Assembly (NCBI GenBank): GCA_021824175.1
Contig: JAKALP010000001.1
Location: forward strand, 248,001 to 312,000
DNA: 64,000 bases
From: Deltaproteobacteria bacterium
GTDB taxonomy: Bacteria; Desulfobacterota; Desulfobacteria; Desulfobacterales; Desulfosarcinaceae
Direction: 5' to 3'
The translations under genes and the position numbers were made by a program. Shown piece by piece: positions 1 through 64,000 of this stretch. The notes beneath the pieces are model-generated. The model did no database searches and was not told the DNA's origin. It worked only from the letters and a program-made list of their open reading frames with translations. Within the stretch, counting starts at the first letter, position 1, and the number at the start of each line of letters is the position of its first letter.

Positions 1-201
1 AGCAAACTGGCCGGCATTGTAAGCAAATTTGCGTTCATCATCCGGGTTTAGGAAGACGAACTTGAAGGTCTTAAGATTGCGGTCTTCGCTCTCCACGGTA
101 ATGTCGTCGATGCGGACCGGATATGGCAGATATGGATTTTCCACGGGTTCCTCCCTTAATGGGGTCTTCACAACACTGCTGGCGGCTTGGGCGGCGGACA
201 T
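1..201 (-). CDS. FAD/NAD(P)-binding oxidoreductase subunit, N-terminal part (FlxA / hydrogenase gamma-like), runs off the window
   Basis: Only the first 67 codons are present; the gene continues past base 1. The start at 201 lies 3 bases after the stop of the upstream iron-sulfur gene and has GGGGAG in front of it. After a short leader, the residues VRIDDIT, KTFKFVF and NAGQFA match the opening beta-barrel of ferredoxin-reductase-type flavoproteins (the PGQF region). In Desulfobacterota, operons of HdrA, MvhD and two iron-sulfur proteins often end with such a subunit, which brings electrons from NAD(P)H (FlxA, or sulfhydrogenase gamma). The family call is inference from a short fragment plus context. 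Confidence 0.7.
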   Translation of the reverse strand, partial: MSAAQAASSVVKTPLREEPVENPYLPYPVRIDDITVESEDRNLKTFKFVFLNPDDERKFAYNAGQFA

Positions 202-204
202 GAA

Positions 205-1263
205 TCAGCTCCCCTTTACAGCGCATCGGGCTTCAGATCCCAGTTGGTTCATCAATGCGCTCACCTTGCGGATGTCAATATTGACCGGGCATTGACGCAC
301 GCAGCGACCACAACCCACACACATGATTCCCTTATCGTATTTGTCGACGAAGTATTTTAGCTTGTGCATGAAGCGCTGACGCACCCGGGATAATTTGGAG
401 TCCCTGGGATTGTGGCCGGTGGTGTGCACGGAAAAGATCGGGAACATGCAGCTGTCCCAGTTGCGCATGCGCACACCTTTTTTGCGGTACACTTCGTCCT
501 GGATATCAAAACACCAACAGGTTGGGCAGGAAAAGGTGCAGGTGCCGCAGTTGAGGCAGGCAAAGGAGATATCCTCCCAGAGGCCGGCTTTATACAACGC
601 CATCATATCTGCGCCGCGCAGATTGTCGGTCTCGATTTTGGCGGTGATTTTGGCTTCGGCCGCTATCTTAGCCGTTTCAATGGCAGCTGCGGTTGTCTCT
701 TTGCTGCCCGTTTTTTGAAGCAATTGGGTGCCTTTATCGGTCAGGGCTTTGGCCACGTAGTGATCATTTTGGTCGACCAGCAGGACATCCAATCCCTCTT
801 CGCTGAACGGGCCACATCCAGCGGTGGTGCAAAAGCAGGTGCCGCAGGGCGCATCACAGGCCAGACCGACAAAGGTGGTGGCATTGTATAGATTGAGCCA
901 ATACGGGTCTTTGTATTGGTCGGTGTCGAAGTTCATCTTCACCAGCGCCAGGGCTTTGGCGTCACAAGGACGAATACCGATGACCGCGCGCGGCGAATAA
1001 TCCTTGGGCGCTTCCTTGGGAACGTGGTGATCCGCGTCGGCCTCATCCAGGGAGTAGTTGAGCATCACTTCAGATTGTGGGAAGACAAGACTTTTAGGGG
1101 ACAATCGCGTATTTTGAAAGGCCAAGTCAGGCGATTGCCCATCAGACAATTCCGTAAAATTGTGGAATGTCTTTTCCTTTACGGGTCCAAAGAGCCGATA
1201 TGCGCCCCGAATTTTTTCAAGGGTTTGGGACCATTGGCTTTTATCAATTTTGATGACCTTCAT
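205..1263 (-). CDS. 4Fe-4S dicluster protein, FlxB / anaerobic sulfite reductase subunit A-like
   Basis: A 352-residue soluble protein with two four-cysteine ferredoxin motifs, CLNCGTCTFSCP at about residues 236-247 and CVGCGRCVRQCP at about 315-326. A further cysteine-rich stretch, CGTCFCTTAGC, lies near residue 140. The N-terminal half, with IGIRPCDAKAL, matches the AsrA/hydrogenase beta family that passes electrons between a flavin subunit and iron-sulfur partners. It sits 16 bases downstream of the next iron-sulfur gene and 3 bases upstream of the flavoprotein, so it is probably co-transcribed and one subunit of the HdrA-linked complex. No signal peptide or membrane segment is seen. Its exact electron path is inferred. 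Confidence 0.8.
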   Translation of the reverse strand: MKVIKIDKSQWSQTLEKIRGAYRLFGPVKEKTFHNFTELSDGQSPDLAFQNTRLSPKSLVFPQSEVMLNYSLDEADADHHVPKEAPKDYSPRAVIGIRPCDAKALALVKMNFDTDQYKDPYWLNLYNATTFVGLACDAPCGTCFCTTAGCGPFSEEGLDVLLVDQNDHYVAKALTDKGTQLLQKTGSKETTAAAIETAKIAAEAKITAKIETDNLRGADMMALYKAGLWEDISFACLNCGTCTFSCPTCWCFDIQDEVYRKKGVRMRNWDSCMFPIFSVHTTGHNPRDSKLSRVRQRFMHKLKYFVDKYDKGIMCVGCGRCVRQCPVNIDIRKVSALMNQLGSEARCAVKGS

Positions 1264-1279
1264 AGCATGCCTTTTTTAT

Positions 1280-2227
1280 TTAATGAATGAAGTCTTCAGG
1301 ATCATTGGCTTTATACACGTCCAGGGCAGGCCTTGAGTCCAGGTTGAGTCCGGCTTGCCAACCATAAAGTTCCAAACAATCTTTGTTCAGTTTTTTGGTT
1401 AGCAGACGCATGTTGATTCCCACGGGGCAGGCCCGTTCACACGCGCCGCAATCGGTGCAGCGGCCCGCGCAATGGAAAGCCCGCAGGAAGTGGAAGGTGC
1501 GCACATCCATGGGGTCCTGGCTTTTGCCCACCCATTGGGGTTTGGATTCATCCACAAAACAGGTGGGGCAGTAGCACAGCGGGCAGGCATTGCGACAGGC
1601 ATAGCAGCGGATGCAAGGCGCCAGCAGTTTTTCGAAGAATTCCCAACGTTCCTCGGTGGACATGGCCTCAATGGCGTTCACATCGGCGTATTGATCCACA
1701 TCGGTCTGCTCAGCCACTGGGGCAGCGACCATCTCATCGTGGATCACGGGATTGCGATGGACACAAACCGAGCAATTCTGCTGGAGAACTTCATTTTTAT
1801 TAAAACTCTTCTCCCCACCGGCGCTCTTGACTTTAATCTGTCCACCGGTCTCGCTGACCGCTAGAATTTCGCCTTGAATTGAGGCGGCGATTTTACGTTT
1901 GTCGATCATGCCTTGGCAGGGGACGCCGATAATGACGAGCTGCTCGCGTTTGACCTTGTTTTCCAGGATGTGGGTCACTATGTTGCGTGAGTCGCATCCT
2001 TTGGCCACGATACCGATTTTTTCCTTGCGATTGGTCAGGTAGTTGGCCAGGTTGATGCCGCAATTGCTGTCCCACACCAGGCGGTCCACCTCTTCAGGCT
2101 TGCGCACAAAGCAGGGTTCATTCATCATGGGCATGGAGCCTTGCCGAAAGCCGATGACCATCTCCACCCGGCACTCTTTGAGCAGCCGCTGGGCGATTTC
2201 TCTGATCTTGTCGGTGTATGTTGACAT
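1280..2227 (-). CDS. 4Fe-4S protein with FrhB-like N-terminal domain (FlxC-like)
   Basis: A 315-residue soluble protein. The N-terminal half carries GIVAKGCDSRNI and IGVPCQGM, typical of the coenzyme F420 hydrogenase / formate dehydrogenase beta (FrhB) domain. The C-terminal half has two ferredoxin motifs, CIRCYACRNACP and CTDCGACERACP, plus extra cysteines (CYCPTC). The start codon follows the mvhD stop by one base, which points to tight co-expression. By context it is an electron-transfer subunit between MvhD/HdrA and the flavoprotein. Whether it binds its own flavin cannot be judged from sequence alone. Confidence 0.8.
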   Translation of the reverse strand: MSTYTDKIREIAQRLLKECRVEMVIGFRQGSMPMMNEPCFVRKPEEVDRLVWDSNCGINLANYLTNRKEKIGIVAKGCDSRNIVTHILENKVKREQLVIIGVPCQGMIDKRKIAASIQGEILAVSETGGQIKVKSAGGEKSFNKNEVLQQNCSVCVHRNPVIHDEMVAAPVAEQTDVDQYADVNAIEAMSTEERWEFFEKLLAPCIRCYACRNACPLCYCPTCFVDESKPQWVGKSQDPMDVRTFHFLRAFHCAGRCTDCGACERACPVGINMRLLTKKLNKDCLELYGWQAGLNLDSRPALDVYKANDPEDFIH

Positions 2228-2228
2228 C

Positions 2229-2660
2229 TTAGGCTACCTTGGCTTCTTTTTTCACAAAACGTTGATTGGGGCCGATGGCTTTGACCTTGGCCGTAATTTC
2301 ATTGACAACCTTAACGAATTTGGTGGATTCGGCCGAAGAGATCCACGAGAAGTGGAGGCGGTCCGGATCGATCCCCATGGTAACAAGCAGATTTTTCATC
2401 AAGGTGAATTTCCGACGGGCGTAGTAATTACCTTCCAGGTAATGGCATTCGCCCGGATGTCACCCAGATACCCAGACCGCATCGGCGCCTTCGCGCAACG
2501 CGGCCAGGGCGAACTTCGGACTCATGCGACCCGTGCAAGGAATGCGCACCACTCGAACGTTAGGCGGATACTCCATGCGGCTGACGCCGGCCAGGTCCGC
2601 TGCGCCGTAACTACACCAATTGCACAGGAAGCTTACGATTTTGGGTTCCCAATCACTCAT
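2229..2660 (-). CDS. mvhD: MvhD-type hydrogenase iron-sulfur/electron-transfer subunit, selenoprotein (Sec67)
   Basis: A 143-residue MvhD/FlxD protein that needs the TGA at 2462-2460 read as selenocysteine. The frame before it (SFLCNWCSYGAADLAG, RIPCTGRMSP) and after it (HPGECHYLEGNYYARR) is continuous, giving VSG-U-HPGECHY. This is the site where the family has cysteine and where selenocysteine is known in methanogen homologues (VhuD). A perfect 7-bp hairpin with a GGA loop lies 16 nt after the codon. The start MSDWEPK was chosen over upstream ATGs because it opens the conserved domain. MvhD carries a 2Fe-2S cluster and hands electrons to HdrA, the gene just upstream. Confidence 0.9.
2427..2443 (-). 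promoter_or_regulatory. bSECIS-like hairpin for mvhD Sec67
   Basis: On the coding strand a 7-bp perfect stem, ATTACCT pairing with AGGTAAT, closes a GGA loop. The loop begins 23 nt after the TGA, inside the 16-37 nt window described for bacterial SECIS elements, and opens with G as SelB-binding loops usually do. Function is inferred from geometry. Confidence 0.65.
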
Positions 2661-2709
2661 ATTCTTGACTCCATGACAGGTTGAAGTTTTTAAACGATTC
2701 CTCCGGGGC

Positions 2710-5700
2710 TTAATCCCAGTTGATGGCCGCAATTTGGGCAAATATCTGGTCGTTGTCGAACCCTTTAAGATGAATGGCGCCTGAACGACATGATGCTACG
2801 CACAGGCCGCAGCCTTTGCACAGGACAGCATTGATCTGGGCCTTGCCGGCATGCATGCGCGCGCTGGCGTCGATAAACGAAGGCGCCGAATAGGGACAAA
2901 CGGATACGCACACGCCACAACTGCTGCAGACCATGGGGTCCACCGATGCCACCTGGCCGCTGGTGAAGATTTTCTTGCGGGCCAGAAGAGTGATCGCTCG
3001 AGATGCGGCTGCCTTGCCTTGGGCAATGGATTCATCGATAGGTTTGGGATAATGGGCTAAGCCGCAGAGGAATACACCATCCGTGGCAAACTCCGACGGT
3101 CCTAGCTTGGCGTGTCGTTCCACGAAAAAACCATCTTCATTAAGCGGCACCTTGAAGAAGGTGGCCAGCTGCTCATCGCGGTTGGGCAGTACAGCCGTGG
3201 CCAGGGTCAGAAGATCAGCTTCGATGGTCACCGGCCATCCCAACACATGATCCGTGGCTTGGACATTGATTTTTCCGCCGTTTACACTCACCTTGGGCTT
3301 ATCTTCCGAGGAGTAGCGGATGAATATCACACCAGCTTCACGCGCCTTTTTATAGAGCAGTTCTTTTTCGCCGTAGGTCCGGATATCGCGATAGAGGATA
3401 TAAACGTTCATATCCGGCTGGCGCTCTTTCAACTGCAAAGCGGAATCCACTGAATGAGTGCAGCAAACCCGTGAACAGTAAGGACGGTCGGGTTGGCGCG
3501 AGCCGACGCACTGAATGAATACGGCGCTTTCGGCCTTGGCGATCATGGGATCATTGGCCATGAATTTGCGATCCAATTCCAGGCTGGTCATGATGCGCGG
3601 ATCTTTGCCGTAGAAGTACTCTTCGGGAGTGTAGGGCTTGCCACCGGTGGCGATCACGGTTACGCCGTGCTCGATGGTGGTTTGGCTCCCGCCGCTGGCC
3701 AGGGTGGTCTTGAAATTACCCACAAAGCCATCAACCTGGGTCAGGGTGGTATTCAGGTGGACCGAGATATTCTTCTCATTCCCCACCGCCTGGATCATCT
3801 CCTGGAGCTTCTCGGCGATGCGTTCACCTTTGGCGGTTTGGAAAATATTGCGGGCCTGGCCGCCCAATTGGGCCTCGCGTTCGACAATGTGGGTAGCATA
3901 GCCCTGCCGCGCCAGACTCAGAGCCGCGGCCATACCGCTGATGCCGCCGCCCACCACCATGGCGCTTTGGTTGACGTTGAGTTCGGCTTCGGTCAACGGA
4001 TTAGCCAAAGTGACTTTACGAACAGCCGAATGCACCAGATCTTTAGCTTTTTTAGTGGCCAGATCGGGATTGTTTTTATGCACCCAGGAGTTGTGGTTAC
4101 GGATGTTGGCCATCTCAAAAAGATATTTGTTGAGACCGGCCGCAATCAGCGTCTCCTGGAAAAGCGGTTCATGGGTCTTGGGAGTACAGGCCGCAACTAC
4201 CACGCGGTTGAGATTCTTTTCCTTGATAATTTGGGCCATGGCATCCTGGGTATCTTGGGAACACGCATAGAGATTGTCGGTGGCGTACTCCACATATGGC
4301 AGGGTAGCCGCATATTGGGCCACGGACGGTACATCCACCACTCCAGCGATATTGATACCGCAGCGGCATACAAATACGCCGATACGGGGCCGCTGGCCAT
4401 TAACGTTGGTTTCGGCATGTTTTTCGGGCACTTTGGCCAGGGTGCCACGGGCCGGGGCTAAAATTTCACCAGCAGCCTCAGCCGCCGCGCTGGCATCCAC
4501 CACCGACTGAGGGATGTCTTTGGGTCCCTGGAAAGCCCCGCATACAAATACACCGGGACGCGAAGTCGCCACCGGGGCAAAGGTTTCTGTGGCGCAGAAG
4601 CGTCCAGCGGTCAGATCGACATTCAGCTTTTTGGCCAGTTCGACCACGGCCGGGTTTGTCTGCAAGCCCACCGATAGAACCACCAGGTCAAATGTTTCGG
4701 TCACGGCCTTACCGTCATCGCCCACATAGCGCACATTCAGGCTCTCGTCGGGAGTGGGGTCGATGGTGTGCACGCGGCTGCGAATGAATCGCACCCCTTT
4801 ATCCTTGGCACTGTTGTAAAAACGCTCGAACTCTTTGCCATGTGTGCGCATGTCCATGTAAAAGATAGAGCACTCCAGACCATCACCCGCATGCTCCTTG
4901 GCAATGACCGCTTCTTTAATGGCATACATACAACAGACTGAGGAGCAATAGGAATTATCACATTTGTTCTGATCGCGTGAGCCGACGCATTGGAACCAGG
5001 CGATTTTCTTGGGCTCACCATGGTCTTTGGACTGGCGCGTCACATGACCGGCCGTGGGGCCCGAGGCCGATAGCAGCCGCTCGAACTCCATAGAGGTCAC
5101 GACATTGGGCAGGTTTAAATACTGGTAGTTGTCAAAACGGCCGGGATCAAACGGTGTGAAGCCCGGAGCTAAGACCACGGCGCCTACGTTAATGGTTTCG
5201 GTGGTGGGTTTCATAGTAAAATCCACCGCGTTGGTCGGGCAGATTTTTTGGCAGGCACCACATTTGCCTTTTTGCAAAAAGATGCAGCTTTGCGAATCGA
5301 TGGCGTATTTCAATGGCACTGCCTGGGCGTACTCCACGTAGACCGATTTGCGCTTGGCCAAACCCATATTATAGCGGTCATCCACTTTCTTCGGGCACTT
5401 TTCCGCGCAGGCCCCACAGGCAATGCACTTGGATTCGTCAACGTAGCGCGGGTGCTTGAGCAACTCCACTTGGAAGTTTCCCGCCTCTCCCTTGATATCT
5501 TTAATTTCGCTAAGCGTTCTCAGCTCGATGTTCAGATGCCGGCCGACCTCGACCAGTTTGGGGGAGATAATTCACATCGCGCAGTCATTGGTGGGGAAGG
5601 TCTTGTCCAACTGGGACATCACCCCGCCAATGGAGGACGATTTCTCAACGAGATACACATAATAACCGGCATCGGCCATATCGATTGCCGCTTGCATTCC

Positions 5701-5751
5701 GGCGATGCCACCTCCGACCACCATGGCTGAACCGATGATCTTATTGGCCAT
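2710..5751 (-). CDS. hdrA: HdrA-like electron-bifurcating flavoprotein, selenoprotein (Sec60), duplicated architecture
   Basis: A 1013-residue protein if the TGA at 5574-5572 is read as selenocysteine (residue 60, in [18 protein letters not shown]). The start at 5751 has AGGAG in front; the next ATG (5469) would remove the first FAD fold. Order: FAD motif GGGIAG (13-18); Sec60; ferredoxin motifs near 109 and 156; CVGSR...YCSSVCC (255-274); classical HdrA N-terminus CRCG (462-465); second FAD motif GGGISG (601-606); a second CVGSR...YCSRVCC; two C-terminal ferredoxin motifs. It therefore looks like a partial HdrA fused to a complete one. HdrA is the flavin-bifurcating core of Hdr complexes. 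The first gene of the operon, followed by mvhD; no hdrB or hdrC is visible. Confidence 0.9.
5539..5556 (-). promoter_or_regulatory. bSECIS-like hairpin for hdrA Sec60
   Basis: On the coding strand CTGGTC pairs with GGCCGG (six pairs, two of them G-U) around a six-base GAGGTC loop. The loop starts 22 nt after the TGA and opens with G. This is the weakest stem of the four proposed here, but its position fits. Confidence 0.45.
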
Positions 5752-6268
5752 AATATTTTTCTCCTTATTATGATTGGGATTTTAACGGCGTATGGGCCCG
5801 GCGGGACAATCCATTCACCGCTCCCGCTGCCGCCTTTCGGATCTGAATGGCGTATCCAATAGGCGGCTGAAAAACCTTAAGCGGTTTCTCCTATCTACAG
5901 AAATATTTCTTGTCAACACAATTCAACCCGATGAGCTTGCGCAAAGCAGTTTCTCATACCAAGTTAATATGAAATTATAACAGATATATATGTATGGTAG
6001 GGGTTCCTTACCATCGCCTTTCAGGGCCTTTAGCACCAGTGTTAATTTATTAGGCGCCCATCAAGTGATGGGGGAGGGCGGCGTTCTGATAAAGGTGCTG
6101 ATAGCACTGGAATTAGGACTTGAATTAAGTTGACTTCGTCACCATTGACGTTATTATGTGGGCACTTTTTTTTGACCTTTCATGGGACTTTCAGCGCAGT
6201 AACATAAGGCCGATTCGGCCGAACAGAGCCGGCATAGATTACCCGCGGGCATGGAGGAAGAAAAGATT
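5752..6268. other. Intergenic region between divergent hdrA and the rubrerythrin-like gene
   Basis: 517 bases without a supported gene. They must hold the promoter of the hdrA operon on the minus strand, and they hold a plausible sigma-70 promoter for the rubrerythrin-like gene. A short inverted repeat, ATGGTA and TACCAT separated by nine bases, lies near 6002-6022 and could be an operator. Small open frames here have no recognisable content. Confidence 0.5.
6130..6157 (+). promoter_or_regulatory. Putative sigma-70-type promoter of the rubrerythrin-like gene
   Basis: TTGACT (6130-6135) and TATTAT (6152-6157) are separated by 16 bases, close to the housekeeping consensus. Transcription would begin about 100 bases upstream of the start codon at 6269. 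Sequence match only. Confidence 0.45.
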
Positions 6269-6736
6269 ATGGAGTTCAAGAACCTTGCTGAAATTATTGA
6301 TTTTGCTATCGAGAAAGAAAAAGAGGCAGCTGAATTCTATACCTCTATAAGCAAGAAGGAGCACTTCTCCGGCAAAATCGAAATGCTCAAGGAGTTCGCC
6401 GCCCAGGAGCGCAAGCACCAGAAGCTATTGGAGGATCTCAAGGCAGGAAAAGCGGGCAGTCAGCTCAAGGATTATAAATTTAAATGGATCACCGATATCA
6501 AACGCAGTAATTTCGCCGATGAGGTCGCTTTTCATCCAGGCATGAGCTACACCGAGCTGTTGATGTTGGCCATGAAACGCGAGGAAAAAGCCCTTAAGCT
6601 CTACAATGAAATGCTGGCCAGCGCGCAAACCGACGAGCAGAAAAAGGTGTTCAAGGTTCTGTGCCAGGAGGAAGCCAAACACAAGTTGTCTTTGGAGACC
6701 CTCTACGACGATCACATGGCCGAACAAGGCGATTAA
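6269..6736 (+). CDS. Rubrerythrin-like ferritin-family diiron protein
   Basis: A 155-residue four-helix protein with the two diiron half-sites of the ferritin/rubrerythrin superfamily: a glutamate in EKEAAEFY followed by QERKHQ, and a glutamate in KREEKALKLY followed by QEEAKHK. No C-terminal rubredoxin domain is present, so it is a short rubrerythrin-like form. The start was placed at 6269 rather than 6251 because GGAGGA at 6253-6258 is a good ribosome binding site for the later ATG. Such proteins reduce peroxide or handle iron in anaerobes. This fits the nearby selenoperoxidase and cytochrome bd genes, although it is not in an operon with them. Confidence 0.85.
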   Translation: MEFKNLAEIIDFAIEKEKEAAEFYTSISKKEHFSGKIEMLKEFAAQERKHQKLLEDLKAGKAGSQLKDYKFKWITDIKRSNFADEVAFHPGMSYTELLMLAMKREEKALKLYNEMLASAQTDEQKKVFKVLCQEEAKHKLSLETLYDDHMAEQGD

Positions 6737-6788
6737 GATCATCTCATCTGAGGATATTCTTCCACCAGATTTACTATTGTGTAAGCCA

Positions 6789-6833
6789 CCTTCGTGCATG
6801 CGCTAATTGAATAAATGAGCTCATGCACGAAGG
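6789..6833. repeat. Perfect 12-bp inverted repeat downstream of the rubrerythrin-like gene
   Basis: CCTTCGTGCATG at 6789-6800 is repeated inverted at 6822-6833 with 21 bases between. No T-run follows, so it is not a textbook terminator. It could still end the upstream transcript or be an operator. Confidence 0.5.
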
Positions 6834-6955
6834 ATAAATATCGATTGATCGCGTTTTTATTGTTTGCGGACCCATTCCTTTCACAGGTGCGGGTTCGAAA
6901 TGGCGGCTCCACGAGTTACGGCTCCTAAGGGAACCGCCAAAGCAACTAATCACAA

Positions 6956-7963
6956 ATGCCTCCCATTGATAATTCTTCATCCCGCGGTAACCACCAGTTA
7001 AATAGGGACCCATTACCTAAAATAGTGATTGTCTGTGGCCCCACCGGTGTGGGTAAAACCGCATTTGCCATTGGGTTGGCCCAGCGTTTCCACGGCCAGA
7101 TCGTGGGCGCAGACTCCATGCAGATCTACCGGCAGATGAACGTGGGCACAGCCAAGCCGACGGATGCGGAACGCGCCGCTGTGACCCATCACATGGTGGA
7201 TATAATCGACCCGGATCAGCCCTTTGACGCTGCCGTATATGGCGTGCAAGCCCATCTGGTGGTGCAAGGGTTGTTGCAGCGGGGGATTGTGCCCTTTATA
7301 GTGGGTGGCACCGGCCTCTATATCAAAGCGCTGATCTTCGGGCTTTTCAAGAGCAGAGCCGTTGATGCCTCCTTGAGACAGAGGTTGAAATATGAGCTTG
7401 AGACTCAAGGTGCCGCCGCCCTTCACGCCCGCCTTGCGCGGAACGATCCCCAGGCTGCGGACCGTATTCATCCCAATGACGCCTTTCGTATCACGCGCGC
7501 CCTTGAAGTGATCGAACTCACTGGTCAGTCCATCAGCACCCACCACCGCGCCCATGGTTTTGAAACGCCGCGTTATCAAACCTTGATCATTGGACTGGCT
7601 TTGCCCAGAGAACAACTTTATGCCCGTATCGACCAACGCGTGGAAGATATGCTTAAAGCTGGATTGCCGGATGAAGTGCGTGTTTTGTTGAATCGCGGGT
7701 ATGACTCAAACCTCAAATCCATGCAGTCGCTTGGATACCGGCACATGGTCGAATTCATTCAGGGCCGACTCAGCTGGGAAGAAGCGGTCCGCACGCTTAA
7801 ACGCGATCACCGGCACTATGCCAAACGGCAACTCACTTGGTTTAAGGCTGTACCGGGGATTCACTGGCTGGCACCGGACCAGGAGTATATCGCTGCCGCG
7901 CAAATAGTAAAGTTCCTGTCAAATGGTGGCAGTGATACCGCCACGGAAGCACAAGATTCGTAG
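6956..7963 (+). CDS. miaA: tRNA dimethylallyltransferase
   Basis: A 335-residue protein with the P-loop GPTGVGKT at residues 28-35, the substrate motif ADSMQIYR, GTAKP, and GGTGLYIKAL, all diagnostic of MiaA. It transfers the dimethylallyl group from DMAPP to N6 of A37 in tRNAs that read codons starting with U. Length is normal for the family. The N-terminal 20 residues lie before the conserved core and the start could be a little later, but this ATG gives an uninterrupted frame. It stands alone between the rubrerythrin-like gene and a convergent hydrolase gene. Confidence 0.95.
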   Translation: MPPIDNSSSRGNHQLNRDPLPKIVIVCGPTGVGKTAFAIGLAQRFHGQIVGADSMQIYRQMNVGTAKPTDAERAAVTHHMVDIIDPDQPFDAAVYGVQAHLVVQGLLQRGIVPFIVGGTGLYIKALIFGLFKSRAVDASLRQRLKYELETQGAAALHARLARNDPQAADRIHPNDAFRITRALEVIELTGQSISTHHRAHGFETPRYQTLIIGLALPREQLYARIDQRVEDMLKAGLPDEVRVLLNRGYDSNLKSMQSLGYRHMVEFIQGRLSWEEAVRTLKRDHRHYAKRQLTWFKAVPGIHWLAPDQEYIAAAQIVKFLSNGGSDTATEAQDS

Positions 7964-8015
7964 GCTTAACAAAAAAGACTTCCACGCGTTAAACGACAAG
8001 CCCGCTTATTTGTGA

Positions 8016-8795
8016 TTAATCCTCGAGAATCGCCACCGGCCGCGTCCAACCGGCTGAGGCGTTTTTGATCTTAATGGGAAAGCAGGCTACTTTGAAACCA
8101 TAGGGTTTGGGAATCTGGTCCAGGTGAGCCATCTTTTCCATGTGGCAATACCCGCGTTCAATACCAGCAAAGTGGGCTTCCCAAATCACCGCAGGATCGC
8201 CTTTCTGTTGAAATTCCTGGGCCAGGAAAGGCAGGGGGCGGTCCCAGGACCAGGCGTCGATGCCCACAACTTTGATTCCACGTTCCAACAGATAGAGGGT
8301 CGATTCCCGGGTCATGCCCCCACCTTTGATCAGATATTCGGGTTTTCCCCAGGCGGCATCCGCTCCTGTGCGCACCAAAACAATATCCAACGGTTTTAGG
8401 GTGTACTGGAGGTAGGCTAATTTTTTCTCGACATCACGGGCGGTAATGCGTTCGCCATCCTTTTTGTCGCTGAAATCCAATAATACTCCGTCCTGAAAGC
8501 ACCACTCCAAAGGAATCTCGTCGATGGTCATGGCCGGTTTACCTTTGTCCATCTTGGGGTGGTAGTGAAAAGGGGCGTCCAGATGGGTGCCCGAATGGGT
8601 GGTCAGGGTAATCGATTCCACGGCCCAGCCCAAGCCTTCTGGCAGTTGTTCTTTTTTCAGGCCTGGAAAAAACTGAGTCATCTGTTCAGCTCCCTGGCTA
8701 TGGCTGGTGTATTCAATTTGAGGAATCATCATCGGGGGGTCGCTGGGCAGACCAGCTTCGATAGCTATGGATAGATCGATTATTTTTCTTCCCAT
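8016..8795 (-). CDS. Cyclase-family metal-dependent hydrolase (kynurenine formamidase-like)
   Basis: A 259-residue protein with HSGTHLDAPFHYH at residues 67-79, the metal-binding signature of the cyclase/KynB family (PF04199). The start has AGAGGAAAG in front. Members hydrolyse cyclic or linear amides such as N-formylkynurenine, isatin or barbiturates. No kynurenine pathway gene is nearby, so the substrate is unknown. The gene is monocistronic and convergent with miaA; no signal peptide is seen. Confidence 0.85.
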   Translation of the reverse strand: MGRKIIDLSIAIEAGLPSDPPMMIPQIEYTSHSQGAEQMTQFFPGLKKEQLPEGLGWAVESITLTTHSGTHLDAPFHYHPKMDKGKPAMTIDEIPLEWCFQDGVLLDFSDKKDGERITARDVEKKLAYLQYTLKPLDIVLVRTGADAAWGKPEYLIKGGGMTRESTLYLLERGIKVVGIDAWSWDRPLPFLAQEFQQKGDPAVIWEAHFAGIERGYCHMEKMAHLDQIPKPYGFKVACFPIKIKNASAGWTRPVAILED

Positions 8796-8998
8796 GGGCT
8801 TTCCTCTGATTAAGTGGTTGAACTGTTGATCGGTTGATGGGCGCAGAAGTTCGAGTGTACGGTGTCGTAGGAAACACTACCGGGGGCCATTGCGGGATGT
8901 CAAGCTCATATCCTTGCAATAAGGCCATTCAATCTTAGCTTAAAGACCTAATTGATGCGGGTAAACATAGGCAATTGGCACTAACCAGGGAGGAAAAA

Positions 8999-9463
8999 AT
9001 GACGCAATTAAAAAACAGCGACAAGGCTCCGGAATTTTCTTTGCTTGATCAAAATGGAAAGACGGTTTCGCTCAAAGACTACACCGGTCGCAGGCTTTTT
9101 ATTTACTTTTATCCCAAGGCCAACACTTCCGGGTGAACCGTACAATCTCAGGCGGTGCGGGACGCACTGCCCCAGCTCGATAAATTGAATGTCGCGGCCG
9201 TTGGTATCAGTCCGGACGATCCTGACGAACAGAAGAAATTTGACGAGAAGTATTCATTGGGGTTTCCGCTGCTAAGCGATCCGGACCACCGCGTGGCGTC
9301 CGCCTATGGTGTTTGGGGAGCCAAGGAGATGTTCGGCAAGATGATCGAAGGCGTCGTGCGTTCGGCCTTCCTCGTTGACGAATCCGGCAAGATTGCTAAT
9401 ACCTGGTATAAAATCAGCCCGAATGATACGGTGCCGGAATTAATGAAGGCATTAAAAAAGTAG
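8999..9463 (+). CDS. Peroxiredoxin (BCP/AhpC-TSA fold), selenoprotein (Sec46), cysteine-free
   Basis: A 154-residue thioredoxin-fold peroxiredoxin whose frame runs through a TGA at 9134-9136. The residues around it, PKANTSG-U-TVQSQ, align with the catalytic PxxxTxxC of BCP-type peroxiredoxins, so the peroxidatic cysteine is replaced by selenocysteine. The start at 8999 has GGGAGGA in front and gives MTQLKNSDKAPEF. The rest of the protein contains no cysteine, so it must be a 1-Sec enzyme that needs an external reductant. A strong SECIS-like hairpin follows the codon. It is the first gene of a probable three-gene unit with a 65-residue protein and a two-Sec glutaredoxin-like protein. Confidence 0.93.
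9151..9171 (+). promoter_or_regulatory. bSECIS-like hairpin for peroxiredoxin Sec46
   Basis: GGCGGTGC (9151-9158) pairs with GCACTGCC (9164-9171), eight pairs including one G-U, around the loop GGGAC. The loop begins 22 bases after the TGA and opens with G, as expected for SelB recognition. It is the best SECIS candidate in the window. Confidence 0.75.
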
Positions 9464-9577
9464 ACGAGCTTCTTGCACCGGAAAGTCAGATCAAAAACAA
9501 GGTGAATGCATATCGGACTTGAGGCAAGAAAGTATGGCTTGCATCACATGAACCGGGTGTTCTTAAGGGAGAAGAAT

Positions 9578-9775
9578 ATGATCAAGGTTAAGACATTTGC
9601 CAATACGTTGGAAATCTTTCATGCCCGCAAAGCCATGGAAGCACTGGATGAGGAAGTCAATGCCTTCCTGGAGCGGATTCAGGTCAAACGAGTGGTGTCG
9701 GTGTCCGATACCCACACCACGGATGGTAGCGGCGCCACCATCGGATTGATTCGGGTTGTCGCATATGAAATTTGA
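9578..9775 (+). CDS. Small conserved-looking protein of unknown function between two selenoprotein genes
   Basis: A 65-residue protein starting MIKVKTFANTLEIF, with AAGGGAGA just upstream of the start at 9578; a longer reading from 9506 has no ribosome binding site. The middle is charged and helical, and the end SDTHTTDGSGATIGLI then a short hydrophobic strand suggests a compact alpha/beta domain. It has no cysteine and no signal peptide. I do not recognise the family. Position, 114 bases after the Sec peroxiredoxin and 44 before the two-Sec protein, suggests a role with them. Confidence 0.75.
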   Translation: MIKVKTFANTLEIFHARKAMEALDEEVNAFLERIQVKRVVSVSDTHTTDGSGATIGLIRVVAYEI

Positions 9776-9819
9776 CGACGGACCAATTTTTTACATTCCA
9801 TATTCAGGACGATGATGTC

Positions 9820-10035
9820 ATGGCACATAAAATCATTATTTATGGTAAGGATGGCTGACCCCACACACACCGGGCCCGTGAGGCATTCGGCGAGCACGAG
9901 TACTTCGATGTGAGAAAAGACCCCAAGAGAATGGACGAGATGCTCAAGCTTTCCAATGGAATACGCAAGGTGCCGGTGATTGTGCAGGGGGCCGATGTGT
10001 CGATCGGTTATAAACGTGGCGCTTGAGGGGTGTAA
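9820..10035 (+). CDS. Glutaredoxin-like UXX-star family selenoprotein with two selenocysteines
   Basis: Reading two TGA codons (9856-9858 and 10024-10026) as selenocysteine gives a 71-residue protein ending at TAA 10033-10035. Sec13 sits in YGKDG-U-PHTHRAR, the CxxC position of glutaredoxins. KVPVIV near residue 50 is the cis-Pro motif of the fold, and DVSIGYKRGA leads to Sec69, followed by Gly-Val and stop. A C-terminal U-x-x-stop is the namesake feature of the UXX-star (seleno)protein family as I recall it. The start ATG at 9820 has AGGA about 10 bases upstream. Neither half shows up as a long open frame, so automatic callers would miss it. A likely role is thiol/selenol redox, perhaps reducing the upstream peroxiredoxin (inference). 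Confidence 0.92.
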
Positions 10036-10057
10036 AACCGGCCCGGGCGGCCGGTTT
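10035..10057 (+). promoter_or_regulatory. Hairpin after the two-Sec gene: SECIS for Sec69 and/or terminator
   Basis: AAACCGGCC pairs perfectly with GGCCGGTTT around the loop CGGGC. It starts at the last base of the stop codon. Its loop begins 18 bases after the second TGA and has G in its second position, so it fits a bacterial SECIS element lying in the 3' untranslated region. The run of T is only three bases, weak for an intrinsic terminator, but the structure may do both jobs. Confidence 0.6.
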
Positions 10058-10162
10058 CACCATGAAAGTATTTTCCTTCCAAATTATATTTACAAGCCAT
10101 CTCAAGAAAGTCTTTTGGCCCAAAATCTTTATTTTGAGATAGCTTGTAGTTACCGTTACAGA

Positions 10163-11161
10163 TTAATGATAGCCAGCTTCATCTTCGGCGACTTTTCCGC
10201 GGAATACCCAATAACTGTAGATGGTGTAGCCCAGCACAAACGGTAATATGCAGAGGGCGCCAATGAGGGTGATGATCTGGGTTTCGCGCTGTGAGGCGGC
10301 ATCGAAAATGGTGAGATCGGGCAGCACGGCGTAGGGGTAGATGCCGGACTGCAATCCCAAGTAGGCCGCGAAGAACATCACCAGGCATGAAGCAAACGGC
10401 ATCATTTCGCGTTTGGCTTTGATGCTTCTGAGCATCATGATAAAACCGATGGCGCCGGTCAGCGGGAAGAGCCACTCGAAATAGGCGCGCGGTGGGCTCC
10501 ACCAACGCTTCATGATATCGGGGGCTACAAAGGGGGTCCAGATGCTGACGATCAGCATGAAGGCGGCCACGGCCCACACCGAGGCCTTGGCCTGGAGATA
10601 GGCGCGTGCTTGAACTTCGCCAGTGGTTTTGATGATCAGATAGGCGGCGCCCAGCAAGGCATAGCCGGCGATCAGCGCCAGGCCTACCATGATGTTGAAG
10701 GGCGTCAGCCAATCAAATGCACCGCCGGCAAAATATCCATTTACTACCTTAATACCCGAAATGTAGGCCCCCAGGGTTAATCCCTGGGCAAAGGCGGCCA
10801 CAATACTACCGCCGAAGAAGGCACGGTTCCAGGCCTTGGTATGACTGGATTTGGACCGAAATTCAAAAGCCACGCCTCTGAAGATCAACCCGAAGAGAAA
10901 AGTAAACAGCGGAATGTACAGGGCGCTAAACAACACCGTGTAGATTTTGGGAAAGGTGGCGAACAGGGCCCCGCCGCCAAAGACAATCCAGGTCTGATTG
11001 GCGTCCCAGACCGGCCCAATCGTATCCATCATCACGTCGCGCTGCTTCTCATCCTTGGCAAAGGGGAACAAGATTCCCACCCCCAGGGTGAAACCGTCCA
11101 GAATGACGTAGAGAATGACCACCACTCCTACCAAACACATCCATAAATTAATCAAAAACAT
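10163..11161 (-). CDS. cydB: Cytochrome bd-type oxidase subunit II
   Basis: A 332-residue polytopic membrane protein with about eight to nine hydrophobic segments. MFLINLW...LDGFTLGVGIL and GPVWDANQTWIVFGGGALFATFP are hallmark CydB sequences. It pairs with CydA to form the quinol oxidase that reduces oxygen to water without pumping protons. The start has AAGGAC upstream. It lies 21 bases downstream of cydA on the same strand, so the two form an operon; no cydX-like small gene is evident. In a strict anaerobe this is an oxygen-defence or microaerobic respiration system. Confidence 0.95.
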   Translation of the reverse strand: MFLINLWMCLVGVVVILYVILDGFTLGVGILFPFAKDEKQRDVMMDTIGPVWDANQTWIVFGGGALFATFPKIYTVLFSALYIPLFTFLFGLIFRGVAFEFRSKSSHTKAWNRAFFGGSIVAAFAQGLTLGAYISGIKVVNGYFAGGAFDWLTPFNIMVGLALIAGYALLGAAYLIIKTTGEVQARAYLQAKASVWAVAAFMLIVSIWTPFVAPDIMKRWWSPPRAYFEWLFPLTGAIGFIMMLRSIKAKREMMPFASCLVMFFAAYLGLQSGIYPYAVLPDLTIFDAASQRETQIITLIGALCILPFVLGYTIYSYWVFRGKVAEDEAGYH

Positions 11162-11182
11162 GGCTTAAGTCCTTCCCTATGG

Positions 11183-12547
11183 CTATTTGTCGGCTGATTG
11201 CAGATCCGCTAACCGTTGGACGTGCGGAATAGGGCTGTCGAATTCAGGCCCCTTTTGCAGGGTTTGAATGGTGTAGTAAAAGTAGGAGGCCCCGATGACA
11301 CCGAAGAAAAGACCGAACATAATTAGAGACCAAACGACATTGCCTGGCGCGATGGGGCTGGCCCCCTCGCTGGTGCGGAATACGCCGTAAACCAGCCAGG
11401 GCTGGCGCCCCATTTCCGCCGTCACCCACCCTAGAATGGTCGCCGCAAAGCCGAATGGTTGCACCACCACCAGAGCCTTTAAAAACATGGGAGAATCGAA
11501 CAGCCGGCGCCGCCACCATAGATGGCCGGCCCAGAGCATGAGCACGAAGAAGAGAAACCCGATACCCACCATAATGCGAAAGGTCCAGAAGGTGACCAGC
11601 ACGTTGGGCCGATCCTCCTTGGGAAACTCTTTCAATCCTTTGATCTGACCGTTCAGCGAGTGGGTGATCAACAGGCTGAGCATGTTCGGGACGGTGATCT
11701 CATAAAGGTTGCGTTCGTTTTCACTGTCCGGAATAGCAAAGGCGATAAACTCCGCGCCCTTTTCTACGTTGGTTTCCCAATGGGCCTCCATGGCCGCCAG
11801 TTTGGCCGGTTGAAGCTCGGCCACGGCCAAGCCTTTAAGGTCGCCCACCACCACCTGTATTGGGGCTACGATCGCCGCCATGATCAACGCCAATCCTAAA
11901 GAGCGGCGGTAAAACAAAGTGTGCTGATTCTTAAGCAGATAGTAAGCGCTGATACCGGCCACCACAAAGGCAGTGGTCTCATAACTGGCCAAAAGCATAT
12001 GGGTGATGTGGGTTGGAAAGGCCGGGTTGAAGATGGCTTTTTTCAAGCTGGTCAGCATGAAAATGCCATCTTTGATTTCAAAGCCGGCCGGGGCCTGCAT
12101 CCAGGAGTTGGCGGCCATGATCCAAAAGGCCGAGAAGGTGGCACCCAGAGCCACCAGGCAGGTCGCCAAAAAATGCAGGACCGGCGGCACCCGCTTCCAG
12201 CCAAAGAGCATGATGCCCAAAAAGCCGGCTTCCAGAAAAAAGGCCGTCATGCCCTCATAGGCCAGCAGTGGGGCCAGCACATTGGCCACGCGCTGGGAGA
12301 AGACGGCGAAATTGGTGCCGAACTCGAACTCCAGGGTGATACCCGTAACCACGCCCACGGCGAAATGGATGGCGAATATCTTCACCCAGAAGCGGTACAT
12401 GCGGTAGTAGAGTTCGTCCTTGGTTTTGAGCCACAATGCTTCCACGACCACCAGAAACAAGCCCATCCCGATGGTCAGGGTGGGGAAGATGATGTGAAAC
12501 GCGGTGGTCAGTCCAAACTGAATACGCGACAGGAGTAATGTGTCCAT
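11183..12547 (-). CDS. cydA: Cytochrome bd-type oxidase subunit I
   Basis: A 454-residue membrane protein from the chosen start MDTLLLSRIQFGLTTAFHIIFP; an ATG 63 bases upstream adds a tail not typical of CydA. The early histidine of FHIIFP is the expected haem ligand region. LEFEFGTNF, EAGFLGIMLFGW and GWVTAEMGRQPW are CydA signatures, and NGQIKGLKEF marks the quinol-binding Q-loop. At about 454 residues it is a short Q-loop form, nearer the CIO/CydA group than the long E. coli protein. It holds haems b558, b595 and d. Confidence 0.95.
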   Translation of the reverse strand: MDTLLLSRIQFGLTTAFHIIFPTLTIGMGLFLVVVEALWLKTKDELYYRMYRFWVKIFAIHFAVGVVTGITLEFEFGTNFAVFSQRVANVLAPLLAYEGMTAFFLEAGFLGIMLFGWKRVPPVLHFLATCLVALGATFSAFWIMAANSWMQAPAGFEIKDGIFMLTSLKKAIFNPAFPTHITHMLLASYETTAFVVAGISAYYLLKNQHTLFYRRSLGLALIMAAIVAPIQVVVGDLKGLAVAELQPAKLAAMEAHWETNVEKGAEFIAFAIPDSENERNLYEITVPNMLSLLITHSLNGQIKGLKEFPKEDRPNVLVTFWTFRIMVGIGFLFFVLMLWAGHLWWRRRLFDSPMFLKALVVVQPFGFAATILGWVTAEMGRQPWLVYGVFRTSEGASPIAPGNVVWSLIMFGLFFGVIGASYFYYTIQTLQKGPEFDSPIPHVQRLADLQSADK

Positions 12548-12796
12548 GGGTTTTCCAATAGTTAGTGGGGTTGCTGGATGTGTTCGCCATCCCCGCGGCA
12601 GTGAAAGCAACGCTTAGCGGATGGCGACCATGAGGTCATCGGCAATTTTAACCACTTGGTAGAAGGATGCAAGCTCTTTATGATTCGATCCATGGAGTTT
12701 TTCGGTTTGGTTTCATCTGTAATTTTCATCTGTTGCGCTACCAGCGGATTTGGCTTACATTAAAATTCTATTTCAAATGGAAAGGGAGAAAGGCTC

Positions 12797-14314
12797 ATGT
12801 TCAAATCGAAATTCGGATGGATCCGCTTGGCGTGGATGATGGCGGTGGTTGCCGTCGTCTTCTTCCCGCGGATGGCGCTATCCGGTGATCGCATCGAAAT
12901 CTTGCGCCGCGGCGTGGTTCGCATCTATGCGGTGGCTCAGGTGCCCGACTACCTCGTCCCTTGGGCTCCCGGCAACTCCCAGGAAGGGTGGGGCACCGGC
13001 TTCATCATTTCGCGCAACCGGTTGTTGACCAATGCCCATGTGGTGAGCAACGCCCGGTTTATCACCATTGAAAAAGAGGGCGATTCACGGCGCTACGAAG
13101 CCCAGGTCAAATTCATTGCCCACGATTGCGATCTGGCCATGCTGGAAGTCGTGGACGAAAGCTTTTTTAAGGGTACGGCCGCTTTGAAGCTTGGGGGCGT
13201 GCCAGCGTTGGATTCGGTGGTGACTGTGCTTGGTTATCCCATTGGCGGGGATCGGTTGTCCGTTACGCGGGGCGTGGTGTCGCGCATCGATTATCGCGGC
13301 TATGCCCATTCGGGCGTGGACAGCCATTTGGTGGTGCAGATCGATGCGGCCATCAACCCAGGCAACAGTGGCGGTCCGGTTTTTCAGGATAATGTCGTGG
13401 TGGGCATGGCCTTTCAAGGCTTCAGCGGCATGGTGGCCCAGAATGTGGGGTATATGATTCCCACGCCGGTGATGAATCGCTTTTTGGAGGATGTGGCCGA
13501 CGGCCACTACGATTCTTATGTGGATGTGGGGTTTCAATACTTCCCTTTGATCAATGCCACCCATCGCCGCGCTTTGGGATTGGCGCCGGGCGACTATGGC
13601 GTCATGGTGGGTGAGGTGATGCGGGCCGGCGCGGCCTATGGGTATCTGCAAACCGGCGATGTGCTTTTGTCTATTGACGATCACGTGATTTTCAGCGACG
13701 GGCGGGTGGATCTGGACAATGACCGCCTGATGCTCAATGAAGTCGTGGAAAGAAAATTTAAGGGCGACACTGTCCGGCTCAAACTCCTGCGCCAGGGGCA
13801 GGAGATGAAAGTCACCATGCCGTTGAATACTCCCTGGCCCTATCTGATGCAGGCCAACCAATACGATGAACACCCGCGCTTCGTGGTCTTCGGAGGGTTG
13901 CTGTTCCAGCCGTTGTCCAACGAATTTTATGAGGCGTTGAACAGTAAATCGGTGACCTTGCGATATTACTACTCTCAATTCCTGGAAGAAGAACTTTACC
14001 TGGAGCATCCTGAAGTGGTGGTGATCAGCAAAGTCTTCCCCGATCCCAGCACCAGTTATTTGGAGGGATTTGCCACCTCCATCGTGGATTCGGTCAACGA
14101 TGTCAAGATTCGCACCTTGGCACAGTTGAAAGCGGCTTTTGAAGCCCCGGCGGAGTTCTACGTGATCCGTCTCGTGGGCGACCCCCAACCCCTGGTGCTC
14201 GAGGCCAAGGCCGCCAAGGAGGCCAGGGACCGGATTCTCAAGCAGTACGGCATCACCCAGGAAGCATATTTGCCAGGCGGAATTGTTCCACCGGGCTGGG
14301 CAGTGGAGAAGTAG
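12797..14314 (+). CDS. Secreted trypsin-like (HtrA/DegP-type) serine protease with PDZ domain
   Basis: A 505-residue protein with an N-terminal signal segment (residues 1-30), a trypsin-like domain and a PDZ-like domain. The catalytic triad is complete: His81 in LTNAHVVSN, Asp112 in HDCDLAML and Ser191 in NPGNSGGPV. The PDZ-like part begins near residue 255 (ALGLAPGDYGVMVGEV...GDVLLSIDD). The last 150 residues are an extra region unlike classical DegP and are shared with the next gene. It probably acts in the periplasm in protein quality control or processing. It is 57 bases upstream of a paralogue that has lost catalytic residues. Confidence 0.88.
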   Translation: MFKSKFGWIRLAWMMAVVAVVFFPRMALSGDRIEILRRGVVRIYAVAQVPDYLVPWAPGNSQEGWGTGFIISRNRLLTNAHVVSNARFITIEKEGDSRRYEAQVKFIAHDCDLAMLEVVDESFFKGTAALKLGGVPALDSVVTVLGYPIGGDRLSVTRGVVSRIDYRGYAHSGVDSHLVVQIDAAINPGNSGGPVFQDNVVVGMAFQGFSGMVAQNVGYMIPTPVMNRFLEDVADGHYDSYVDVGFQYFPLINATHRRALGLAPGDYGVMVGEVMRAGAAYGYLQTGDVLLSIDDHVIFSDGRVDLDNDRLMLNEVVERKFKGDTVRLKLLRQGQEMKVTMPLNTPWPYLMQANQYDEHPRFVVFGGLLFQPLSNEFYEALNSKSVTLRYYYSQFLEEELYLEHPEVVVISKVFPDPSTSYLEGFATSIVDSVNDVKIRTLAQLKAAFEAPAEFYVIRLVGDPQPLVLEAKAAKEARDRILKQYGITQEAYLPGGIVPPGWAVEK

Positions 14315-14371
14315 AGTTGGGAAACTGGAAGGTAGACTTTCCGATAGAATAAAAATCCGACGAGAGAGATC

Positions 14372-15871
14372 ATGGCTATTAAAAACAGATTATATTGCTT
14401 GTTTGCGGGCGCGCTTTGCTTCTTGCTCGCCGCTTGCGGGACATTGTCTGGAGCGGCCCCCAGTGTTGGAGCCCTTCAAAACGCCCGGCGCTCCATGCTG
14501 CGCGTCACGGTCACCAGCCAAAGCTATGTATTCCATAGCCCCTGGCAGCAGCGACGCCCCGCCACCCAGACCGCCATAGGGGTGATTGTGCCTGGCGGGC
14601 AGGTGTTGGTCACGGGGCTGATGGTGGCCAATCAGCGTTACATCGAGCTGGAGACATTGGATACCCAGGAAAAGCAGCCGGCCCGAGTGGTTGTGGTGGA
14701 TTATGATGCGGACTTGGCCCTGGTGGAACCCCTGGACGCTAAATTCTTGGCCGGCCGTCAACCCATGGACCTGTCCGGTGATGCCTCCATCGGCGATCAA
14801 CTCACTGTTTGGCAGGTCAAACCCAATGGCGATGTGATCCCGGACCAAGGCCTGGTAACCTCCGTGGACCTCAGCCTCTTCTCATTAAACAACTTCTTCC
14901 TGACGTATCGTCTCAATGGGTCGTTGCAATACGGTTTCAACAACCAGACCCTGCCCGTGGTTTACGGAGACGCGCTGGCCGGATTAGTTCTTCGGCAAAA
15001 TACCAGCGGCCAGACCATCGAGGTGATTGCCACGCCCGTAATCCGTCATTTTCTTAAAGACGCCCAAAGCAAAAAGTATAAAGGTTTCCCCACGGCTGGG
15101 TTCTATTTCGGGGCGCTGTCCGATCCCCAGCTGCGCCGGTACATCGGCCTGCCTGAAAGTCTTACCGGGATTTACGTCCAGAAAGTGCTCAAGGGCAGCC
15201 CGGCTGACAAAGCCGGATTGATGGCCGGCGATGTGATTACCCGCATCGGCGACCATGAGGTGACCAACAACGGCCAGTATAACCATCCTCGCTACGGTCA
15301 GACTTCTGTAGTGCATCTGATCCGGACCGGCTCCTACGTGGGCGACCCATTGGCCATGCGGATCTATCGCGCCGGTAAGACGCTCGACCTCCAGCCAGTC
15401 CTCGATCACCGCCAGCCCGATGAGTACCTTGTGCCACCGTACATCCTCGACCGTCAGCCCGAGTACCTGATCGTGGGCGGCCTGGTTTTTCTTGAGCTTT
15501 CCATGTCGTATCTGAGGGAGTATGGCAATGACTGGGTGAGCGATGCCCCCATCCATCTGCTTTACTATCAGCAAAACCAGGACTATCTGAACGGCGATCA
15601 CCGGGAGAAGATCGTTATCATCTCAGATGTCATCGCCACGCCCTTCAGCATTGGCTATGAGAATCTATCCAATCTGGTCGTATTAAAAGTAAACGACCAA
15701 CCTATTGGCAAACTGGACGATGTGCGCAAAGCCCTGAAGACTCCGGTCAACGGGTTCCATAAGATTGAAGTCCAGCAGCACCCCAAGGAGCTCTTCCTGG
15801 ACCCCAAGGAGCTGCCGCAAATCCACAAGGTAATCGAGCAACGGTACGGGATTCCGATTCCACCGTTGTGA
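14372..15871 (+). CDS. Catalytically dead protease paralogue, lipoprotein with PDZ domain
   Basis: A 499-residue protein with a lipoprotein signal (FLLAAC, Cys22) and the same architecture as the upstream protease: trypsin-like domain, PDZ domain (GIYVQKVLKGSPADKAGLMAGDVITRIGD) and shared C-terminal region. The site that should read TNAHVV reads TGLMVAN, so the histidine is gone. The aspartate remains in YDADLALVE. The GNSGGP motif is replaced by NNQTLP, so the nucleophile is gone. It is intact and full length, so it is likely a working pseudoprotease: a membrane-anchored regulator, adaptor or substrate receptor for the active partner. The role is inference. Confidence 0.82.
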   Translation: MAIKNRLYCLFAGALCFLLAACGTLSGAAPSVGALQNARRSMLRVTVTSQSYVFHSPWQQRRPATQTAIGVIVPGGQVLVTGLMVANQRYIELETLDTQEKQPARVVVVDYDADLALVEPLDAKFLAGRQPMDLSGDASIGDQLTVWQVKPNGDVIPDQGLVTSVDLSLFSLNNFFLTYRLNGSLQYGFNNQTLPVVYGDALAGLVLRQNTSGQTIEVIATPVIRHFLKDAQSKKYKGFPTAGFYFGALSDPQLRRYIGLPESLTGIYVQKVLKGSPADKAGLMAGDVITRIGDHEVTNNGQYNHPRYGQTSVVHLIRTGSYVGDPLAMRIYRAGKTLDLQPVLDHRQPDEYLVPPYILDRQPEYLIVGGLVFLELSMSYLREYGNDWVSDAPIHLLYYQQNQDYLNGDHREKIVIISDVIATPFSIGYENLSNLVVLKVNDQPIGKLDDVRKALKTPVNGFHKIEVQQHPKELFLDPKELPQIHKVIEQRYGIPIPPL

Positions 15872-15894
15872 TCCGTGGGGCACTGGGCCAACGA

Positions 15895-17064
15895 TCAATA
15901 CAAAAACATCGGTATTCCGCTCACTTTGCGAATATCGGGACGATAATTCTGGCGATCATACAGTTTGTCCACGTCCACCCGCTTGGCGCCGCCTTTGAGA
16001 TCCGACATGTCCAGGGTCGTATAGCGGCCCTGGTTCAAGGCCACCATGCGGCCGGTGCGGCCTTCGCGGATCAGCTCCATGGCCAGGTTGGCGTAGTTCA
16101 TGGCCACCATCAGGTCCAAAGAGTCGGGCGAACCACTGCGCATCAGGTAGAATAATGGCTGAAAAATCATGTCGATGCCGGTGAGCTTTTTAATGGCTTC
16201 GGAAGTCACGGCGCCGATGCCGCCCAGCTTGCGGTGGCCGAAAGCGTCGGCCTCGCCCCGCACCTGCATATCACCGCCTTGCATGGTGGCGCCTTCGCTG
16301 ATGGTCAGCATGGCGTAGGCACTCGGATTGGTGCGGCGATCTTGCGCCAGGAATGCCGCCAGCCGCTCGATATCAAACGGCACCTCGGAAATGATCACCC
16401 GATCCACACCCGCCAGATAGCCGGACACCAGAGACGTCTCCCCACAGTAGCGACCAAAGAGCTCCACCACGGCGATGCGTTCGTGGGAGCCGGAGGAGGT
16501 GCGCAGGCTGTGTATGAAATTCACGCTACGTGTCACGGCGGTTGAGAAGCCTATGCAGTAATCCGTGCCGATGACATCATTGTCCATGGTCTTGGGAATG
16601 GCCACTACCGGGAAACCCTCCTTGTGCAGGCGTAAGGCAAAGGAGAGGGTGTCATCCCCGCCGATAGGCACCAGAACATCAATGCCCAGGTGGGCGAGGT
16701 TTTTGAGAACATGGTCGGTAAAGTCCATCTTTTTTTGAGGATCACCGAAGGCGGCCTTTAAGAAGGCGGGGGCGCTTTTATAACTCACCGCGCCAGGATT
16801 GGTTCGGGAAGTGTGCAAAATGGTGCCGCCCGAACGGTCAATGGTGCGGACCACAGCCGTGTCCAGCGGCAGGAGGTTGGCATCACGGCTGGCAGGATCA
16901 TCCGGTGTGAAGGCCAGCAATCCCTCCCATCCTTTGCGGATGCCCAATACATTGATGCCGAGTTCGGCGGCTCGGACCACTAGTTGTTTAATGCAAGGAT
17001 TGAGGCCGGGCACATCCCCGCCGCCGGTCAAAATGCCGATGGTGCGATTTTTTGTGGTGGCCAT
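15895..17064 (-). CDS. 6-phosphofructokinase, pyrophosphate-type by active-site residues
   Basis: A 389-residue PFK with GGGDVPGLN (14-22). The two residues that separate phosphate donors are both of the PPi type: GGDDT at 135-139 (Asp138 where ATP enzymes have Gly) and PKTMDND at 157-163 (Lys158 where ATP enzymes have Gly). It should catalyse reversible phosphorylation of fructose 6-phosphate with pyrophosphate, which saves ATP in glycolysis and allows gluconeogenic flux. The start has GGAGG upstream. The gene is monocistronic and convergent with the pseudoprotease gene. Donor specificity is predicted from family knowledge. Confidence 0.9.
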
Positions 17065-17479
17065 TTACAGCCTCCTTTCGGTTGGAAGAAAAAGTAGCCT
17101 GCTATTGATACGGCTGCAGGTTGGTTTTGGCAAGTCTTCGGGTGGACCCCATGGAAGGGTGAAGGATGGGTAATGGCTATAGCGCCACAGCGTGTTTGCC
17201 ATGCGTATCGAAACGCTGCGATTCCGTCGTTGAGATAGGCCCTGCTTTGACATACCTCCTGAGGCATCCTTCCCCGCGCGGAGGTCCGATTCGTCTATCC
17301 TTGGCCGATGAAAAAACCGAACGATCGTTCTACGGATTGACAAACGCCGGGGGCTTGGCTATTGCATTTTCCATTCAAGCCCAACCCTTAACCGCTTGGA
17401 ATAGAGATGGGACAATAGCAGCTTGCGCACATGGGCAGGCCTCCGTTCATGGGATCACATCAAACGAGGAGAATAAGAC
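17065..17479. other. Intergenic region between divergent PFK and SDR genes, with a 12-bp palindrome
   Basis: 415 bases with no supported gene. GAACGATCGTTC at 17319-17330 is a perfect palindrome resembling operators of TetR-family regulators. It lies 150 bases upstream of the SDR start, so it could control either gene. No clear promoter was seen. Confidence 0.4.
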
Positions 17480-18238
17480 ATGATAGACTTTAGGTTGGAC
17501 GGAAAAATCGCAATCGTCACCGGCGCCAGCAGAGGTATCGGCGCCGCCATCGCCGAAACCTTGGCTGCCCACGGCGCCCATTGCATTCTGGTCAGCAGAA
17601 AGATCGACGCCTTACGCGAGGTGGAAGCCGGCATCACCAAACAGGGCGGCAAAGCCGAATCCATCGCTTGTCACATGGGACAAATGGATAAAATTGCGGC
17701 TTTGTTCGAGGAGGTCAAAAAGCGACACGGCAAGCTGCACATTCTGGTGAACAATGCCGCCACCAATCCCCATTTTGGCGAGATGGCGACTATTGATGAA
17801 GGCGCCTTTGACAAGACATTTGAAGTCAACGTGAAGGGGCCTTTTTTCATGATCCAAAAGGCCGCACCGCTGATGGCAGCCAGCGGCGGCGGGGCCATCG
17901 TCAACGTGGCTTCCATCAACGGCATCAAGCCCGCTCCCATGCAAGGCGTCTACTCCATTACCAAGGCGGCCGTAATCTCCATGACCAAAGCCTACGCCAA
18001 GGAGCTGGCTTCAAGAGGCATCCGGGTCAATGCCCTGCTGCCGGGATTGACCGAGACCAAATTCGCCGGCGCCCTGTTCACCAATGAAGCCATTTATAAA
18101 TATGCCTTGCAATCCATTCCCATGGCCAGACATGCCCAGCCCATGGAGATGGCGGGCGCCGTGCTTTATCTGGTCTCCAATGCTTCCTCTTTCACTACCG
18201 GCACGCATATTATCTGTGATGGTGGAAGTTTAGCCTAA
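17480..18238 (+). CDS. Short-chain dehydrogenase/reductase (SDR family)
   Basis: A 252-residue classical SDR: cofactor motif TGASRGIG (14-21), NNAA, a serine in VNVASING and the catalytic YSITK pair, ending in the usual TGTHIICDGG. The residue after the second beta strand is Arg/Lys-rich (VSRKID), which favours NADP(H) but does not prove it. The start has GAGGAGA upstream. It resembles glucose/ribitol dehydrogenase and 3-oxoacyl-ACP-reductase-like SDRs; the substrate is not predictable. It is monocistronic, followed by a strong terminator. Confidence 0.9.
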   Translation: MIDFRLDGKIAIVTGASRGIGAAIAETLAAHGAHCILVSRKIDALREVEAGITKQGGKAESIACHMGQMDKIAALFEEVKKRHGKLHILVNNAATNPHFGEMATIDEGAFDKTFEVNVKGPFFMIQKAAPLMAASGGGAIVNVASINGIKPAPMQGVYSITKAAVISMTKAYAKELASRGIRVNALLPGLTETKFAGALFTNEAIYKYALQSIPMARHAQPMEMAGAVLYLVSNASSFTTGTHIICDGGSLA

Positions 18239-18283
18239 TAAGGGAGATTTTGATCAAAAGCATTTCTCACCTATGACCACCTC

Positions 18284-18319
18284 AAAAGGGAGGGCAGTCG
18301 GGACTGCCCTCCCTTTTTT
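18284..18319. terminator. Bidirectional intrinsic terminator
   Basis: AAAAGGGAGGGCAGT pairs with ACTGCCCTCCCTTTT around a four-base loop, followed by a run of six T on the plus strand and A on the other side. It lies between the SDR gene and the convergent membrane sensor gene and should serve both. Confidence 0.9.
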
Positions 18320-18353
18320 GCATCCATTGGCCAAACGCTTATGGGGCGATAGT

Positions 18354-19247
18354 TTATTTCGAAGGGTCGGACAGACCGGCGTCCGCAAGGGTCTTTTTGG
18401 TGCATTCCGGACATATGCCGTGGGTGAAGGCCGCGTCGGTATGGTGAGTGATATAAGATTCGAGCTGGTTCCAATAGCCCTTGTCATCGCGAATCTTCTT
18501 GCACGAGGCGCAAATCGGCAGCAAACCGCTCAGGGTTTTGACTTTGGAAAGCGCCTCCTTGAGTTCCAGGATCACTTGGTCTTTTTCAATTTGAGCCTTT
18601 TTGCGTTCCTCCATTTCAAGCTGGATCTCCGCGTGGGCCTTCTGGATGGCCTCGGCCTGAATCTTGAGCCGGCGCCGGATATTGGAGATAAAGCCACCGA
18701 AAAAGGCAAACCAGGTCAGGACGATGCCGAAGACAATGTACAAGAAAAGTTCGTACATGACATTAAAATCCGGTCGACCCTGGAGATACTCCACCATCAA
18801 GAGCAACGAGTAAAAACCCATTACCCAGGCCACCAAGCTCAAATAGTCCCTGCGCGGCAAGCGAAGCATGCCGAAACTGAAAGAGGGAATAAAAAACAAC
18901 AGCATGGTCGGCCGCATGTTGGGGACGGCATATAGGATCACCACGATCACCAGCCCGGCATACAAGATCTGCCACCAGGTCAGGGATGGATCTGGCAATC
19001 GCAGGTTCCAGTTGGAAACGATCAAAACAAAAAAGACAATGTTTCCGCTGATCGATAACCCGATGATCAGCCACCAATGCAGGGGACTCAATCGTCCAAA
19101 GCCAAAGGTGTTTGTAACAAAAAGAGATATGATCACAATTATATAAGTCGCCATGGCCATGGCATGGCGTTTCATCCGCAACCGTTGTTGGGCTCGAATG
19201 TCCGGTTCATCCCGGCCAATGTTGGATCTCTGAATCATCGCTTGCAT
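18354..19247 (-). CDS. Membrane sensor-like protein with coiled coil and C-terminal cysteine motif
   Basis: A 297-residue protein with about six transmembrane segments in residues 28-200. A charged coiled coil (IQKAHAEIQLEMEERKKAQ and on) follows. The C-terminus contains LPICASCKKIRDDKGYWNQLE and later HGICPEC, two Cys-x-x-Cys pairs. The same C-terminal tail is common at the end of PAS, response-regulator and membrane sensor proteins of Deltaproteobacteria, and it probably binds zinc. No kinase, cyclase or receiver domain is present, so the output is unknown. The start could also be the ATG nine bases later. Confidence 0.75.
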   Translation of the reverse strand: MQAMIQRSNIGRDEPDIRAQQRLRMKRHAMAMATYIIVIISLFVTNTFGFGRLSPLHWWLIIGLSISGNIVFFVLIVSNWNLRLPDPSLTWWQILYAGLVIVVILYAVPNMRPTMLLFFIPSFSFGMLRLPRRDYLSLVAWVMGFYSLLLMVEYLQGRPDFNVMYELFLYIVFGIVLTWFAFFGGFISNIRRRLKIQAEAIQKAHAEIQLEMEERKKAQIEKDQVILELKEALSKVKTLSGLLPICASCKKIRDDKGYWNQLESYITHHTDAAFTHGICPECTKKTLADAGLSDPSK

Positions 19248-19357
19248 CCTGCCAAGACTACTATGCGCCCTTAGCGCCGCTGGTAATTTTCGGCCGATGG
19301 CACTATTTCGTCAATACTATCTCAGACCTCAACTGGGCGCAAAGGTCGCTCTTTGGA

Positions 19358-20776
19358 TCAGGGCTGCTCCAGGCAACCATCCAGATAGGCGATCATCAGC
19401 TCCTTGATCGCCTGTTGATCCACATTTTCAGCCAGGGCGCGTGTCCCGGCACCGCCATACAACGAACCACTCATGGGCACGGGGTCGGCTGGTTTGCGTG
19501 CATACGCAACGGCGGCCTTGAGATCCTGCTCAAAGGCGGCCACCACGCCGGGCTGGGTTTGCGGACCGGTGACGCACATGTGCAGGGCGCTGGGGTATTG
19601 CTGGCCGTTAAAGCGCCATCCCAACGATTTCATATGATCGTTGACATGGTAGATATCAAAGAGATCCGATGTGAAGGAAAAACAGAAGGTGGGCTTGCCC
19701 ATCAAGCGCAGCTCGGGCATGGATTGGACCACGGCCTGCATGGCAAAAGCGGTTTCGAAGATCTTCTTGGCCCGCGCCAGATAGCCTTTTCTACCAATGG
19801 ATACCATCACGGCCCAGGTGGCCGCCAGCAGCCCACCCGAACGGCTGCCGCCGATGCCCGGCGAGCCATAGATTCCGCCTTTCCAATCGGTGGTGACATA
19901 GTATTGGTACTTGCGAAATGATTTATCGCGATAGGCGGTCACCGAGGTTCCTTTGGGGCCGTACGCGTATTTGTGGGTGTCGGCTGAAATAGAGGTGACA
20001 CCGGGCAACCTGAAATCAAAGACCGGGATGTCGTAACCGAGCTGCTGGCCCCAGGGCAGGATAAAGCCGCCCAGGCAGCCATCCACATGCAGGCCGGTGC
20101 CGTGCTGGATCGCCAGATCGGATAGCTGCTCAATGGGATCAATAGTGCCATAAGGGTAGTTGCCGGCCGTGCCCACCAGCAAAATGGTGCGGTTATTGAT
20201 GTGGTCGGCCACAAAATCCAGATCTACCTGGGTGGTGTGGGGATCAGTGGGCGCCAGGATGAGTTTGATACCAAAGTAGTGGGCCGCTTTATGAAAGGCG
20301 GGGTGGGCCGTTTCCGGCAGGATCATCTCCGGCTCAGCGATCTTGCGTTCGGCTTTGTATTTATCACGATGGGCCAACACCGCTGAGATAATGCTTTCGG
20401 TGCCGCCGGAATGGATCACCCCGCAGGCACGCTGCGTGGGATCGTTTGCCTGTGCGACCGAACCGTTGAGCAGGTCCAGGGTCATGGCAATGATTTCAGA
20501 CTCAAAACGGGTCTGGCTTGGGCACATGTCCCGTTGTAATGCATTGACGTGGGAAAAGCGCTGGAATACTTCGCCGATCAGTTTGAAGATTTCGGAGTCG
20601 CCGCCGTACATGGTGCCGGAACATTTTCCGGTTTGCCACCAGACATCTTCGTTGGCAGCCATTACCCCCATCTGTTGCATCAGCTTGTCGCGTGACCAGC
20701 CTTGTTCCGGTAACTGGTGCAGGGCCCCAAACTCTTTCAGATAAGGATAGGGCCCGGTGATGGTCTTAACGGGCAT
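19358..20776 (-). CDS. PLP-dependent decarboxylase, sphingosine-1-phosphate lyase-like
   Basis: A 472-residue fold-type I PLP enzyme. HVDGCLGGF supplies the PLP-ring aspartate (Asp232) and SADTHKYAYGPKGTSV the Schiff-base lysine (Lys269). The K-Y-x-Y/A-P-K-G-T/S-S-V context and the N-terminal GTMYGGDSEI are closer to sphingosine-1-phosphate lyases than to GadB-type glutamate decarboxylases. Family members cleave phosphorylated sphingoid bases or decarboxylate aromatic or acidic amino acids. No membrane anchor is visible, unlike the eukaryotic lyase. AGGAGA precedes the start. The substrate is uncertain; no sphingolipid gene is in the window. Confidence 0.85.
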   Translation of the reverse strand: MPVKTITGPYPYLKEFGALHQLPEQGWSRDKLMQQMGVMAANEDVWWQTGKCSGTMYGGDSEIFKLIGEVFQRFSHVNALQRDMCPSQTRFESEIIAMTLDLLNGSVAQANDPTQRACGVIHSGGTESIISAVLAHRDKYKAERKIAEPEMILPETAHPAFHKAAHYFGIKLILAPTDPHTTQVDLDFVADHINNRTILLVGTAGNYPYGTIDPIEQLSDLAIQHGTGLHVDGCLGGFILPWGQQLGYDIPVFDFRLPGVTSISADTHKYAYGPKGTSVTAYRDKSFRKYQYYVTTDWKGGIYGSPGIGGSRSGGLLAATWAVMVSIGRKGYLARAKKIFETAFAMQAVVQSMPELRLMGKPTFCFSFTSDLFDIYHVNDHMKSLGWRFNGQQYPSALHMCVTGPQTQPGVVAAFEQDLKAAVAYARKPADPVPMSGSLYGGAGTRALAENVDQQAIKELMIAYLDGCLEQP

Positions 20777-21057
20777 CTCTTTCTCCTAAGCCCCCATTTC
20801 AAACCGGGGCTTCAGTGTAAAAGCCATGGGGGGATCAAAACAGCGAAAACCTCCTAATGGCCTTTGATTTGTATGAATTGAGCATACACACCTGGCGATA
20901 ATATTTCAATTCGCCATCTCCCTTTGATGCCAGGGACATCCTTGTGATAGCATCCTGACGATGGCGAAAGAGGGTATCCGACCGTGCCATGGGTGAAGCG
21001 GGATTGGGGAAGGAAATGGGGGGATATGAGTGGCGTCCAAAATGGAAAGCAAAAAGC

Positions 21058-21864
21058 ATGATGAATGGCTACAAAGAAATTTATAATACCTTACGTGCAT
21101 GGTTCTTAAATTATATTTCACGAATGGAGTGCCCGGATGAGGCCTGCCGCTTTCATTTTGACTTCAAACGGACCCACTCGTTGCGGGTCGTGGGCGAAAT
21201 CAACGCCCTGGGGCGCGCGCTGCGGCTGCCAGCCCGCGATCTACTGCTGGCCAGCACCATTGCCGTACTACACGATGTGGGGCGCTTTGAGCAGTATAAG
21301 AATTTTAGGACTTACGATGATACGGCTTCCGTGGACCATGGAGCCTTGAGCGCGCATATCCTTGGCGAAACCGATGTGCTGAATGGGTTTACTTCCCAGG
21401 AGCAGGAGATTATCCGCGGCGCCATTTACTGGCACAACAAACCGGTCTTACCCAAAGACCAGCGGGAGGAAGTGTTGTTCTTCGCCCAATTGATTCGGGA
21501 TGCGGACAAACTGGATATCTACCGGGTGGTCTCCAAGTATGGTCCCTTTGCTGAACATCCGGACGGCTCACCGCCAAAACCGTTGCAAGAAGATGTCTCG
21601 GAGCATATTTTTACTTCTCTGCTGGAAGGTCGCTCCGTGGATTATTCCCAGGTGCGAAGTGAAACCGACGCGGCCTTGGCGCGCATCTTCTGGGTATATG
21701 ACCTCAATTTTAAGCCCGCATTGCGCTTGGTGGCCAAAAGAAATTATCTCGAAGCCCTGGCCGTTCCATTGCCGGACACGCCAAGAGTGACCCGCTTGTT
21801 GACTCAGGCGCGGCAGTATCTGTCGGCCCGAGTCTGCCTGATTGAGAAAAACAAAGAGGCATAG
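21058..21864 (+). CDS. HD-domain phosphohydrolase
   Basis: From the chosen start (MMNGYKEIYN) it has about 268 residues; an upstream ATG at 20989 gives 291 residues but adds a tail without conserved features. The HD metal motif is present: HSLRV, then VLHDVGRF, then HxxxS-like SVDHGALSAHIL, and a later aspartate in QLIRDADKLDIYR. This matches HD superfamily hydrolases acting on phosphomonoesters or nucleotides. No signal or membrane segment is seen. It stands alone; substrate unknown. Confidence 0.82.
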   Translation: MMNGYKEIYNTLRAWFLNYISRMECPDEACRFHFDFKRTHSLRVVGEINALGRALRLPARDLLLASTIAVLHDVGRFEQYKNFRTYDDTASVDHGALSAHILGETDVLNGFTSQEQEIIRGAIYWHNKPVLPKDQREEVLFFAQLIRDADKLDIYRVVSKYGPFAEHPDGSPPKPLQEDVSEHIFTSLLEGRSVDYSQVRSETDAALARIFWVYDLNFKPALRLVAKRNYLEALAVPLPDTPRVTRLLTQARQYLSARVCLIEKNKEA

Positions 21865-21911
21865 GTCCCATTATAACCGGGCGGCTTAACAGGATTTCGA
21901 ATTGCGCTGAA

Positions 21912-22376
21912 CTATTTCCCCGGCTGGTCCAATGCATCGATCTGCTTTTGAAGCTCCTGAATCAGGTTATCGCGCATGCCTTTGGAAAAGGTGGGGCTTA
22001 CGGCCCGATTCTTCAATTCATCGATCTGTTTTTGCAGTCGATCCCGTTCGGCCTGTTTTTTAGCATCTTTTTGGGCTTGGGCGGCGCGCTCTTCTTCGGC
22101 CTGGCGCGCGGCAGCTTCCTGGGCTTTGCGTTGATCGCTCTCGGAGCTCTCTTGTTTTACCCGCTCCAACATCTCCTGATATTTCGGTCGAAGGTTTTCA
22201 TCCGAGGGAGTCTCGGTGCCATCGTTTTCGATTTTTTGATAATTTTTGACCCCTTCCGGGGGTTGATCACTAAAGTTTTTAACCCCTTTTTCATCGGTCC
22301 ACACATAGATAGAATCTGCAAATGCGGCGCCGGCCAGGATCAATAATGCCGCGGCCGCCGCGATGGTCTTCTTCAT
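21912..22376 (-). CDS. Exported DUF4124-domain protein with coiled coil
   Basis: A 154-residue protein with a clear signal peptide (MKKTIAAAAALLILAGAAFA) and a DUF4124 domain right after it (YVWTDEKGVKNFSDQPPEGV), a small beta domain common on exported proteobacterial proteins. The rest is a long alanine- and glutamate-rich coiled coil. GGAGGTG precedes the start. It is probably a periplasmic structural or envelope protein; the function of DUF4124 is unknown. It is convergent with the HD gene. Confidence 0.85.
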   Translation of the reverse strand: MKKTIAAAAALLILAGAAFADSIYVWTDEKGVKNFSDQPPEGVKNYQKIENDGTETPSDENLRPKYQEMLERVKQESSESDQRKAQEAAARQAEEERAAQAQKDAKKQAERDRLQKQIDELKNRAVSPTFSKGMRDNLIQELQKQIDALDQPGK

Positions 22377-22571
22377 GGAGCACCTCCACTTGGCATGGAT
22401 TATTATTCATTGGGAAAAGCGCTCCCAGTTTACCAATTTTGATGGATATTTCAATATATATGCGTGACGTACCTCATCTGTGAGGCGTTTGCTTTTTGAA
22501 GATTTATTGGATAAGTTGCGGACCAATTTCAGGTGCTTTCCCCAAAAACGCCCCGCCCCGCGGGACATCGG

Positions 22572-24221
22572 ATGGTTGACATGAAGGTTGCCCTTTTCCA
22601 GATCAATCCCTTGATCGGCGATTTCAAACGCCAGTTAGGTCGCATCCAAAGCGCCTGCGAGCAGGCCAAGGCCCTCAAGTGCGATCTGGCGGTTTTTCCG
22701 GAGCTGGCCTTATGCGGCTATCCCCCACGGGATCTATTGGAGCAGAAGGCGTTTGTGCAGGCCAGTCATCTCTGTCTGGAGCATTTGATGCGTTCGGTTA
22801 AAGGCATTGGCGTCATTTGCGGTCTGGTGATCGATAATCCCGATGACACCGGCAAACCAATGTTCAATTCGGCGGTTTTATTTGAGGATGGCAAGCGGTT
22901 GTTTCAAGTGAACAAACAGTTGCTGCCCACCTACGATGTGTTTGACGAACGGCGCCATTTCGAGCCTGGACAACCCACCCGCCCTTTTTTTTATAAAGGC
23001 TACCGGCTGGGGCTGACCATCTGCGAAGATGCCTGGAATGACAAGGATGTATTCAAGCGCCGCCTCTATGCCCTGGACCCCGTGAACCAATTGGCCCATG
23101 ACGGCGCGGATCTAATCATCAACATCTCAGCTTCCCCCTATGCCATGGGCAAACGTCAGTTTCGTGAGCGGATGTTAGCGGGCCTGGCCCGCAAGCATGG
23201 CGTGCCGTTTATTTTCGTCAATCAGGTGGGCGGTAACGATCATATCCTTTTTGATGGCGTGAGCGCGGTTTTTGATGCCAGGGGTGAGATGGTGGCCCGG
23301 GCCACGGATTTCAGCGAGGACAGTCTGGTATTTGATACCACCAGCCAAAGCGGCGGCATCCATGCGGTGGCCGAAAGCGAAACCGAAGCGGTCTTAAAAG
23401 CCTTGGTTATGGGCACGCGCGATTATGTGACCAAGTGTGGCTTTAAAAAAACCGTGGTTGGACTTTCGGGTGGCATTGATTCGGCTTTGACGACCTATAT
23501 TGCCGTGCAGGCCTTGGGCGCCCAAAATGTATCCACGGTGTTCATGCCGTCGCGTTTCACTTCGCAAGACAATTATGAGGACACGCGCCAGCTGGCCACG
23601 AACTTGGGCGTTCGCTATTCAGTGATCCCCATTGACGGTGTTTATGAAGTTTTTCTGCCCCTGTTGATGCCCCAGGCGGCCGACGCGGATTTGAGTCTGA
23701 CGGAACAGAACCTGCAGGCGCGCATCCGCGGCACTCTGCTAATGGGGATTTCCAATCGTGATGGCTGCCTGGTGCTCTCCACCGGCAATAAAAGCGAACT
23801 GGCCGTGGGCTACTGCACCCTGTACGGTGACATGAACGGTGGATTGGCGGTGATCTCCGACGTACCTAAAACCTTGGTGTATGAGATCTGCCGCCTGATC
23901 AATCGTATGGGTGAGGTCATTCCCCGACGCATCCTGGAAAAGGCCCCTTCGGCCGAACTCAAGCCCAACCAGACCGATCAGGATGATCTGCCCCCTTATG
24001 CGGTCCTGGATGCAATTTTGAAAGGCTACGTCGAGGAGACCCAATCGCCCGAGGAACTAATTGCCGCTGGTCATGATCCGCGCATCGTGAATGATGTGGT
24101 CAGCCGCATTGACCGCAACGAGTACAAGCGCCACCAGGCCGCCCCAGGCCTTAAGGTTACCGTCAAAGCCTTTGGCGAAGGACGGCGCTACCCATTGGCC
24201 AAGCGGTTTAATCCGATCTGA
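22572..24221 (+). CDS. nadE: NAD+ synthase, glutamine-hydrolysing
   Basis: A two-domain enzyme of about 549 residues. The N-terminal nitrilase-like glutaminase has its Glu-Lys-Cys triad in VFPELALCGYPPRD, NKQLLPTYDVFDE and LTICEDAWND. The C-terminal synthetase has the ATP-pyrophosphatase loop GLSGGIDSALT. It amidates nicotinate adenine dinucleotide to NAD+ using glutamine. The start was set at MVDMKVALFQINP (22572); an in-frame start at 22533 would add 13 residues outside the domain. It follows a divergent DUF4124 gene and is probably transcribed alone. Confidence 0.95.
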   Translation: MVDMKVALFQINPLIGDFKRQLGRIQSACEQAKALKCDLAVFPELALCGYPPRDLLEQKAFVQASHLCLEHLMRSVKGIGVICGLVIDNPDDTGKPMFNSAVLFEDGKRLFQVNKQLLPTYDVFDERRHFEPGQPTRPFFYKGYRLGLTICEDAWNDKDVFKRRLYALDPVNQLAHDGADLIINISASPYAMGKRQFRERMLAGLARKHGVPFIFVNQVGGNDHILFDGVSAVFDARGEMVARATDFSEDSLVFDTTSQSGGIHAVAESETEAVLKALVMGTRDYVTKCGFKKTVVGLSGGIDSALTTYIAVQALGAQNVSTVFMPSRFTSQDNYEDTRQLATNLGVRYSVIPIDGVYEVFLPLLMPQAADADLSLTEQNLQARIRGTLLMGISNRDGCLVLSTGNKSELAVGYCTLYGDMNGGLAVISDVPKTLVYEICRLINRMGEVIPRRILEKAPSAELKPNQTDQDDLPPYAVLDAILKGYVEETQSPEELIAAGHDPRIVNDVVSRIDRNEYKRHQAAPGLKVTVKAFGEGRRYPLAKRFNPI

Positions 24222-24301
24222 ACAAATTCTTCTCCTGCCTTAAGTCCCTTCGTTTCAAGCCGATAACCTATAGAGGAAGACTTTCAGGTTTGAGGTGCCC
24301 C

Positions 24302-25405
24302 ATGAAACGACATGCGATGGTTTTAATACTGGCCACGGTTCTGGGTTTGGCTTTGTGGATACCCAACACTTGGGCCGCCAGCAATAGGGCCGCGGTAATC
24401 GAAGGCGAGCCGTTGGTGCTCCATTTTACCAAAGGCCAGATGACGGTAACTGACGCGGACAAAGCCAGAATCAAACAGATGCTGGAAGACTTTAAGTTGA
24501 CGATAGGGGCCAAGATGCTGGTAGTCGGTCATACGGACAGCAGCGGTGATGAACGGGACAACCTGAAACTCTCCTATGAGCGTGCCCAGGCCGTGCGTAG
24601 GCATCTCATCAGTATCATCGGCGGTAAGATCGGTAAGGATATTTTGGCAATCGGCCGGGGTGCTGAAAATCCGGTGGCCGATAATACTAGTCAGGCCGGG
24701 CGCGCGCAGAATCGTCGGGTGGAAATCTATTTGGCCCAAGTGGTATCCGGCAACATGACAGGCAAGAACCGCCAGATTGATCCCAATAAGGCGGTGGTGG
24801 AGAAAATGGTTCAAGAAGCTCGCCTGATGTTGCGCCGTAAACAAATGCCCGAGGCCTTACAGTTATTGCATCAGGCCCATGCCCAGGGCGGTGACCGGAT
24901 CAGCAGTTGGCATGCGGTCATGGGCATTGCCGGTTACTATTCCGGTACGGATCTGGAAAAAGTGCGCATGCATTTGACATCCGCCCTGAATCTGGACCCA
25001 TTCAATCAAGAGGCCCACGATTATATGGGGCGTGTGGTGGCCAGGCAAAAGGTGGCCGCCGGAGCAGTGTCCGCCCAGATGGGACTGTCATTGTCCGATC
25101 CCATCAGCGTTCATGTCGATGCCCAAACCTATGAGTATCTGCGCTTGTTCGGTGTCCGGCCGGTCTCGCGCGATCCCATGACTCCCGGGGGACTCGATGT
25201 CTGGCACTGCCGCACTTCCCAAGGAGAGAGTGTGACCTATTATTTTGATCGCTCCGGGATCTATGAACAACTCTACGATCTGTCCAGCACAGGTGCGCCA
25301 ACACCCGATCAATCAATGTCCACGGCCGATGGCTCTTCCCCGGTTTCAACGGAGGATGCAAAGGATCATCGGCCTCGGCAGCAGAGCAGATCAACAAAAA
25401 GGTGA
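24302..25405 (+). CDS. Exported OmpA-domain (peptidoglycan-binding) protein
   Basis: About 367 residues with a signal peptide (MKRHAMVLILATVLGLALW...WAAS) directly followed by an OmpA-like domain: VVGHTDSSGDERDNLKLSYERAQAVRRHL and RAQNRRVEIYLAQV, the residues that bind diaminopimelate of peptidoglycan. The C-terminal half has TPR-like helices (MLRRKQMPEALQLLHQAHAQG) and a region ending in a low-complexity tail. The start at 24302 is preferred to 24290 because it opens a normal signal peptide. It is likely a periplasmic envelope-anchoring protein, 80 bases downstream of nadE. Confidence 0.85.
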   Translation: MKRHAMVLILATVLGLALWIPNTWAASNRAAVIEGEPLVLHFTKGQMTVTDADKARIKQMLEDFKLTIGAKMLVVGHTDSSGDERDNLKLSYERAQAVRRHLISIIGGKIGKDILAIGRGAENPVADNTSQAGRAQNRRVEIYLAQVVSGNMTGKNRQIDPNKAVVEKMVQEARLMLRRKQMPEALQLLHQAHAQGGDRISSWHAVMGIAGYYSGTDLEKVRMHLTSALNLDPFNQEAHDYMGRVVARQKVAAGAVSAQMGLSLSDPISVHVDAQTYEYLRLFGVRPVSRDPMTPGGLDVWHCRTSQGESVTYYFDRSGIYEQLYDLSSTGAPTPDQSMSTADGSSPVSTEDAKDHRPRQQSRSTKR

Positions 25406-25414
25406 ATAATTTTC

Positions 25415-25442
25415 TTGATTTCGGCTTAACAGATGTTAAAAT
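25415..25442 (+). promoter_or_regulatory. Putative sigma-70-type promoter of the cold-shock gene
   Basis: TTGATT (25415-25420) and TAAAAT (25437-25442) are 16 bases apart. Transcription from here would give a 5' leader of about 120 bases before the start at 25572, as is common for cspA-type genes. Confidence 0.5.
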
Positions 25443-25571
25443 GCCGCCAATCAATAAAGACCCGTACTTCATTGGCGGGCGGTTTCGCACTTAAGGAAAG
25501 TCCCGGCAGTCTGTGTGACATCCTCAAGTCTGAAGCTTTGAGAATTACTAGAGAAGAAAGGAGGATGTTAC

Positions 25572-25775
25572 ATGCCAAGCGGTACAGTTAAGTGGTTTAA
25601 CAGCAGCAAAGGTTACGGATTCATCGAGCAGGAAGATGGCGGACCGGATGTATTTGTACACCATTCCGGTATCAATGCTTCTGGGTTCAAATCCCTGAAT
25701 GAAGGCGAACGCGTGACCTTCGACATCCAACAGGGCCCCAAAGGCCCGGCGGCCGTCAACGTAACCGTGCGATAG
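25572..25775 (+). CDS. Cold-shock domain protein (CspA family)
   Basis: A 67-residue protein with both RNA-binding motifs of the cold-shock domain, [11 protein letters not shown] (RNP1) and DVFVHHSGI (RNP2), and the opening GTVKWFN. It binds single-stranded RNA or DNA as a chaperone of RNA structure. A strong AGGAGG precedes the start, and a long leader with its own promoter suggests post-transcriptional control. An intrinsic terminator lies directly downstream, so it is monocistronic. Confidence 0.97.
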
Positions 25776-25795
25776 CTATCGACCTAGATCATTCC

Positions 25796-25834
25796 ATGGG
25801 CATGCCCTCAATCCGACGGCATGCCCATTTTTTT
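25796..25834 (+). terminator. Intrinsic terminator of the cold-shock gene
   Basis: ATGGGCATGCC pairs with GGCATGCCCAT around an 11-base loop and is followed by seven T on the plus strand. It does not suit the convergent kinase gene, whose strand has no T-run after the stem. Confidence 0.9.
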
Positions 25835-25862
25835 GTCAGGTTGGCGTGTAGGTGGTCATCCG

Positions 25863-28574
25863 TCAGCGCGCGTTGGCTTGATCCAGCAAATCCCGCAATA
25901 CCAGCGCCAGGTCCGCTTTGCCCATGGGCTTCATCATCAAACGATCAATCCCAAAACTCCGCGATTTTGCTTCCGTCAGTTTTTCACTATAGCCAGTGCA
26001 TAAAATAATGGGGATGGTTGGCCGGATGGATTTTATCTCCAGGCCCAGAATATCACCGGTCATGTGGGGCATGGTCATATCGGTGATCACGGCGTGATAG
26101 CGCCGCGGATCGGCCCTGAAAGCCTCCAAAGCATCTATACTGCTGGTATACATGGTGGCGGTATAGCCCAGTCGCTCCAGCGTTTGCTTCAACATGGCGG
26201 CGATCTGCGGTTCGTCATCGACCAGAAGAATATGTTCGTCACCCCTGGGCAGCGCCTGGGTTGATGAGGTCGCGCCCTTTTCGCTTTTTTGAATTAATGG
26301 CAGAAAGACCGCCATGGTGGTTCCTTGCCCGGGTTGACTCCTTACAGTAATGTGGCCTTTGTGGGATTGTACGATGCCATGGACCACCGCCAAGCCCATT
26401 CCGGTGCCCTTGCCCTTCTGCTTGGTAGTCATATACGGCTCGAAAATGCGGTCAATGATATCTGTTGAGATACCGATGCCAGTGTCGCTGACGCTGAGTT
26501 TCAGGTAGCCGCCAGTCGCAGGTTCTTCCCGCAAAGGTTCATGATCTTTTTCAATGTCCACAGTTTCAAGATGGATTCCTAAGTGGCCGCCTTTTTCTTC
26601 CATGGCGTGAATGGCGTTGGTGCACAGATTGAGAAGAACTTGATGAATTTGGGTGGCATCGCCGTTGATGGTGCTGTTTTCCGTTTGGATGTCGATGTTA
26701 ATGGTGACCGTGGAGGGCGTGGTGGCTCGCAACATGCGGGCCGCTTCATGAATGATGGGGGTCACTTGAATTGGGCGCATCTGCTGCTCAGACTGCCGGC
26801 TGAAGGTCAGGATTTGTTGCACCAATTCTTTGGCCCGTAAGGCAGCGAGCAGAACTTCGTTCAGATTGCTATGGGCAAGGCGGCCTACCGGTAGATCTTC
26901 CATTACCAGCTCGGTATATCCGATAATGGAAGATAAGATGTTGTTGAAATCGTGGGCAATACCGCCGGCCAGAGTGCCGATGGCTTCCATCTTTTGCGCT
27001 TGACGCAATTTTTTTTCAAGGTCCAGACGCTGCTGCTCGGCTTGCAATCGGAAGCTGATATCCCGGATCAAGGCCAATTGGACATTCTTATTCTGCCAGT
27101 TAAAATGGCTGGCATTGATCTCCACTGGGAAGGTGGTTCCATCTTTTTTCTTATGGGGGTGCATTTGGGCGGTCCGTTGCAGATCCACAAATGGCGTGGC
27201 GGCGCTGTGCGCATCGGCCAGCAGAGCAATGCTGTGCATCCGCAGAAATTCATCGCGGTCATACCCATAGCATTTTTCGGCCGCGGGGTTGACCTCCAGG
27301 ATGCCGCCAGTCTCTTTATCGACCAGCAAGATCGGGTCGGATAGCAGATTGAACAAGCGGCTGTATTTAACTTCGCTTTCCTTAACGGCTGCTTCGGCCT
27401 TAAGTCTGGCCGTGATCACTTCACTGTCCATCATGATCAGATCGGGCGGGCAGAAGTGAAAGTGAAGCAATAGGTGATCTTCCCGGCCGTCATGGGGTCG
27501 GTGATAGCGGGTTTGCCTTTTAATGGGATTTTGGGTCTCCAGGCAGTAATTTAAGACTTGAAGCAATTCCGGATGATCCGGATAAACTTCACGGGTGCGG
27601 CATCCTACAAAATCCGCGATTTTATCTTCGGAATAGGTTTGCGCTTCGTCGTTGTAATCCAGAAGTTTAAAGTCATCCCCGCTTTGGCGCCAAACGATTG
27701 AAGCAAACGGCAACGCTTTAAAGAGCGCCCGGTATTGCAGCTCTTTTCTTTTCAGCTCTTCTTCGGCCATTTTGCGCTCGGTGACATTTTGGGTTGTACC
27801 ATACATTCTCACCGGCTTGCCATTGCTATCACGCAGTACTTCGGCTTCGGCATGGATCCAGAGCAGTGTGCCATCTTTACGAATGGCGCGGTAGTCGATG
27901 CGAAATGGTTGAACTCCATCTAAGGCGGCCTTAAAAGCTTTTTTATACATTTCTAAATCATCGGGATGGATCAGGGATTTAATCAATGTATAGGTAGGCG
28001 TCTGTGGTTCGATGCCGAACATGCGATACATTTCATCAGACCAAATGGCCTTGTTTTCCCGCAAATCCCACATCCAGCTTCCGACTTTGGCCAGGCGCTG
28101 GCTTTCGGATAAAAAGCGGCTGGTTTCCAGAAGCTGCTGCTGATACTGCTTCTCATGGGTGATATCCATGGAGATCAGGTGGACCGCGTACAGCTGGCCA
28201 TCCGCATTAAAGACTGGCTGAAAGATAGATCGCAGCCATCGCTTGCCGATGGCCATTTTTACTGCCCCTTCAAAGATTTTGGGCTGTCTGCTGGCAAAGA
28301 CCTCCTGGACATTCTGGACCGCGGCGTCGCCCTGTTTGGGAATAAGATCCCTTAATGATTTGCCGATGCACTGCTCTGGCGTGCATCCCATGTAGTAGGC
28401 GTTCATGCGGTTGCACATCAGGACTTTGCCCTCACGATCGATCAGAATGATTCCGGCGATCATGTGATCGAGGAGATCCTTGAGCTGGTTGTGTTCTTTC
28501 TCGAGTAATTGGTAATCGTTTTTAAGCTTCTGGAATTCTTCATCCGCGAATGTCGTAAATGCTTTTTGTGCCAT
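25863..28574 (-). CDS. Hybrid PAS-domain sensor histidine kinase with receiver domain
   Basis: A 903-residue soluble protein: a short coiled coil, several PAS domains (one near residues 35-140, one with PAC near 170-280, further ones to about 510), the HisKA H-box IGTLAGGIAHDFNNIL near 545, the ATPase domain (DTGIGISTDIIDRIFEPY...GTGMGLAVVHGIV), and a C-terminal receiver (HILLVDDEPQ, phosphoacceptor in AVITDMTMPHM, lysine in LMMKPMG). No transmembrane segment is visible, so the signal is likely cytoplasmic (redox, ligand or light through PAS). AAGGAA precedes the start. No output regulator is adjacent. Confidence 0.93.
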   Translation of the reverse strand: MAQKAFTTFADEEFQKLKNDYQLLEKEHNQLKDLLDHMIAGIILIDREGKVLMCNRMNAYYMGCTPEQCIGKSLRDLIPKQGDAAVQNVQEVFASRQPKIFEGAVKMAIGKRWLRSIFQPVFNADGQLYAVHLISMDITHEKQYQQQLLETSRFLSESQRLAKVGSWMWDLRENKAIWSDEMYRMFGIEPQTPTYTLIKSLIHPDDLEMYKKAFKAALDGVQPFRIDYRAIRKDGTLLWIHAEAEVLRDSNGKPVRMYGTTQNVTERKMAEEELKRKELQYRALFKALPFASIVWRQSGDDFKLLDYNDEAQTYSEDKIADFVGCRTREVYPDHPELLQVLNYCLETQNPIKRQTRYHRPHDGREDHLLLHFHFCPPDLIMMDSEVITARLKAEAAVKESEVKYSRLFNLLSDPILLVDKETGGILEVNPAAEKCYGYDRDEFLRMHSIALLADAHSAATPFVDLQRTAQMHPHKKKDGTTFPVEINASHFNWQNKNVQLALIRDISFRLQAEQQRLDLEKKLRQAQKMEAIGTLAGGIAHDFNNILSSIIGYTELVMEDLPVGRLAHSNLNEVLLAALRAKELVQQILTFSRQSEQQMRPIQVTPIIHEAARMLRATTPSTVTINIDIQTENSTINGDATQIHQVLLNLCTNAIHAMEEKGGHLGIHLETVDIEKDHEPLREEPATGGYLKLSVSDTGIGISTDIIDRIFEPYMTTKQKGKGTGMGLAVVHGIVQSHKGHITVRSQPGQGTTMAVFLPLIQKSEKGATSSTQALPRGDEHILLVDDEPQIAAMLKQTLERLGYTATMYTSSIDALEAFRADPRRYHAVITDMTMPHMTGDILGLEIKSIRPTIPIILCTGYSEKLTEAKSRSFGIDRLMMKPMGKADLALVLRDLLDQANAR

Positions 28575-28695
28575 GGGCGGTTCCTTCTCAGAGCGAGTAA
28601 ATCATTTCAACACATTGTGTATAGCAGTGATGACCGCGAAACCGATAGCATTGGATGGATCGATCCGGACTCAGCGAAAATTCTCGACTGCGGCC

Positions 28696-29652
28696 TCAGC
28701 CTTCATCCGGATGAGTCTTCCACAACTTGCCTTGCCATATATCTTTTTGGACCATTTTCGTGTTGATCAGGCTTAAGGTTTTGGTTTTTTCCAAAGACCA
28801 TGCCGGCGCCACCAGTTCATCCCGGTGCGGGTCACCGGTCAATCGTTGGATCACCATGGTTGGTGGAACCCGTTGGAGAAAATCGCATACCAGATCGGCA
28901 TATGCTTCCTGCTCCAGACATTGGTAGGCGCCGGAGCGGTAAAGGGTTTCCATGGGCGTGCCGCGCACCACGTAGAGCAGGTGCAGCTTGAGGCCATCGA
29001 TGGGCAGGTTGGCGATGTAATCGGCGCTGGCCATCATTTGGCCCGGTGTTTCACCCGGCAGGCCCAGGATCACGTGGACACAGATGAGGATGCCGCGTCC
29101 GGCGGTATTTTGCACGGCTTTTTCAAAAGCCGCCACATCATGGCCGCGGTTAATGACCTTTAAGGTAAAGTCATGGGCCGATTGCAGGCCGTATTCGATC
29201 CACACCAGCCGATCCCGCGCCAGTTCCTGCAGCAAATCCAAGACCGCGTCATTCACGCAATCCGGACGGGTGCCGATGGAGAGGCCCACCACATCGGGTA
29301 CGGCCAGTGCTTCGGTGTATATGGCCCGCAAGTGGTCCACGGGCGCGTAGGTGTTGGAAAAGGATTGAAAGTAAGCCACAAACTTTTTGGCCTTGAATCG
29401 TTGAGCCACGGCGGCTTTACCGCGTTCCAATTGCTGGGTGATGGAAAGGCCCTGGGCATGGGCGCCGGTGCCTGACCCGCGCACATTGCAGTAAATGCAG
29501 CCGCCAAGGCCCACGGTGCCGTCGCGATTAGGGCAGGTCAAGCCGGCGTCCACGGTCAACTTATGCACCCGGCAGCCGAATTGTTTCTGGAAATAGGAGT
29601 TCAGGTCGTAATAACGGGGCGGCATGGGGCTATTTTGCATCGGTTTGCGCAT
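28696..29652 (-). CDS. TIGR01212/YhcC-family radical SAM protein
   Basis: A protein of about 318 residues with the radical-SAM cluster cysteines in LTCPNRDG...GGCIYCNVRG, a spacing characteristic of the YhcC family. It also has YFQSFSNTYAP, GLSIGTRPDC and IEYGLQSAHD, all typical of this family. It uses S-adenosylmethionine and a 4Fe-4S cluster for radical chemistry; the substrate is not established. An upstream TTG start (29673) is possible, but the ATG at 29652 fits better and later ATGs exist. It lies downstream of the metal exporter gene. Confidence 0.9.
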   Translation of the reverse strand: MRKPMQNSPMPPRYYDLNSYFQKQFGCRVHKLTVDAGLTCPNRDGTVGLGGCIYCNVRGSGTGAHAQGLSITQQLERGKAAVAQRFKAKKFVAYFQSFSNTYAPVDHLRAIYTEALAVPDVVGLSIGTRPDCVNDAVLDLLQELARDRLVWIEYGLQSAHDFTLKVINRGHDVAAFEKAVQNTAGRGILICVHVILGLPGETPGQMMASADYIANLPIDGLKLHLLYVVRGTPMETLYRSGAYQCLEQEAYADLVCDFLQRVPPTMVIQRLTGDPHRDELVAPAWSLEKTKTLSLINTKMVQKDIWQGKLWKTHPDEG

Positions 29653-29812
29653 GGAGGGCAAATGGAATTTCAAGTGTTAAGTTTAAAAGTATGAAAGATT
29701 TAAGTTGTGGTATTCTACCATAATAGGTTTCTGAAGCATGATTTGAACGGGTATCATTCCTTTCTTTAAACTTTTCTACTTTAAACTTTAAACTCTGTTT
29801 TTTATTCTTCAT

Positions 29813-30790
29813 TTATCGCGCCTTCGGCGGAACAATACACGGCTCCGAATCGCAATGGATAACTTCCACCGTCACATGGGCCAGATTCCTAACTGGGGCC
29901 AGCAGCTCCTTGTAGTGCTGCGCCGGTTTCGGGAAATGGGTGACCAGGCAGACAATCGCGGCCATCTGGTTGGCGCCGATCTTCCACATATGTAAATCCG
30001 TAATGCGGTTGTCCGCATCCGCTTCGATCAAATGGAGGATGGCTTCCACTGTCTGTGGATCAATGGCGCGGTCCAGCAAGATTTTGCCCGTATCCCGCAG
30101 CAAGCCCCAGGCCCACTGGCTGATGATCAGGGCGCCCACGATGCCCATCACGGCGTCCAGCCAGATCCAATGCCAGAACTTTCCCACGGTCAGGGCCGCA
30201 ATGGCCAGCACCGAAGTCAAGGCATCGGCCACCACATGCAGATAGGCGCTGCGCATGTTGTGATCATGATGGTGATGATGGGTATGGTCGTGATCATTCG
30301 GGTGGTCGTGGTTATGATTCTCATCCTCATGGGGGTGGGACTGTTGCAACAGCAAGGCGCTGACAAGATTGACCGTCAGGCCCAAGACCGCCACCCAAAG
30401 GGCTTCGTTGAACCGGATGGGTTGGGGCTGGAGCAGACGCTGCACCGACTCCACGGCCATCAACAAGGCCACCACGGCCAACACCACGGCGCTGCTGAAC
30501 CCGCCCAGGACACCAACCTTGCCGGTGCCGAAAGTAAATCGGCGGTCTTGGGCATGCTTGCGAGCAAAGTAATAAGCCATGGCCGCAATGCCCAAAGCCA
30601 CGGCATGGGTGCCCATGTGCCAGCCGTCGGCCAGCAGCGCCATGGAGCCAAAGAGCATGCCGGCCACGATTTCAGCCGTCATCATGACAACAGTCAAGCC
30701 CACCACCCACAGCACCTTGTGTTCATCGCCGCGGTCATGGATTTCAAAGTCATGGGCGTGTCTCCATTGATCAAGATTGTGAATATGCAT
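29813..30790 (-). CDS. dmeF: Cation diffusion facilitator, Co/Ni exporter DmeF-like
   Basis: A 325-residue inner-membrane protein with six predicted transmembrane segments. The metal-site motifs are LLADGWHMGTH in TM2 and HVVADALTSV in TM5, the HxxxD pattern of the CDF family. A histidine- and aspartate-rich loop of about 27 residues lies between TM4 and TM5 (about residues 150-177). The N-terminus, MHIHNLDQWRHAHDF, is typical of DmeF-type cobalt/nickel exporters. It exchanges metal ions for protons. GAGGAG lies upstream of the start. Metal specificity is inferred by family resemblance. Confidence 0.9.
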   Translation of the reverse strand: MHIHNLDQWRHAHDFEIHDRGDEHKVLWVVGLTVVMMTAEIVAGMLFGSMALLADGWHMGTHAVALGIAAMAYYFARKHAQDRRFTFGTGKVGVLGGFSSAVVLAVVALLMAVESVQRLLQPQPIRFNEALWVAVLGLTVNLVSALLLQQSHPHEDENHNHDHPNDHDHTHHHHHDHNMRSAYLHVVADALTSVLAIAALTVGKFWHWIWLDAVMGIVGALIISQWAWGLLRDTGKILLDRAIDPQTVEAILHLIEADADNRITDLHMWKIGANQMAAIVCLVTHFPKPAQHYKELLAPVRNLAHVTVEVIHCDSEPCIVPPKAR

Positions 30791-31124
30791 ATTGGCTTAG
30801 TACTCCTCAGGTGTAATCATTGTCACAAATTTTTAACCACCGCGGACGCAGAGCGCACACAGCACCAAGGGACTGAGGGACAAAGGGACTATGGGACTGA
30901 GGGACAAAATAGAAGCGTTTTTTCATGAGTGATTGCATTTAGAAAAATCATCGCAGCAGAAGCTCGGCCACCCGTGGACTAAAAAGAATAAATTACTCTT
31001 CCTTTGCTTCTCCGTGCGTTTGGGTCTTCGCAACTCTGCCCCTTTGTAACTTTGCGCCTTGGTGCCTGTGATGAAACAACACGTCATCGTAATTACTACC
31101 GTGTGTACTTAGTCCCTTTGTCCC
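30791..31124. repeat. Intergenic region with low-complexity repeats in inverted arrangement
   Basis: 334 bases without a gene. 30866-30909 holds tandem imperfect units of GGGACT(G)AGGGACAAA. The same units recur inverted at about 31109-31155, running into the 3' end of the next gene. Around them are stretches of the type ACCGCGGACGCAGAGCGCACACAG and its reverse. These look like low-complexity intergenic repeats of unknown origin; I cannot say if they are mobile. Confidence 0.6.
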
Positions 31125-32015
31125 TCAATCCCTTTCTTGTCCCTCAGTCCCTTCTCTAAAAACCCCCACCACCGCCTCAATTCCAGCTTCAATGCGCTCT
31201 TCGGCCCGGCGCAAGTCCGCGGCTGAATCAAATAGCGATACGAGCTCCCGTAAAATGACCTCAAAACGAGAAACCGCCACTCCCAGACGGGCATAGGCCA
31301 CAGTCGGTCTTTCGTGAACCAGATCAAAGAAAAAATAGTGGCAGGGCGTATCCGCCTCGGGCGGTCGATGGGGCCAATCGATTTTGAGGCGCAGCAAGTC
31401 CATTAGAGGTTGGACCGCCTCAGGGTATTGGTAAAATGCTTCAAGATGGATCTTGCGGCCCAGCCGGCGCTCAATTTCCTGGAACAGCGCCATGAGCAGA
31501 TCGCTCTCCGTCACCACCAGCCCATACAAATGCCAATCGTCGATGAGTGCGCGCAGAATTTTCTTGTGACGCGGCGCCACCTGGTGGGTGGCCGGGCAGA
31601 AGTACGAATGGCAGGCCAGGCCACCATAGTAGCTCAATCCTCTGAAATCCACACCATTGTTGCCAGTGGCCATGGGGTGCAACAGACACCCCACGCGGCT
31701 TAAATCCTTGCCGATCAAGCCGGTGAACGGGCAGTGATGAAACTGGGGAAAGGGCCGTTCCTGGGGCTCGATGGCCGTGGTTTCCCTGGCAAAGGCGTCA
31801 ATGGCCGCGGCGGTTCTGGGCACCTGGGCAAAGCGCACGGTGCGCGCGCGCAACATTTTTTCCATTGCTGGCCGGGAAGTATCGGCCACATTATAAAGAC
31901 CGCAACATGCCCCGCAGGAGACCTTTTCACTGACCTGGCAAAGATAAACCCCGCCGGGTACCTGGGCATCCAAGGCGTGATCGCAGCACATCGAATGGAG
32001 GAGATTATGGTTCAT
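31125..32015 (-). CDS. Cysteine-rich protein of unknown function with repeat-derived C-terminus
   Basis: A 296-residue soluble protein with many cysteines in the first half, including SCGACCGLYNVAD near residue 35, then HHCPFTGLIG, GCLLHPMATG and CHSYFCPATH. The spacing suggests an iron-sulfur or zinc site related to the YkgJ-type zinc/iron-chelating family, but I do not recognise it with certainty. The final residues GTEGQERD are encoded by the intergenic GGGAC repeat, so the stop codon was probably captured from the repeat and the natural C-terminus may be slightly shorter. No strong ribosome binding site is seen before the start. Confidence 0.7.
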   Translation of the reverse strand: MNHNLLHSMCCDHALDAQVPGGVYLCQVSEKVSCGACCGLYNVADTSRPAMEKMLRARTVRFAQVPRTAAAIDAFARETTAIEPQERPFPQFHHCPFTGLIGKDLSRVGCLLHPMATGNNGVDFRGLSYYGGLACHSYFCPATHQVAPRHKKILRALIDDWHLYGLVVTESDLLMALFQEIERRLGRKIHLEAFYQYPEAVQPLMDLLRLKIDWPHRPPEADTPCHYFFFDLVHERPTVAYARLGVAVSRFEVILRELVSLFDSAADLRRAEERIEAGIEAVVGVFREGTEGQERD

Positions 32016-32679
32016 TTAAGCATCGCATAACGGCGCAACGACACGACGGAAATTCTAAACAGGTGCAATTTGATTTTTACTCCAATCTTTCCACACCCTT
32101 GACTCCCCATCCACCATGGTTTAGAACACACGGCGATCTGACGCGGCCATTCGCCGCTCCGGCCGGTTGCAGCCAAATCGGTTTTGATCTCAACACCATC
32201 GACTTAATAGCGTGCCACCAGCGCGCAATGCAACGGCAAATCATCCCCCTTGGCAAGGGTTTCCCCGATGCGTTCTCGACTTCAAGCCTGTTTTGCGTGC
32301 GGGCGATTAGAACGAACAAATCTCAGTGGTCCCAACTCCTGAACCACCCAATGTGACCAAAAAGGGCTGTGCCAGCGGGGGGAAATCCCCTGATTTCTTT
32401 CTTCATAGCTTATCCTTGGTTATTTTCAGTGCTCGATGCAGAGGGCGTGCATAAAATTGCACTTTAATACGCAATTAGCGCCTTTTCATTTGTGTTTATT
32501 TGTTAAGCCCCATAGGTGTCATCGTGTCTTAATTTGTTATTATATCGAGTAATTAGATTTTTTTGACTTAGTTGATAATATGGTTTAGGGTCCCCGGAAA
32601 GGCTGGCACTGATATTGCTCATTGGTTTAAATCACTACTGTTACAAGCAACCTACAAATTAGCGTTTTGGGAGTAAGGC
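32016..32679. other. Intergenic region upstream of the SGNH-like gene
   Basis: 664 bases between divergent genes. The only supported element is the sigma-54 promoter near its right end. A 97-codon open frame at 32063-32356 has no ribosome binding site or recognisable content and was not accepted. The last 250 bases are AT-rich, as expected upstream of a regulated gene. Confidence 0.5.
32603..32619 (+). promoter_or_regulatory. Sigma-54 (-24/-12) promoter
   Basis: CTGGCACTGATATTGCT matches the RpoN consensus YTGGCACGRNNNTTGCW at every position except one (T for G after GGCAC). GG and GC are ten bases apart as required. It lies about 60 bases upstream of the start at 32680. A sigma-54 activator gene is 6 kb downstream. 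Confidence 0.75.
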
Positions 32680-33648
32680 ATGAAAAGGAATCTGATGAGG
32701 AATTTTAAATGGTTCACTTTTTGTTTGGGAATGACGGTTCTACTGCTTTCTTCACAAGCTTTCGCTGACAATGAACGCATTCTCTTCCTTCATCATTCCA
32801 CCGGGGCCGGAGTATATGGCGGTGGGGATGTTCCCGGGTGGATAGAAGATTATAATAGAACTTCTGGTGCTAATTATATCATCAGTGAGCGCAGTTATCC
32901 GAATTCTCCTTACCCTTGGAGCAATTATCCTTATGATTATTGGAATTTGTGGGTGAATGGTGCCTGTAATTCAAGTCAGACAGGAATAGAGTGTCTGAGC
33001 ACTCTGACTCAAAATTATGAAGTAATCATTTTCAAGCACTGTTTCCCAGGGGCGGCCATTCAAGCGGACAGCGGCGCTCCTGCAGCAAACACTGCCGACC
33101 AAGAGCTTCAAAATTACCGTTTGCAATACCGGGCGCTGAGGGATGTTATGGATGGTTACCCCCATAATATCTTCATTGTTTGGACATTGGCGCCGTTACA
33201 TCGTTTGGCGACTAATGCCGGAGATGCAGGCTGAGCCAAACAATTCGTCCATTGGGTCAACCACGATTTCTTGACTGAGGATGGCAAGGTGCACCCGAAT
33301 ATCTTCATTTTCGATTTTTGGGCAATTGTAGCTGAGGATAACCCCACTCCTGCTCAAGGCCAAGTGAACTGTTTGAGGTATGAATATGAAGGAAGCCATA
33401 CTGATAACGATTCCCACCCGAATGCCGCAGCCAACGAGATCGCCGGCCCAATTTTCGCCCAAACCATTGTGGACGCCATTCAAATCTTTACTTCAGGTGG
33501 CGGGCAAACCAACGGCGGTACTTCGAGCAGCAGCTCTTCTTCTGGTGGCGAAAGCACCAGCAGCAGTTCTTCTTCCAGTGGCGGGGCCTCCACTGGGGAT
33601 GCAGCAGGAGGGTCGGGAGGTTGTTTTATCTGGTCACTCTTTCAATAA
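32680..33648 (+). pseudogene. Secreted SGNH/GDSL-like protein interrupted by in-frame TGA
   Basis: One continuous frame of 322 residues except for TGA at 33232-33234 (codon 185). It has a signal peptide (ending SSQAFA), an SGNH-like start ILFLHHSTGAG, and a matching end with DSHPN after the TGA. The tail is rich in serine and glycine (about residues 275-310) and ends GGSGGCFIWSLFQ, like the CFI-type C-termini of exported deltaproteobacterial proteins. The codon fits a CGA (Arg) to TGA change, and no strong SECIS-like hairpin follows, so a nonsense mutation is favoured over selenocysteine. Both halves remain well conserved, so the lesion would be recent. It has a good ribosome binding site (GGGAG) and a sigma-54 promoter. 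Confidence 0.7.
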
Positions 33649-34193
33649 ATATTGAATTTCTCTAAAACCGCTATTCCGCCAGGAGGGATTCCACTCCTGG
33701 CGGTTTTGTCTTTTTATGGGCTGTGATTTTCCTCTTAAAGATTCTCCTGCCCGATACCATTATCGAAGTTGTTGAGGGACGCGCAGGAGAGTTTTTACTC
33801 GGTATCGGGATCGGCATTGCGGTCGGTTTCGAAAAGCCTCGATTTCAGCGCCCAAACTTTATTGCGCCCTCCTAAGCCGCGTCAGACAATTTGGCATAGA
33901 AGTTGAATGTTCACATTTTCATGGAGATATGCCACAGCAGCCATAGGGCGTACCCGCAGATTTTCCCTTCCTTCAACTGCTGTCCATATTGTGCGCAACG
34001 CTATGATATCGCAATAAATATTCACAAAATTGGAGTATGTTTTGGAATGCGATCGCACCTACATTCGATGCCCGTTCTTTCTAGTTCGGACGTAAATTGT
34101 GAGATTGAGCCAATATCCGGCATGTAAAATAGCTAAAGAAAAGGCGATGTTCGGTCGATGGTCTATCTTGATAGGCATTAAAGGATGGCCCCA
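33649..34193. other. Intergenic region with terminator and interleaved inverted repeats
   Basis: 545 bases. After the terminator, two perfect inverted repeats overlap in the order A B A' B': TCTCCTGC (33743-33750) with GCAGGAGA (33783-33790), and CCGATACC (33751-33758) with GGTATCGG (33801-33808). The hairpins exclude one another or form a kissing structure. A 74-codon frame at 33903 has no support. Confidence 0.45.
33676..33707 (+). terminator. Intrinsic terminator of the SGNH-like gene
   Basis: CCGCCAGGAG pairs with CTCCTGGCGG around an eight-base loop and is followed by TTTTG. It lies 28 bases after the stop codon. Confidence 0.85.
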
Positions 34194-36128
34194 ATGGATT
34201 CCAAACAGATGACCAGTGCTAATGGCTCGATATCGGATCAGCGCCTAACCGAGATCAAGTACCACCAGAAACTGAATTGGGGGTTTGTAATTACCGCGCT
34301 GCCGGGTTTTCTTTTCTTCTCTATCTTTTATTTCCTGCGCGGCAATTATCTTCAGGGCTTCATTTTTTCGATCCTATCCTTGAACGCCATCGTGACCTCC
34401 GTATTAGGTCTTCGCGTAAAAGACCATAGGAAAATGCTTCTAAATAAGCAGGCTGGGACTGCCATTGCCTTCACTCTTTTGGCCGTCAGTTTAATTTCCG
34501 GTTTGCTCAGCAAAGATGTCTACATCGCCTTCCCGTGGATTTTCATTTATTCGGTAGCGGTGTTGCTCATGTTCGGTGAACGAATCGGGATCTACTTCGC
34601 TTTGGGGTTTAGTCTGATCGTAGTGATTGTTTTGTTCGCTTTCAATTTTCCGGCCTGGAACGCCGATTCGTTGAGAATGCTTAAATATAACTCCGCTTTT
34701 TCATTGTTCTGCACTTTGACCCTGGCCCTAGTGGCTGAACGCTCCAGAGTGCGCATGCGCAATGGACTGATTGATGCCCGCAATAAATATAAGGCCTCCG
34801 AGGAGCGCCAGCGCCAAACCAATGAGGAGCTCAAAAGCGAAATCGACATGCGGGTGAGGTCGGAAAAAGCCCTGGCTCAGAGTGAAACCCGCTATCGCGC
34901 CTTGTTTGAAGAGTCGGCAGTGTCTCTCTGGGAAGAAAATTACGTAAAGGTAAAAAACATACTGGATAATCTGCCCCAGGAATCGGCTGATGATCTGGAA
35001 AATTACCTGCGGCAAAATCCAAATGAGTTGAGCAAGTGTATCAACAGTATTTGGATAACGGCCGTCAATCGCGCCACCCTTAACCTCTATGGCGCTCAGA
35101 ATTTTAAGGAGATGTTGAAGAATATCGGCGCTATTCTACCCTCGGACCTGTTGGGGTATATGGCCGGAAGAATTACGTCTTTATACAACACGGGCACTTA
35201 TAGCACCCAGCTGGAGATTCAAACCTTCAATGGCAAAAAGCTGCACTTGTTGGTAAGCAGCACTATCCCAGCCGGCTACGAACAGACATGGGAAAAGGTA
35301 TTTACTTCCGTTTTTGACATCTCGGAAAGGGTGGCCATGGAGGAGGAGAAAAAGCGGGTCGAGCAGCAGATTCAGCACACCCGGCAGATCCAGGCCATTG
35401 CATCCCTGGCGGGCGGCATCGCTCATCAGTTCAACAACGCCTTGGCCGTGATCAGCGGGAACCTGGATCTTCTCGAACTCAATGAGCAGGACCATGAAGA
35501 GAACATGCGCTTTATCGGTTCATTGCGCGGTTCCTCGGACCGTATCACCCGATTAACCGAGCAGTTGTTGGCCTATGCCCGCGGCGGCAAGTATCAACCC
35601 AAGGATTTTCCGATAAAAGAACTGGTCGAGGATTTACTCAAAAACAACAAACTGATCCGCAAAACATCTTTTAAAGTAACCACTCATTTCGAAGAAGATC
35701 TTTACCTGGCCGGCGGCGATATCACCCAGATCAAAATGGTGCTGGAGGCTGTGCTGACCAATGCCGTGGAAGCCATGGAAGGCGGTGGCGAGATTATGAT
35801 CCATACCTGCAAAAAGCAGGTTGGGCATAACTCCGCAGGCACGGACAGTCATCTGCCCGCCGGGGATTATGCCATCATTTCGATCAAAGATCAGGGCATC
35901 GGCATGGATGAAGCCACGCGCCAGCGGATTTTCGAACCGTTTTTTACTACCAAGTTTGTAGGCCGCGGATTGGGCATGGCGGCCGCTTACGGCATCGTCC
36001 GCAACCACGATGGTATGATCGAGGTAGAATCAGAGCCTAATAAAGGCACGCGCGTCATGATTTACCTGCCTAGCGTGGATAAGCCGAAAGGGATGGCTTT
36101 TACCGACGCTTCCAAAATAGCGGCATAA
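34194..36128 (+). CDS. Membrane histidine kinase, copy 1 of a tandem pair
   Basis: About 644 residues: an N-terminal membrane domain of roughly six segments, a coiled coil (RNKYKASEERQRQTNEELK), a PAS-like domain opening RYRALFEESAVSLWEE, the H-box SLAGGIAHQFNNALA, and an ATPase domain with N-box VLTNAVEAMEGGGEI and DQGIGMDEATRQRIFEPFFTTKFVGRGLGM. It has no receiver domain. An ATG at 34185 is also possible, but AAAGG lies at the right distance for 34194. The next gene is a close paralogue with the same layout, so this is a tandem duplication. The signal is unknown; the downstream sigma-54 activator lacks a receiver domain. Confidence 0.9.
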   Translation: MDSKQMTSANGSISDQRLTEIKYHQKLNWGFVITALPGFLFFSIFYFLRGNYLQGFIFSILSLNAIVTSVLGLRVKDHRKMLLNKQAGTAIAFTLLAVSLISGLLSKDVYIAFPWIFIYSVAVLLMFGERIGIYFALGFSLIVVIVLFAFNFPAWNADSLRMLKYNSAFSLFCTLTLALVAERSRVRMRNGLIDARNKYKASEERQRQTNEELKSEIDMRVRSEKALAQSETRYRALFEESAVSLWEENYVKVKNILDNLPQESADDLENYLRQNPNELSKCINSIWITAVNRATLNLYGAQNFKEMLKNIGAILPSDLLGYMAGRITSLYNTGTYSTQLEIQTFNGKKLHLLVSSTIPAGYEQTWEKVFTSVFDISERVAMEEEKKRVEQQIQHTRQIQAIASLAGGIAHQFNNALAVISGNLDLLELNEQDHEENMRFIGSLRGSSDRITRLTEQLLAYARGGKYQPKDFPIKELVEDLLKNNKLIRKTSFKVTTHFEEDLYLAGGDITQIKMVLEAVLTNAVEAMEGGGEIMIHTCKKQVGHNSAGTDSHLPAGDYAIISIKDQGIGMDEATRQRIFEPFFTTKFVGRGLGMAAAYGIVRNHDGMIEVESEPNKGTRVMIYLPSVDKPKGMAFTDASKIAA

Positions 36129-36651
36129 ATAAAGCACATCGAGATCAATCTCTATGCACGATTCGATTTGTCTTGCCGTTCCCATTATATCCTCACCACG
36201 GAGAACACAAAGTCCGCGGAGGAGGGAAAGGTTCCTCCACGATAGCTCTTGGTGACCTTTTTAATGATATCTACACAAATAATTTCGGCGCTTTGTATCG
36301 ACCTGTCTGAAGCCGCTCAATATGATTGACCTTTATATACGTTGCCCCTCTGGGCGCTGGATGCAACGATAAGGTATGGCCTGTATTCAACTTCCTGCCG
36401 CTTTTGGGTTTAGCCCTGCCAAAATATGTCACCCGTTAGTGGCGTTGCCCGGCGCGCTGATAAAATTGGCCCGCAACATTTCAGGTTTATGTAAATAATT
36501 GCAAATAAATAATTTATGCTTCTCTCGGCATGTAAATTGCTGTGTATATGGGTTGTGATGGATAAGGCTTCATGAAGTGATGCGTGGAAACAGCTGTTCA
36601 TGGGAGGCAATACTGAATCTGGAATCAACGCGAATTGAACTGGGCCTCGAT
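36129..36651. other. Intergenic region between the two kinase paralogues
   Basis: 523 bases. A stretch CCTCACCACGGAGAACACAAAGTCCGCGGAGG near 36189-36220 is of the same low-complexity type as that near 30837. The rest shows no recognisable gene. In-frame codons upstream of 36652 have no counterpart in the paralogue and are treated as non-coding. Confidence 0.4.
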
Positions 36652-38631
36652 ATGAAACTGACTTCCGATCCGGCAATTGTAATATCCGACCGGCGCTTGG
36701 CCGAAATCAACTACCATTATAAATTCAATATTGGTCTGGTGATCGCATGGGTGCCGGCTTTCATTTTCTTCGCCATTTATTATTATCTGCGCGCCAATTA
36801 TCTGCAGGCCGGGCTTTTTGCCGCGCTATCGCTTAATGCCGTGGTGACCCTCTACCTGGCTTATAAAATCAGCGACCGGTTGCGGCTGGTCTTATTGAAG
36901 CAAATTGGAGGTGTCATTGCTTTTGGTTTGTTAGCCGGAAGCTTGCTGGCCGGTATTTTAAGTAATGAGTTCTACGGTGTTTTGCCCTGGATCTTTGGCT
37001 ACCCGGTTGTGGTAGTGCTTTTTTTCGGTGAGCGCATTGGGATCGCCTGCTCCGTAATCTTTTGCACCGCGGCTGCGGTAAGTATTTATTTCGTGGAGCT
37101 ACCCCCCTGGACCGCTTCGGCCATCCAGTCCTTAAAAAATCAATCGATCGCCGCCTTGGTGTTGCTTTTAATCAGCGTTTTGATCTCCGAGCGCACGCGG
37201 GTGCGCATGCGCAATAGTCTGATCAATGCCCGCAATAAATATAAAACCGCTGAAGAACAACAGCGTCTGACCAACGAAGAGCTTAAACGCGAAATTGAGA
37301 TGCGGCTTCAATCGGAAAAAGCCTTGATTCGAAGCGAAAGCCGGTACCGGGCAATCTTTGAAGAGTCGACGGTGTCGCTTTGGGAAGAAGATTACTCCAG
37401 GGTCAAGCGCTATCTGGACGAATTGCCACAGGAGGCCAGCGATGATCTGGAGGGCTATTTTACAACGCATCCCGATGAAGTCCAAAAGTGTCTTCGCATG
37501 GTATGGGTGACGGCCGTTAACCGCGCCACCCTGGATCTGTACGAGGCGGACAGCAAATCCACCCTGTTGAAGCATATTTGGGATATACTCCCTGCCGATT
37601 TAAACAAGTACCTCACGGGCCGATTGCTTTCGCTTTATCGCAACTCCCGCTTTGAAGCACAAGTGGACGCCCAAACCTTGTCCGGGCGCAAACTCCATCT
37701 GCTGCTGGGTAGTACGGTCCCGGCCGGTTATGAAGACTCATGGGCGAAGGTATTTACTTCCGTGTATGATATCACCGGCCGGGTGGCCGTGGAAGAAGAG
37801 AAGAAACTGGTCGAACGCCAGTTGCAGCACACCCGCCAGATTCAGGCTATTGCCTCACTGGCCGGAGGCATCGCGCACCAATTCAATAATGCCTTGGCAG
37901 TCATCTGGGGCAGTCTGGATCTGCTGGAACGCAGTGTCCCCAAAACGGATAAAACGGGGCGCTATGTCGGCTCCCTGCGCTCATCTTCCGAACATATGCG
38001 CCACCTGACCGAGCAACTCCTGGCCTACGCCCGGGGCGGTAAGTATAAACCCATGGATTTCTCGGTCAACAAACTGATTATGGAAATTCTCAAAAGCAGC
38101 AAAATTTCTCGTGACCGGGCCTATAAAATCTCTCTCAAGCTAGAAGATAATGTCACCCTGGCCGGCAGTGATATCACCCAGATCCGAATCGTATTGGAAG
38201 CCGTGCTCGCCAACGCCGCCGAGGCCATGGCCGGCGGCGGCGAAATCGCCATTTCGGCCAGTAGAATCGTGATCCAGGAGGACCCCCAGGGGCTAAGCCG
38301 GGCCGTGGCGCCAGGCAATTATGCGCAGATCACCATAGAGGATCGCGGTAGCGGAATGGATGACGACACCCGGCAAAGAATTTTCGAACCATTTTTTACT
38401 ACCAAATTCGTGGGTCGGGGGTTGGGCATGGCCGCTGCCTACGGCATTGTGCGCAGCCACGGCGGCATGATCGAGGTCGCTTCGGAACCCGGTCAAGGCA
38501 CGCGGGTCATGGTCTATCTGCCAGCGGCCGCCACCCCCTCGGAAGCAATCATGGCCGACAATCCAGTTGCGCCGGGAGCAAAAACAGTGCTGGCCCCGTC
38601 CAAAACGTTGGAGGCCTCCATCAGCCAATAG
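36652..38631 (+). CDS. Membrane histidine kinase, copy 2 of a tandem pair
   Basis: About 659 residues with the same architecture as the preceding gene and strong similarity along the whole length: membrane domain, the coiled coil RNKYKTAEEQQRLTNEELK, PAS-like domain (RYRAIFEESTVSLWEED), H-box SLAGGIAHQFNNALA and the same ATPase motifs (IFEPFFTTKFVGRGLGM). The start MKLTSDPAIVISDRRL aligns with copy 1; an in-frame start at 36577 would add 25 unmatched residues. The two differ most in the membrane segments and the C-terminal tail, so they may sense different signals but address the same partner. No receiver is fused. Confidence 0.9.
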   Translation: MKLTSDPAIVISDRRLAEINYHYKFNIGLVIAWVPAFIFFAIYYYLRANYLQAGLFAALSLNAVVTLYLAYKISDRLRLVLLKQIGGVIAFGLLAGSLLAGILSNEFYGVLPWIFGYPVVVVLFFGERIGIACSVIFCTAAAVSIYFVELPPWTASAIQSLKNQSIAALVLLLISVLISERTRVRMRNSLINARNKYKTAEEQQRLTNEELKREIEMRLQSEKALIRSESRYRAIFEESTVSLWEEDYSRVKRYLDELPQEASDDLEGYFTTHPDEVQKCLRMVWVTAVNRATLDLYEADSKSTLLKHIWDILPADLNKYLTGRLLSLYRNSRFEAQVDAQTLSGRKLHLLLGSTVPAGYEDSWAKVFTSVYDITGRVAVEEEKKLVERQLQHTRQIQAIASLAGGIAHQFNNALAVIWGSLDLLERSVPKTDKTGRYVGSLRSSSEHMRHLTEQLLAYARGGKYKPMDFSVNKLIMEILKSSKISRDRAYKISLKLEDNVTLAGSDITQIRIVLEAVLANAAEAMAGGGEIAISASRIVIQEDPQGLSRAVAPGNYAQITIEDRGSGMDDDTRQRIFEPFFTTKFVGRGLGMAAAYGIVRSHGGMIEVASEPGQGTRVMVYLPAAATPSEAIMADNPVAPGAKTVLAPSKTLEASISQ

Positions 38632-38856
38632 GCCACACTGCGATGGGCACCTGGTGGTCTTTGGCGTCTTAGACACTTTCCTATCGATACCGAAAGACAT
38701 TCCCCTCATACTGTTTAAACCCGTGGTTTTTCACCTTGAAGCAATTTTATCGGCGGGATATGGTAGCTCATGGGCTTCATCGTTAAATCACCGAACAGAA
38801 ATTAAGATTGTTCGGATTTCCAACGAAATTTAATGGCTCGGACCTGACAGGTTTTA

Positions 38857-41055
38857 ATGGCTGTTTTTAAAATGACGAATCCCTCCGGGCGAATGGCAGA
38901 CGACTCGATTGCGTCTACTGAAAAGGCGCACACTGTCATTGCATCCTCACGCGCCGCACCCTGCGTGGGTGAAGTGACCTTGGCCAGATTGGCCGAATCC
39001 AGCCCCGTGGGATTGTATATTCTGCAAAGAGGCTGTTTTCAGTACGTCAATCCATGGCTGGCGGAGCAATTGGGTTATGCCGCACCGGAGCATCTGATCG
39101 GGCATCGATTTTGGGATTGGGTTCACCCGGAGGACCGCAGACTGGTGCGCTTGAAGCCATGTCTTCACCCTCAGGAAGGATCTCTACGGCAACCCGCTTT
39201 TTTCCGGATGCGGACCGCCGCCGGCCAGACGATCTGGGTGCACATGGCTGTTCGGGTGACGAGATTCAATGGCCGCCTGGCCGGCATTGGGTTCTTGATT
39301 GACGTTGCGACTATCCTCGCGCAGGCTGGCGCCCTGCAGGAGGAGCTACAACGCTATCAGACCATTCTGGACGATGTGGATGTCCCGGTCAGTGAAATCG
39401 ATTTCCAGGGCAATCTCACCTATATCAACGATACGGGCTGCCGAGTCTGGGACTTGCCCCGCGAGAAGCTCATGGGGCTCAACTACCGGGCCTACATGAA
39501 GGCCGCGGACACCGAAAAATTCATCGAAATTTACAAGAATGTGTATCGTACGGGAAAGCCGGTCAAGAACCTGGTCTTTGATGTCCGGGATAAGGACAAT
39601 CGCCCAAGAACCATTGAAAAATCGATCTCGCCGATCCGCGATGTCTCGGGGAACATTTCCGGGTTCCGCATGGTGACTCGGGATATCACCGAGCAAAAAG
39701 AGGCCCAAACCCGATTGGCGGAACAGCGAAGCCGCCTGGAAGCCATTTTTGCCAGCGTCAATGATGCCATAATCACCGTGGACCCTGAATTGCGCGTGAT
39801 CGAAGCCAACAAATCGACCGAGCAGATCTGCGGCCTTCCGGTGGCCGCGATAGCCGGCCAGGGTTTTTCCCATTGCCGGTCCCAGTGCGACTGCGGGCGC
39901 TCATGCATGCAGATCCTTAAGCAAACCATCAATACAAAAGTGGCCATCCGGGAACACATGATCGAGTGCGATCATCAGAAACGCCATCACCAGCTGGTCA
40001 GCGTCTCTACTTCTCCGCTGCTGGATCCAGCCGGAAAATTCATGGGCGCGGTCATGGTGATCCGGGACATGACGCGTTTGACCGGCCTGGAACGGGAGTT
40101 GCGGGAGCGCAGCCGGTTTCAGAATATCATCGGCCGCAGCAAATCGATGCAAAGTATCTACCGTCTATTGGAAGATTTGGCCAATATCGACACCACCGTG
40201 CTGATCACCGGTGAAAGTGGCACCGGCAAGGAGTTGGTGGCCAGGGCCCTGCATTACGGCGGACACCGGGCCTTTAAGCCGTTTATCAGCGTGAATTGCG
40301 CGGCTTTGGCCGAGAACCTGCTGGAAAGCGAGCTCTTCGGCCATGTCAAAGGCGCCTTTACCGGAGCGATCAAGGACAAGCAGGGACGGTTCCAGGCCGC
40401 GGACGGCGGTACGATCTTGCTTGATGAAATCGGTGATATCTCCCCGTGCCTGCAGATCAAACTGTTGCGTGTGTTACAGGAGAAGGAATTTGAACGGGTG
40501 GGAGAGGCCGTTGCCAGAAAAGTCGATGTGCGCATCATCGCCTGCACCAATCAGGAGCTGAAGGAAAAGGTGCGCCAGGGAGAGTTCCGTCAGGATCTTT
40601 ACTACCGCCTTAAAGTAGTAGAAGTGGTTCTGCCGCCTTTGCGGGAACGGCTGGAAGACCTGCCGTTGCTGGTGGAACACTTTCTAGAAAAATTCAACGA
40701 GCGTTTCGGCAAGAAGGTGGAAGGCATCTCCAAAGAGGTTTTGAATGCTTTCATGAATTACTCCTGGCCGGGCAACGTCCGCGAGCTGGAACATGTCATG
40801 GAGCACGCCTTTGTCCTGTGCCACGGCGGCGCCATTACCATGCAACATTTACCGGTGGATATCCGGCATTATGACAGCCCGGAAAACCAGGGTCTCGAAC
40901 TCAGACGCTCCAAGGGGGCCGTTGGCGCCCAACAAATAAAAGATGCCTTGGTGCGGACCGGCGGCAACAAAGCCAAGGCCGCGCGGCTGCTGGGCATCGG
41001 TCGGCGCACCATCTATCGCAAGATCGAAGAGTACCAGATTCAGGATCGGCCTTGA
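38857..41055 (+). CDS. PAS-domain sigma-54-dependent transcriptional activator
   Basis: A 732-residue bacterial enhancer-binding protein. Residues 1-400 hold three PAS-like sensor domains. The AAA+ domain has Walker A GESGTGKE, the sigma-54 contact loop GAFTGA and Walker B ILLDEIGD. The C-terminus has a Fis-type helix-turn-helix (GNKAKAARLLGIGRRTIYRKI). Instead of a phosphorylated receiver it uses PAS sensing, so it likely responds to a bound ligand or redox state. It follows the kinase pair by 225 bases. Likely local targets are the sigma-54 promoters proposed at 32603 and 41229 (inference). Confidence 0.93.
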   Translation: MAVFKMTNPSGRMADDSIASTEKAHTVIASSRAAPCVGEVTLARLAESSPVGLYILQRGCFQYVNPWLAEQLGYAAPEHLIGHRFWDWVHPEDRRLVRLKPCLHPQEGSLRQPAFFRMRTAAGQTIWVHMAVRVTRFNGRLAGIGFLIDVATILAQAGALQEELQRYQTILDDVDVPVSEIDFQGNLTYINDTGCRVWDLPREKLMGLNYRAYMKAADTEKFIEIYKNVYRTGKPVKNLVFDVRDKDNRPRTIEKSISPIRDVSGNISGFRMVTRDITEQKEAQTRLAEQRSRLEAIFASVNDAIITVDPELRVIEANKSTEQICGLPVAAIAGQGFSHCRSQCDCGRSCMQILKQTINTKVAIREHMIECDHQKRHHQLVSVSTSPLLDPAGKFMGAVMVIRDMTRLTGLERELRERSRFQNIIGRSKSMQSIYRLLEDLANIDTTVLITGESGTGKELVARALHYGGHRAFKPFISVNCAALAENLLESELFGHVKGAFTGAIKDKQGRFQAADGGTILLDEIGDISPCLQIKLLRVLQEKEFERVGEAVARKVDVRIIACTNQELKEKVRQGEFRQDLYYRLKVVEVVLPPLRERLEDLPLLVEHFLEKFNERFGKKVEGISKEVLNAFMNYSWPGNVRELEHVMEHAFVLCHGGAITMQHLPVDIRHYDSPENQGLELRRSKGAVGAQQIKDALVRTGGNKAKAARLLGIGRRTIYRKIEEYQIQDRP

Positions 41056-41108
41056 ACCTTCGCCTTTTGCGATCTTTCCTTGCCCCCCATAGCCATCATA
41101 TGTGCCCT

Positions 41109-41140
41109 GACACATAAATGCGCCATGGTGCGCCTGTGTC
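41109..41140. repeat. Hairpin downstream of the sigma-54 activator gene
   Basis: GACACA and TGTGTC enclose an inner GCGC/GCGC pair around CATGGT. A second small palindrome (GGCACGTCCGTGCC) follows. No T-run, so termination here is only possible, not shown. Confidence 0.4.
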
Positions 41141-41228
41141 TTGGCACGTCCGTGCCTCCCCGCCGGCAGAGCTCTGTTAAAATTATAGTCTGATACCAAC
41201 AGGTTGCTAAGAATTTGGCCAGCGGCGG

Positions 41229-41245
41229 TCGGCATATTCATTGCA
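41229..41245 (+). promoter_or_regulatory. Possible sigma-54 promoter of the VOC lipoprotein gene
   Basis: TCGGCATATTCATTGCA has GG and GC ten bases apart with GGCA and TTGCA conserved but several mismatches elsewhere. It lies about 80 bases before the ribosome binding site of the lipoprotein gene. Confidence 0.35.
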
Positions 41246-41326
41246 CATGCCAAAAAGTCTCATTTTTACAAGCAAACGCTTTAGGGCCAAGGCATGTAGG
41301 GCTGAATTTAACGGGGGAGGAAGTCA

Positions 41327-42328
41327 ATGAAAATCAATTTATTTTTGATCGTGAGCATTGTTTTGTTCGGTTTCTGTCTCTTCGTCATGGGGTGTTCTTC
41401 TTCATCTTCCTCGGCGCCACCCGCGCAAGAACAGATACCCCCAGAAGAAGAGCCGCCGGCTCAGCAAACGGTTGCGCCAGTAATTAATGCGGTCAGCATA
41501 GGGGTTCCAGATCTGGACGCCGCCGTCGAATTCTACCGCGACACCATTGGCATGGAGCTTTTGGCGGATGGTGATTATCCAGATTATCTGAATCAGGAAG
41601 GTATGAATGTGGCGGTTTTGGCATCCAGACAAGCGGGGCGCCGCGGCGCCATGCTGGTTCTCATGAACGATCCTGCCATCACTGATGCGGCCTATTACAC
41701 CGATAATCCGGATAAGCTGGTCTTTATCGTGCCCTGCGTGGATGAAAATGATCCCTACGTGGATAATTTTTATAGCGCCATTCTCGCCAACGGAGGCAGC
41801 GAGGTGGGCAATGGCGGCACCCCTCCGGAAACAAGAACGGACCAGGGTTACCCAGCCGGAGTGCGCATCGGTATGGCTTATGATCTCAATGGCTATCTTG
41901 TCGAAATGCTCGCTTTCCCGGCCGCGATGATTACTTCGGTGACCGTGACCGATCCCTACATTATCGGAGTCGGTATCGGTGTTAGCAACCTGAGCGATTC
42001 AAGGGATTACTACACGCGCATTTTGGGAATGGTCTATTCGGCTGACCTGGATGTGCCGAACTTTATGCTTGAAGTCGAACTGGCAACACCATCGGGCGCC
42101 AGGCCGAACATGGTCCTGATGCACTATGAGGCGACCAAAGACTACACCGACAATCCCGTGAGATTGGTCTTCACTGTGCCGGATGCCGGGAAGTACTTCG
42201 ATTTTGTTGAGGCGGAAGCTCCGGATCAAATTTTAAAGCCCTTGGCCACCCTGCCCAGCGGCGCCAAGTCCGGAGAAGTCAAAGATTTGGACGGCACCAC
42301 GATCCAGATCGTGCAGCCGGCGCCGTAG
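41327..42328 (+). CDS. Exported lipoprotein with two VOC (glyoxalase-fold) domains
   Basis: A 333-residue protein with a lipoprotein signal (FVMGCSSS), a proline- and glutamate-rich linker, and two tandem VOC domains: one from about residue 55 (VSIGVPDLDAAVEFYRDTIGMEL) and one from about 205 (IGVGIGVSNLSDSRDYYTRILGM). Cytoplasmic VOC proteins include glyoxalase I and ring-cleaving dioxygenases, but lipid-anchored ones are rare. The metal positions are only partly conserved (DLNGYLVEML, DLDGTTIQIV), so it may bind a small molecule rather than catalyse. GGGGGAGG precedes the start. A strong terminator follows. Confidence 0.85.
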   Translation: MKINLFLIVSIVLFGFCLFVMGCSSSSSSAPPAQEQIPPEEEPPAQQTVAPVINAVSIGVPDLDAAVEFYRDTIGMELLADGDYPDYLNQEGMNVAVLASRQAGRRGAMLVLMNDPAITDAAYYTDNPDKLVFIVPCVDENDPYVDNFYSAILANGGSEVGNGGTPPETRTDQGYPAGVRIGMAYDLNGYLVEMLAFPAAMITSVTVTDPYIIGVGIGVSNLSDSRDYYTRILGMVYSADLDVPNFMLEVELATPSGARPNMVLMHYEATKDYTDNPVRLVFTVPDAGKYFDFVEAEAPDQILKPLATLPSGAKSGEVKDLDGTTIQIVQPAP

Positions 42329-42632
42329 AAGTAATTCTCAATCCTGGCGGAGTCCCGGCTCTTCGCCGGGGAGCAGATCGAAGTTAATTGAGAATAATAT
42401 GAAAAGGGCTTGCGTCACGAGGCGCAAGCCCTCTCTTTTTTCTTGAAAAAGGGTTTATTCGGTTGTAACAAAATCCCTTAATTATTCTGGGATCTTTTGA
42501 GGATTCCAAATCCATCTGGCAGCGGCAGGCCGCTGCCTAATAGGCTTCTCCCTCTTTAGAATTTTTCATCAGCTCCCTGTTGAGGGGCTTTGGCTAATAA
42601 CAAAATGCCGGCTGCTCGCAGCGGGCACAGGG
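42329..42632. other. Intergenic region between VOC lipoprotein and lipase genes
   Basis: 304 bases containing the terminator and, further on, a weaker ATCCC/GGGAT hairpin followed by CTTTT near 42473-42498. No promoter was recognised for the lipase gene. Confidence 0.4.
42406..42441 (+). terminator. Intrinsic terminator of the VOC lipoprotein gene
   Basis: GGGCTTGCG pairs with CGCAAGCCC around an eight-base loop and is followed by TCTCTTTTTT. Confidence 0.88.
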
Positions 42633-44288
42633 GTGCTTGATGGGCACCAGGTTCAGGTTCGGACGATGCAAGCAGATCAAATCAACCGCATAGAAGTCGA
42701 TTGGCAGGCGCTGTTCAAGCCCATTGCTGGGTTGCAAAGCAGCCCGGAGAGTGCGCGGGTGATCAATGAGATTGTTATCAAGCCCGAAACCATTCCCATC
42801 ATCTTCGTGCCGGGGATTATGGGCAGCCGGTTGAAGTACACCAGGGAGAAGGCCAAGGCGTGGGACCCCGATGACCCAGGATTTATGCTGAGAAAATATG
42901 GTCGCTTTTTTTTGACTCCTGACGAGCGCAAAACCAGCGTGGTCGGTCGGCAATCCCATGACAGCAGCTACCTGGAAGTTGATCCAGTCAGCCTAAAAAT
43001 TCCGGCCAGCGGTAAGGAGCGCGGCTGGGCTGGAGTGGCCTGGAGCTTTTATGGCGGTATCCTCAAAGCCCTATCCGCACATCAATGGCCTGAGCCTTTA
43101 AATGCTTGTTTCAATTTTCCGGTATATGCCTTCGGCTATAACTGGACCGATTCCAATCGTGAGTCCGGCGAGAAATTGGCCGCCGCCATAAAGAAGATCA
43201 TTGATGATCATGCCATGCAGGGAAAATGCCGCCAGGTCATTCTGGTGACCCACTCCATGGGCGGCCTGGTGGCGCGCTCGGCCTGCAAGCTGCACGGCGC
43301 CGAAGGCAGCGTTTTGGGAGTCGTTCACGGCACCCAGCCGGCCACGGGAGCTCCGGCAGCGTATCAGCGCATGAAGCACGGCAACAGGGATCTGGACGGC
43401 TCGTTGTGGGATTGGTTATGTCATCCCATCAGCAAGATTATGGAGAAAGGGGCTGAAAGGGTACTGGGGGACGAAGGCCAGGAAGTGACGGTTTTGCTGG
43501 CCCACATGCCGGGCGGCTTGGAGCTGTTGCCCAATCAGCTCTACAAGACCAATGACGGCAATGCCCAATGGCTGAGTTATGAGCGCGCGGATGGTTCCCG
43601 CATCGCGCTGCCTCGCCAGAGCGACCCCTATGCAGAGATTTATCTGGAAAAGGATGCGCCGTATCGATTGGTTGATCCGGATTGGTTGGGGGGGAAATCA
43701 AGTTCAGGCTATGAAAAGCAGGTGCGCAATGCATGGAAGAGCTACTCCCACAACTTAAATCTCGCAAAAAGCTTTCATGATGATTTGGCAGACTATATCC
43801 ATCCAGAATCCTTTCAGTTTTACTCCACCGCCATAAAGACGGCCGACAAGATAAAGATTATCGGCCACAAAATCCCCGGCCAGCATCTATACTATTATAA
43901 GACAATGCAAGGAACCCGCTATTTCGAGTTCCGGGACAGCCAAAACAACCGGCTCGATGTGCAAAATGATCCCTTTTTCGAGGACCCCACTTCTTTTGAT
44001 CAGCATCCGCGTCGCAAGGAGCTGTTGATCGTGTATGCCTATGCCGTGGAGCCGCCGTCAGGTTTGGGTGACGGCACGGTGCCCGATGGTTCAGGTCGGG
44101 CACTCAATGCAAAGCCCAGCTACTACGATAAGGGCGCTAACGGCACGGTGGACATCGATGCCCAGGATGAACAGGAGGCCGCTCGGGTGCATGACCAGAT
44201 CTTCAATACTTCTACAGCACAACACATCACCTTGAAAGCGATTGAAAACCTATGCAAAACCAAAATCAAGAACGAAACCGGCGCTTGA
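42633..44288 (+). CDS. Alpha/beta-hydrolase lipase, possible type VI (Tle-like) phospholipase effector
   Basis: A 551-residue protein without a signal peptide. IIFVPGIMGSRLKYTR supplies the oxyanion region of LCAT/PGAP1-type lipases and VTHSMGGLVARSA the nucleophile elbow with the catalytic serine. LGDGTVPDGSGRA may hold the acid residue and VHDQIFNT the histidine. The frame opens with GTG at 42633; an ATG at 42666 is an alternative. It overlaps the next gene by 37 bases. That gene encodes a lipoprotein resembling Tli4 immunity proteins, so the pair looks like a phospholipase effector with its immunity protein. No VgrG, Hcp or PAAR gene is in the window. Confidence 0.7.
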   Translation: MLDGHQVQVRTMQADQINRIEVDWQALFKPIAGLQSSPESARVINEIVIKPETIPIIFVPGIMGSRLKYTREKAKAWDPDDPGFMLRKYGRFFLTPDERKTSVVGRQSHDSSYLEVDPVSLKIPASGKERGWAGVAWSFYGGILKALSAHQWPEPLNACFNFPVYAFGYNWTDSNRESGEKLAAAIKKIIDDHAMQGKCRQVILVTHSMGGLVARSACKLHGAEGSVLGVVHGTQPATGAPAAYQRMKHGNRDLDGSLWDWLCHPISKIMEKGAERVLGDEGQEVTVLLAHMPGGLELLPNQLYKTNDGNAQWLSYERADGSRIALPRQSDPYAEIYLEKDAPYRLVDPDWLGGKSSSGYEKQVRNAWKSYSHNLNLAKSFHDDLADYIHPESFQFYSTAIKTADKIKIIGHKIPGQHLYYYKTMQGTRYFEFRDSQNNRLDVQNDPFFEDPTSFDQHPRRKELLIVYAYAVEPPSGLGDGTVPDGSGRALNAKPSYYDKGANGTVDIDAQDEQEAARVHDQIFNTSTAQHITLKAIENLCKTKIKNETGA

Positions 44289-45292
44289 ACGCCATCACTA
44301 TCGGGGGGATGGCTATTTGGGCTGCCCTGATCATAATCACGGTGGCTTGTACTTCAGCCTGTGGGAAAGAGAAGATGAATACTTTTAAGGAACCAGTCAT
44401 AACTTATGGTGCTGGCCGGTTTGTCCTAGACATTCCGGCGTGCATGAAGTTCAGCGGTAGATATAGTGTGCGCACTTTCGATCTTAAAGAAGATGTTTGG
44501 CCTGTTGAAGACAAGCAAAAAGTCGCACAAACTACTTGGGAGAAAATATTAACTGAAATTGATCAAAAAAAACCGCCAAAAGGACAAAACAAGGTCATGA
44601 TCGAAGCACGTGAATTTTCTTCAACCCATAAATGGTGCAAAAGCGTATTCTTTTATGGAGATTCGTACGATGGCGATAGAGGTGATCTTTCTATTTTGCT
44701 AAATAGCGATATGGTCGGACTTTGGATAACCACTTATGGCGAATTCACTGGTAAGGATTTTATGTACGATAAAGCATCTGACCTGGTTCATGCCTACCGT
44801 CCCCCCACCTCCCGCTTCGGCCGGGTGCAAGTGTTGTCCGGCCGGGATTCGTTCTATTTGCAGTATGGGGCTATCGATCTACCTTTCGAGTACAGCGAGA
44901 GCGTATCTGTTGACTTCGCAGGTCATCCGCTGGATGAAAAAATGCTAATTTCGGTTATGACCAGAGTGGTGGAAGAAGATCAGAAGATCGGACTGCTGGA
45001 TCGGGCTGCGAGCTCGTTGACGCTGAAAATGGCTAAAGGCTTAAAGATAGATAAATTGCGTTCCGGCAAGCGCACCGTTGGCGGATTGAAGGGCGAGGAG
45101 ATACTCGAACGGTTCACCGATGATGGCAGGGTAACACTTGCTTTTTCCTGGATGCACCTTGGCAAAAAAGATTCAGCCCATCAGCCCCATATCATCATCG
45201 ATATGGAATCCCAGGATGGCCGCCCGGAAGAAAAGCTGGCCCTGTGGGATGCGGTGCTGGATTCCATGCGGCCGGCGGGAAGGGGAGAGTGA
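44252..45292 (+). CDS. Membrane-anchored Tli4-like immunity protein
   Basis: A 346-residue protein whose N-terminal hydrophobic segment ends in TVACTSACGKE, a lipobox or uncleaved anchor that would place it in the periplasm. It has two halves: an N-terminal domain beginning YGAGRFVLDIPACMKF and a C-terminal domain with VGGLKGEEILERF and EEKLALWDAVLDSMRP. The layout matches my recollection of the Tli4 family that neutralises Tle4 phospholipases. It overlaps the lipase gene by 37 bases, the usual effector-immunity arrangement. The first part of the gene has lower GC than its neighbours, a hint of transfer. Confidence 0.55.
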   Translation: MQNQNQERNRRLNAITIGGMAIWAALIIITVACTSACGKEKMNTFKEPVITYGAGRFVLDIPACMKFSGRYSVRTFDLKEDVWPVEDKQKVAQTTWEKILTEIDQKKPPKGQNKVMIEAREFSSTHKWCKSVFFYGDSYDGDRGDLSILLNSDMVGLWITTYGEFTGKDFMYDKASDLVHAYRPPTSRFGRVQVLSGRDSFYLQYGAIDLPFEYSESVSVDFAGHPLDEKMLISVMTRVVEEDQKIGLLDRAASSLTLKMAKGLKIDKLRSGKRTVGGLKGEEILERFTDDGRVTLAFSWMHLGKKDSAHQPHIIIDMESQDGRPEEKLALWDAVLDSMRPAGRGE

Positions 45293-45411
45293 AGATGGAA
45301 GGCAAAAGGCATAAGGTGGAAGGTAGATGGTGGAAGACAATGCCGTTTACGACATAGCGCCGCAAATATAGGCGAATTCGGCCAAAGATATTCACCGCAG
45401 GGCACACAAGC

Positions 45412-45729
45412 GTGGGAACGAGGCTAACACTATCCTTTTCGGGCAACACAGTTTATAACCACACGGAAACTTTTTACCAGCAACTTCATGGCGGCTTCAC
45501 GGGCGCGCCACTCTTCGTCCGTTTCGCCAATATTGATCAGATCTGGTTCGAAGGAGTTAACGGCAACATCCGGCAAGAGCCGATGCTGGATGCCAATATT
45601 CATCTGACTACCGGATCGCCTTGCATTAACAGGGCCGATCCTTCGGTGGCGCCGCTGATTGATTTTGATGGTGATCGGCGGCCCCAGGGCAGTGGTCCTG
45701 ATATTGGTGCTGATGAGTTTGTTGAGTAG
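45412..45729 (+). pseudogene. C-terminal remnant of a beta-helix (choice-of-anchor Q type) protein
   Basis: About 105 codons without a proper start or ribosome binding site. The end, GSPCINRADPSVAPLIDFDGDRRPQGSGPDIGADEF, is the common last rung and tail of parallel beta-helix polysaccharide-binding or surface proteins. The N-terminal several hundred residues expected for the family are missing, so this is a deletion remnant. Upstream low-complexity sequence (GGAAGGCAAAAGGCATAAGGTGGAAGG, 45297-45323) may mark the junction. Confidence 0.65.
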
Positions 45730-45754
45730 TAAAACAAGGATGGGAGATTTGTAT

Positions 45755-45791
45755 AAAAAAAAGGCTGCCGCCAATGGGCGGCAGCCTTTTT
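45755..45791. terminator. Bidirectional intrinsic terminator
   Basis: GGCTGCCGCC pairs with GGCGGCAGCC around AATG, with eight A before and five T after. It separates the remnant from the convergent carboxylesterase gene and works in both directions. Confidence 0.9.
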
Positions 45792-45810
45792 GCCTTATTC
45801 AGATGCGCTT

Positions 45811-47472
45811 TCAGATAGGATTTGTGGGGAATACCAACGTATTTAAATTGTCTTCTAAAGTTGGTGGCGTAAGGATTGTGATTTGCAGATATTGATCACT
45901 TGTGCTGGTATATGGCTGCCAAGTGGTCTGGCCTTCAAGATTGGGGTTGCCGGTTGCGGCAAAATTAGCCCACATGGTCATCATGAGGTCCACCATCGCG
46001 CTGTCCGAAGTATCGGTCGTCGGTATCGCAGATAGATTCAATATGGCTCTATTTGGATATGTACCTGGCGGGGATTGGTATTGATATTCATTGGTCGTCA
46101 TGACGGTCAGATATGGCAGCCCCATGGCCCAATGGGTCAGGAAGCTGTTGTAGCTTTTAAAGAGATAGGCGAGTTCAACTGCATGATATGCCAAAACCGT
46201 ACGGTCATCATTGGGGCTGGAATTATTATCGTAGGTGATGCCCCTCCAGCCTAGCGGTAGATGGTTGAATACATAGGTGTAGATGGGATTGCTGCTGCCG
46301 GCGGTATCATAGCCATCAGCAATAGTGGGTATCAGTTCCTGGAACCCACCGGTCAGAATTTGGCCGTCACCCCAGGTCACACCGGTCATCAGAGGCACAT
46401 CCACCTGATTGCCGGCAGTAAATATATTGGCCGCAGTATTTGTCAGATAATAGCCATCAATGGTGGGAGAGTAAATTACCTGGGGCAGACTATTGGTGGC
46501 CGCCGCAGTGTCCCCAGTGAAAGTGACGGTCGTGACGATGGTCTCCCAGCTGATCGCACGCATCGCCGCGGCACTAGCACTAGCGCCGTTTAACCCCAAA
46601 GCGGTCGCAAAGTCGGCGCCTTCATTTTCGGCCTCGACAAGAGAGAGCGGCTGAATAGAGGGGTCAGCCGTCGTAGACATGCCGCTTTGGACGATGGCTT
46701 TGTGGAAGAGCCCTTGGGCTAACGAGGAAGTAAGGAGGGAGAGTACTTTCGCGCCACCGCCCGATTGACCGAATATAGTGACATTATCCGGGTTCCCGCC
46801 AAAGGCTTCAATATTGTCTCTTACCCACTGTAGGGCCATGATCAAATCGAGCTGGCCATAGTTACCCGAGAGGCCGTCCGCTGATTCTGCTCTTAGCGAC
46901 GGATGGGCGAGATAGCCAAATGGCCCCAAGCGATGGTTCACTGTGACGACCACCACATCCTTGGTGGGCAGGGCTTCGGCATTATTATAGTTGGCGACGT
47001 TGGCGGTCAGGATGCTGAAAAAGCCGCCGTGGATCCAGAACATAACCGGCAAATTGTTAGCGTTTTTCGGCGCAGTGATGTTGAGATAGAGGCAATCCTC
47101 ACTCACACCCCCCTGTCCAAAATTGGCAAAATAGGTGTGTTGGGCTGCTTGGGGTTTATAACCCGAACAATCCAGGACTCCGCTCCAGGCATCTGGCGCC
47201 ACCGGCGGCCTCCAGCGCAGGTCGCCCACGGGCGGCTTGGCATAGGGCACTCCCAGCCATTGATTGGTGTTGGCGTTGGGTTCCAAACCGCTGATTTGGC
47301 CGTTTTGGGTGTTGACCAAGGCCACTGGTGCTGGTGTGGCTGCGGGCGTTACGGGTGTTGCGGTTTCATCGGTTTTGCTGCAGCCGCTCATGGCGGCAAA
47401 CATCATGAATAAGACAAACAAGAGTGCGGCAGTTTTGAAATGGAGCTTCAAGGCTTGGCGATTCAACACCAT
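45811..47472 (-). CDS. Type B carboxylesterase lipoprotein
   Basis: A 553-residue lipoprotein (lipobox AAMSGC, about residue 31) followed by a threonine/proline/alanine linker and a carboxylesterase type B domain. It has the oxyanion motif WIHGGFFS, the EDCLYLN signature and the nucleophile elbow IFGQSGGGAKV, where Gln replaces the more common Glu. It likely hydrolyses carboxylic esters outside the inner membrane. GAGGAGG precedes the start. It is monocistronic, ending at the shared terminator. Confidence 0.9.
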   Translation of the reverse strand: MVLNRQALKLHFKTAALLFVLFMMFAAMSGCSKTDETATPVTPAATPAPVALVNTQNGQISGLEPNANTNQWLGVPYAKPPVGDLRWRPPVAPDAWSGVLDCSGYKPQAAQHTYFANFGQGGVSEDCLYLNITAPKNANNLPVMFWIHGGFFSILTANVANYNNAEALPTKDVVVVTVNHRLGPFGYLAHPSLRAESADGLSGNYGQLDLIMALQWVRDNIEAFGGNPDNVTIFGQSGGGAKVLSLLTSSLAQGLFHKAIVQSGMSTTADPSIQPLSLVEAENEGADFATALGLNGASASAAAMRAISWETIVTTVTFTGDTAAATNSLPQVIYSPTIDGYYLTNTAANIFTAGNQVDVPLMTGVTWGDGQILTGGFQELIPTIADGYDTAGSSNPIYTYVFNHLPLGWRGITYDNNSSPNDDRTVLAYHAVELAYLFKSYNSFLTHWAMGLPYLTVMTTNEYQYQSPPGTYPNRAILNLSAIPTTDTSDSAMVDLMMTMWANFAATGNPNLEGQTTWQPYTSTSDQYLQITILTPPTLEDNLNTLVFPTNPI

Positions 47473-48181
47473 CTGGAATTCCTCCTCGATTTTGCCTGGC
47501 TTGGGCTCGTAGAAGCGGGGGGAGCTTGTCGGGCCGGCTCAGCAAGGTTAGTGGATAATGAAAGAGCAACAACGTGATTCGACGTTCCGTCGCTGCGGGG
47601 GTGTTGGTTGCCTCAGTATTATCAAGCACTAAATGCTTGGGGTAAGGATCGCGCCCACGGCGTTTCCTGATGGGGGGGAATTGGGAAAGGAAGGGTGCCG
47701 TAACGCCTATGCCGTGATGTTGCGCTGATGGTTTCATAAAAAGTCGCTTGCAATCTGTTTATGACATTTCCATCCGGCTCGCGGCGGACTGGAAATGTCG
47801 AGTCGCTGGCTTTTTACGAATTTGTCTCCAATGGTTATTTCAAATTAGAACTGGGTCAACTGATTGAAATCTTTCAGCGCGAACATCATAGCAAGTTGCA
47901 TGCCTGCTTAATATTCTCTGCGTATGTACCAAAATGATGCCTGTAAGAAAAGTGAAAGTTGCGATTGAGGAGAATTTTTTTGCGGCCGGTGAATGGAGCG
48001 GATTTCTTCATGGGAGCTGCCTGGGCGAGGTTTTTTCCTGCCACGCTTTTTTAATATTTTGCTTCCTCTTACGTATTCGGGACATGGATGCAAGGCAGGT
48101 CTGGGCATCCGCGTTCGGCCCGATTAAACCGGTTGGTTAGATGCCAACTGCCAAATTTGGGCTGACCTTGGGCACAAAATG
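47473..48181. other. Intergenic region with a nested palindromic element
   Basis: 709 bases between the carboxylesterase (divergent start) and the end of the NtrC-type gene, with no supported gene. Its most notable content is the 88-bp inverted-repeat element annotated separately. Confidence 0.5.
47733..47820. repeat. 88-bp nested inverted-repeat element
   Basis: Outer arms TTCATAAAAAG (47733-47743) and CTTTTTACGAA (47810-47820) pair with one mismatch. Inner arms GACATTTCCA (47763-47772) and TGGAAATGTC (47790-47799) pair perfectly, and TCCG/CGGA lies inside them. The AT-rich outer ends and nested stems resemble a REP- or MITE-like element. No second copy was noticed in this window. Confidence 0.6.
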
Positions 48182-49624
48182 TCAGACAATCCGGACAAGT
48201 GGAGCTACCGGCCGTGGTTTGACCGACTCTTCGGAGAGGTCATGTTTTTTCATGAGCTCGAACAGCCGCGTGCGGCTGAGCCCTGAAATACGGCAGGCTT
48301 CCTTGCGGCTGCCCCTGGTCAGGCGCAGCAGTTGCTCCAGGTAGCGGCGCTCCATGAGGTCGCGGTAGCCGGCAAAGTTCATAAATCCTTCCGGCCCCGG
48401 CACTATCGATTCGCTGGCCTTGGGCGGTTTGGCGTTTTGGGCATTGGCTTTGACCGACTGGCGGGTCAGTATGGCCCGGATGTGGGTCGGCAGGTGGTGG
48501 GGATGCAACGTCGGCTCGTGGCCGGCCATGGCCAGCGCCTCTTCCAGGGCATGAAACAGTTCACGGATATTTCCCGGCCATTGGTAGGCTTGCAAGGCTT
48601 GCAAAAAATCGCTGGAAACCCCCTTGATCTCCATACTGTGGCGGCCGCACAACCGGTTGATGTGGAACAGCGCCAGCGTTTGGATATCTTGTTTGCGGCG
48701 GCGCAACGGCGGTACGTCAATGCTGAAAGAACGCAGGCGGAAAAGCAGGTCGCCGCGAAAGCGGCCTTTGGCTGCCGTGGCGTCCAGGTCGCGGTTGGTG
48801 GCGGTGATCAGACGGAAATTGGAATCCACTTCGCATTGGCCGCTGACCGGTCGGAAGCGGTGCTCCTGGATGACCCTGAGGAAGGTTTTTTGAATTAAAA
48901 TGGGCAGTTCTCCCACTTCGTCCAGGAATAATGTGCCCCCGTGGGCCTGCCGGATCAGTCCATCGCGCTCTTTGTCAGCGCCGGTGAAGGCCCCTTTGGC
49001 ATGCCCGAAGAGCAAGCTCTCCACCAAGGTTTCGGGCAGCGCCGCGCAATCGACGATAACAAACGGCCCCTGGGCCCGGGTGCTATTCTCATGGATGGCG
49101 CGCGCCATCAGCTCTTTGCCGGTGCCGGTTTCGCCGCAGATCAGTACATTGGCTTCGCTTATTGCGGCCTGGGCCACGCGCTCCAGCACCGCGTTGAGGC
49201 TGGTGCTTTGGCCCACGATCCCATCGCGCCGCAGCACCTTGGGCAAACCGGCTTGTTTGCCGGCCCGGTAGGTCAGGGCGCGTTGAATGGTGAGTTTGAT
49301 GTCTCCCACCGAGGCCGGTTTGACTAGATAGTCCCAAGCTCCATTGCGGATAGCGGTTTCAGCGGCGTCCGGATCACCATTGCCGGTGATAATGATCACT
49401 TCGGGCGGGTTTTCGATTTGACGGATCTGGGGCAGAAGATGAAGGCCGTCATCATCGGGCAGCCCCACATCCAGCAAGACCAGGTCAAAAGCCACGGATT
49501 GAATGGCAGCCAGCCCCTGGGCCGCCGTTGGGGCGCAATGGGCGCCGCAATCCATTTTTTTGGCCACTTCAGCCAGAATCTGGCTGATTCCCGGATCGTC
49601 ATCAATGATCAGAATGTCGGGCAT
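48182..49624 (-). CDS. NtrC-family sigma-54-dependent response regulator
   Basis: About 480 residues from MPDILIIDDD: receiver domain (phosphoacceptor in LVLLDVGLP, lysine in YLVKPAS), AAA+ domain with Walker A GETGTGKE, GAFTGA loop and Walker B LFLDEVGE, and a C-terminal Fis-type helix-turn-helix (RKEACRISGLSRTRLFELM). It activates sigma-54 promoters after phosphorylation by a histidine kinase; none is adjacent, so its partner is unknown. An ATG 18 bases upstream is possible but adds MTREQP only. The C-terminus ends in a proline-rich tail. Confidence 0.93.
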   Translation of the reverse strand: MPDILIIDDDPGISQILAEVAKKMDCGAHCAPTAAQGLAAIQSVAFDLVLLDVGLPDDDGLHLLPQIRQIENPPEVIIITGNGDPDAAETAIRNGAWDYLVKPASVGDIKLTIQRALTYRAGKQAGLPKVLRRDGIVGQSTSLNAVLERVAQAAISEANVLICGETGTGKELMARAIHENSTRAQGPFVIVDCAALPETLVESLLFGHAKGAFTGADKERDGLIRQAHGGTLFLDEVGELPILIQKTFLRVIQEHRFRPVSGQCEVDSNFRLITATNRDLDATAAKGRFRGDLLFRLRSFSIDVPPLRRRKQDIQTLALFHINRLCGRHSMEIKGVSSDFLQALQAYQWPGNIRELFHALEEALAMAGHEPTLHPHHLPTHIRAILTRQSVKANAQNAKPPKASESIVPGPEGFMNFAGYRDLMERRYLEQLLRLTRGSRKEACRISGLSRTRLFELMKKHDLSEESVKPRPVAPLVRIV

Positions 49625-49870
49625 GGGCTGCTCGCGTGTCAAAGTTCAATGGTTGAAAAGGCAGATCAGGGCGCTCTGGAGAGTTCTATCGGCTTTGGCG
49701 GGGGAAAGCTTTAGTAAGGTTAAAGGCAGAAGGTATTAGGTTGAAGGTCGCGTGATATTGTTGTTGCGGCCCTGTAGGGCTTTTTTAACGGTTCTTCAGC
49801 GCGACGAACCAGCTGTAAGGTGTGTTGGGTTGGTGGAGTTGGTGTGGCGTTGATGGACCGTCATCGTAAC

Positions 49871-50197
49871 CTACCCTTGCCAGGGCTTTCCTGTTCTTAG
49901 GATGCTTGCCAAAAAGGACCGTTGGTCCAAGGCTTTATATTCTCGTTCGGTGAACGGGAGGGCTTCTATCAGGCTGTTATATTTTGCCGCAACTTTGGAG
50001 AGGTACTGCATATTTTCGATTCTGGGTTTGTCTTCAAACCACTCTGAAATCACGGCCAAATCAATATCGCTGTAATCTTTGGCTTTGTCATCGGCATAAG
50101 AGCCGAAGAGAACAACTTCCCGTACCGGAATCTCCTGCTTCAACTTTGCAATGAATCCATCAATAACTTCTTTTAGTTGATTTTTAGATAAAGCCAT
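49871..50197 (-). CDS. Minimal nucleotidyltransferase (MNT), pair 1
   Basis: A 108-residue protein with the nucleotidyltransferase motif GSYADDKAKDYSDIDLAV (GS, ten residues, DxD). It overlaps the HEPN gene upstream by 25 bases. In HEPN-MNT systems the MNT protein AMPylates or otherwise silences the HEPN partner, acting as the antitoxin. It is one of two such pairs within 4 kb. Confidence 0.85.
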   Translation of the reverse strand: MALSKNQLKEVIDGFIAKLKQEIPVREVVLFGSYADDKAKDYSDIDLAVISEWFEDKPRIENMQYLSKVAAKYNSLIEALPFTEREYKALDQRSFLASILRTGKPWQG

Positions 50198-50559
50198 TGA
50201 TGTAACTCCCGCGTTTGATCATACACAAGCCGCGCTTTTTCTTTATCGATTATCTCCGTAAGGCTCTCTTTATAATCTCCGTAGCGTGCTTCAATATGGT
50301 ACGGTGTCAATTCCGCTATGAAATCCATTTGGGTGGGGGTTAATTCATTATGCATGGATGCGATCTCTGACAGACGGGTCAAATTATGAATCGGAAAGTT
50401 CTGCAAGCCTTTGTGTGCGATTATTCCTTTGAATATCTTTTCGATCGATTGCTGGCACATATATGCAACGTATAAATAACGGCCTGTATCCAACATGGCT
50501 TTGGCGGTATCGAGATCATAGTTGGAACGTTCAATCCAATGTTCAACAAGTTTATCCAT
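50173..50559 (-). CDS. HEPN-domain protein, pair 1
   Basis: About 128 residues with the HEPN (PF05168-type) features: an opening helix around WIERSNYDLDTAKAM, then YMCQQSIEKIFKGIIAH and ARYGDYKESL. The RxxxxH ribonuclease motif of HepT/DUF86 toxins is not visible, so it may be non-nucleolytic or act otherwise. ATG at 50559 was chosen over GTG at 50565. It is co-transcribed with the MNT gene downstream. Confidence 0.82.
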   Translation of the reverse strand: MDKLVEHWIERSNYDLDTAKAMLDTGRYLYVAYMCQQSIEKIFKGIIAHKGLQNFPIHNLTRLSEIASMHNELTPTQMDFIAELTPYHIEARYGDYKESLTEIIDKEKARLVYDQTRELHQWLYLKIN

Positions 50560-50686
50560 GATCACCGGCTCTCAACACGGGATTCTGTGTTTTCGAAGAA
50601 GGCTTTCATCGCATATGTAAGCGATTGTAACCATCTCTTAATGTTTACTATAATTTTAGAAAAACTATCAACTATTTATTGGTTTG

Positions 50687-51412
50687 CTACTCTCCAATAC
50701 CCGGTTTTCGGAAGTAAAGCACAACACTTTTCCCTAAAATTGGATTGAGCAACTGTTCAATGATCCGGGTAATCCGGGGCTGTTCCATGAGATCCCAGAC
50801 CAGGAATTGATGGTAGATCCGCACGGGCCAAAGGGGTTCTTTGCGGTGCACCCCCAGGAAGCATTTGAGCCACCAGTAGGGGCTGTGCAGGCCGTGGGCA
50901 AAGTGAGTGCGCCAGTGGGTGACGCCCAACGATTCGATGCGGTTTAACAATTGGCGGGCATTGTAGATGCGCACATGGCCGCCGGGATCGTGGCGGTATT
51001 GGCGCGAGAGCATCCAGCAGATAGTTTCGGGCCAGCAGCGCGGTACGCTCACCACCAGTTGCCCACCGGGCTTGAGCACGCGCACAATTTCCTGCATTGC
51101 ACTGAGGTCATTGGGAATATGTTCCAGTACTTCCGAGCAGATGACCAGGTCGAAGCCGGCGTCGGCAAAGGGCAAGTGCTTAATATCGGCCGCGTGCAGC
51201 CGCCAGCGCCCTCGGCCATGAGCGCCCAAATAATCATGGAACTGAAGACGGGCCTGGGCCTTTTTTAGATCGCTGAAACAGGGATCGGCGCCGATCACTT
51301 CCACGCGTTCCAGATCATAGGCCGCGGCCACGTGGCGCCCCGAGCCGCAGCCGATGTCCAGAATGCGGCTACCGGCGGGCAGATGCAGACATTGAAAGTC
51401 GACGGTAATCAT
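50687..51412 (-). CDS. Class I SAM-dependent methyltransferase
   Basis: A 241-residue protein with motif I ILDIGCGSGRHVAAA, then VIGADPC, and VICSEVLEHIPND with the usual post-motif acidic residues (Methyltransf_11). It overlaps the glycosyltransferase gene upstream by 44 bases, which argues for translational coupling and a common product, perhaps a methylated glycan or sugar lipid. Substrate unknown. Confidence 0.88.
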   Translation of the reverse strand: MITVDFQCLHLPAGSRILDIGCGSGRHVAAAYDLERVEVIGADPCFSDLKKAQARLQFHDYLGAHGRGRWRLHAADIKHLPFADAGFDLVICSEVLEHIPNDLSAMQEIVRVLKPGGQLVVSVPRCWPETICWMLSRQYRHDPGGHVRIYNARQLLNRIESLGVTHWRTHFAHGLHSPYWWLKCFLGVHRKEPLWPVRIYHQFLVWDLMEQPRITRIIEQLLNPILGKSVVLYFRKPGIGE

Positions 51413-52673
51413 GGATGGTCTGATGGTAGGCGGCCACGGTTTTACGGGCCGCGGCTTCCCAGGTGAAATGGGTCATCACCCGTTTGTAGCCGGTTTGGCA
51501 TAAAGTCTGAGCGCGCTCGGAATTATCGCATAGATGTGCAATGGCTTTGGCCAACGGTAGGTGATCGCCGGGCGGCACCAGAATGCCGGCATCGCCCACT
51601 ACCTCCGGCAGAGCCCCGCCGGTGGTGCTGATCACCGGGACGCCGCAGGCCATGGCTTCGCCGGCCGGCAGACCGAACCCTTCATAAAGCGAGGGCACCA
51701 CCGCGGCCCAGGCGCGCGCGTATTGGCGCAGGTACTCGTCCTGGGGGATGCGGCCGGTGAAGTGGACTCTGGAACCGATCCCCAGCTCCCGGATCAAAGC
51801 AAAAATGGGGCTCTTCTCCTTGGGCATGCCCACCACGATGAGTTGGAGCCGCGGATGCGCGGGCGCCAGATGGGCCACGGCCCGCAGCAGAATGTGCAGC
51901 CCCTTCAGGGCGATGTCCGAACTGTTGGTCACCATCAATCGGTACGGCTCGCGCTCGATGCCCGGCAAGGGGTGAAACATGGTGGTGTCGATGCCGTTGG
52001 GCACCACGCTGAAGCGGTTGGCCGGAATGCGGAACTCCCGGCAGATATCGTCACGGGCATGGGTGGATACGGTAATAATGCGTTTCAGGGCCGGCACCAC
52101 CCGCTTTTGCATGCCGATGAAGCTGTACCAGCGCAGATGCTTAAATTTTTTCCAAAGCGCGGTTTCGGCGCGGATCGCCAGGTCGCGGTCCACTGTGATG
52201 GGATGGTGGATAGTGGCGATGGTGGGTATCTGCCGGGCAATGGCCCAGATGCCATAGGAGAGACACTGGTTGTCGTGGACAATGTCGTAGCCGTTATGGC
52301 GCCTGAGCCGCTGGTAGGCCCGAAGGCCGAAGGTCAGGGGTTCGCTGAATCCCATGGTGGAGATGCCGAGCCACTCCAGTAGATTGATAGGGTTGCTCAA
52401 TTCTTTGAGGGTGGGCAGGCGGAACAGATCCTCGGGATTGTAAAGATCCAGACTGGGCAGGCGGTGCAGCCGGGCGCCGTTGTTCAACACAGGGTAGGGC
52501 TGTCCGGCCAACACATCCACCTGGTGACCCAACCGGCATAAGGCATGGCTGAGATGACGAATATAGACCCCTTGGCCGCCGCAGTGAGGATTGCCGCGGT
52601 AGCTGAGCAGGCAGATGCGCAACGGGCGGTCGGATTTGACATTACCGGATCGGGTATCGGCGGAATCGGTCAA
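51369..52673 (-). CDS. Glycosyltransferase family 4 (GT-B fold)
   Basis: A 434-residue protein with the N-terminal donor/acceptor domain signature GGQGVYIRHLSHALCRLGHQV and the C-terminal E-x7-E motif in YEGFGLPAGEAMACGVPVIST. It transfers a sugar from a nucleotide donor with retention. It is followed by the overlapping methyltransferase gene and flanked on both sides by HEPN-MNT pairs. The N-terminal 15 residues are polar and outside the domain; a slightly later start is possible. Confidence 0.9.
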   Translation of the reverse strand: MTDSADTRSGNVKSDRPLRICLLSYRGNPHCGGQGVYIRHLSHALCRLGHQVDVLAGQPYPVLNNGARLHRLPSLDLYNPEDLFRLPTLKELSNPINLLEWLGISTMGFSEPLTFGLRAYQRLRRHNGYDIVHDNQCLSYGIWAIARQIPTIATIHHPITVDRDLAIRAETALWKKFKHLRWYSFIGMQKRVVPALKRIITVSTHARDDICREFRIPANRFSVVPNGIDTTMFHPLPGIEREPYRLMVTNSSDIALKGLHILLRAVAHLAPAHPRLQLIVVGMPKEKSPIFALIRELGIGSRVHFTGRIPQDEYLRQYARAWAAVVPSLYEGFGLPAGEAMACGVPVISTTGGALPEVVGDAGILVPPGDHLPLAKAIAHLCDNSERAQTLCQTGYKRVMTHFTWEAAARKTVAAYHQTIHDYRRLSMSASARR

Positions 52674-52781
52674 TCAGTCACCATCCATTTTCAATAACAG
52701 ATTCAGACTCGGGTGCATCAGGCGCTTTGAGCGCCATTTGATACCTGGATGGCGGTTGCGGGTCAAGGGGGATGTGGAGGC

Positions 52782-53090
52782 TTATTTGATCTCGAAACCG
52801 GTTCTGATGATTTCGTTGGCCAGCGGATTGGAAAGATTAAAATCCGCTTCGCTCAAGGGGTGGGGTTCGATGCGGGTATCGAATTTTCTTCTCGCCTTCA
52901 TCAGTTCGACCTGCATATCAAAAGGATCCGCCAGGGAATCGAAAACAACGGCCACATCGATATCACTGTTTAGGTGGGCGGTCCCTTTAACATAGGAACC
53001 GAAGAGAAAGATCTTTTTTACTCCAGGTTTTGTCTTCCGGAGAAAAAGAGCGAAGTTCATCACTGCTTCGGGAGCTGCTTTTTGATCCAT
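52782..53090 (-). CDS. Minimal nucleotidyltransferase (MNT), pair 2
   Basis: A 102-residue protein with GSYVKGTAHLNSDIDVAVVF, the nucleotidyltransferase signature. It overlaps the HEPN gene upstream by 31 bases, the same order as in pair 1. It is only distantly similar to the pair 1 protein, so the pairs are not a recent duplication. Confidence 0.85.
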   Translation of the reverse strand: MDQKAAPEAVMNFALFLRKTKPGVKKIFLFGSYVKGTAHLNSDIDVAVVFDSLADPFDMQVELMKARRKFDTRIEPHPLSEADFNLSNPLANEIIRTGFEIK

Positions 53091-53455
53091 TCGCTAAACT
53101 CCAAAATTTCGCCGATCCATTTCTTCGAAAACACATCTGTGCATTTTCGTTGAAACGACATTTTATAGTCATCATACCGGCCTTGGATATTAAAGGAAGA
53201 AATAGTGTCCAAGGTGTCTTTTTGCTCTTCCGTGAGTTCAAGCGCGGATAGTTCGGCCAAGCGCGCCAAATCGTGAATAAAGGGAGGAATCCCACCGGTT
53301 TTCATCACATACCTGGCTTTCAACAGTTTTTCGATGACCAGATGGCCGATAAACAAAGACCACGCATGGTCTCCCTTTTCATGTAAGTGGAGCGCGGCCC
53401 TGAAATCATTGTCCGCGCTGGTTGTCCAGTACTTAATGGCCTCATCTTTGGTCAT
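53060..53455 (-). CDS. HEPN-domain protein, pair 2
   Basis: A 131-residue HEPN protein: WTTSADNDFRAALHL, then IGHLVIEKLLKARYVM, PPFIHDLARLAELS, and GRYDDYKMSF at the position of the ARYGDY motif in pair 1. As there, no clear RxxxxH ribonuclease motif is seen. It forms the second HEPN-MNT pair, 2.4 kb from the first. Confidence 0.82.
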   Translation of the reverse strand: MTKDEAIKYWTTSADNDFRAALHLHEKGDHAWSLFIGHLVIEKLLKARYVMKTGGIPPFIHDLARLAELSALELTEEQKDTLDTISSFNIQGRYDDYKMSFQRKCTDVFSKKWIGEILEFSEWIKKQLPKQ

Positions 53456-53606
53456 ATTCGCGGTTTCCTAAAGGCATCGGTATCTTATAGTGATGATTGC
53501 AAATATTGGTGGATGTGTCAACAATCGGCTGCCAATTGGCTGCCTGCAAAAAAAGAAACATCACCTTCTTCCTTCAACCTTATACCTTCCTGCTGACCAA
53601 ATAGAA

Positions 53607-53632
53607 CGGGGCCCCAACCGAACGGGGCCCCG
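53607..53632 (-). terminator. Probable terminator of the large lipoprotein gene
   Basis: On the minus strand CGGGGCCCC and GGGGCCCCG form a stem with a seven-base loop, followed by TTCTATTT. Each arm is itself palindromic. The T-rich part is imperfect. Confidence 0.5.
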
Positions 53633-53665
53633 CTGATCATGGGTGTTGTGAGAGCAGATGCCTGT

Positions 53666-55996
53666 CTATTCGATCACTTCACCCTTGATAACCTTGAGCA
53701 CAACGCCGGTGGGCGCAGTGCCGACCAGGTCGGTTTTGGTGGAGTCATAGGTCAGCTCAGGAGGGCCGACTTCGGTATAGTCCAGACCTCCTGGGTCAGC
53801 CACGCTGCTCATGATCAAAGCCTGTTCCAGGCCTTTGACCACATAGGTGCCGTTGCCATCGGTGAGTTCCGTGCCATCGGCCAGATTGATTTGAGGCATC
53901 CATTGCCCAGTAACCGGATCAAAGGTCCATGGCATGTTTAGAGAGAAACCATCATATTCGAGGCGGTAGGTTTTGCCATTATTGGCACTGGAGCTGTTGG
54001 CATCATTGGCCGTGGAATGGGTATATTGGAAGGACAGGGGTGGATCAAAGGAAGCGAAGTTGCCCTGGCCATCACGCACGGTGACATACTGGTTCCACTG
54101 ATTGTTGCCGCTATTCCAGGTGTAGTAGGTCTGGGCGTTGTTGGCTTCCCAGAAGTACGGGCTCTGATTGTTATAATAATGGCCCGTGGTCAAGGGGCCC
54201 ACACTGTAACCCCCCTGCATGGGACTGTTGTTCGGAACAGTCAACCCGGCAATGGTCACCGCATGGCCGTTGCTGTCCTTCAGCATCATGGTGGCGGGGT
54301 CAAAGTAGAAGGTTTTCTCGGTTTCGTGGCCCCAGTAGGAATTTTGGTTACTCATATAGTTGGTCAGATCATCCTGAACGATACCACTGGCATCCGCGTC
54401 CATGGTGTAAGACCACGTGTACAGTGGGACGCCATCGAGCCCCAGCTCCGCAGCCATGCTGGGATCAACCGTCTGCTCGGTGTGGAAGTAAACGGTGCTG
54501 TCATCGGTGGGCGTGATGGGGGACCCATTTTGATCATAGTAAAGGATGCCCAGGCGCAGGAAGGCCTTGAGGGATTCACACCACGCCCCTTCCCATTGAT
54601 TGAAGGCGGGATCGCTCAACGGTGTGGGGGTGTCGTCATATACGATCTGGCCGGTTTGCTGGTCGCGTGTTCCTATCTTTTCGAAGTTAGAACCGTTCCA
54701 ACGAACCGTCTGATCCATGCAGCCATTCTGGTCACAGGAGAATTTTGAGAGTTCCACGTTGGTCAGGTTGCCCAGGGGCATGCTGCTGGCGGTATGCTTG
54801 GTCAGCTTGCCCGTAGCTTTGAAAACGGTATAAGCATTGCCGTTTTTATCCGTGACCGTGGCGCCATTGTCTACGGTGCCGTTGTTGTTGATCCACAGGC
54901 CGTAATAGCCCAAATAGCCGTTTTTACCGTCGGCGGTCTGAATGGGGAAGCCCGAATTGAGGCTGACCGCGGCGCCGGTGGCCGCATCGAACAATTGATA
55001 GCGGTAAATGCGTCGGGTGAAGTTGTCCTTGGCATATACTGTCGTAGCGCCGCCGACAATTTCATCTTTGAAGTGGGTTGAGTTGAAAGCGATATGGGAA
55101 ATGGTGGGGTCAGGCATCAAATTGGCGTTCCAGTCCCACTCCTGTTTGGAAACATAAGCATTGCCCAGACTCATGTCGGGATTGGCCACTACCCGCACAT
55201 AGCGGTGACGCAAAGATTGGGGCATTAGGTCGCTACCCTCATCATCCACATTTTCCATAACCACATTACCGTCTTCCGCGCCGACGCCTAACGCCATATG
55301 CATGACCTCTAATCCGATGCTGTCATCCTGGCCCACCAGGTTGCCTTTGAAGTGGGCCGTCATGGCGCCAAAGGGATATTCCGCGCTTACGCCCTGGCTG
55401 ACCGTGAAATAGCCTCGCACCAACATGGGCATATCTTCGGGGCCATTTACATAGAGCCAGATCTTGACGATCATGGGGGCGCTGTTGCTGGCCCGGGTCA
55501 CATCCACGATGATCTCCATCAGCTCTTCAGTGGTGGTGGAGGTGGTGGTATCGCCGGATTGGCTTTCTTGTTTTTTATCCTTATCGCGCACCAGGGCCAG
55601 GTAGGGCCCCTGGTTGACGAAATTGGAGTAAGCGGTATCGGCGCAAACACCCAGCACTGTGTTGATCATATCCAAGGCATCGGTGTCTTCCACCCAGGTG
55701 CGCTTGGCGGCATTGGAGTAGTCGGTGCCGGCATCATTGTACGCCCCGCGGGCGGCGGCGCGGGACAGGATGCCCCTCAGGGTGTGGGCGCTGCGGGGCG
55801 CGCCGGTGCTTTGGTCCACATTCGTGAGCGTAATGCGGTCGGGCAGGGTCAAGGCGCTGACATTGCTGTTATCCGGAGTGCCGCTGCTGCTGCCGCCTCC
55901 GCCGCCACAGGCGGCCAGGGCCAGTGAGATCACCGCTAAAAGAAATAATTTTGTGAATGTTGTTTTTTCCCATTTTCGGGTCAAGGGTTCAAACAT
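53666..55996 (-). CDS. Large lipoprotein of unknown function
   Basis: About 776 residues from the chosen ATG at 55996, which has GGAGG in front; earlier codons lack a ribosome binding site. The signal peptide ends in the lipobox LALAAC followed by five glycines and serines, a common retention or surface-export spacer. The mature part is rich in Asp, Asn, Tyr and Trp with many short beta-strand-like stretches (YYNNQSPYFWEANNAQTYYTW), like surface or beta-helix proteins. No enzyme motif is recognised. A possible sigma-54 promoter lies about 75 bases upstream. Confidence 0.75.
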   Translation of the reverse strand: MFEPLTRKWEKTTFTKLFLLAVISLALAACGGGGGSSSGTPDNSNVSALTLPDRITLTNVDQSTGAPRSAHTLRGILSRAAARGAYNDAGTDYSNAAKRTWVEDTDALDMINTVLGVCADTAYSNFVNQGPYLALVRDKDKKQESQSGDTTTSTTTEELMEIIVDVTRASNSAPMIVKIWLYVNGPEDMPMLVRGYFTVSQGVSAEYPFGAMTAHFKGNLVGQDDSIGLEVMHMALGVGAEDGNVVMENVDDEGSDLMPQSLRHRYVRVVANPDMSLGNAYVSKQEWDWNANLMPDPTISHIAFNSTHFKDEIVGGATTVYAKDNFTRRIYRYQLFDAATGAAVSLNSGFPIQTADGKNGYLGYYGLWINNNGTVDNGATVTDKNGNAYTVFKATGKLTKHTASSMPLGNLTNVELSKFSCDQNGCMDQTVRWNGSNFEKIGTRDQQTGQIVYDDTPTPLSDPAFNQWEGAWCESLKAFLRLGILYYDQNGSPITPTDDSTVYFHTEQTVDPSMAAELGLDGVPLYTWSYTMDADASGIVQDDLTNYMSNQNSYWGHETEKTFYFDPATMMLKDSNGHAVTIAGLTVPNNSPMQGGYSVGPLTTGHYYNNQSPYFWEANNAQTYYTWNSGNNQWNQYVTVRDGQGNFASFDPPLSFQYTHSTANDANSSSANNGKTYRLEYDGFSLNMPWTFDPVTGQWMPQINLADGTELTDGNGTYVVKGLEQALIMSSVADPGGLDYTEVGPPELTYDSTKTDLVGTAPTGVVLKVIKGEVIE

Positions 55997-56786
55997 GCAA
56001 TACCTCCTTCTAAGGGTTAAAATGAATAAAAGAATGGACCGACATCTGCGGTGCAACAGCGCGGAGTAGAGCAAGCGGTATGCCATCGGTGGCGCGTTCC
56101 GGCGGAAGAGAAGAATATATTTTCAAAACAGTGAGATAGTAGTTTAGGAAGTATTTCTTGAAATCGCCAGGGAAGCAGGATGGCTTGGGAAATGTTCTAT
56201 ATGGCGAACATGGGATGTTCGGAAAGAAGAACATGCAAGATGGGTGGCGCGAGGTATAAGGCAGCAGGGAGAATGTGTAAAACAGAAGATTGAACTTGGA
56301 AGTAAATAACGGCGAGAACGCCGTTAACGACTCCTTCATGGTCTTCTTGCCTTTTACGGCGGTAGATTCATTGGTATGTCTTGCGGGAACTCCCTCATGC
56401 AGTATGGATAGCTTGTAAATGGACGGGGGGCGGTAAGGCCGCCCCCCTTGAGTTTCTGCTGGTTGAGCATCAACGTGAACTGAACGCGCGCTTGAAGAGA
56501 ATCAACTGCCCAATCAATTTCGATTCGCGAACCGACCCGAACAACTACCAAGCAGAAGCTTGTCAGCTATTGATCCGGCTTCGCACACCTTATGGTTTTG
56601 AATTTCTTCATTGCCGGTCTCCTTTGGTTCAATCCATGCTGGCATAGGGTAGAGCAAGGAGCTTGCCAGCATTTTAAATGTCTTAGAACTGATTGAAATA
56701 CTATATATTTAATTGCTTGGGGGGATTGACTTCAGCCTGGGAATACTATCTATTTTGATAGGAGTGACGGGAGGGAATCTTTCAAA
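55997..56786. other. Intergenic region between divergent lipoprotein and HMG-CoA-lyase-like genes
   Basis: 790 bases. It contains the possible sigma-54 promoter of the lipoprotein, a perfect hairpin AACGGCG-AGAA-CGCCGTT (56308-56325) and a GC-rich hairpin GGGGGGCGG/CCGCCCCCC (56425-56447). An 88-codon frame at 56381 has no ribosome binding site or known content and is not accepted. Confidence 0.5.
56070..56086 (-). promoter_or_regulatory. Possible sigma-54 promoter of the large lipoprotein gene
   Basis: On the minus strand ATGGCATACCGCTTGCT has TGGCA and TTGCT with GG and GC ten bases apart; the centre deviates from consensus. The predicted leader is about 65 bases. Confidence 0.45.
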
Positions 56787-57710
56787 ATGAAAGCATCAGT
56801 GGAAAAACAAACGCAGTTGCCCAAACACGTTCATCTGACGGAGGTCGGTCTGCGCGAGGGGCTGCAAATTGAAAAGCAGATTTTGCCAACCAAAAGCAAA
56901 GTGGACCTGATAATGGCGCTGGCGGGCGCCAGATTGCCGGCCATCCAGGTAGCGGCCTTTGTCCATCCGGCCAAAATGCCCCAGATGGCGGATGCCGAGG
57001 CGGTGATCGCTCGCCTGCCGGGCGATGGTAATGCCCAATACAGCGCCTTGACTTTGAATTTGCATGGCGTTGAAAGAGCCTGCCGTACCTCTATTCCCTG
57101 GATCGAAGTTTCGTTATCGGTGGATGAGCCACATAGTCTGCGAAATTCCGGCATGACGGTGGCTGAGGCCCGTCAAGAGATGATTGCCATGGTCGCGCTG
57201 GCCAAAAGGAATGGGCGCAAGGTGCGGGCCACCATTCAGTGCGCTTTTGGCTATGCCGGCCCGCAAGATATTTCGGTTGAAAAAGTTCGAGAGATGGCTG
57301 TGTTCTTACTGGATCAAGGGGTGGACCTGCTTCTTCCGGCCGACACCACCGGGACTGCCACGCCCCAGACCATCGATCAGGTATTGAATGCACTGTTGCC
57401 GCTGATGGGCCAGACACCCATGGGGCTTCATTTGCACGACACCCGTGGCCTGGGGCTGGTCAATGTCATGACCGCGCTACGATTGGGGATCTCTCACTTT
57501 GATTCATCCCTTGGAGGCGTGGGCGGCTGCCCTTTTGTATCCGGCGCGGCCGGTAACATCGCAACGGAAGATACCCTCCATTTGCTCCAAAGCATGGGTA
57601 TCGAAACAGGGATTGATGGCGCCCAGGTGGCGGCCTGCAGCCAGCGCCTCAGCGCGATTCTGGGGCATCCATTGCCGGGGAAGATATACCAATTGGTACC
57701 CCTTATATGA
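56787..57710 (+). CDS. Hydroxymethylglutaryl-CoA lyase-like enzyme
   Basis: A 307-residue HMGL-like TIM-barrel enzyme with LTEVGLREGLQIE at the N-terminus (metal-binding Asp replaced by Glu-Val context as in HMGL), MGLHLHDTRG (two metal-binding histidines) and LGGVGGCPFVSGAAGNIATED with the catalytic cysteine loop. It would cleave HMG-CoA or a similar hydroxyacyl-CoA to acetyl-CoA plus acetoacetate. GGGAGGG precedes the start. It stands alone; no leucine-degradation gene is nearby, so the substrate may differ. Confidence 0.88.
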   Translation: MKASVEKQTQLPKHVHLTEVGLREGLQIEKQILPTKSKVDLIMALAGARLPAIQVAAFVHPAKMPQMADAEAVIARLPGDGNAQYSALTLNLHGVERACRTSIPWIEVSLSVDEPHSLRNSGMTVAEARQEMIAMVALAKRNGRKVRATIQCAFGYAGPQDISVEKVREMAVFLLDQGVDLLLPADTTGTATPQTIDQVLNALLPLMGQTPMGLHLHDTRGLGLVNVMTALRLGISHFDSSLGGVGGCPFVSGAAGNIATEDTLHLLQSMGIETGIDGAQVAACSQRLSAILGHPLPGKIYQLVPLI

Positions 57711-57922
57711 TTCGGAAGCGGTGCCAAGCAACAATTTATCAAATGGTTTTATATATTTATACGTTTCCGCGATTTCTTTTCAAGTTCCGGTCAAAGGTGC
57801 CGATACAAGGTTATGGGTTCTCTTGCGCGCTATGAGAGTCTGCCAGGGGAGCCGGAACCGAGGTAAACGCCCGATTCAAATAAGATCCAATCCGCTTGCC
57901 GCGGATGCGACCGGGACGTGAC

Positions 57923-59563
57923 ATGAGCACAGAAGAAAAAGAGACCATCCTGTTTGTCGATGATGAAGAGAGCATCATCGATATCGCCCATACCTATTTT
58001 ACCGGCCGGGGGTATCAAGTTCTGACGGCCAGCAATGGCCGCGAGGCCGCGGATCTCATCTCCCAGCGCCGGGTCGATTGCTGCTTCACCGATATCAACA
58101 TGCCGGAGATGGATGGCCTGGAACTGGCCGAACATATCCGCAAATTCGACAATACCATTCCCGTGATCGTCATGACCGGCTACCCGTCCCTGGAAAACAC
58201 GATTCAAACCCTTAAAAACGGGGTCGTGGATTTTCTGGTCAAGCCCGTCAATCTTCAACAGATGGAGCTGTGCGTGCAGCGCGTGTTGCGCGAGCGGCGC
58301 CTCTTTGTGAAGAACCTCATCCTGAGCAAAGAGGTTGAAGGCAAGGCGAAGCTGGAAAAACTCAACTCGGAACTGCTCTACAAGGTGGAAGAGTTGAATG
58401 TGATGAACCGCATTCTGACTGACTTCAGCGCCTTGCGGGAAAGCACCGATGTATTCCGGCAATTGGTGGATATGACCGTTGAGATCGTCCGGGCTGATAG
58501 TGCCTGCTTCTATCTGGTCAATGATTCCACCAGCAATCCTTTGCCCATTGCCTCCACTGGCAACGATTGGGTCTTGGCCGAGATCCATAATAAAAATAAC
58601 GGGGGAGCACCAGCAAATGCGGGCCTTTTGTTATCACCCCAGGATGAAAAGCTGTTCGGCCTGATGGCTGAGGTCATCAAGGACGACCGGCCCATGATGA
58701 TTGCCTCCAATAACGGCGGCAGTCTTCGCCTGCCCAAGCAGTTTCTCTCCTTTATGCTGGTGCCGTTGAAGATTCGGGACAAGATCTTGGGCGTCTTGAT
58801 GGCGGCGATTTACAGGGGCGACCGCCGTTTCAATGAGAAGGATCTCTATTATCTTGATTTCATGAGCAAGAAGGCCTCCACGGGCATTGAGAATCTGGCG
58901 TTGTATGAAAATATCTATAACAACCTGTTGTCCACTCTGTATGCCTTTGTCAAAGCCATCGAGGCCCGCGACCCATACACGAAACAGCACTCCAGCCGTG
59001 TCACCCTGCTGGCCATCACTCTGGCCAAAGCCATGGGCTGCACCGAGGAAGAGCAGGCCATTCTGAATGTGGCCGGTCTGCTGCACGATATCGGCAAAAT
59101 CGGCATCCGCGACGATATTCTGCTCAAACCCGGCCGATTGGATGCCGAAGAGTTCCGAATTATTCAACAGCACCCCGTCATCGGGTTTGACATCATGGGG
59201 CAGTTGGGCCTCTGGACCAGGGAAAAGCAAATCGTGCGCGGCCACCATGAGCGCTTTGACGGCAAGGGCTATCCCGATAAGCTGGCTGGTGAGCACATTC
59301 CCTTGTTGGCCAGGGTCCTGGCTGTGGCGGATGTCTACGACGCCATTGCGTCGGACCGGGCCTACCGCGCCCGCATGCCCGAGGCGAAGATCCTGGAGAT
59401 CATGTACGGCGGCGCGGGCACCCAATTCGATCCGGAGATCATCAAAGTCTTCCGCCGGCTCTATGAGACGGGCGAATTGGCCAAAGCGCTGGTGGATGAT
59501 CCCGCCCAGAACAAACCGGAACCTTCCGCGGCCAACGAAGCACCGGAAAGAAAAATCGCTTAA
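57923..59563 (+). CDS. Response regulator with GAF and HD-GYP domains (c-di-GMP phosphodiesterase-like)
   Basis: About 546 residues: receiver (ILFVDDEES, phosphoacceptor in CCFTDINMP, lysine in FLVKPVN), a linker coiled coil, a GAF domain (about residues 180-330), and an HD-GYP domain with GLLHDIGKIGIRDD and HHERFDGKGYPDKL. All signature residues of active HD-GYP enzymes (HD, GYP) are visible, so it should degrade cyclic di-GMP under phosphorylation control. The start MSTEEKETILF (57923) is preferred to 57896. It is not next to a kinase. Confidence 0.93.
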   Translation: MSTEEKETILFVDDEESIIDIAHTYFTGRGYQVLTASNGREAADLISQRRVDCCFTDINMPEMDGLELAEHIRKFDNTIPVIVMTGYPSLENTIQTLKNGVVDFLVKPVNLQQMELCVQRVLRERRLFVKNLILSKEVEGKAKLEKLNSELLYKVEELNVMNRILTDFSALRESTDVFRQLVDMTVEIVRADSACFYLVNDSTSNPLPIASTGNDWVLAEIHNKNNGGAPANAGLLLSPQDEKLFGLMAEVIKDDRPMMIASNNGGSLRLPKQFLSFMLVPLKIRDKILGVLMAAIYRGDRRFNEKDLYYLDFMSKKASTGIENLALYENIYNNLLSTLYAFVKAIEARDPYTKQHSSRVTLLAITLAKAMGCTEEEQAILNVAGLLHDIGKIGIRDDILLKPGRLDAEEFRIIQQHPVIGFDIMGQLGLWTREKQIVRGHHERFDGKGYPDKLAGEHIPLLARVLAVADVYDAIASDRAYRARMPEAKILEIMYGGAGTQFDPEIIKVFRRLYETGELAKALVDDPAQNKPEPSAANEAPERKIA

Positions 59564-59729
59564 GCATCACCATTTCTCTTCGTTACAGGATTGCCTGTCT
59601 TGCGACTTAACGCCTCCTGCCTTTGATCCTCTTGCATGTTTGCCCCCAGGTTGCTACAAGATCGCCACCAATTGCCAGTTTTCGGGGCAGTTTAAGTTGG
59701 TATGATGAAATTGGCGCTTAAGGAATGAA

Positions 59730-60455
59730 ATGATCGACTTGGGATTATTCGGTGAGATTCACTTAAATTGGAAATTCTTCAGCGCGTTGATGAGCATTGT
59801 GCTGATCGATTTGATCCTGGCCGGAGACAATGCCGTCGTTATCGCCATGGCGGTGAAAAACCTCCATGGACGTTCGCGGACCTGGGGCATTGTATTAGGT
59901 TCGGGCGGCGCGGTGATAGTGAGGGTGATTTGCACCTTTTTCGTGGCCAAGTTGCTGACTATTTCCTTTATCAAGCTGGTGGGCGGCGCGGTGATCCTGT
60001 GGATCGCGGTGAAGTTATTGGCCGAGGATTCCGAAGAGCGCGATCATAACAAGGAAGCCGCCAGCGTGATACAGGCCCTGTGGATCATCATTGTGGCCGA
60101 CATGAGCATGGGCATCGACAACATGCTGGCCGTAGGGGGCGCCTCCCATGGCAATGTCTTTTTACTGCTCTTTGGTCTGGGTTTAAGCATCCCTTTTGTA
60201 GTCTTTATGAGCTCCATGCTGGCCAAACTGATGGACCGCTTCCCCATTATTCTTTACATCGGCGCAGCGGTATTGGGTAAAGTGGGCGGTGAAATGATGA
60301 TCACCGACCCAGTGATCTATGATCGCTTGCAGCCCTCAAAAATCACCGAATACGCGGTAATGATATTTTTCGCCTTAGCAGTAGTGGTTTTGGGACGGTA
60401 TCTGCTGCTCGCCAAACGCAAAAAGCAGTCTGGCAACGAAGGGACTGCGCGGTAA
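59730..60455 (+). CDS. TerC/YjbE-family integral membrane protein
   Basis: A 241-residue protein with seven or so transmembrane segments. LIDLILAGDNAVVIAMA and VADMSMGIDNMLAVGG hold the paired membrane-embedded aspartate/asparagine motifs of the TerC family, of the shorter YjbE/YkoY type linked to manganese export or metalation of secreted proteins. AAGGA precedes the start. I looked for the yybP-ykoY manganese riboswitch often upstream of such genes and did not see it. It lies 32 bases before the next gene and may be co-transcribed. Confidence 0.9.
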   Translation: MIDLGLFGEIHLNWKFFSALMSIVLIDLILAGDNAVVIAMAVKNLHGRSRTWGIVLGSGGAVIVRVICTFFVAKLLTISFIKLVGGAVILWIAVKLLAEDSEERDHNKEAASVIQALWIIIVADMSMGIDNMLAVGGASHGNVFLLLFGLGLSIPFVVFMSSMLAKLMDRFPIILYIGAAVLGKVGGEMMITDPVIYDRLQPSKITEYAVMIFFALAVVVLGRYLLLAKRKKQSGNEGTAR

Positions 60456-60486
60456 GGAACAATCACCGTTTCGATTGAATCTTCAA

Positions 60487-61392
60487 ATGATCTCCTGGTA
60501 CACACCCCAAAATGTTATAGCCTGGACCCGCCGCTTGTTGCCCCTGCGGGCCGTGGTGGTGATTTTTATATTGGCGGCCCTGGTGATCACCGAGCTGCGT
60601 CTGGACTGGGTTGAACAATTGGTGGGCAGCTACATGGTATCCACTAACTCCTATCGGCCCAAATCCGGCGCCATTTGGGAACAGGGCCAGAAGACGGCCT
60701 CGGCCAGGCAGACTTTGGCCGAATATGCGGATCAGCGGCAAAACGTGCTGCGCGAAGCCCAGCAAGCACAGTCGCTGGGGCAGGTGATTGCCAATGTCAC
60801 TGAGGGCAAAGGGGTGATGATTTCAACCGAGCACTTTTTAGAGCTTTATCTCAAACTGCCGCCGGCCATCTCCCATGAGATTGTTTCTCCTTACACGCTG
60901 TTGACCTATGTCAGCTCCGGGCAATGGCAACGCACCTTTGTGGACCGTCAGGAACAACAGATTTTGATTTTTATGCTGGATGCGCAAAATCAGGTCATTT
61001 ACCGCTTGACCATCGGGCCGGTGTTACTGGGTCATATTGAGCGTGGCGAAGTGGCCATCCGTTCCGGGCTGGAGCAGCTGTCGGATTTCGCCGCTCACAT
61101 TTACCCCGCCGAGCGGTTTTTTGAGGTGCTCAACGGATACCCCCAGGAGCTGCGCCAGCAGATTGTGTCCCATCCCGAGGACCTGTTGCGCGTTACCGGA
61201 AAAATCCGGCGCGTGGGAATTTCCAGCGCGGCCTTGGGCGATGCACAGGAATTGGGGTTTGAGGTCGAAGATGTGAACGGGTACAAAGTACTGCTGATGC
61301 AAGGGCAGCGCGAGGCCGTGCAGCGCATTCAGGGCGATCTGGACGGCCAGCCCCGATTTCAGTGGCCGTGGTCCGGAGGAGCGCAACAATGA
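60487..61392 (+). CDS. Membrane-anchored protein of unknown function coupled to a penicillin-binding protein
   Basis: About 301 residues with one N-terminal membrane segment (LPLRAVVVIFILAALVI) and a large outer part rich in helices, with a region (HFLELYLKLPPAISHEIVSPY) before a beta-rich end. Its stop overlaps the start of the PBP gene as ATGA, so the two are translationally coupled. That suggests a partner of the transglycosylase, such as a regulator or assembly factor. No family is recognised. The start may be the TTG at 60475. Confidence 0.72.
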   Translation: MISWYTPQNVIAWTRRLLPLRAVVVIFILAALVITELRLDWVEQLVGSYMVSTNSYRPKSGAIWEQGQKTASARQTLAEYADQRQNVLREAQQAQSLGQVIANVTEGKGVMISTEHFLELYLKLPPAISHEIVSPYTLLTYVSSGQWQRTFVDRQEQQILIFMLDAQNQVIYRLTIGPVLLGHIERGEVAIRSGLEQLSDFAAHIYPAERFFEVLNGYPQELRQQIVSHPEDLLRVTGKIRRVGISSAALGDAQELGFEVEDVNGYKVLLMQGQREAVQRIQGDLDGQPRFQWPWSGGAQQ

Positions 61393-63365
61393 CCTTCTCC
61401 GTGAAGTTCATACGATGGTTGACGGGTCTGGTGGCCTTGGCGGTGATGGTGGCGGGTTTTGCGGCGGTGGCCGGTGTTATTTTAATGTTCTGGGTAGTCA
61501 AGGATTTGCCCAGCATCCCCGAGCCATTGCGGCGCATCATCGAAACACCGCCCACTGAAATCTATGCCGCCAACGGCGAGCGGATTTTACAGATCGGCGG
61601 CCACGACTATGTGCCCCTCAATGAAGTCTCCACCTATTTTTTACAAGCTATTCTGGCCACCGAAGACCATACGTTCTGGGCGCATCATGGGGTCAACAAG
61701 ACCCGCATGCTCAGAGCTGTTGAGACCCTCTTTACCGGCGGCCGGGTGCAGGGCGCCTCCACCATCACCCAGCAGTTGGCCAAGAATCTCTTCTTCAGCT
61801 TCGAGCAAACCTATACCCGCAAATTCAAAGAGCTGTTGGTGGCCTTGCAAATCGAATCCCAGTTCAGCAAAGAGGAGATTCTGGAAGCCTATATCAACCA
61901 GATCTACATTGTCCCGCACACCCAGGGCGTGGGCGCGGCGGCGCGGTTGTTTTTCGGTAAACCCGCGGCCGAATTGAATCTGGCTGAAGCCACCTTGCTG
62001 GCCGGCTTGCCCAAGTCGCCCTCTCGCTATAACCCCCTGCGCTACCTTGAGCGCGCCAAAAGCCGTCAACGGGTGGTGATCCAGCGCATGTTGGCCGTGG
62101 GCTATATCAATGCCGAGCAGGCCGCGGCCGCCGAAGCCGAGCCTCTGGCCTTCAACACCAAGAGTGGGGAAGTGCTTGAGGGCAGCTATTTTGTTGATTA
62201 TGTGCTCAGAGGTTTGGAAGAACGCTACGGGGCCCAGGTGGTCTATCATGGCGGATTGAAAGTGACCACCACCATGGACCCTCAGCTGCAACGGTTTGCC
62301 CAGACCGCCGTGACCCAGGGCGTGGCGGACCTGGAAAACATCATGAAGCGCCCCACCAGTCAGGATAATCCCAACGACAGCGAGCATCTCCAGGCGGCCC
62401 TGGTGGCGGTACAGGTCAATTCCGGCGCTATTAAAGCCATGGTGGGCGGCACCGATTATACCCAAAGTCAGTTTAACCGGGCCGTGGAAAACAATCGCCA
62501 GCCCGGTTCCGGCTTCAAGCCCTTTTTGTACTACACTGCATTGGATCAGAAGGGATTGTCGCCCGCCACGGTGATGATCGATCAGCCCACCAAAGTGCCA
62601 GTGGAAGGCGCGCCGGATTGGCGCCCCATGAACTACCGCCGCGATTATCAAGGCCCGGTCATCATCAAGAAAGCGTTTACTGAATCCATCAACAGCATCG
62701 CGGCCCAGTTGGTGGCCCAAATCGGTCCTGAGGCTGTCATCCGCACCGCGCGGTTGTGCGGCATCGAAAGCCCGTTGGCGCCGGTCTACTCCGTGGCGCT
62801 GGGCACTTCGGGGGTCAGCCCCTTGGAGATGGCATCGGCGTTCAGTGTCTTTGCTGCGGGCGGTGTTCGCTACGAACCCTTTGCGGTCTGGCGCGTGGAA
62901 GATGCGTTCGGCCAGGTGCTGGAAGAGCATATCGTCAGCGGCGCCAAAGTCTTGGATGGCCGCACGGCTTATCAAATCGTGGATATGATGGAAGGGGTGG
63001 TGGATTACGGTACCGGCGAAGTAATTCGCAAAATGGGTTTCAACAAACCCGCGGCCGGCAAGACCGGGACGACCAATGGCTATAAAGATGCTTGGTTTAC
63101 GGGCTTTACTCCCAATCTGAGCACCTCGGTGTGGGTCGGATATGATCATGAGACCGGGCTCAAGGACAGCAACGGCGCGGGCATTACCGGCGGCCGGGGC
63201 GCGGCCCCGATCTGGACTCGATTCATGAGCAAGGCCACCGAGGGTGAACCGCCACGGCCATTTCTGCAACCCCCCGGAGTTCGGTTTGAAACCGTGGATC
63301 CAACCACCGGCAAGACGCTCTTTTGGAGTACTTCGGAAGGGATGAGGGTGGTGGTGAAGGAGTGA
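61389..63365 (+). CDS. Class A penicillin-binding protein (PBP1A-like)
   Basis: About 658 residues with an N-terminal membrane anchor, a GT51 transglycosylase domain (ATEDHTFWAHHGVN with the catalytic Glu, then GASTITQQLAKNLFF) and a transpeptidase domain with SGFK (SxxK), SINS (SxN) and GKTGTTNGY (KTG). It polymerises and cross-links peptidoglycan. The start at 61389 overlaps the previous stop (ATGA); a longer reading from 61362 is unlikely. It is followed by low-complexity intergenic repeats. Confidence 0.95.
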   Translation: MTFSVKFIRWLTGLVALAVMVAGFAAVAGVILMFWVVKDLPSIPEPLRRIIETPPTEIYAANGERILQIGGHDYVPLNEVSTYFLQAILATEDHTFWAHHGVNKTRMLRAVETLFTGGRVQGASTITQQLAKNLFFSFEQTYTRKFKELLVALQIESQFSKEEILEAYINQIYIVPHTQGVGAAARLFFGKPAAELNLAEATLLAGLPKSPSRYNPLRYLERAKSRQRVVIQRMLAVGYINAEQAAAAEAEPLAFNTKSGEVLEGSYFVDYVLRGLEERYGAQVVYHGGLKVTTTMDPQLQRFAQTAVTQGVADLENIMKRPTSQDNPNDSEHLQAALVAVQVNSGAIKAMVGGTDYTQSQFNRAVENNRQPGSGFKPFLYYTALDQKGLSPATVMIDQPTKVPVEGAPDWRPMNYRRDYQGPVIIKKAFTESINSIAAQLVAQIGPEAVIRTARLCGIESPLAPVYSVALGTSGVSPLEMASAFSVFAAGGVRYEPFAVWRVEDAFGQVLEEHIVSGAKVLDGRTAYQIVDMMEGVVDYGTGEVIRKMGFNKPAAGKTGTTNGYKDAWFTGFTPNLSTSVWVGYDHETGLKDSNGAGITGGRGAAPIWTRFMSKATEGEPPRPFLQPPGVRFETVDPTTGKTLFWSTSEGMRVVVKE

Positions 63366-63571
63366 GGGAAGTGTTGAAGGTCGAAGGTGGCCAGTAGTCT
63401 TTAGTAAAGAAGTAATTAGTAGTCAGAAGTCAGGAGTCAGAACAAGGTTGAAATGGTGCAGGGATTGGGAGGATTACTTCGCCTCTTTTTTCTTCTGGCT
63501 TCTGGAATCTGCACTTTGAACAGCGTCGCTGCGTATTCTCTTTATTGCTTTAAGTCTTCATGTAGCCCTTT
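63366..63571. repeat. Low-complexity intergenic stretch
   Basis: After the PBP gene, runs such as GAAGGTCGAAGGTGG and GTAATTAGTAGTCAGAAGTCAGGAGTCAG occupy about 80 bases. Similar purine-rich stretches occur near 45297 and 49720. They resemble slippage-prone spacer repeats; no function is evident. Confidence 0.5.
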
Positions 63572-64000
63572 ATGAACGCAATTCTACGACATTACTCCTT
63601 GCGCCTGTGGTCCACGGCTTTCGTGGGTGGATTGATTTGTCTGGTCGTGCTCCCCACCTGGCAGAGAGTCGCCGGAATCGATTGGGCCGGCTTGCCCGCG
63701 GTTATTATTCTGGCGGGCTGCTTTTTTCTTCTGGGATGGATCTTGAACCGGTTGGGCGTGGCCTTGATCCGACGGCAAGTAGCTGAAGCCGCGGTTTGGG
63801 AGCGGGCCGGGATGGTCAGCCAGGCCGAGGGGGCCTTCGAGCGGGTCAAGGCCCTCTTTGACGGGTTCTGGCTCAGCCCCAGGGCGCGGCGTCGAAGCGC
63901 GCCTTGGATTACCATGCGGATGGCCCGTTTCTACCTTACCCAATCCCGGCCGACTCCCGAGGGCCAAGCCATCATCATGGCCTATCTGCGATTGCACCCC
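63572..64000 (+). CDS. Membrane protein, N-terminal part, runs off the window
   Basis: An open frame of 143 codons from ATG at 63572 that continues beyond 64000. Residues from about 15 to 65 contain two hydrophobic segments, then a helical cytoplasmic or periplasmic region (ERAGMVSQAEGAFERVKALFDGFW) that may begin a TPR-like domain. It is on the same strand as the PBP gene and 206 bases after it. The family cannot be judged from this part. Confidence 0.65.
   Translation, partial: MNAILRHYSLRLWSTAFVGGLICLVVLPTWQRVAGIDWAGLPAVIILAGCFFLLGWILNRLGVALIRRQVAEAAVWERAGMVSQAEGAFERVKALFDGFWLSPRARRRSAPWITMRMARFYLTQSRPTPEGQAIIMAYLRLHP

Follow-up and report, generated by a model that had tools for sequence, protein, structure and literature searches.

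The Locus and Its Genes

The window (the whole 64,000-nucleotide stretch of DNA analyzed) holds a small gene at 9820-10035 on the forward strand (Table 1). The first-pass annotation had placed a 71-residue protein here, and both coordinates and length are exact when its two in-frame TGA codons are read. With TGA as U, the translation is MAHKIIIYGKDGUPHTHRAREAFGEHEYFDVRKDPKRMDEMLKLSNGIRKVPVIVQGADVSIGYKRGAUGV* (71 residues), with U13, U69 and a C-terminal end of U-G-V-stop. The gene had also been described as hidden from standard ORF calling, and translation table 11 indeed lists no ORF of at least 60 aa in that frame there; this concerns plain callers, and NCBI has a model for the gene (NF041114). 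A second selenoprotein gene, encoding a Sec-type peroxiredoxin, lies 357 bases ahead of it, and a small ORF without a Pfam family stands between the two. Two nearby genes on the opposite strand are presumably cydB and cydA (cytochrome bd). The context in the window suggests oxygen or peroxide defense.

Table 1. Features of the UXX-star locus and of the second UGA-decoding operon. L159 is G000:C22:169000-183000; other positions are those of the window unless a contig is given.
Feature	Position	Strand	Description
PrxQ/Bcp-type peroxiredoxin gene	8999..9463	+	NF006960 at 168.5 bits with TGA taken as U (cut-off 140)
TGA in peroxiredoxin gene	9134-9136	+	Residue 46, TSGU, peroxidatic position
Small ORF	9578..9775	+	65 codons, between both selenoprotein genes; no Pfam family
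AGGA, possible ribosome-binding site	9806..9809	+	Ahead of ATG; read by eye
UXX-star family 1 gene	9820..10035	+	71 codons + TAA; codons 13 and 69 are in-frame TGA
UGA-1	9856..9858	+	Predicted Sec13, motif U-P-H-T; TGA in 90/104, Cys in 14/104 genes
Candidate SECIS for UGA-1	9870..9890	+	Within the gene; GCC/GGC upper stem of 3 bp, 9874-9876 pairing with 9882-9884
UGA-2	10024..10026	+	Predicted Sec69, two codons ahead of stop; TGA in 104/104 genes
TAA stop	10033..10035	+	Ends frame of UXX-star gene
Putative SECIS for UGA-2	10035..10057	+	9-bp hairpin AAACCGGCC-CGGGC-GGCCGGTTT, starts at stop codon's last base
Second tRNA-Sec-like tRNA	C22:173696-173781 (L159:4697-4782)		RF01852 52.2 bits, UCA anticodon
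SelB2 (second SelB)	L159:4807-6729		3' of second tRNA
CysRS2	L159:6729-7985		After SelB2; 418 aa; TIGR00435 456.2 bits

A Member of UXX-Star Family 1

The first-pass annotation had assigned the product to the UXX-star family, and a search of the U-translated protein against the UXX-star models bears this out. The protein matches NF041114 of NCBIfam ("UXX-star selenoprotein family 1") at 102.7 bits (cut-off 72, E 9.3e-30), covering 1-70 of the 70 profile positions; the match, well beyond chance, spans residues 5-71 and thus runs across both TGAs to the final residue. The superfamily model NF041212 (72.4 bits, cut-off 66) and Pfam Glutaredoxin PF00462 (36.4 bits, cut-off 22.9) are likewise matched above their cut-offs. 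In six-frame searches of the genome, NF041114 scores the gene at 88.2, above cut-off; NF041212 reaches 58.5 over the stretch that it matches, under that family's cut-off because the match ends at the second TGA. The locus is therefore confirmed as a genuine member of an already described family.

The kind of protein and its double Sec are already in print. The family's entry in a 2026 review reads "Distant Grx-like protein 1 (UXX-star selenoprotein family 1)", with NF041114, motif UxxT and a number of Sec of 2 (PMC13188914), and refers to Zhang and Gladyshev 2008 (PMC2398784); the entry in an earlier review is UxxT, TIGR02196-like (PMC9312934). Two Sec in 71 residues is an unusual density, as first remarked, yet one common to the whole known family, in which TGA stands at both sites in 90/104 genes.

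Conservation of the Two UGA Codons

Among 395 genomes of the phylum, NF041114 scores above cut-off in 100 and gives a match at E≤0.001 in 207; control genomes gave a match in 7/14 and an above-cut-off match in 0/14. Every listed above-cut-off place was taken, giving 104 genes from 100 genomes, the window gene included; one relative, in a Desulfobacteraceae MAG, came from a search of genome contigs. Genomes with weaker matches lie outside a set picked by the NF041114 cut-off and forms without the second Sec may be missed, so that the frequency of tail Sec loss cannot be read from a set chosen with a model of the same family.

Site 1 is only ever TGA (90 genes) or Cys (14), and homologs ending at the first TGA, which would have spoken against the first-pass reading, are absent among the 104. 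Site 2 is TGA throughout and never TAA or TAG. Exactly two residues and then a stop follow site 2 in 91 genes, and this stop varies (TGA 49, TAA 23, TAG 19). A plain stop at site 2 would be expected to vary like the true one, yet site 2 never does. The second codon after site 2 has T at its second position in 91/91 genes and all four bases at its third, as in translated Val or Ile codons. Apart from the two sites, 92/104 genes encode neither Cys nor Sec.

Three in-frame UGAs are found in 42 of the 90 two-Sec genes, two of them predicted to be read as Sec and the third, 9 nt after the second, as stop. Of the 91 genes ending in U-x-x-stop, 49 have a further UGA as their stop, 9 nt after UGA-2, and TGA stops are not avoided (49/91, against 225 of 541 neighboring ORFs of at least 150 aa). 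A genetic code with TGA as Trp was considered and rejected: site 1 aligns with Cys in 14/104 genes, and TGA is an ordinary stop beside family members, in the same 225/541 ORFs. One genome (G367, contig C16, locus L129) carries two UXX-star genes in tandem, separated by about 425 bases; both have two TGA codons, and each has a hairpin of its own.

A Hairpin Starting at the Stop Codon

Bacterial SECIS rules as set out in the 2026 review ask for a stem of 4-16 bp, a loop of 3-9 nt with a G among its first two positions, and a distance of 16-37 nt from UGA (PMC13188914). The hairpin behind UGA-2 in the window falls within them, with 9 bp and a CGGGC loop (10044-10048) that begins 20 nt after the U of UGA-2. 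The region folds at -20.8 kcal/mol (40-base stretch), and 1/200 shuffles is as stable. Across the family, the case by folding energy alone is not overwhelming (mean z -1.25; 61% below -1).

Covariation in relatives is strong evidence. The unselected covariation alignment comprises all 99 de-duplicated genes, the window's included. It has six consensus pairs, each of which is formed in 86-94 of 98 sequences and by as many as five standard pair types. An alignment of 48 sequences (A2) was hand-picked from the 98 other de-duplicated genes, irregular ones being omitted and the window absent. In A2, 90.7% of cells are paired vs. 63.8% in shuffles (0/500 as high), sliding by 1-3 columns drops paired cells to 33-42%, and doubly changed cells number 107 vs. 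33 in shuffles; these figures are favorable because A2 was hand-picked, the unselected ones being those of the 99-sequence alignment and the 104-gene scan. All p-values are too small, owing to the relatedness of the sequences. A covariance model built without the window (R1) matches 10024-10065 at 28.5 bits (E 8.8e-5), the next best match in the window having E 1.5; in the whole genome the window copy is the sole match at E≤1 among the 150 scored of 2098 first-look candidates.

In the 104-gene scan, a hairpin scoring at least 12, with a G at one of the first two positions of its loop, is present at 89/104 UGA-2 sites, against 188/2080 random stretches and 17/225 TGA stops of neighboring genes. 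Loop starts cluster 20-23 nt from UGA-2 in 86/104 genes, the loops begin with G-rich motifs, and the median loop start is constant whatever the stop: 22 for TAA, 22 for TGA and 21 for TAG. An Rfam search of 8500-10500 gave nothing near a gathering score. There is thus good evidence for a SECIS for UGA-2 that begins with the stop codon's final base. This is new here, as are the three-UGA design and two points taken up below, a branch linked to arsenic and a second UGA system that casts doubt on Sec.

A Weaker Signal Inside the Coding Region

UGA-1 has a candidate SECIS within the coding region, with a CGUGA loop above its short stem and an outer CCG/CGG pairing across an internal loop. In the window, 189/200 shuffles of this region fold as well, and a hairpin scan of the window gene did not pick the candidate. 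The family mean z at the UGA-1 region is -0.37 in TGA genes vs. -0.15 in Cys genes. The 3-bp stem, 18-28 nt after the U, is formed in 70/90 TGA genes and 2/14 Cys genes, and the paired third codon positions (a synonymous pair) are complementary in 90/90 TGA genes vs. 8/14 Cys genes. Slight signs of selection on the RNA are visible in the codons after UGA-1. AGGUC, found in 29/90 genes, is the most frequent loop, and we take it to resemble that of E. coli fdhF. In the window member, this element is a likely but weak candidate.

Fold and Proposed Chemistry

A structure model made from a 42-row alignment (A1; pLDDT 92.7, pTM 0.80) has a glutaredoxin fold without the last helix. Foldseek ranks glutaredoxins first against it (3ic4, 7c10), with 4 matches at E≤0.001, and a profile search of PDB sequences again places glutaredoxins first. 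In the window protein, Thr occupies the place of the second Cys of CPxC. What, then, would resolve an intermediate formed at Sec13? Sec69 would be the resolving partner, since Thr replaces that Cys and 92/104 genes have no other Cys or Sec. In the plainest chemistry, Sec13 of the U-P-x-T motif would attack and Sec69, on a short C-terminal tail, would close a Sec13-Sec69 diselenide; relatives with Cys13 would form a selenenylsulfide in its place. Sec69 may then be the mobile second redox center that was first suggested.

On the decoding side, both UGAs would be recoded as Sec by canonical SelA, SelB, SelD and tRNA-Sec, UGA-1 being served by the short intragenic hairpin and UGA-2 by the hairpin that runs from the stop codon's last base into the 3' untranslated region. 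The Sec machinery would ignore the UAA stop, which is UGA in roughly half of the relatives, because only some 12 nt separate this stop from the loop of the hairpin, rather than some 21. Taken as a whole, it is quite probable that the gene encodes a 71-residue selenoprotein with two SECIS, canonical Sec decoding and a Sec13-Sec69 reductase activity. The role is likely that of a thiol-disulfide or diselenide reductase of glutaredoxin fold; in the open-access papers covered, no description of an activity for UXX-star family 1 was found.

Genomic Neighbors and an Arsenic-Linked Branch

Flanks of up to 4 kb were examined, with at least 3.5 kb on both sides for 74/104 genes. A conserved operon with the Sec-peroxiredoxin was rejected, as peroxiredoxin-like matches occur at 2 of the other 103 genes, both on the opposite strand; none of the other family members had the 65-codon ORF nearby. 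Ten genes form a long-tail branch, with 69-70 residues between the sites and an insert before the GGTU end. SBF/ACR3-like, ArsR-like or ArsP-like genes adjoin 9/10 of these vs. 4/94 short-tail genes. The neighbor names come from Pfam matches, one representative each, and the "ACR3" label is our assumption. Long-tail loci lie within L067-L158 (genomes G067, G131, G152, G183, G207, G229, G286, G324, and G097). Several of the long-tail genes have U-P-F/Y-C sites.

This association with arsenic-type genes, together with the ligand roles suggested for the UXX-star family in the 2026 review's treatment of it (PMC13188914), raises the possibility that the protein serves mainly to bind metals or metalloids (arsenic, mercury), its two Sec acting as a soft-metal clamp, and not as a reductase. 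However, the association counts few events because the 10 long-tail genes are related (two identical). Moreover, the window gene belongs to the short-tail branch, its neighbors are a peroxiredoxin gene and what we presume to be cytochrome bd genes rather than ars genes, and it has the fold and the U-P-x-T site of an oxidoreductase. We regard a mainly ligand-binding role as unlikely.

Selenocysteine or Cysteine at the UGA Codons

The window is G000:C10:248001-312000 of the host genome (6.07 Mb, 99.52% complete, 3.44% contamination), which probably belongs to a member of the Desulfobacterales. All its Sec genes score above cut-off: selA (620.3 bits), selB (379), selD (374.6) and a canonical tRNA-Sec (73.3). 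The first-pass annotation had named selA, selB, selC and selD as the genes to look for, with selB and selC as those whose absence would tell against it; all are there. There are two selD genes (contigs C22 and C51; loci L021 and L022) with one in-frame TGA each. Of the family genomes, 80 of 100 were searched for tRNA-Sec: 70/80 have a match of at least 58.8 bits and 3/80 have no match at 1e-7.

The host also contains a second set, comprising a tRNA with a UCA anticodon, a SelB paralog and a CysRS paralog (Table 1). The match of CysRS2 to TIGR00435 stops at 409 of 466 positions, and a DALR_2 match is present. SelB1 has wing_2 and wing_3 matches; SelB2 has no SelB-wing_2 match and a marginal wing_3 match, and may therefore have an RNA target different from that of SelB1. 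Upstream of the operon lies a gene that we take to be formate-dehydrogenase-like, and downstream are presumably HgdB/HgdC-like genes and a selD with TGA. The duplicate sel genes could be partly due to contamination of the MAG.

A set of this kind, with selC* tRNA-Cys, selB* and cysS*, is described in Desulfobacterales as Cys-charged (PMC7609411). The features given there for selC* are a UCA anticodon, U73, an A1:U72 pair and a 4-bp T stem with a bulged A, with selB* and a short cysS* lacking the anticodon-binding domain downstream (PMC7609411). The host operon agrees in its tca anticodon, the U before CCA and GGAGG against CCCC (both by eye), and the downstream SelB2 and CysRS, and differs in its first pair, where A1 faces C72 (by eye) instead of U72.

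Because the host has such a putative cysteine-type UGA-decoding operon, Sec at U13 and U69 is an inference. UGA could be read as Cys, always or under Se shortage, by the second set, with its Cys-type discriminator and shortened CysRS, and Cys is tolerated at site 1 in 14/104 genes. Cys is never found at site 2 (0/104), however, which suggests that it does not serve there; the prevalence of tRNA-Sec in the family genomes and the poor wing matches of SelB2 also speak against this reading, which we consider quite unlikely. A variant in which both UGAs become Sec or Cys by selenium supply, the two decoding sets competing for the same SECIS hairpins, seems very unlikely; if it were true, the protein would alternate between one form with a diselenide and another with a disulfide or selenenylsulfide. 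Sec rather than Cys is, on these sequence grounds, likely at both codons.

It is scarcely credible that the second UGA is a true stop and the strong GC-rich hairpin directly 3' of it a transcription terminator, a reading rejected because no terminator-like site with a T run was found in the region (0 sites), and contradicted also by a site 2 that stays TGA in all 104 genes while the stop two codons on varies, by codon-like variation beyond it, and by G-rich loops set at 20-23 nt in most genes.

Significance and Comparison With Known Systems

The gene offers a compact test object: its 71-residue product has two predicted Sec and is otherwise free of Cys, and its SECIS, a natural one, starts at the stop codon. 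The three-UGA genes (42/90) are a natural gauge of how exactly SECIS spacing selects a codon, and the host, with its coexisting Cys-type UGA system, lends itself to the question of what keeps the two kinds of decoding separate.

The arrangement at UGA-2 is the one that engineers built by hand for mammalian thioredoxin reductase in E. coli, where, as PMC11431864 describes for this construct, a SECIS placed after the stop codon works. Searches of open-access literature brought up this engineered case and no natural bacterial SECIS after a stop codon; in UXX-star family 1 the placement is natural and conserved. Mammalian thioredoxin reductase also has its Sec at the extreme C-terminus, although the two proteins are not homologous.

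Within its own family, the window protein shares with NF041114 the whole-length match, the U-P-x-T motif, the second Sec with U-x-x-stop and the count of two Sec, and differs in its tail, K-R-G-A-U-G-V against the usual G-G-T/S-U-G-V, while still lying inside the family. The HUGP/GUXX-star fusion and UXX-star families 2 and 3 (NF045501, NF041211, NF047338) share the superfamily model NF041212 with it, but the scores against them are far under cut-off (41 of 325, 46.3 of 100 and 45.7 of 97). Glutaredoxin 3, the YruB family and Clostridium oremlandii cGrx1 (7c10) have the same glutaredoxin fold and the same position of the catalytic Cys or Sec. The scores against Glutaredoxin 3 and the YruB family are under cut-off (TIGR02181 28.1 of 90; TIGR02196 34.6 of 88.55), and unlike all three the window protein lacks the second active-site Cys and, in the model, the final helix, and would have a C-terminal Sec instead. 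Compared with a classical GSH-dependent glutaredoxin, finally, it has U-P-H-T in place of C-P-x-C or C-P-x-S.
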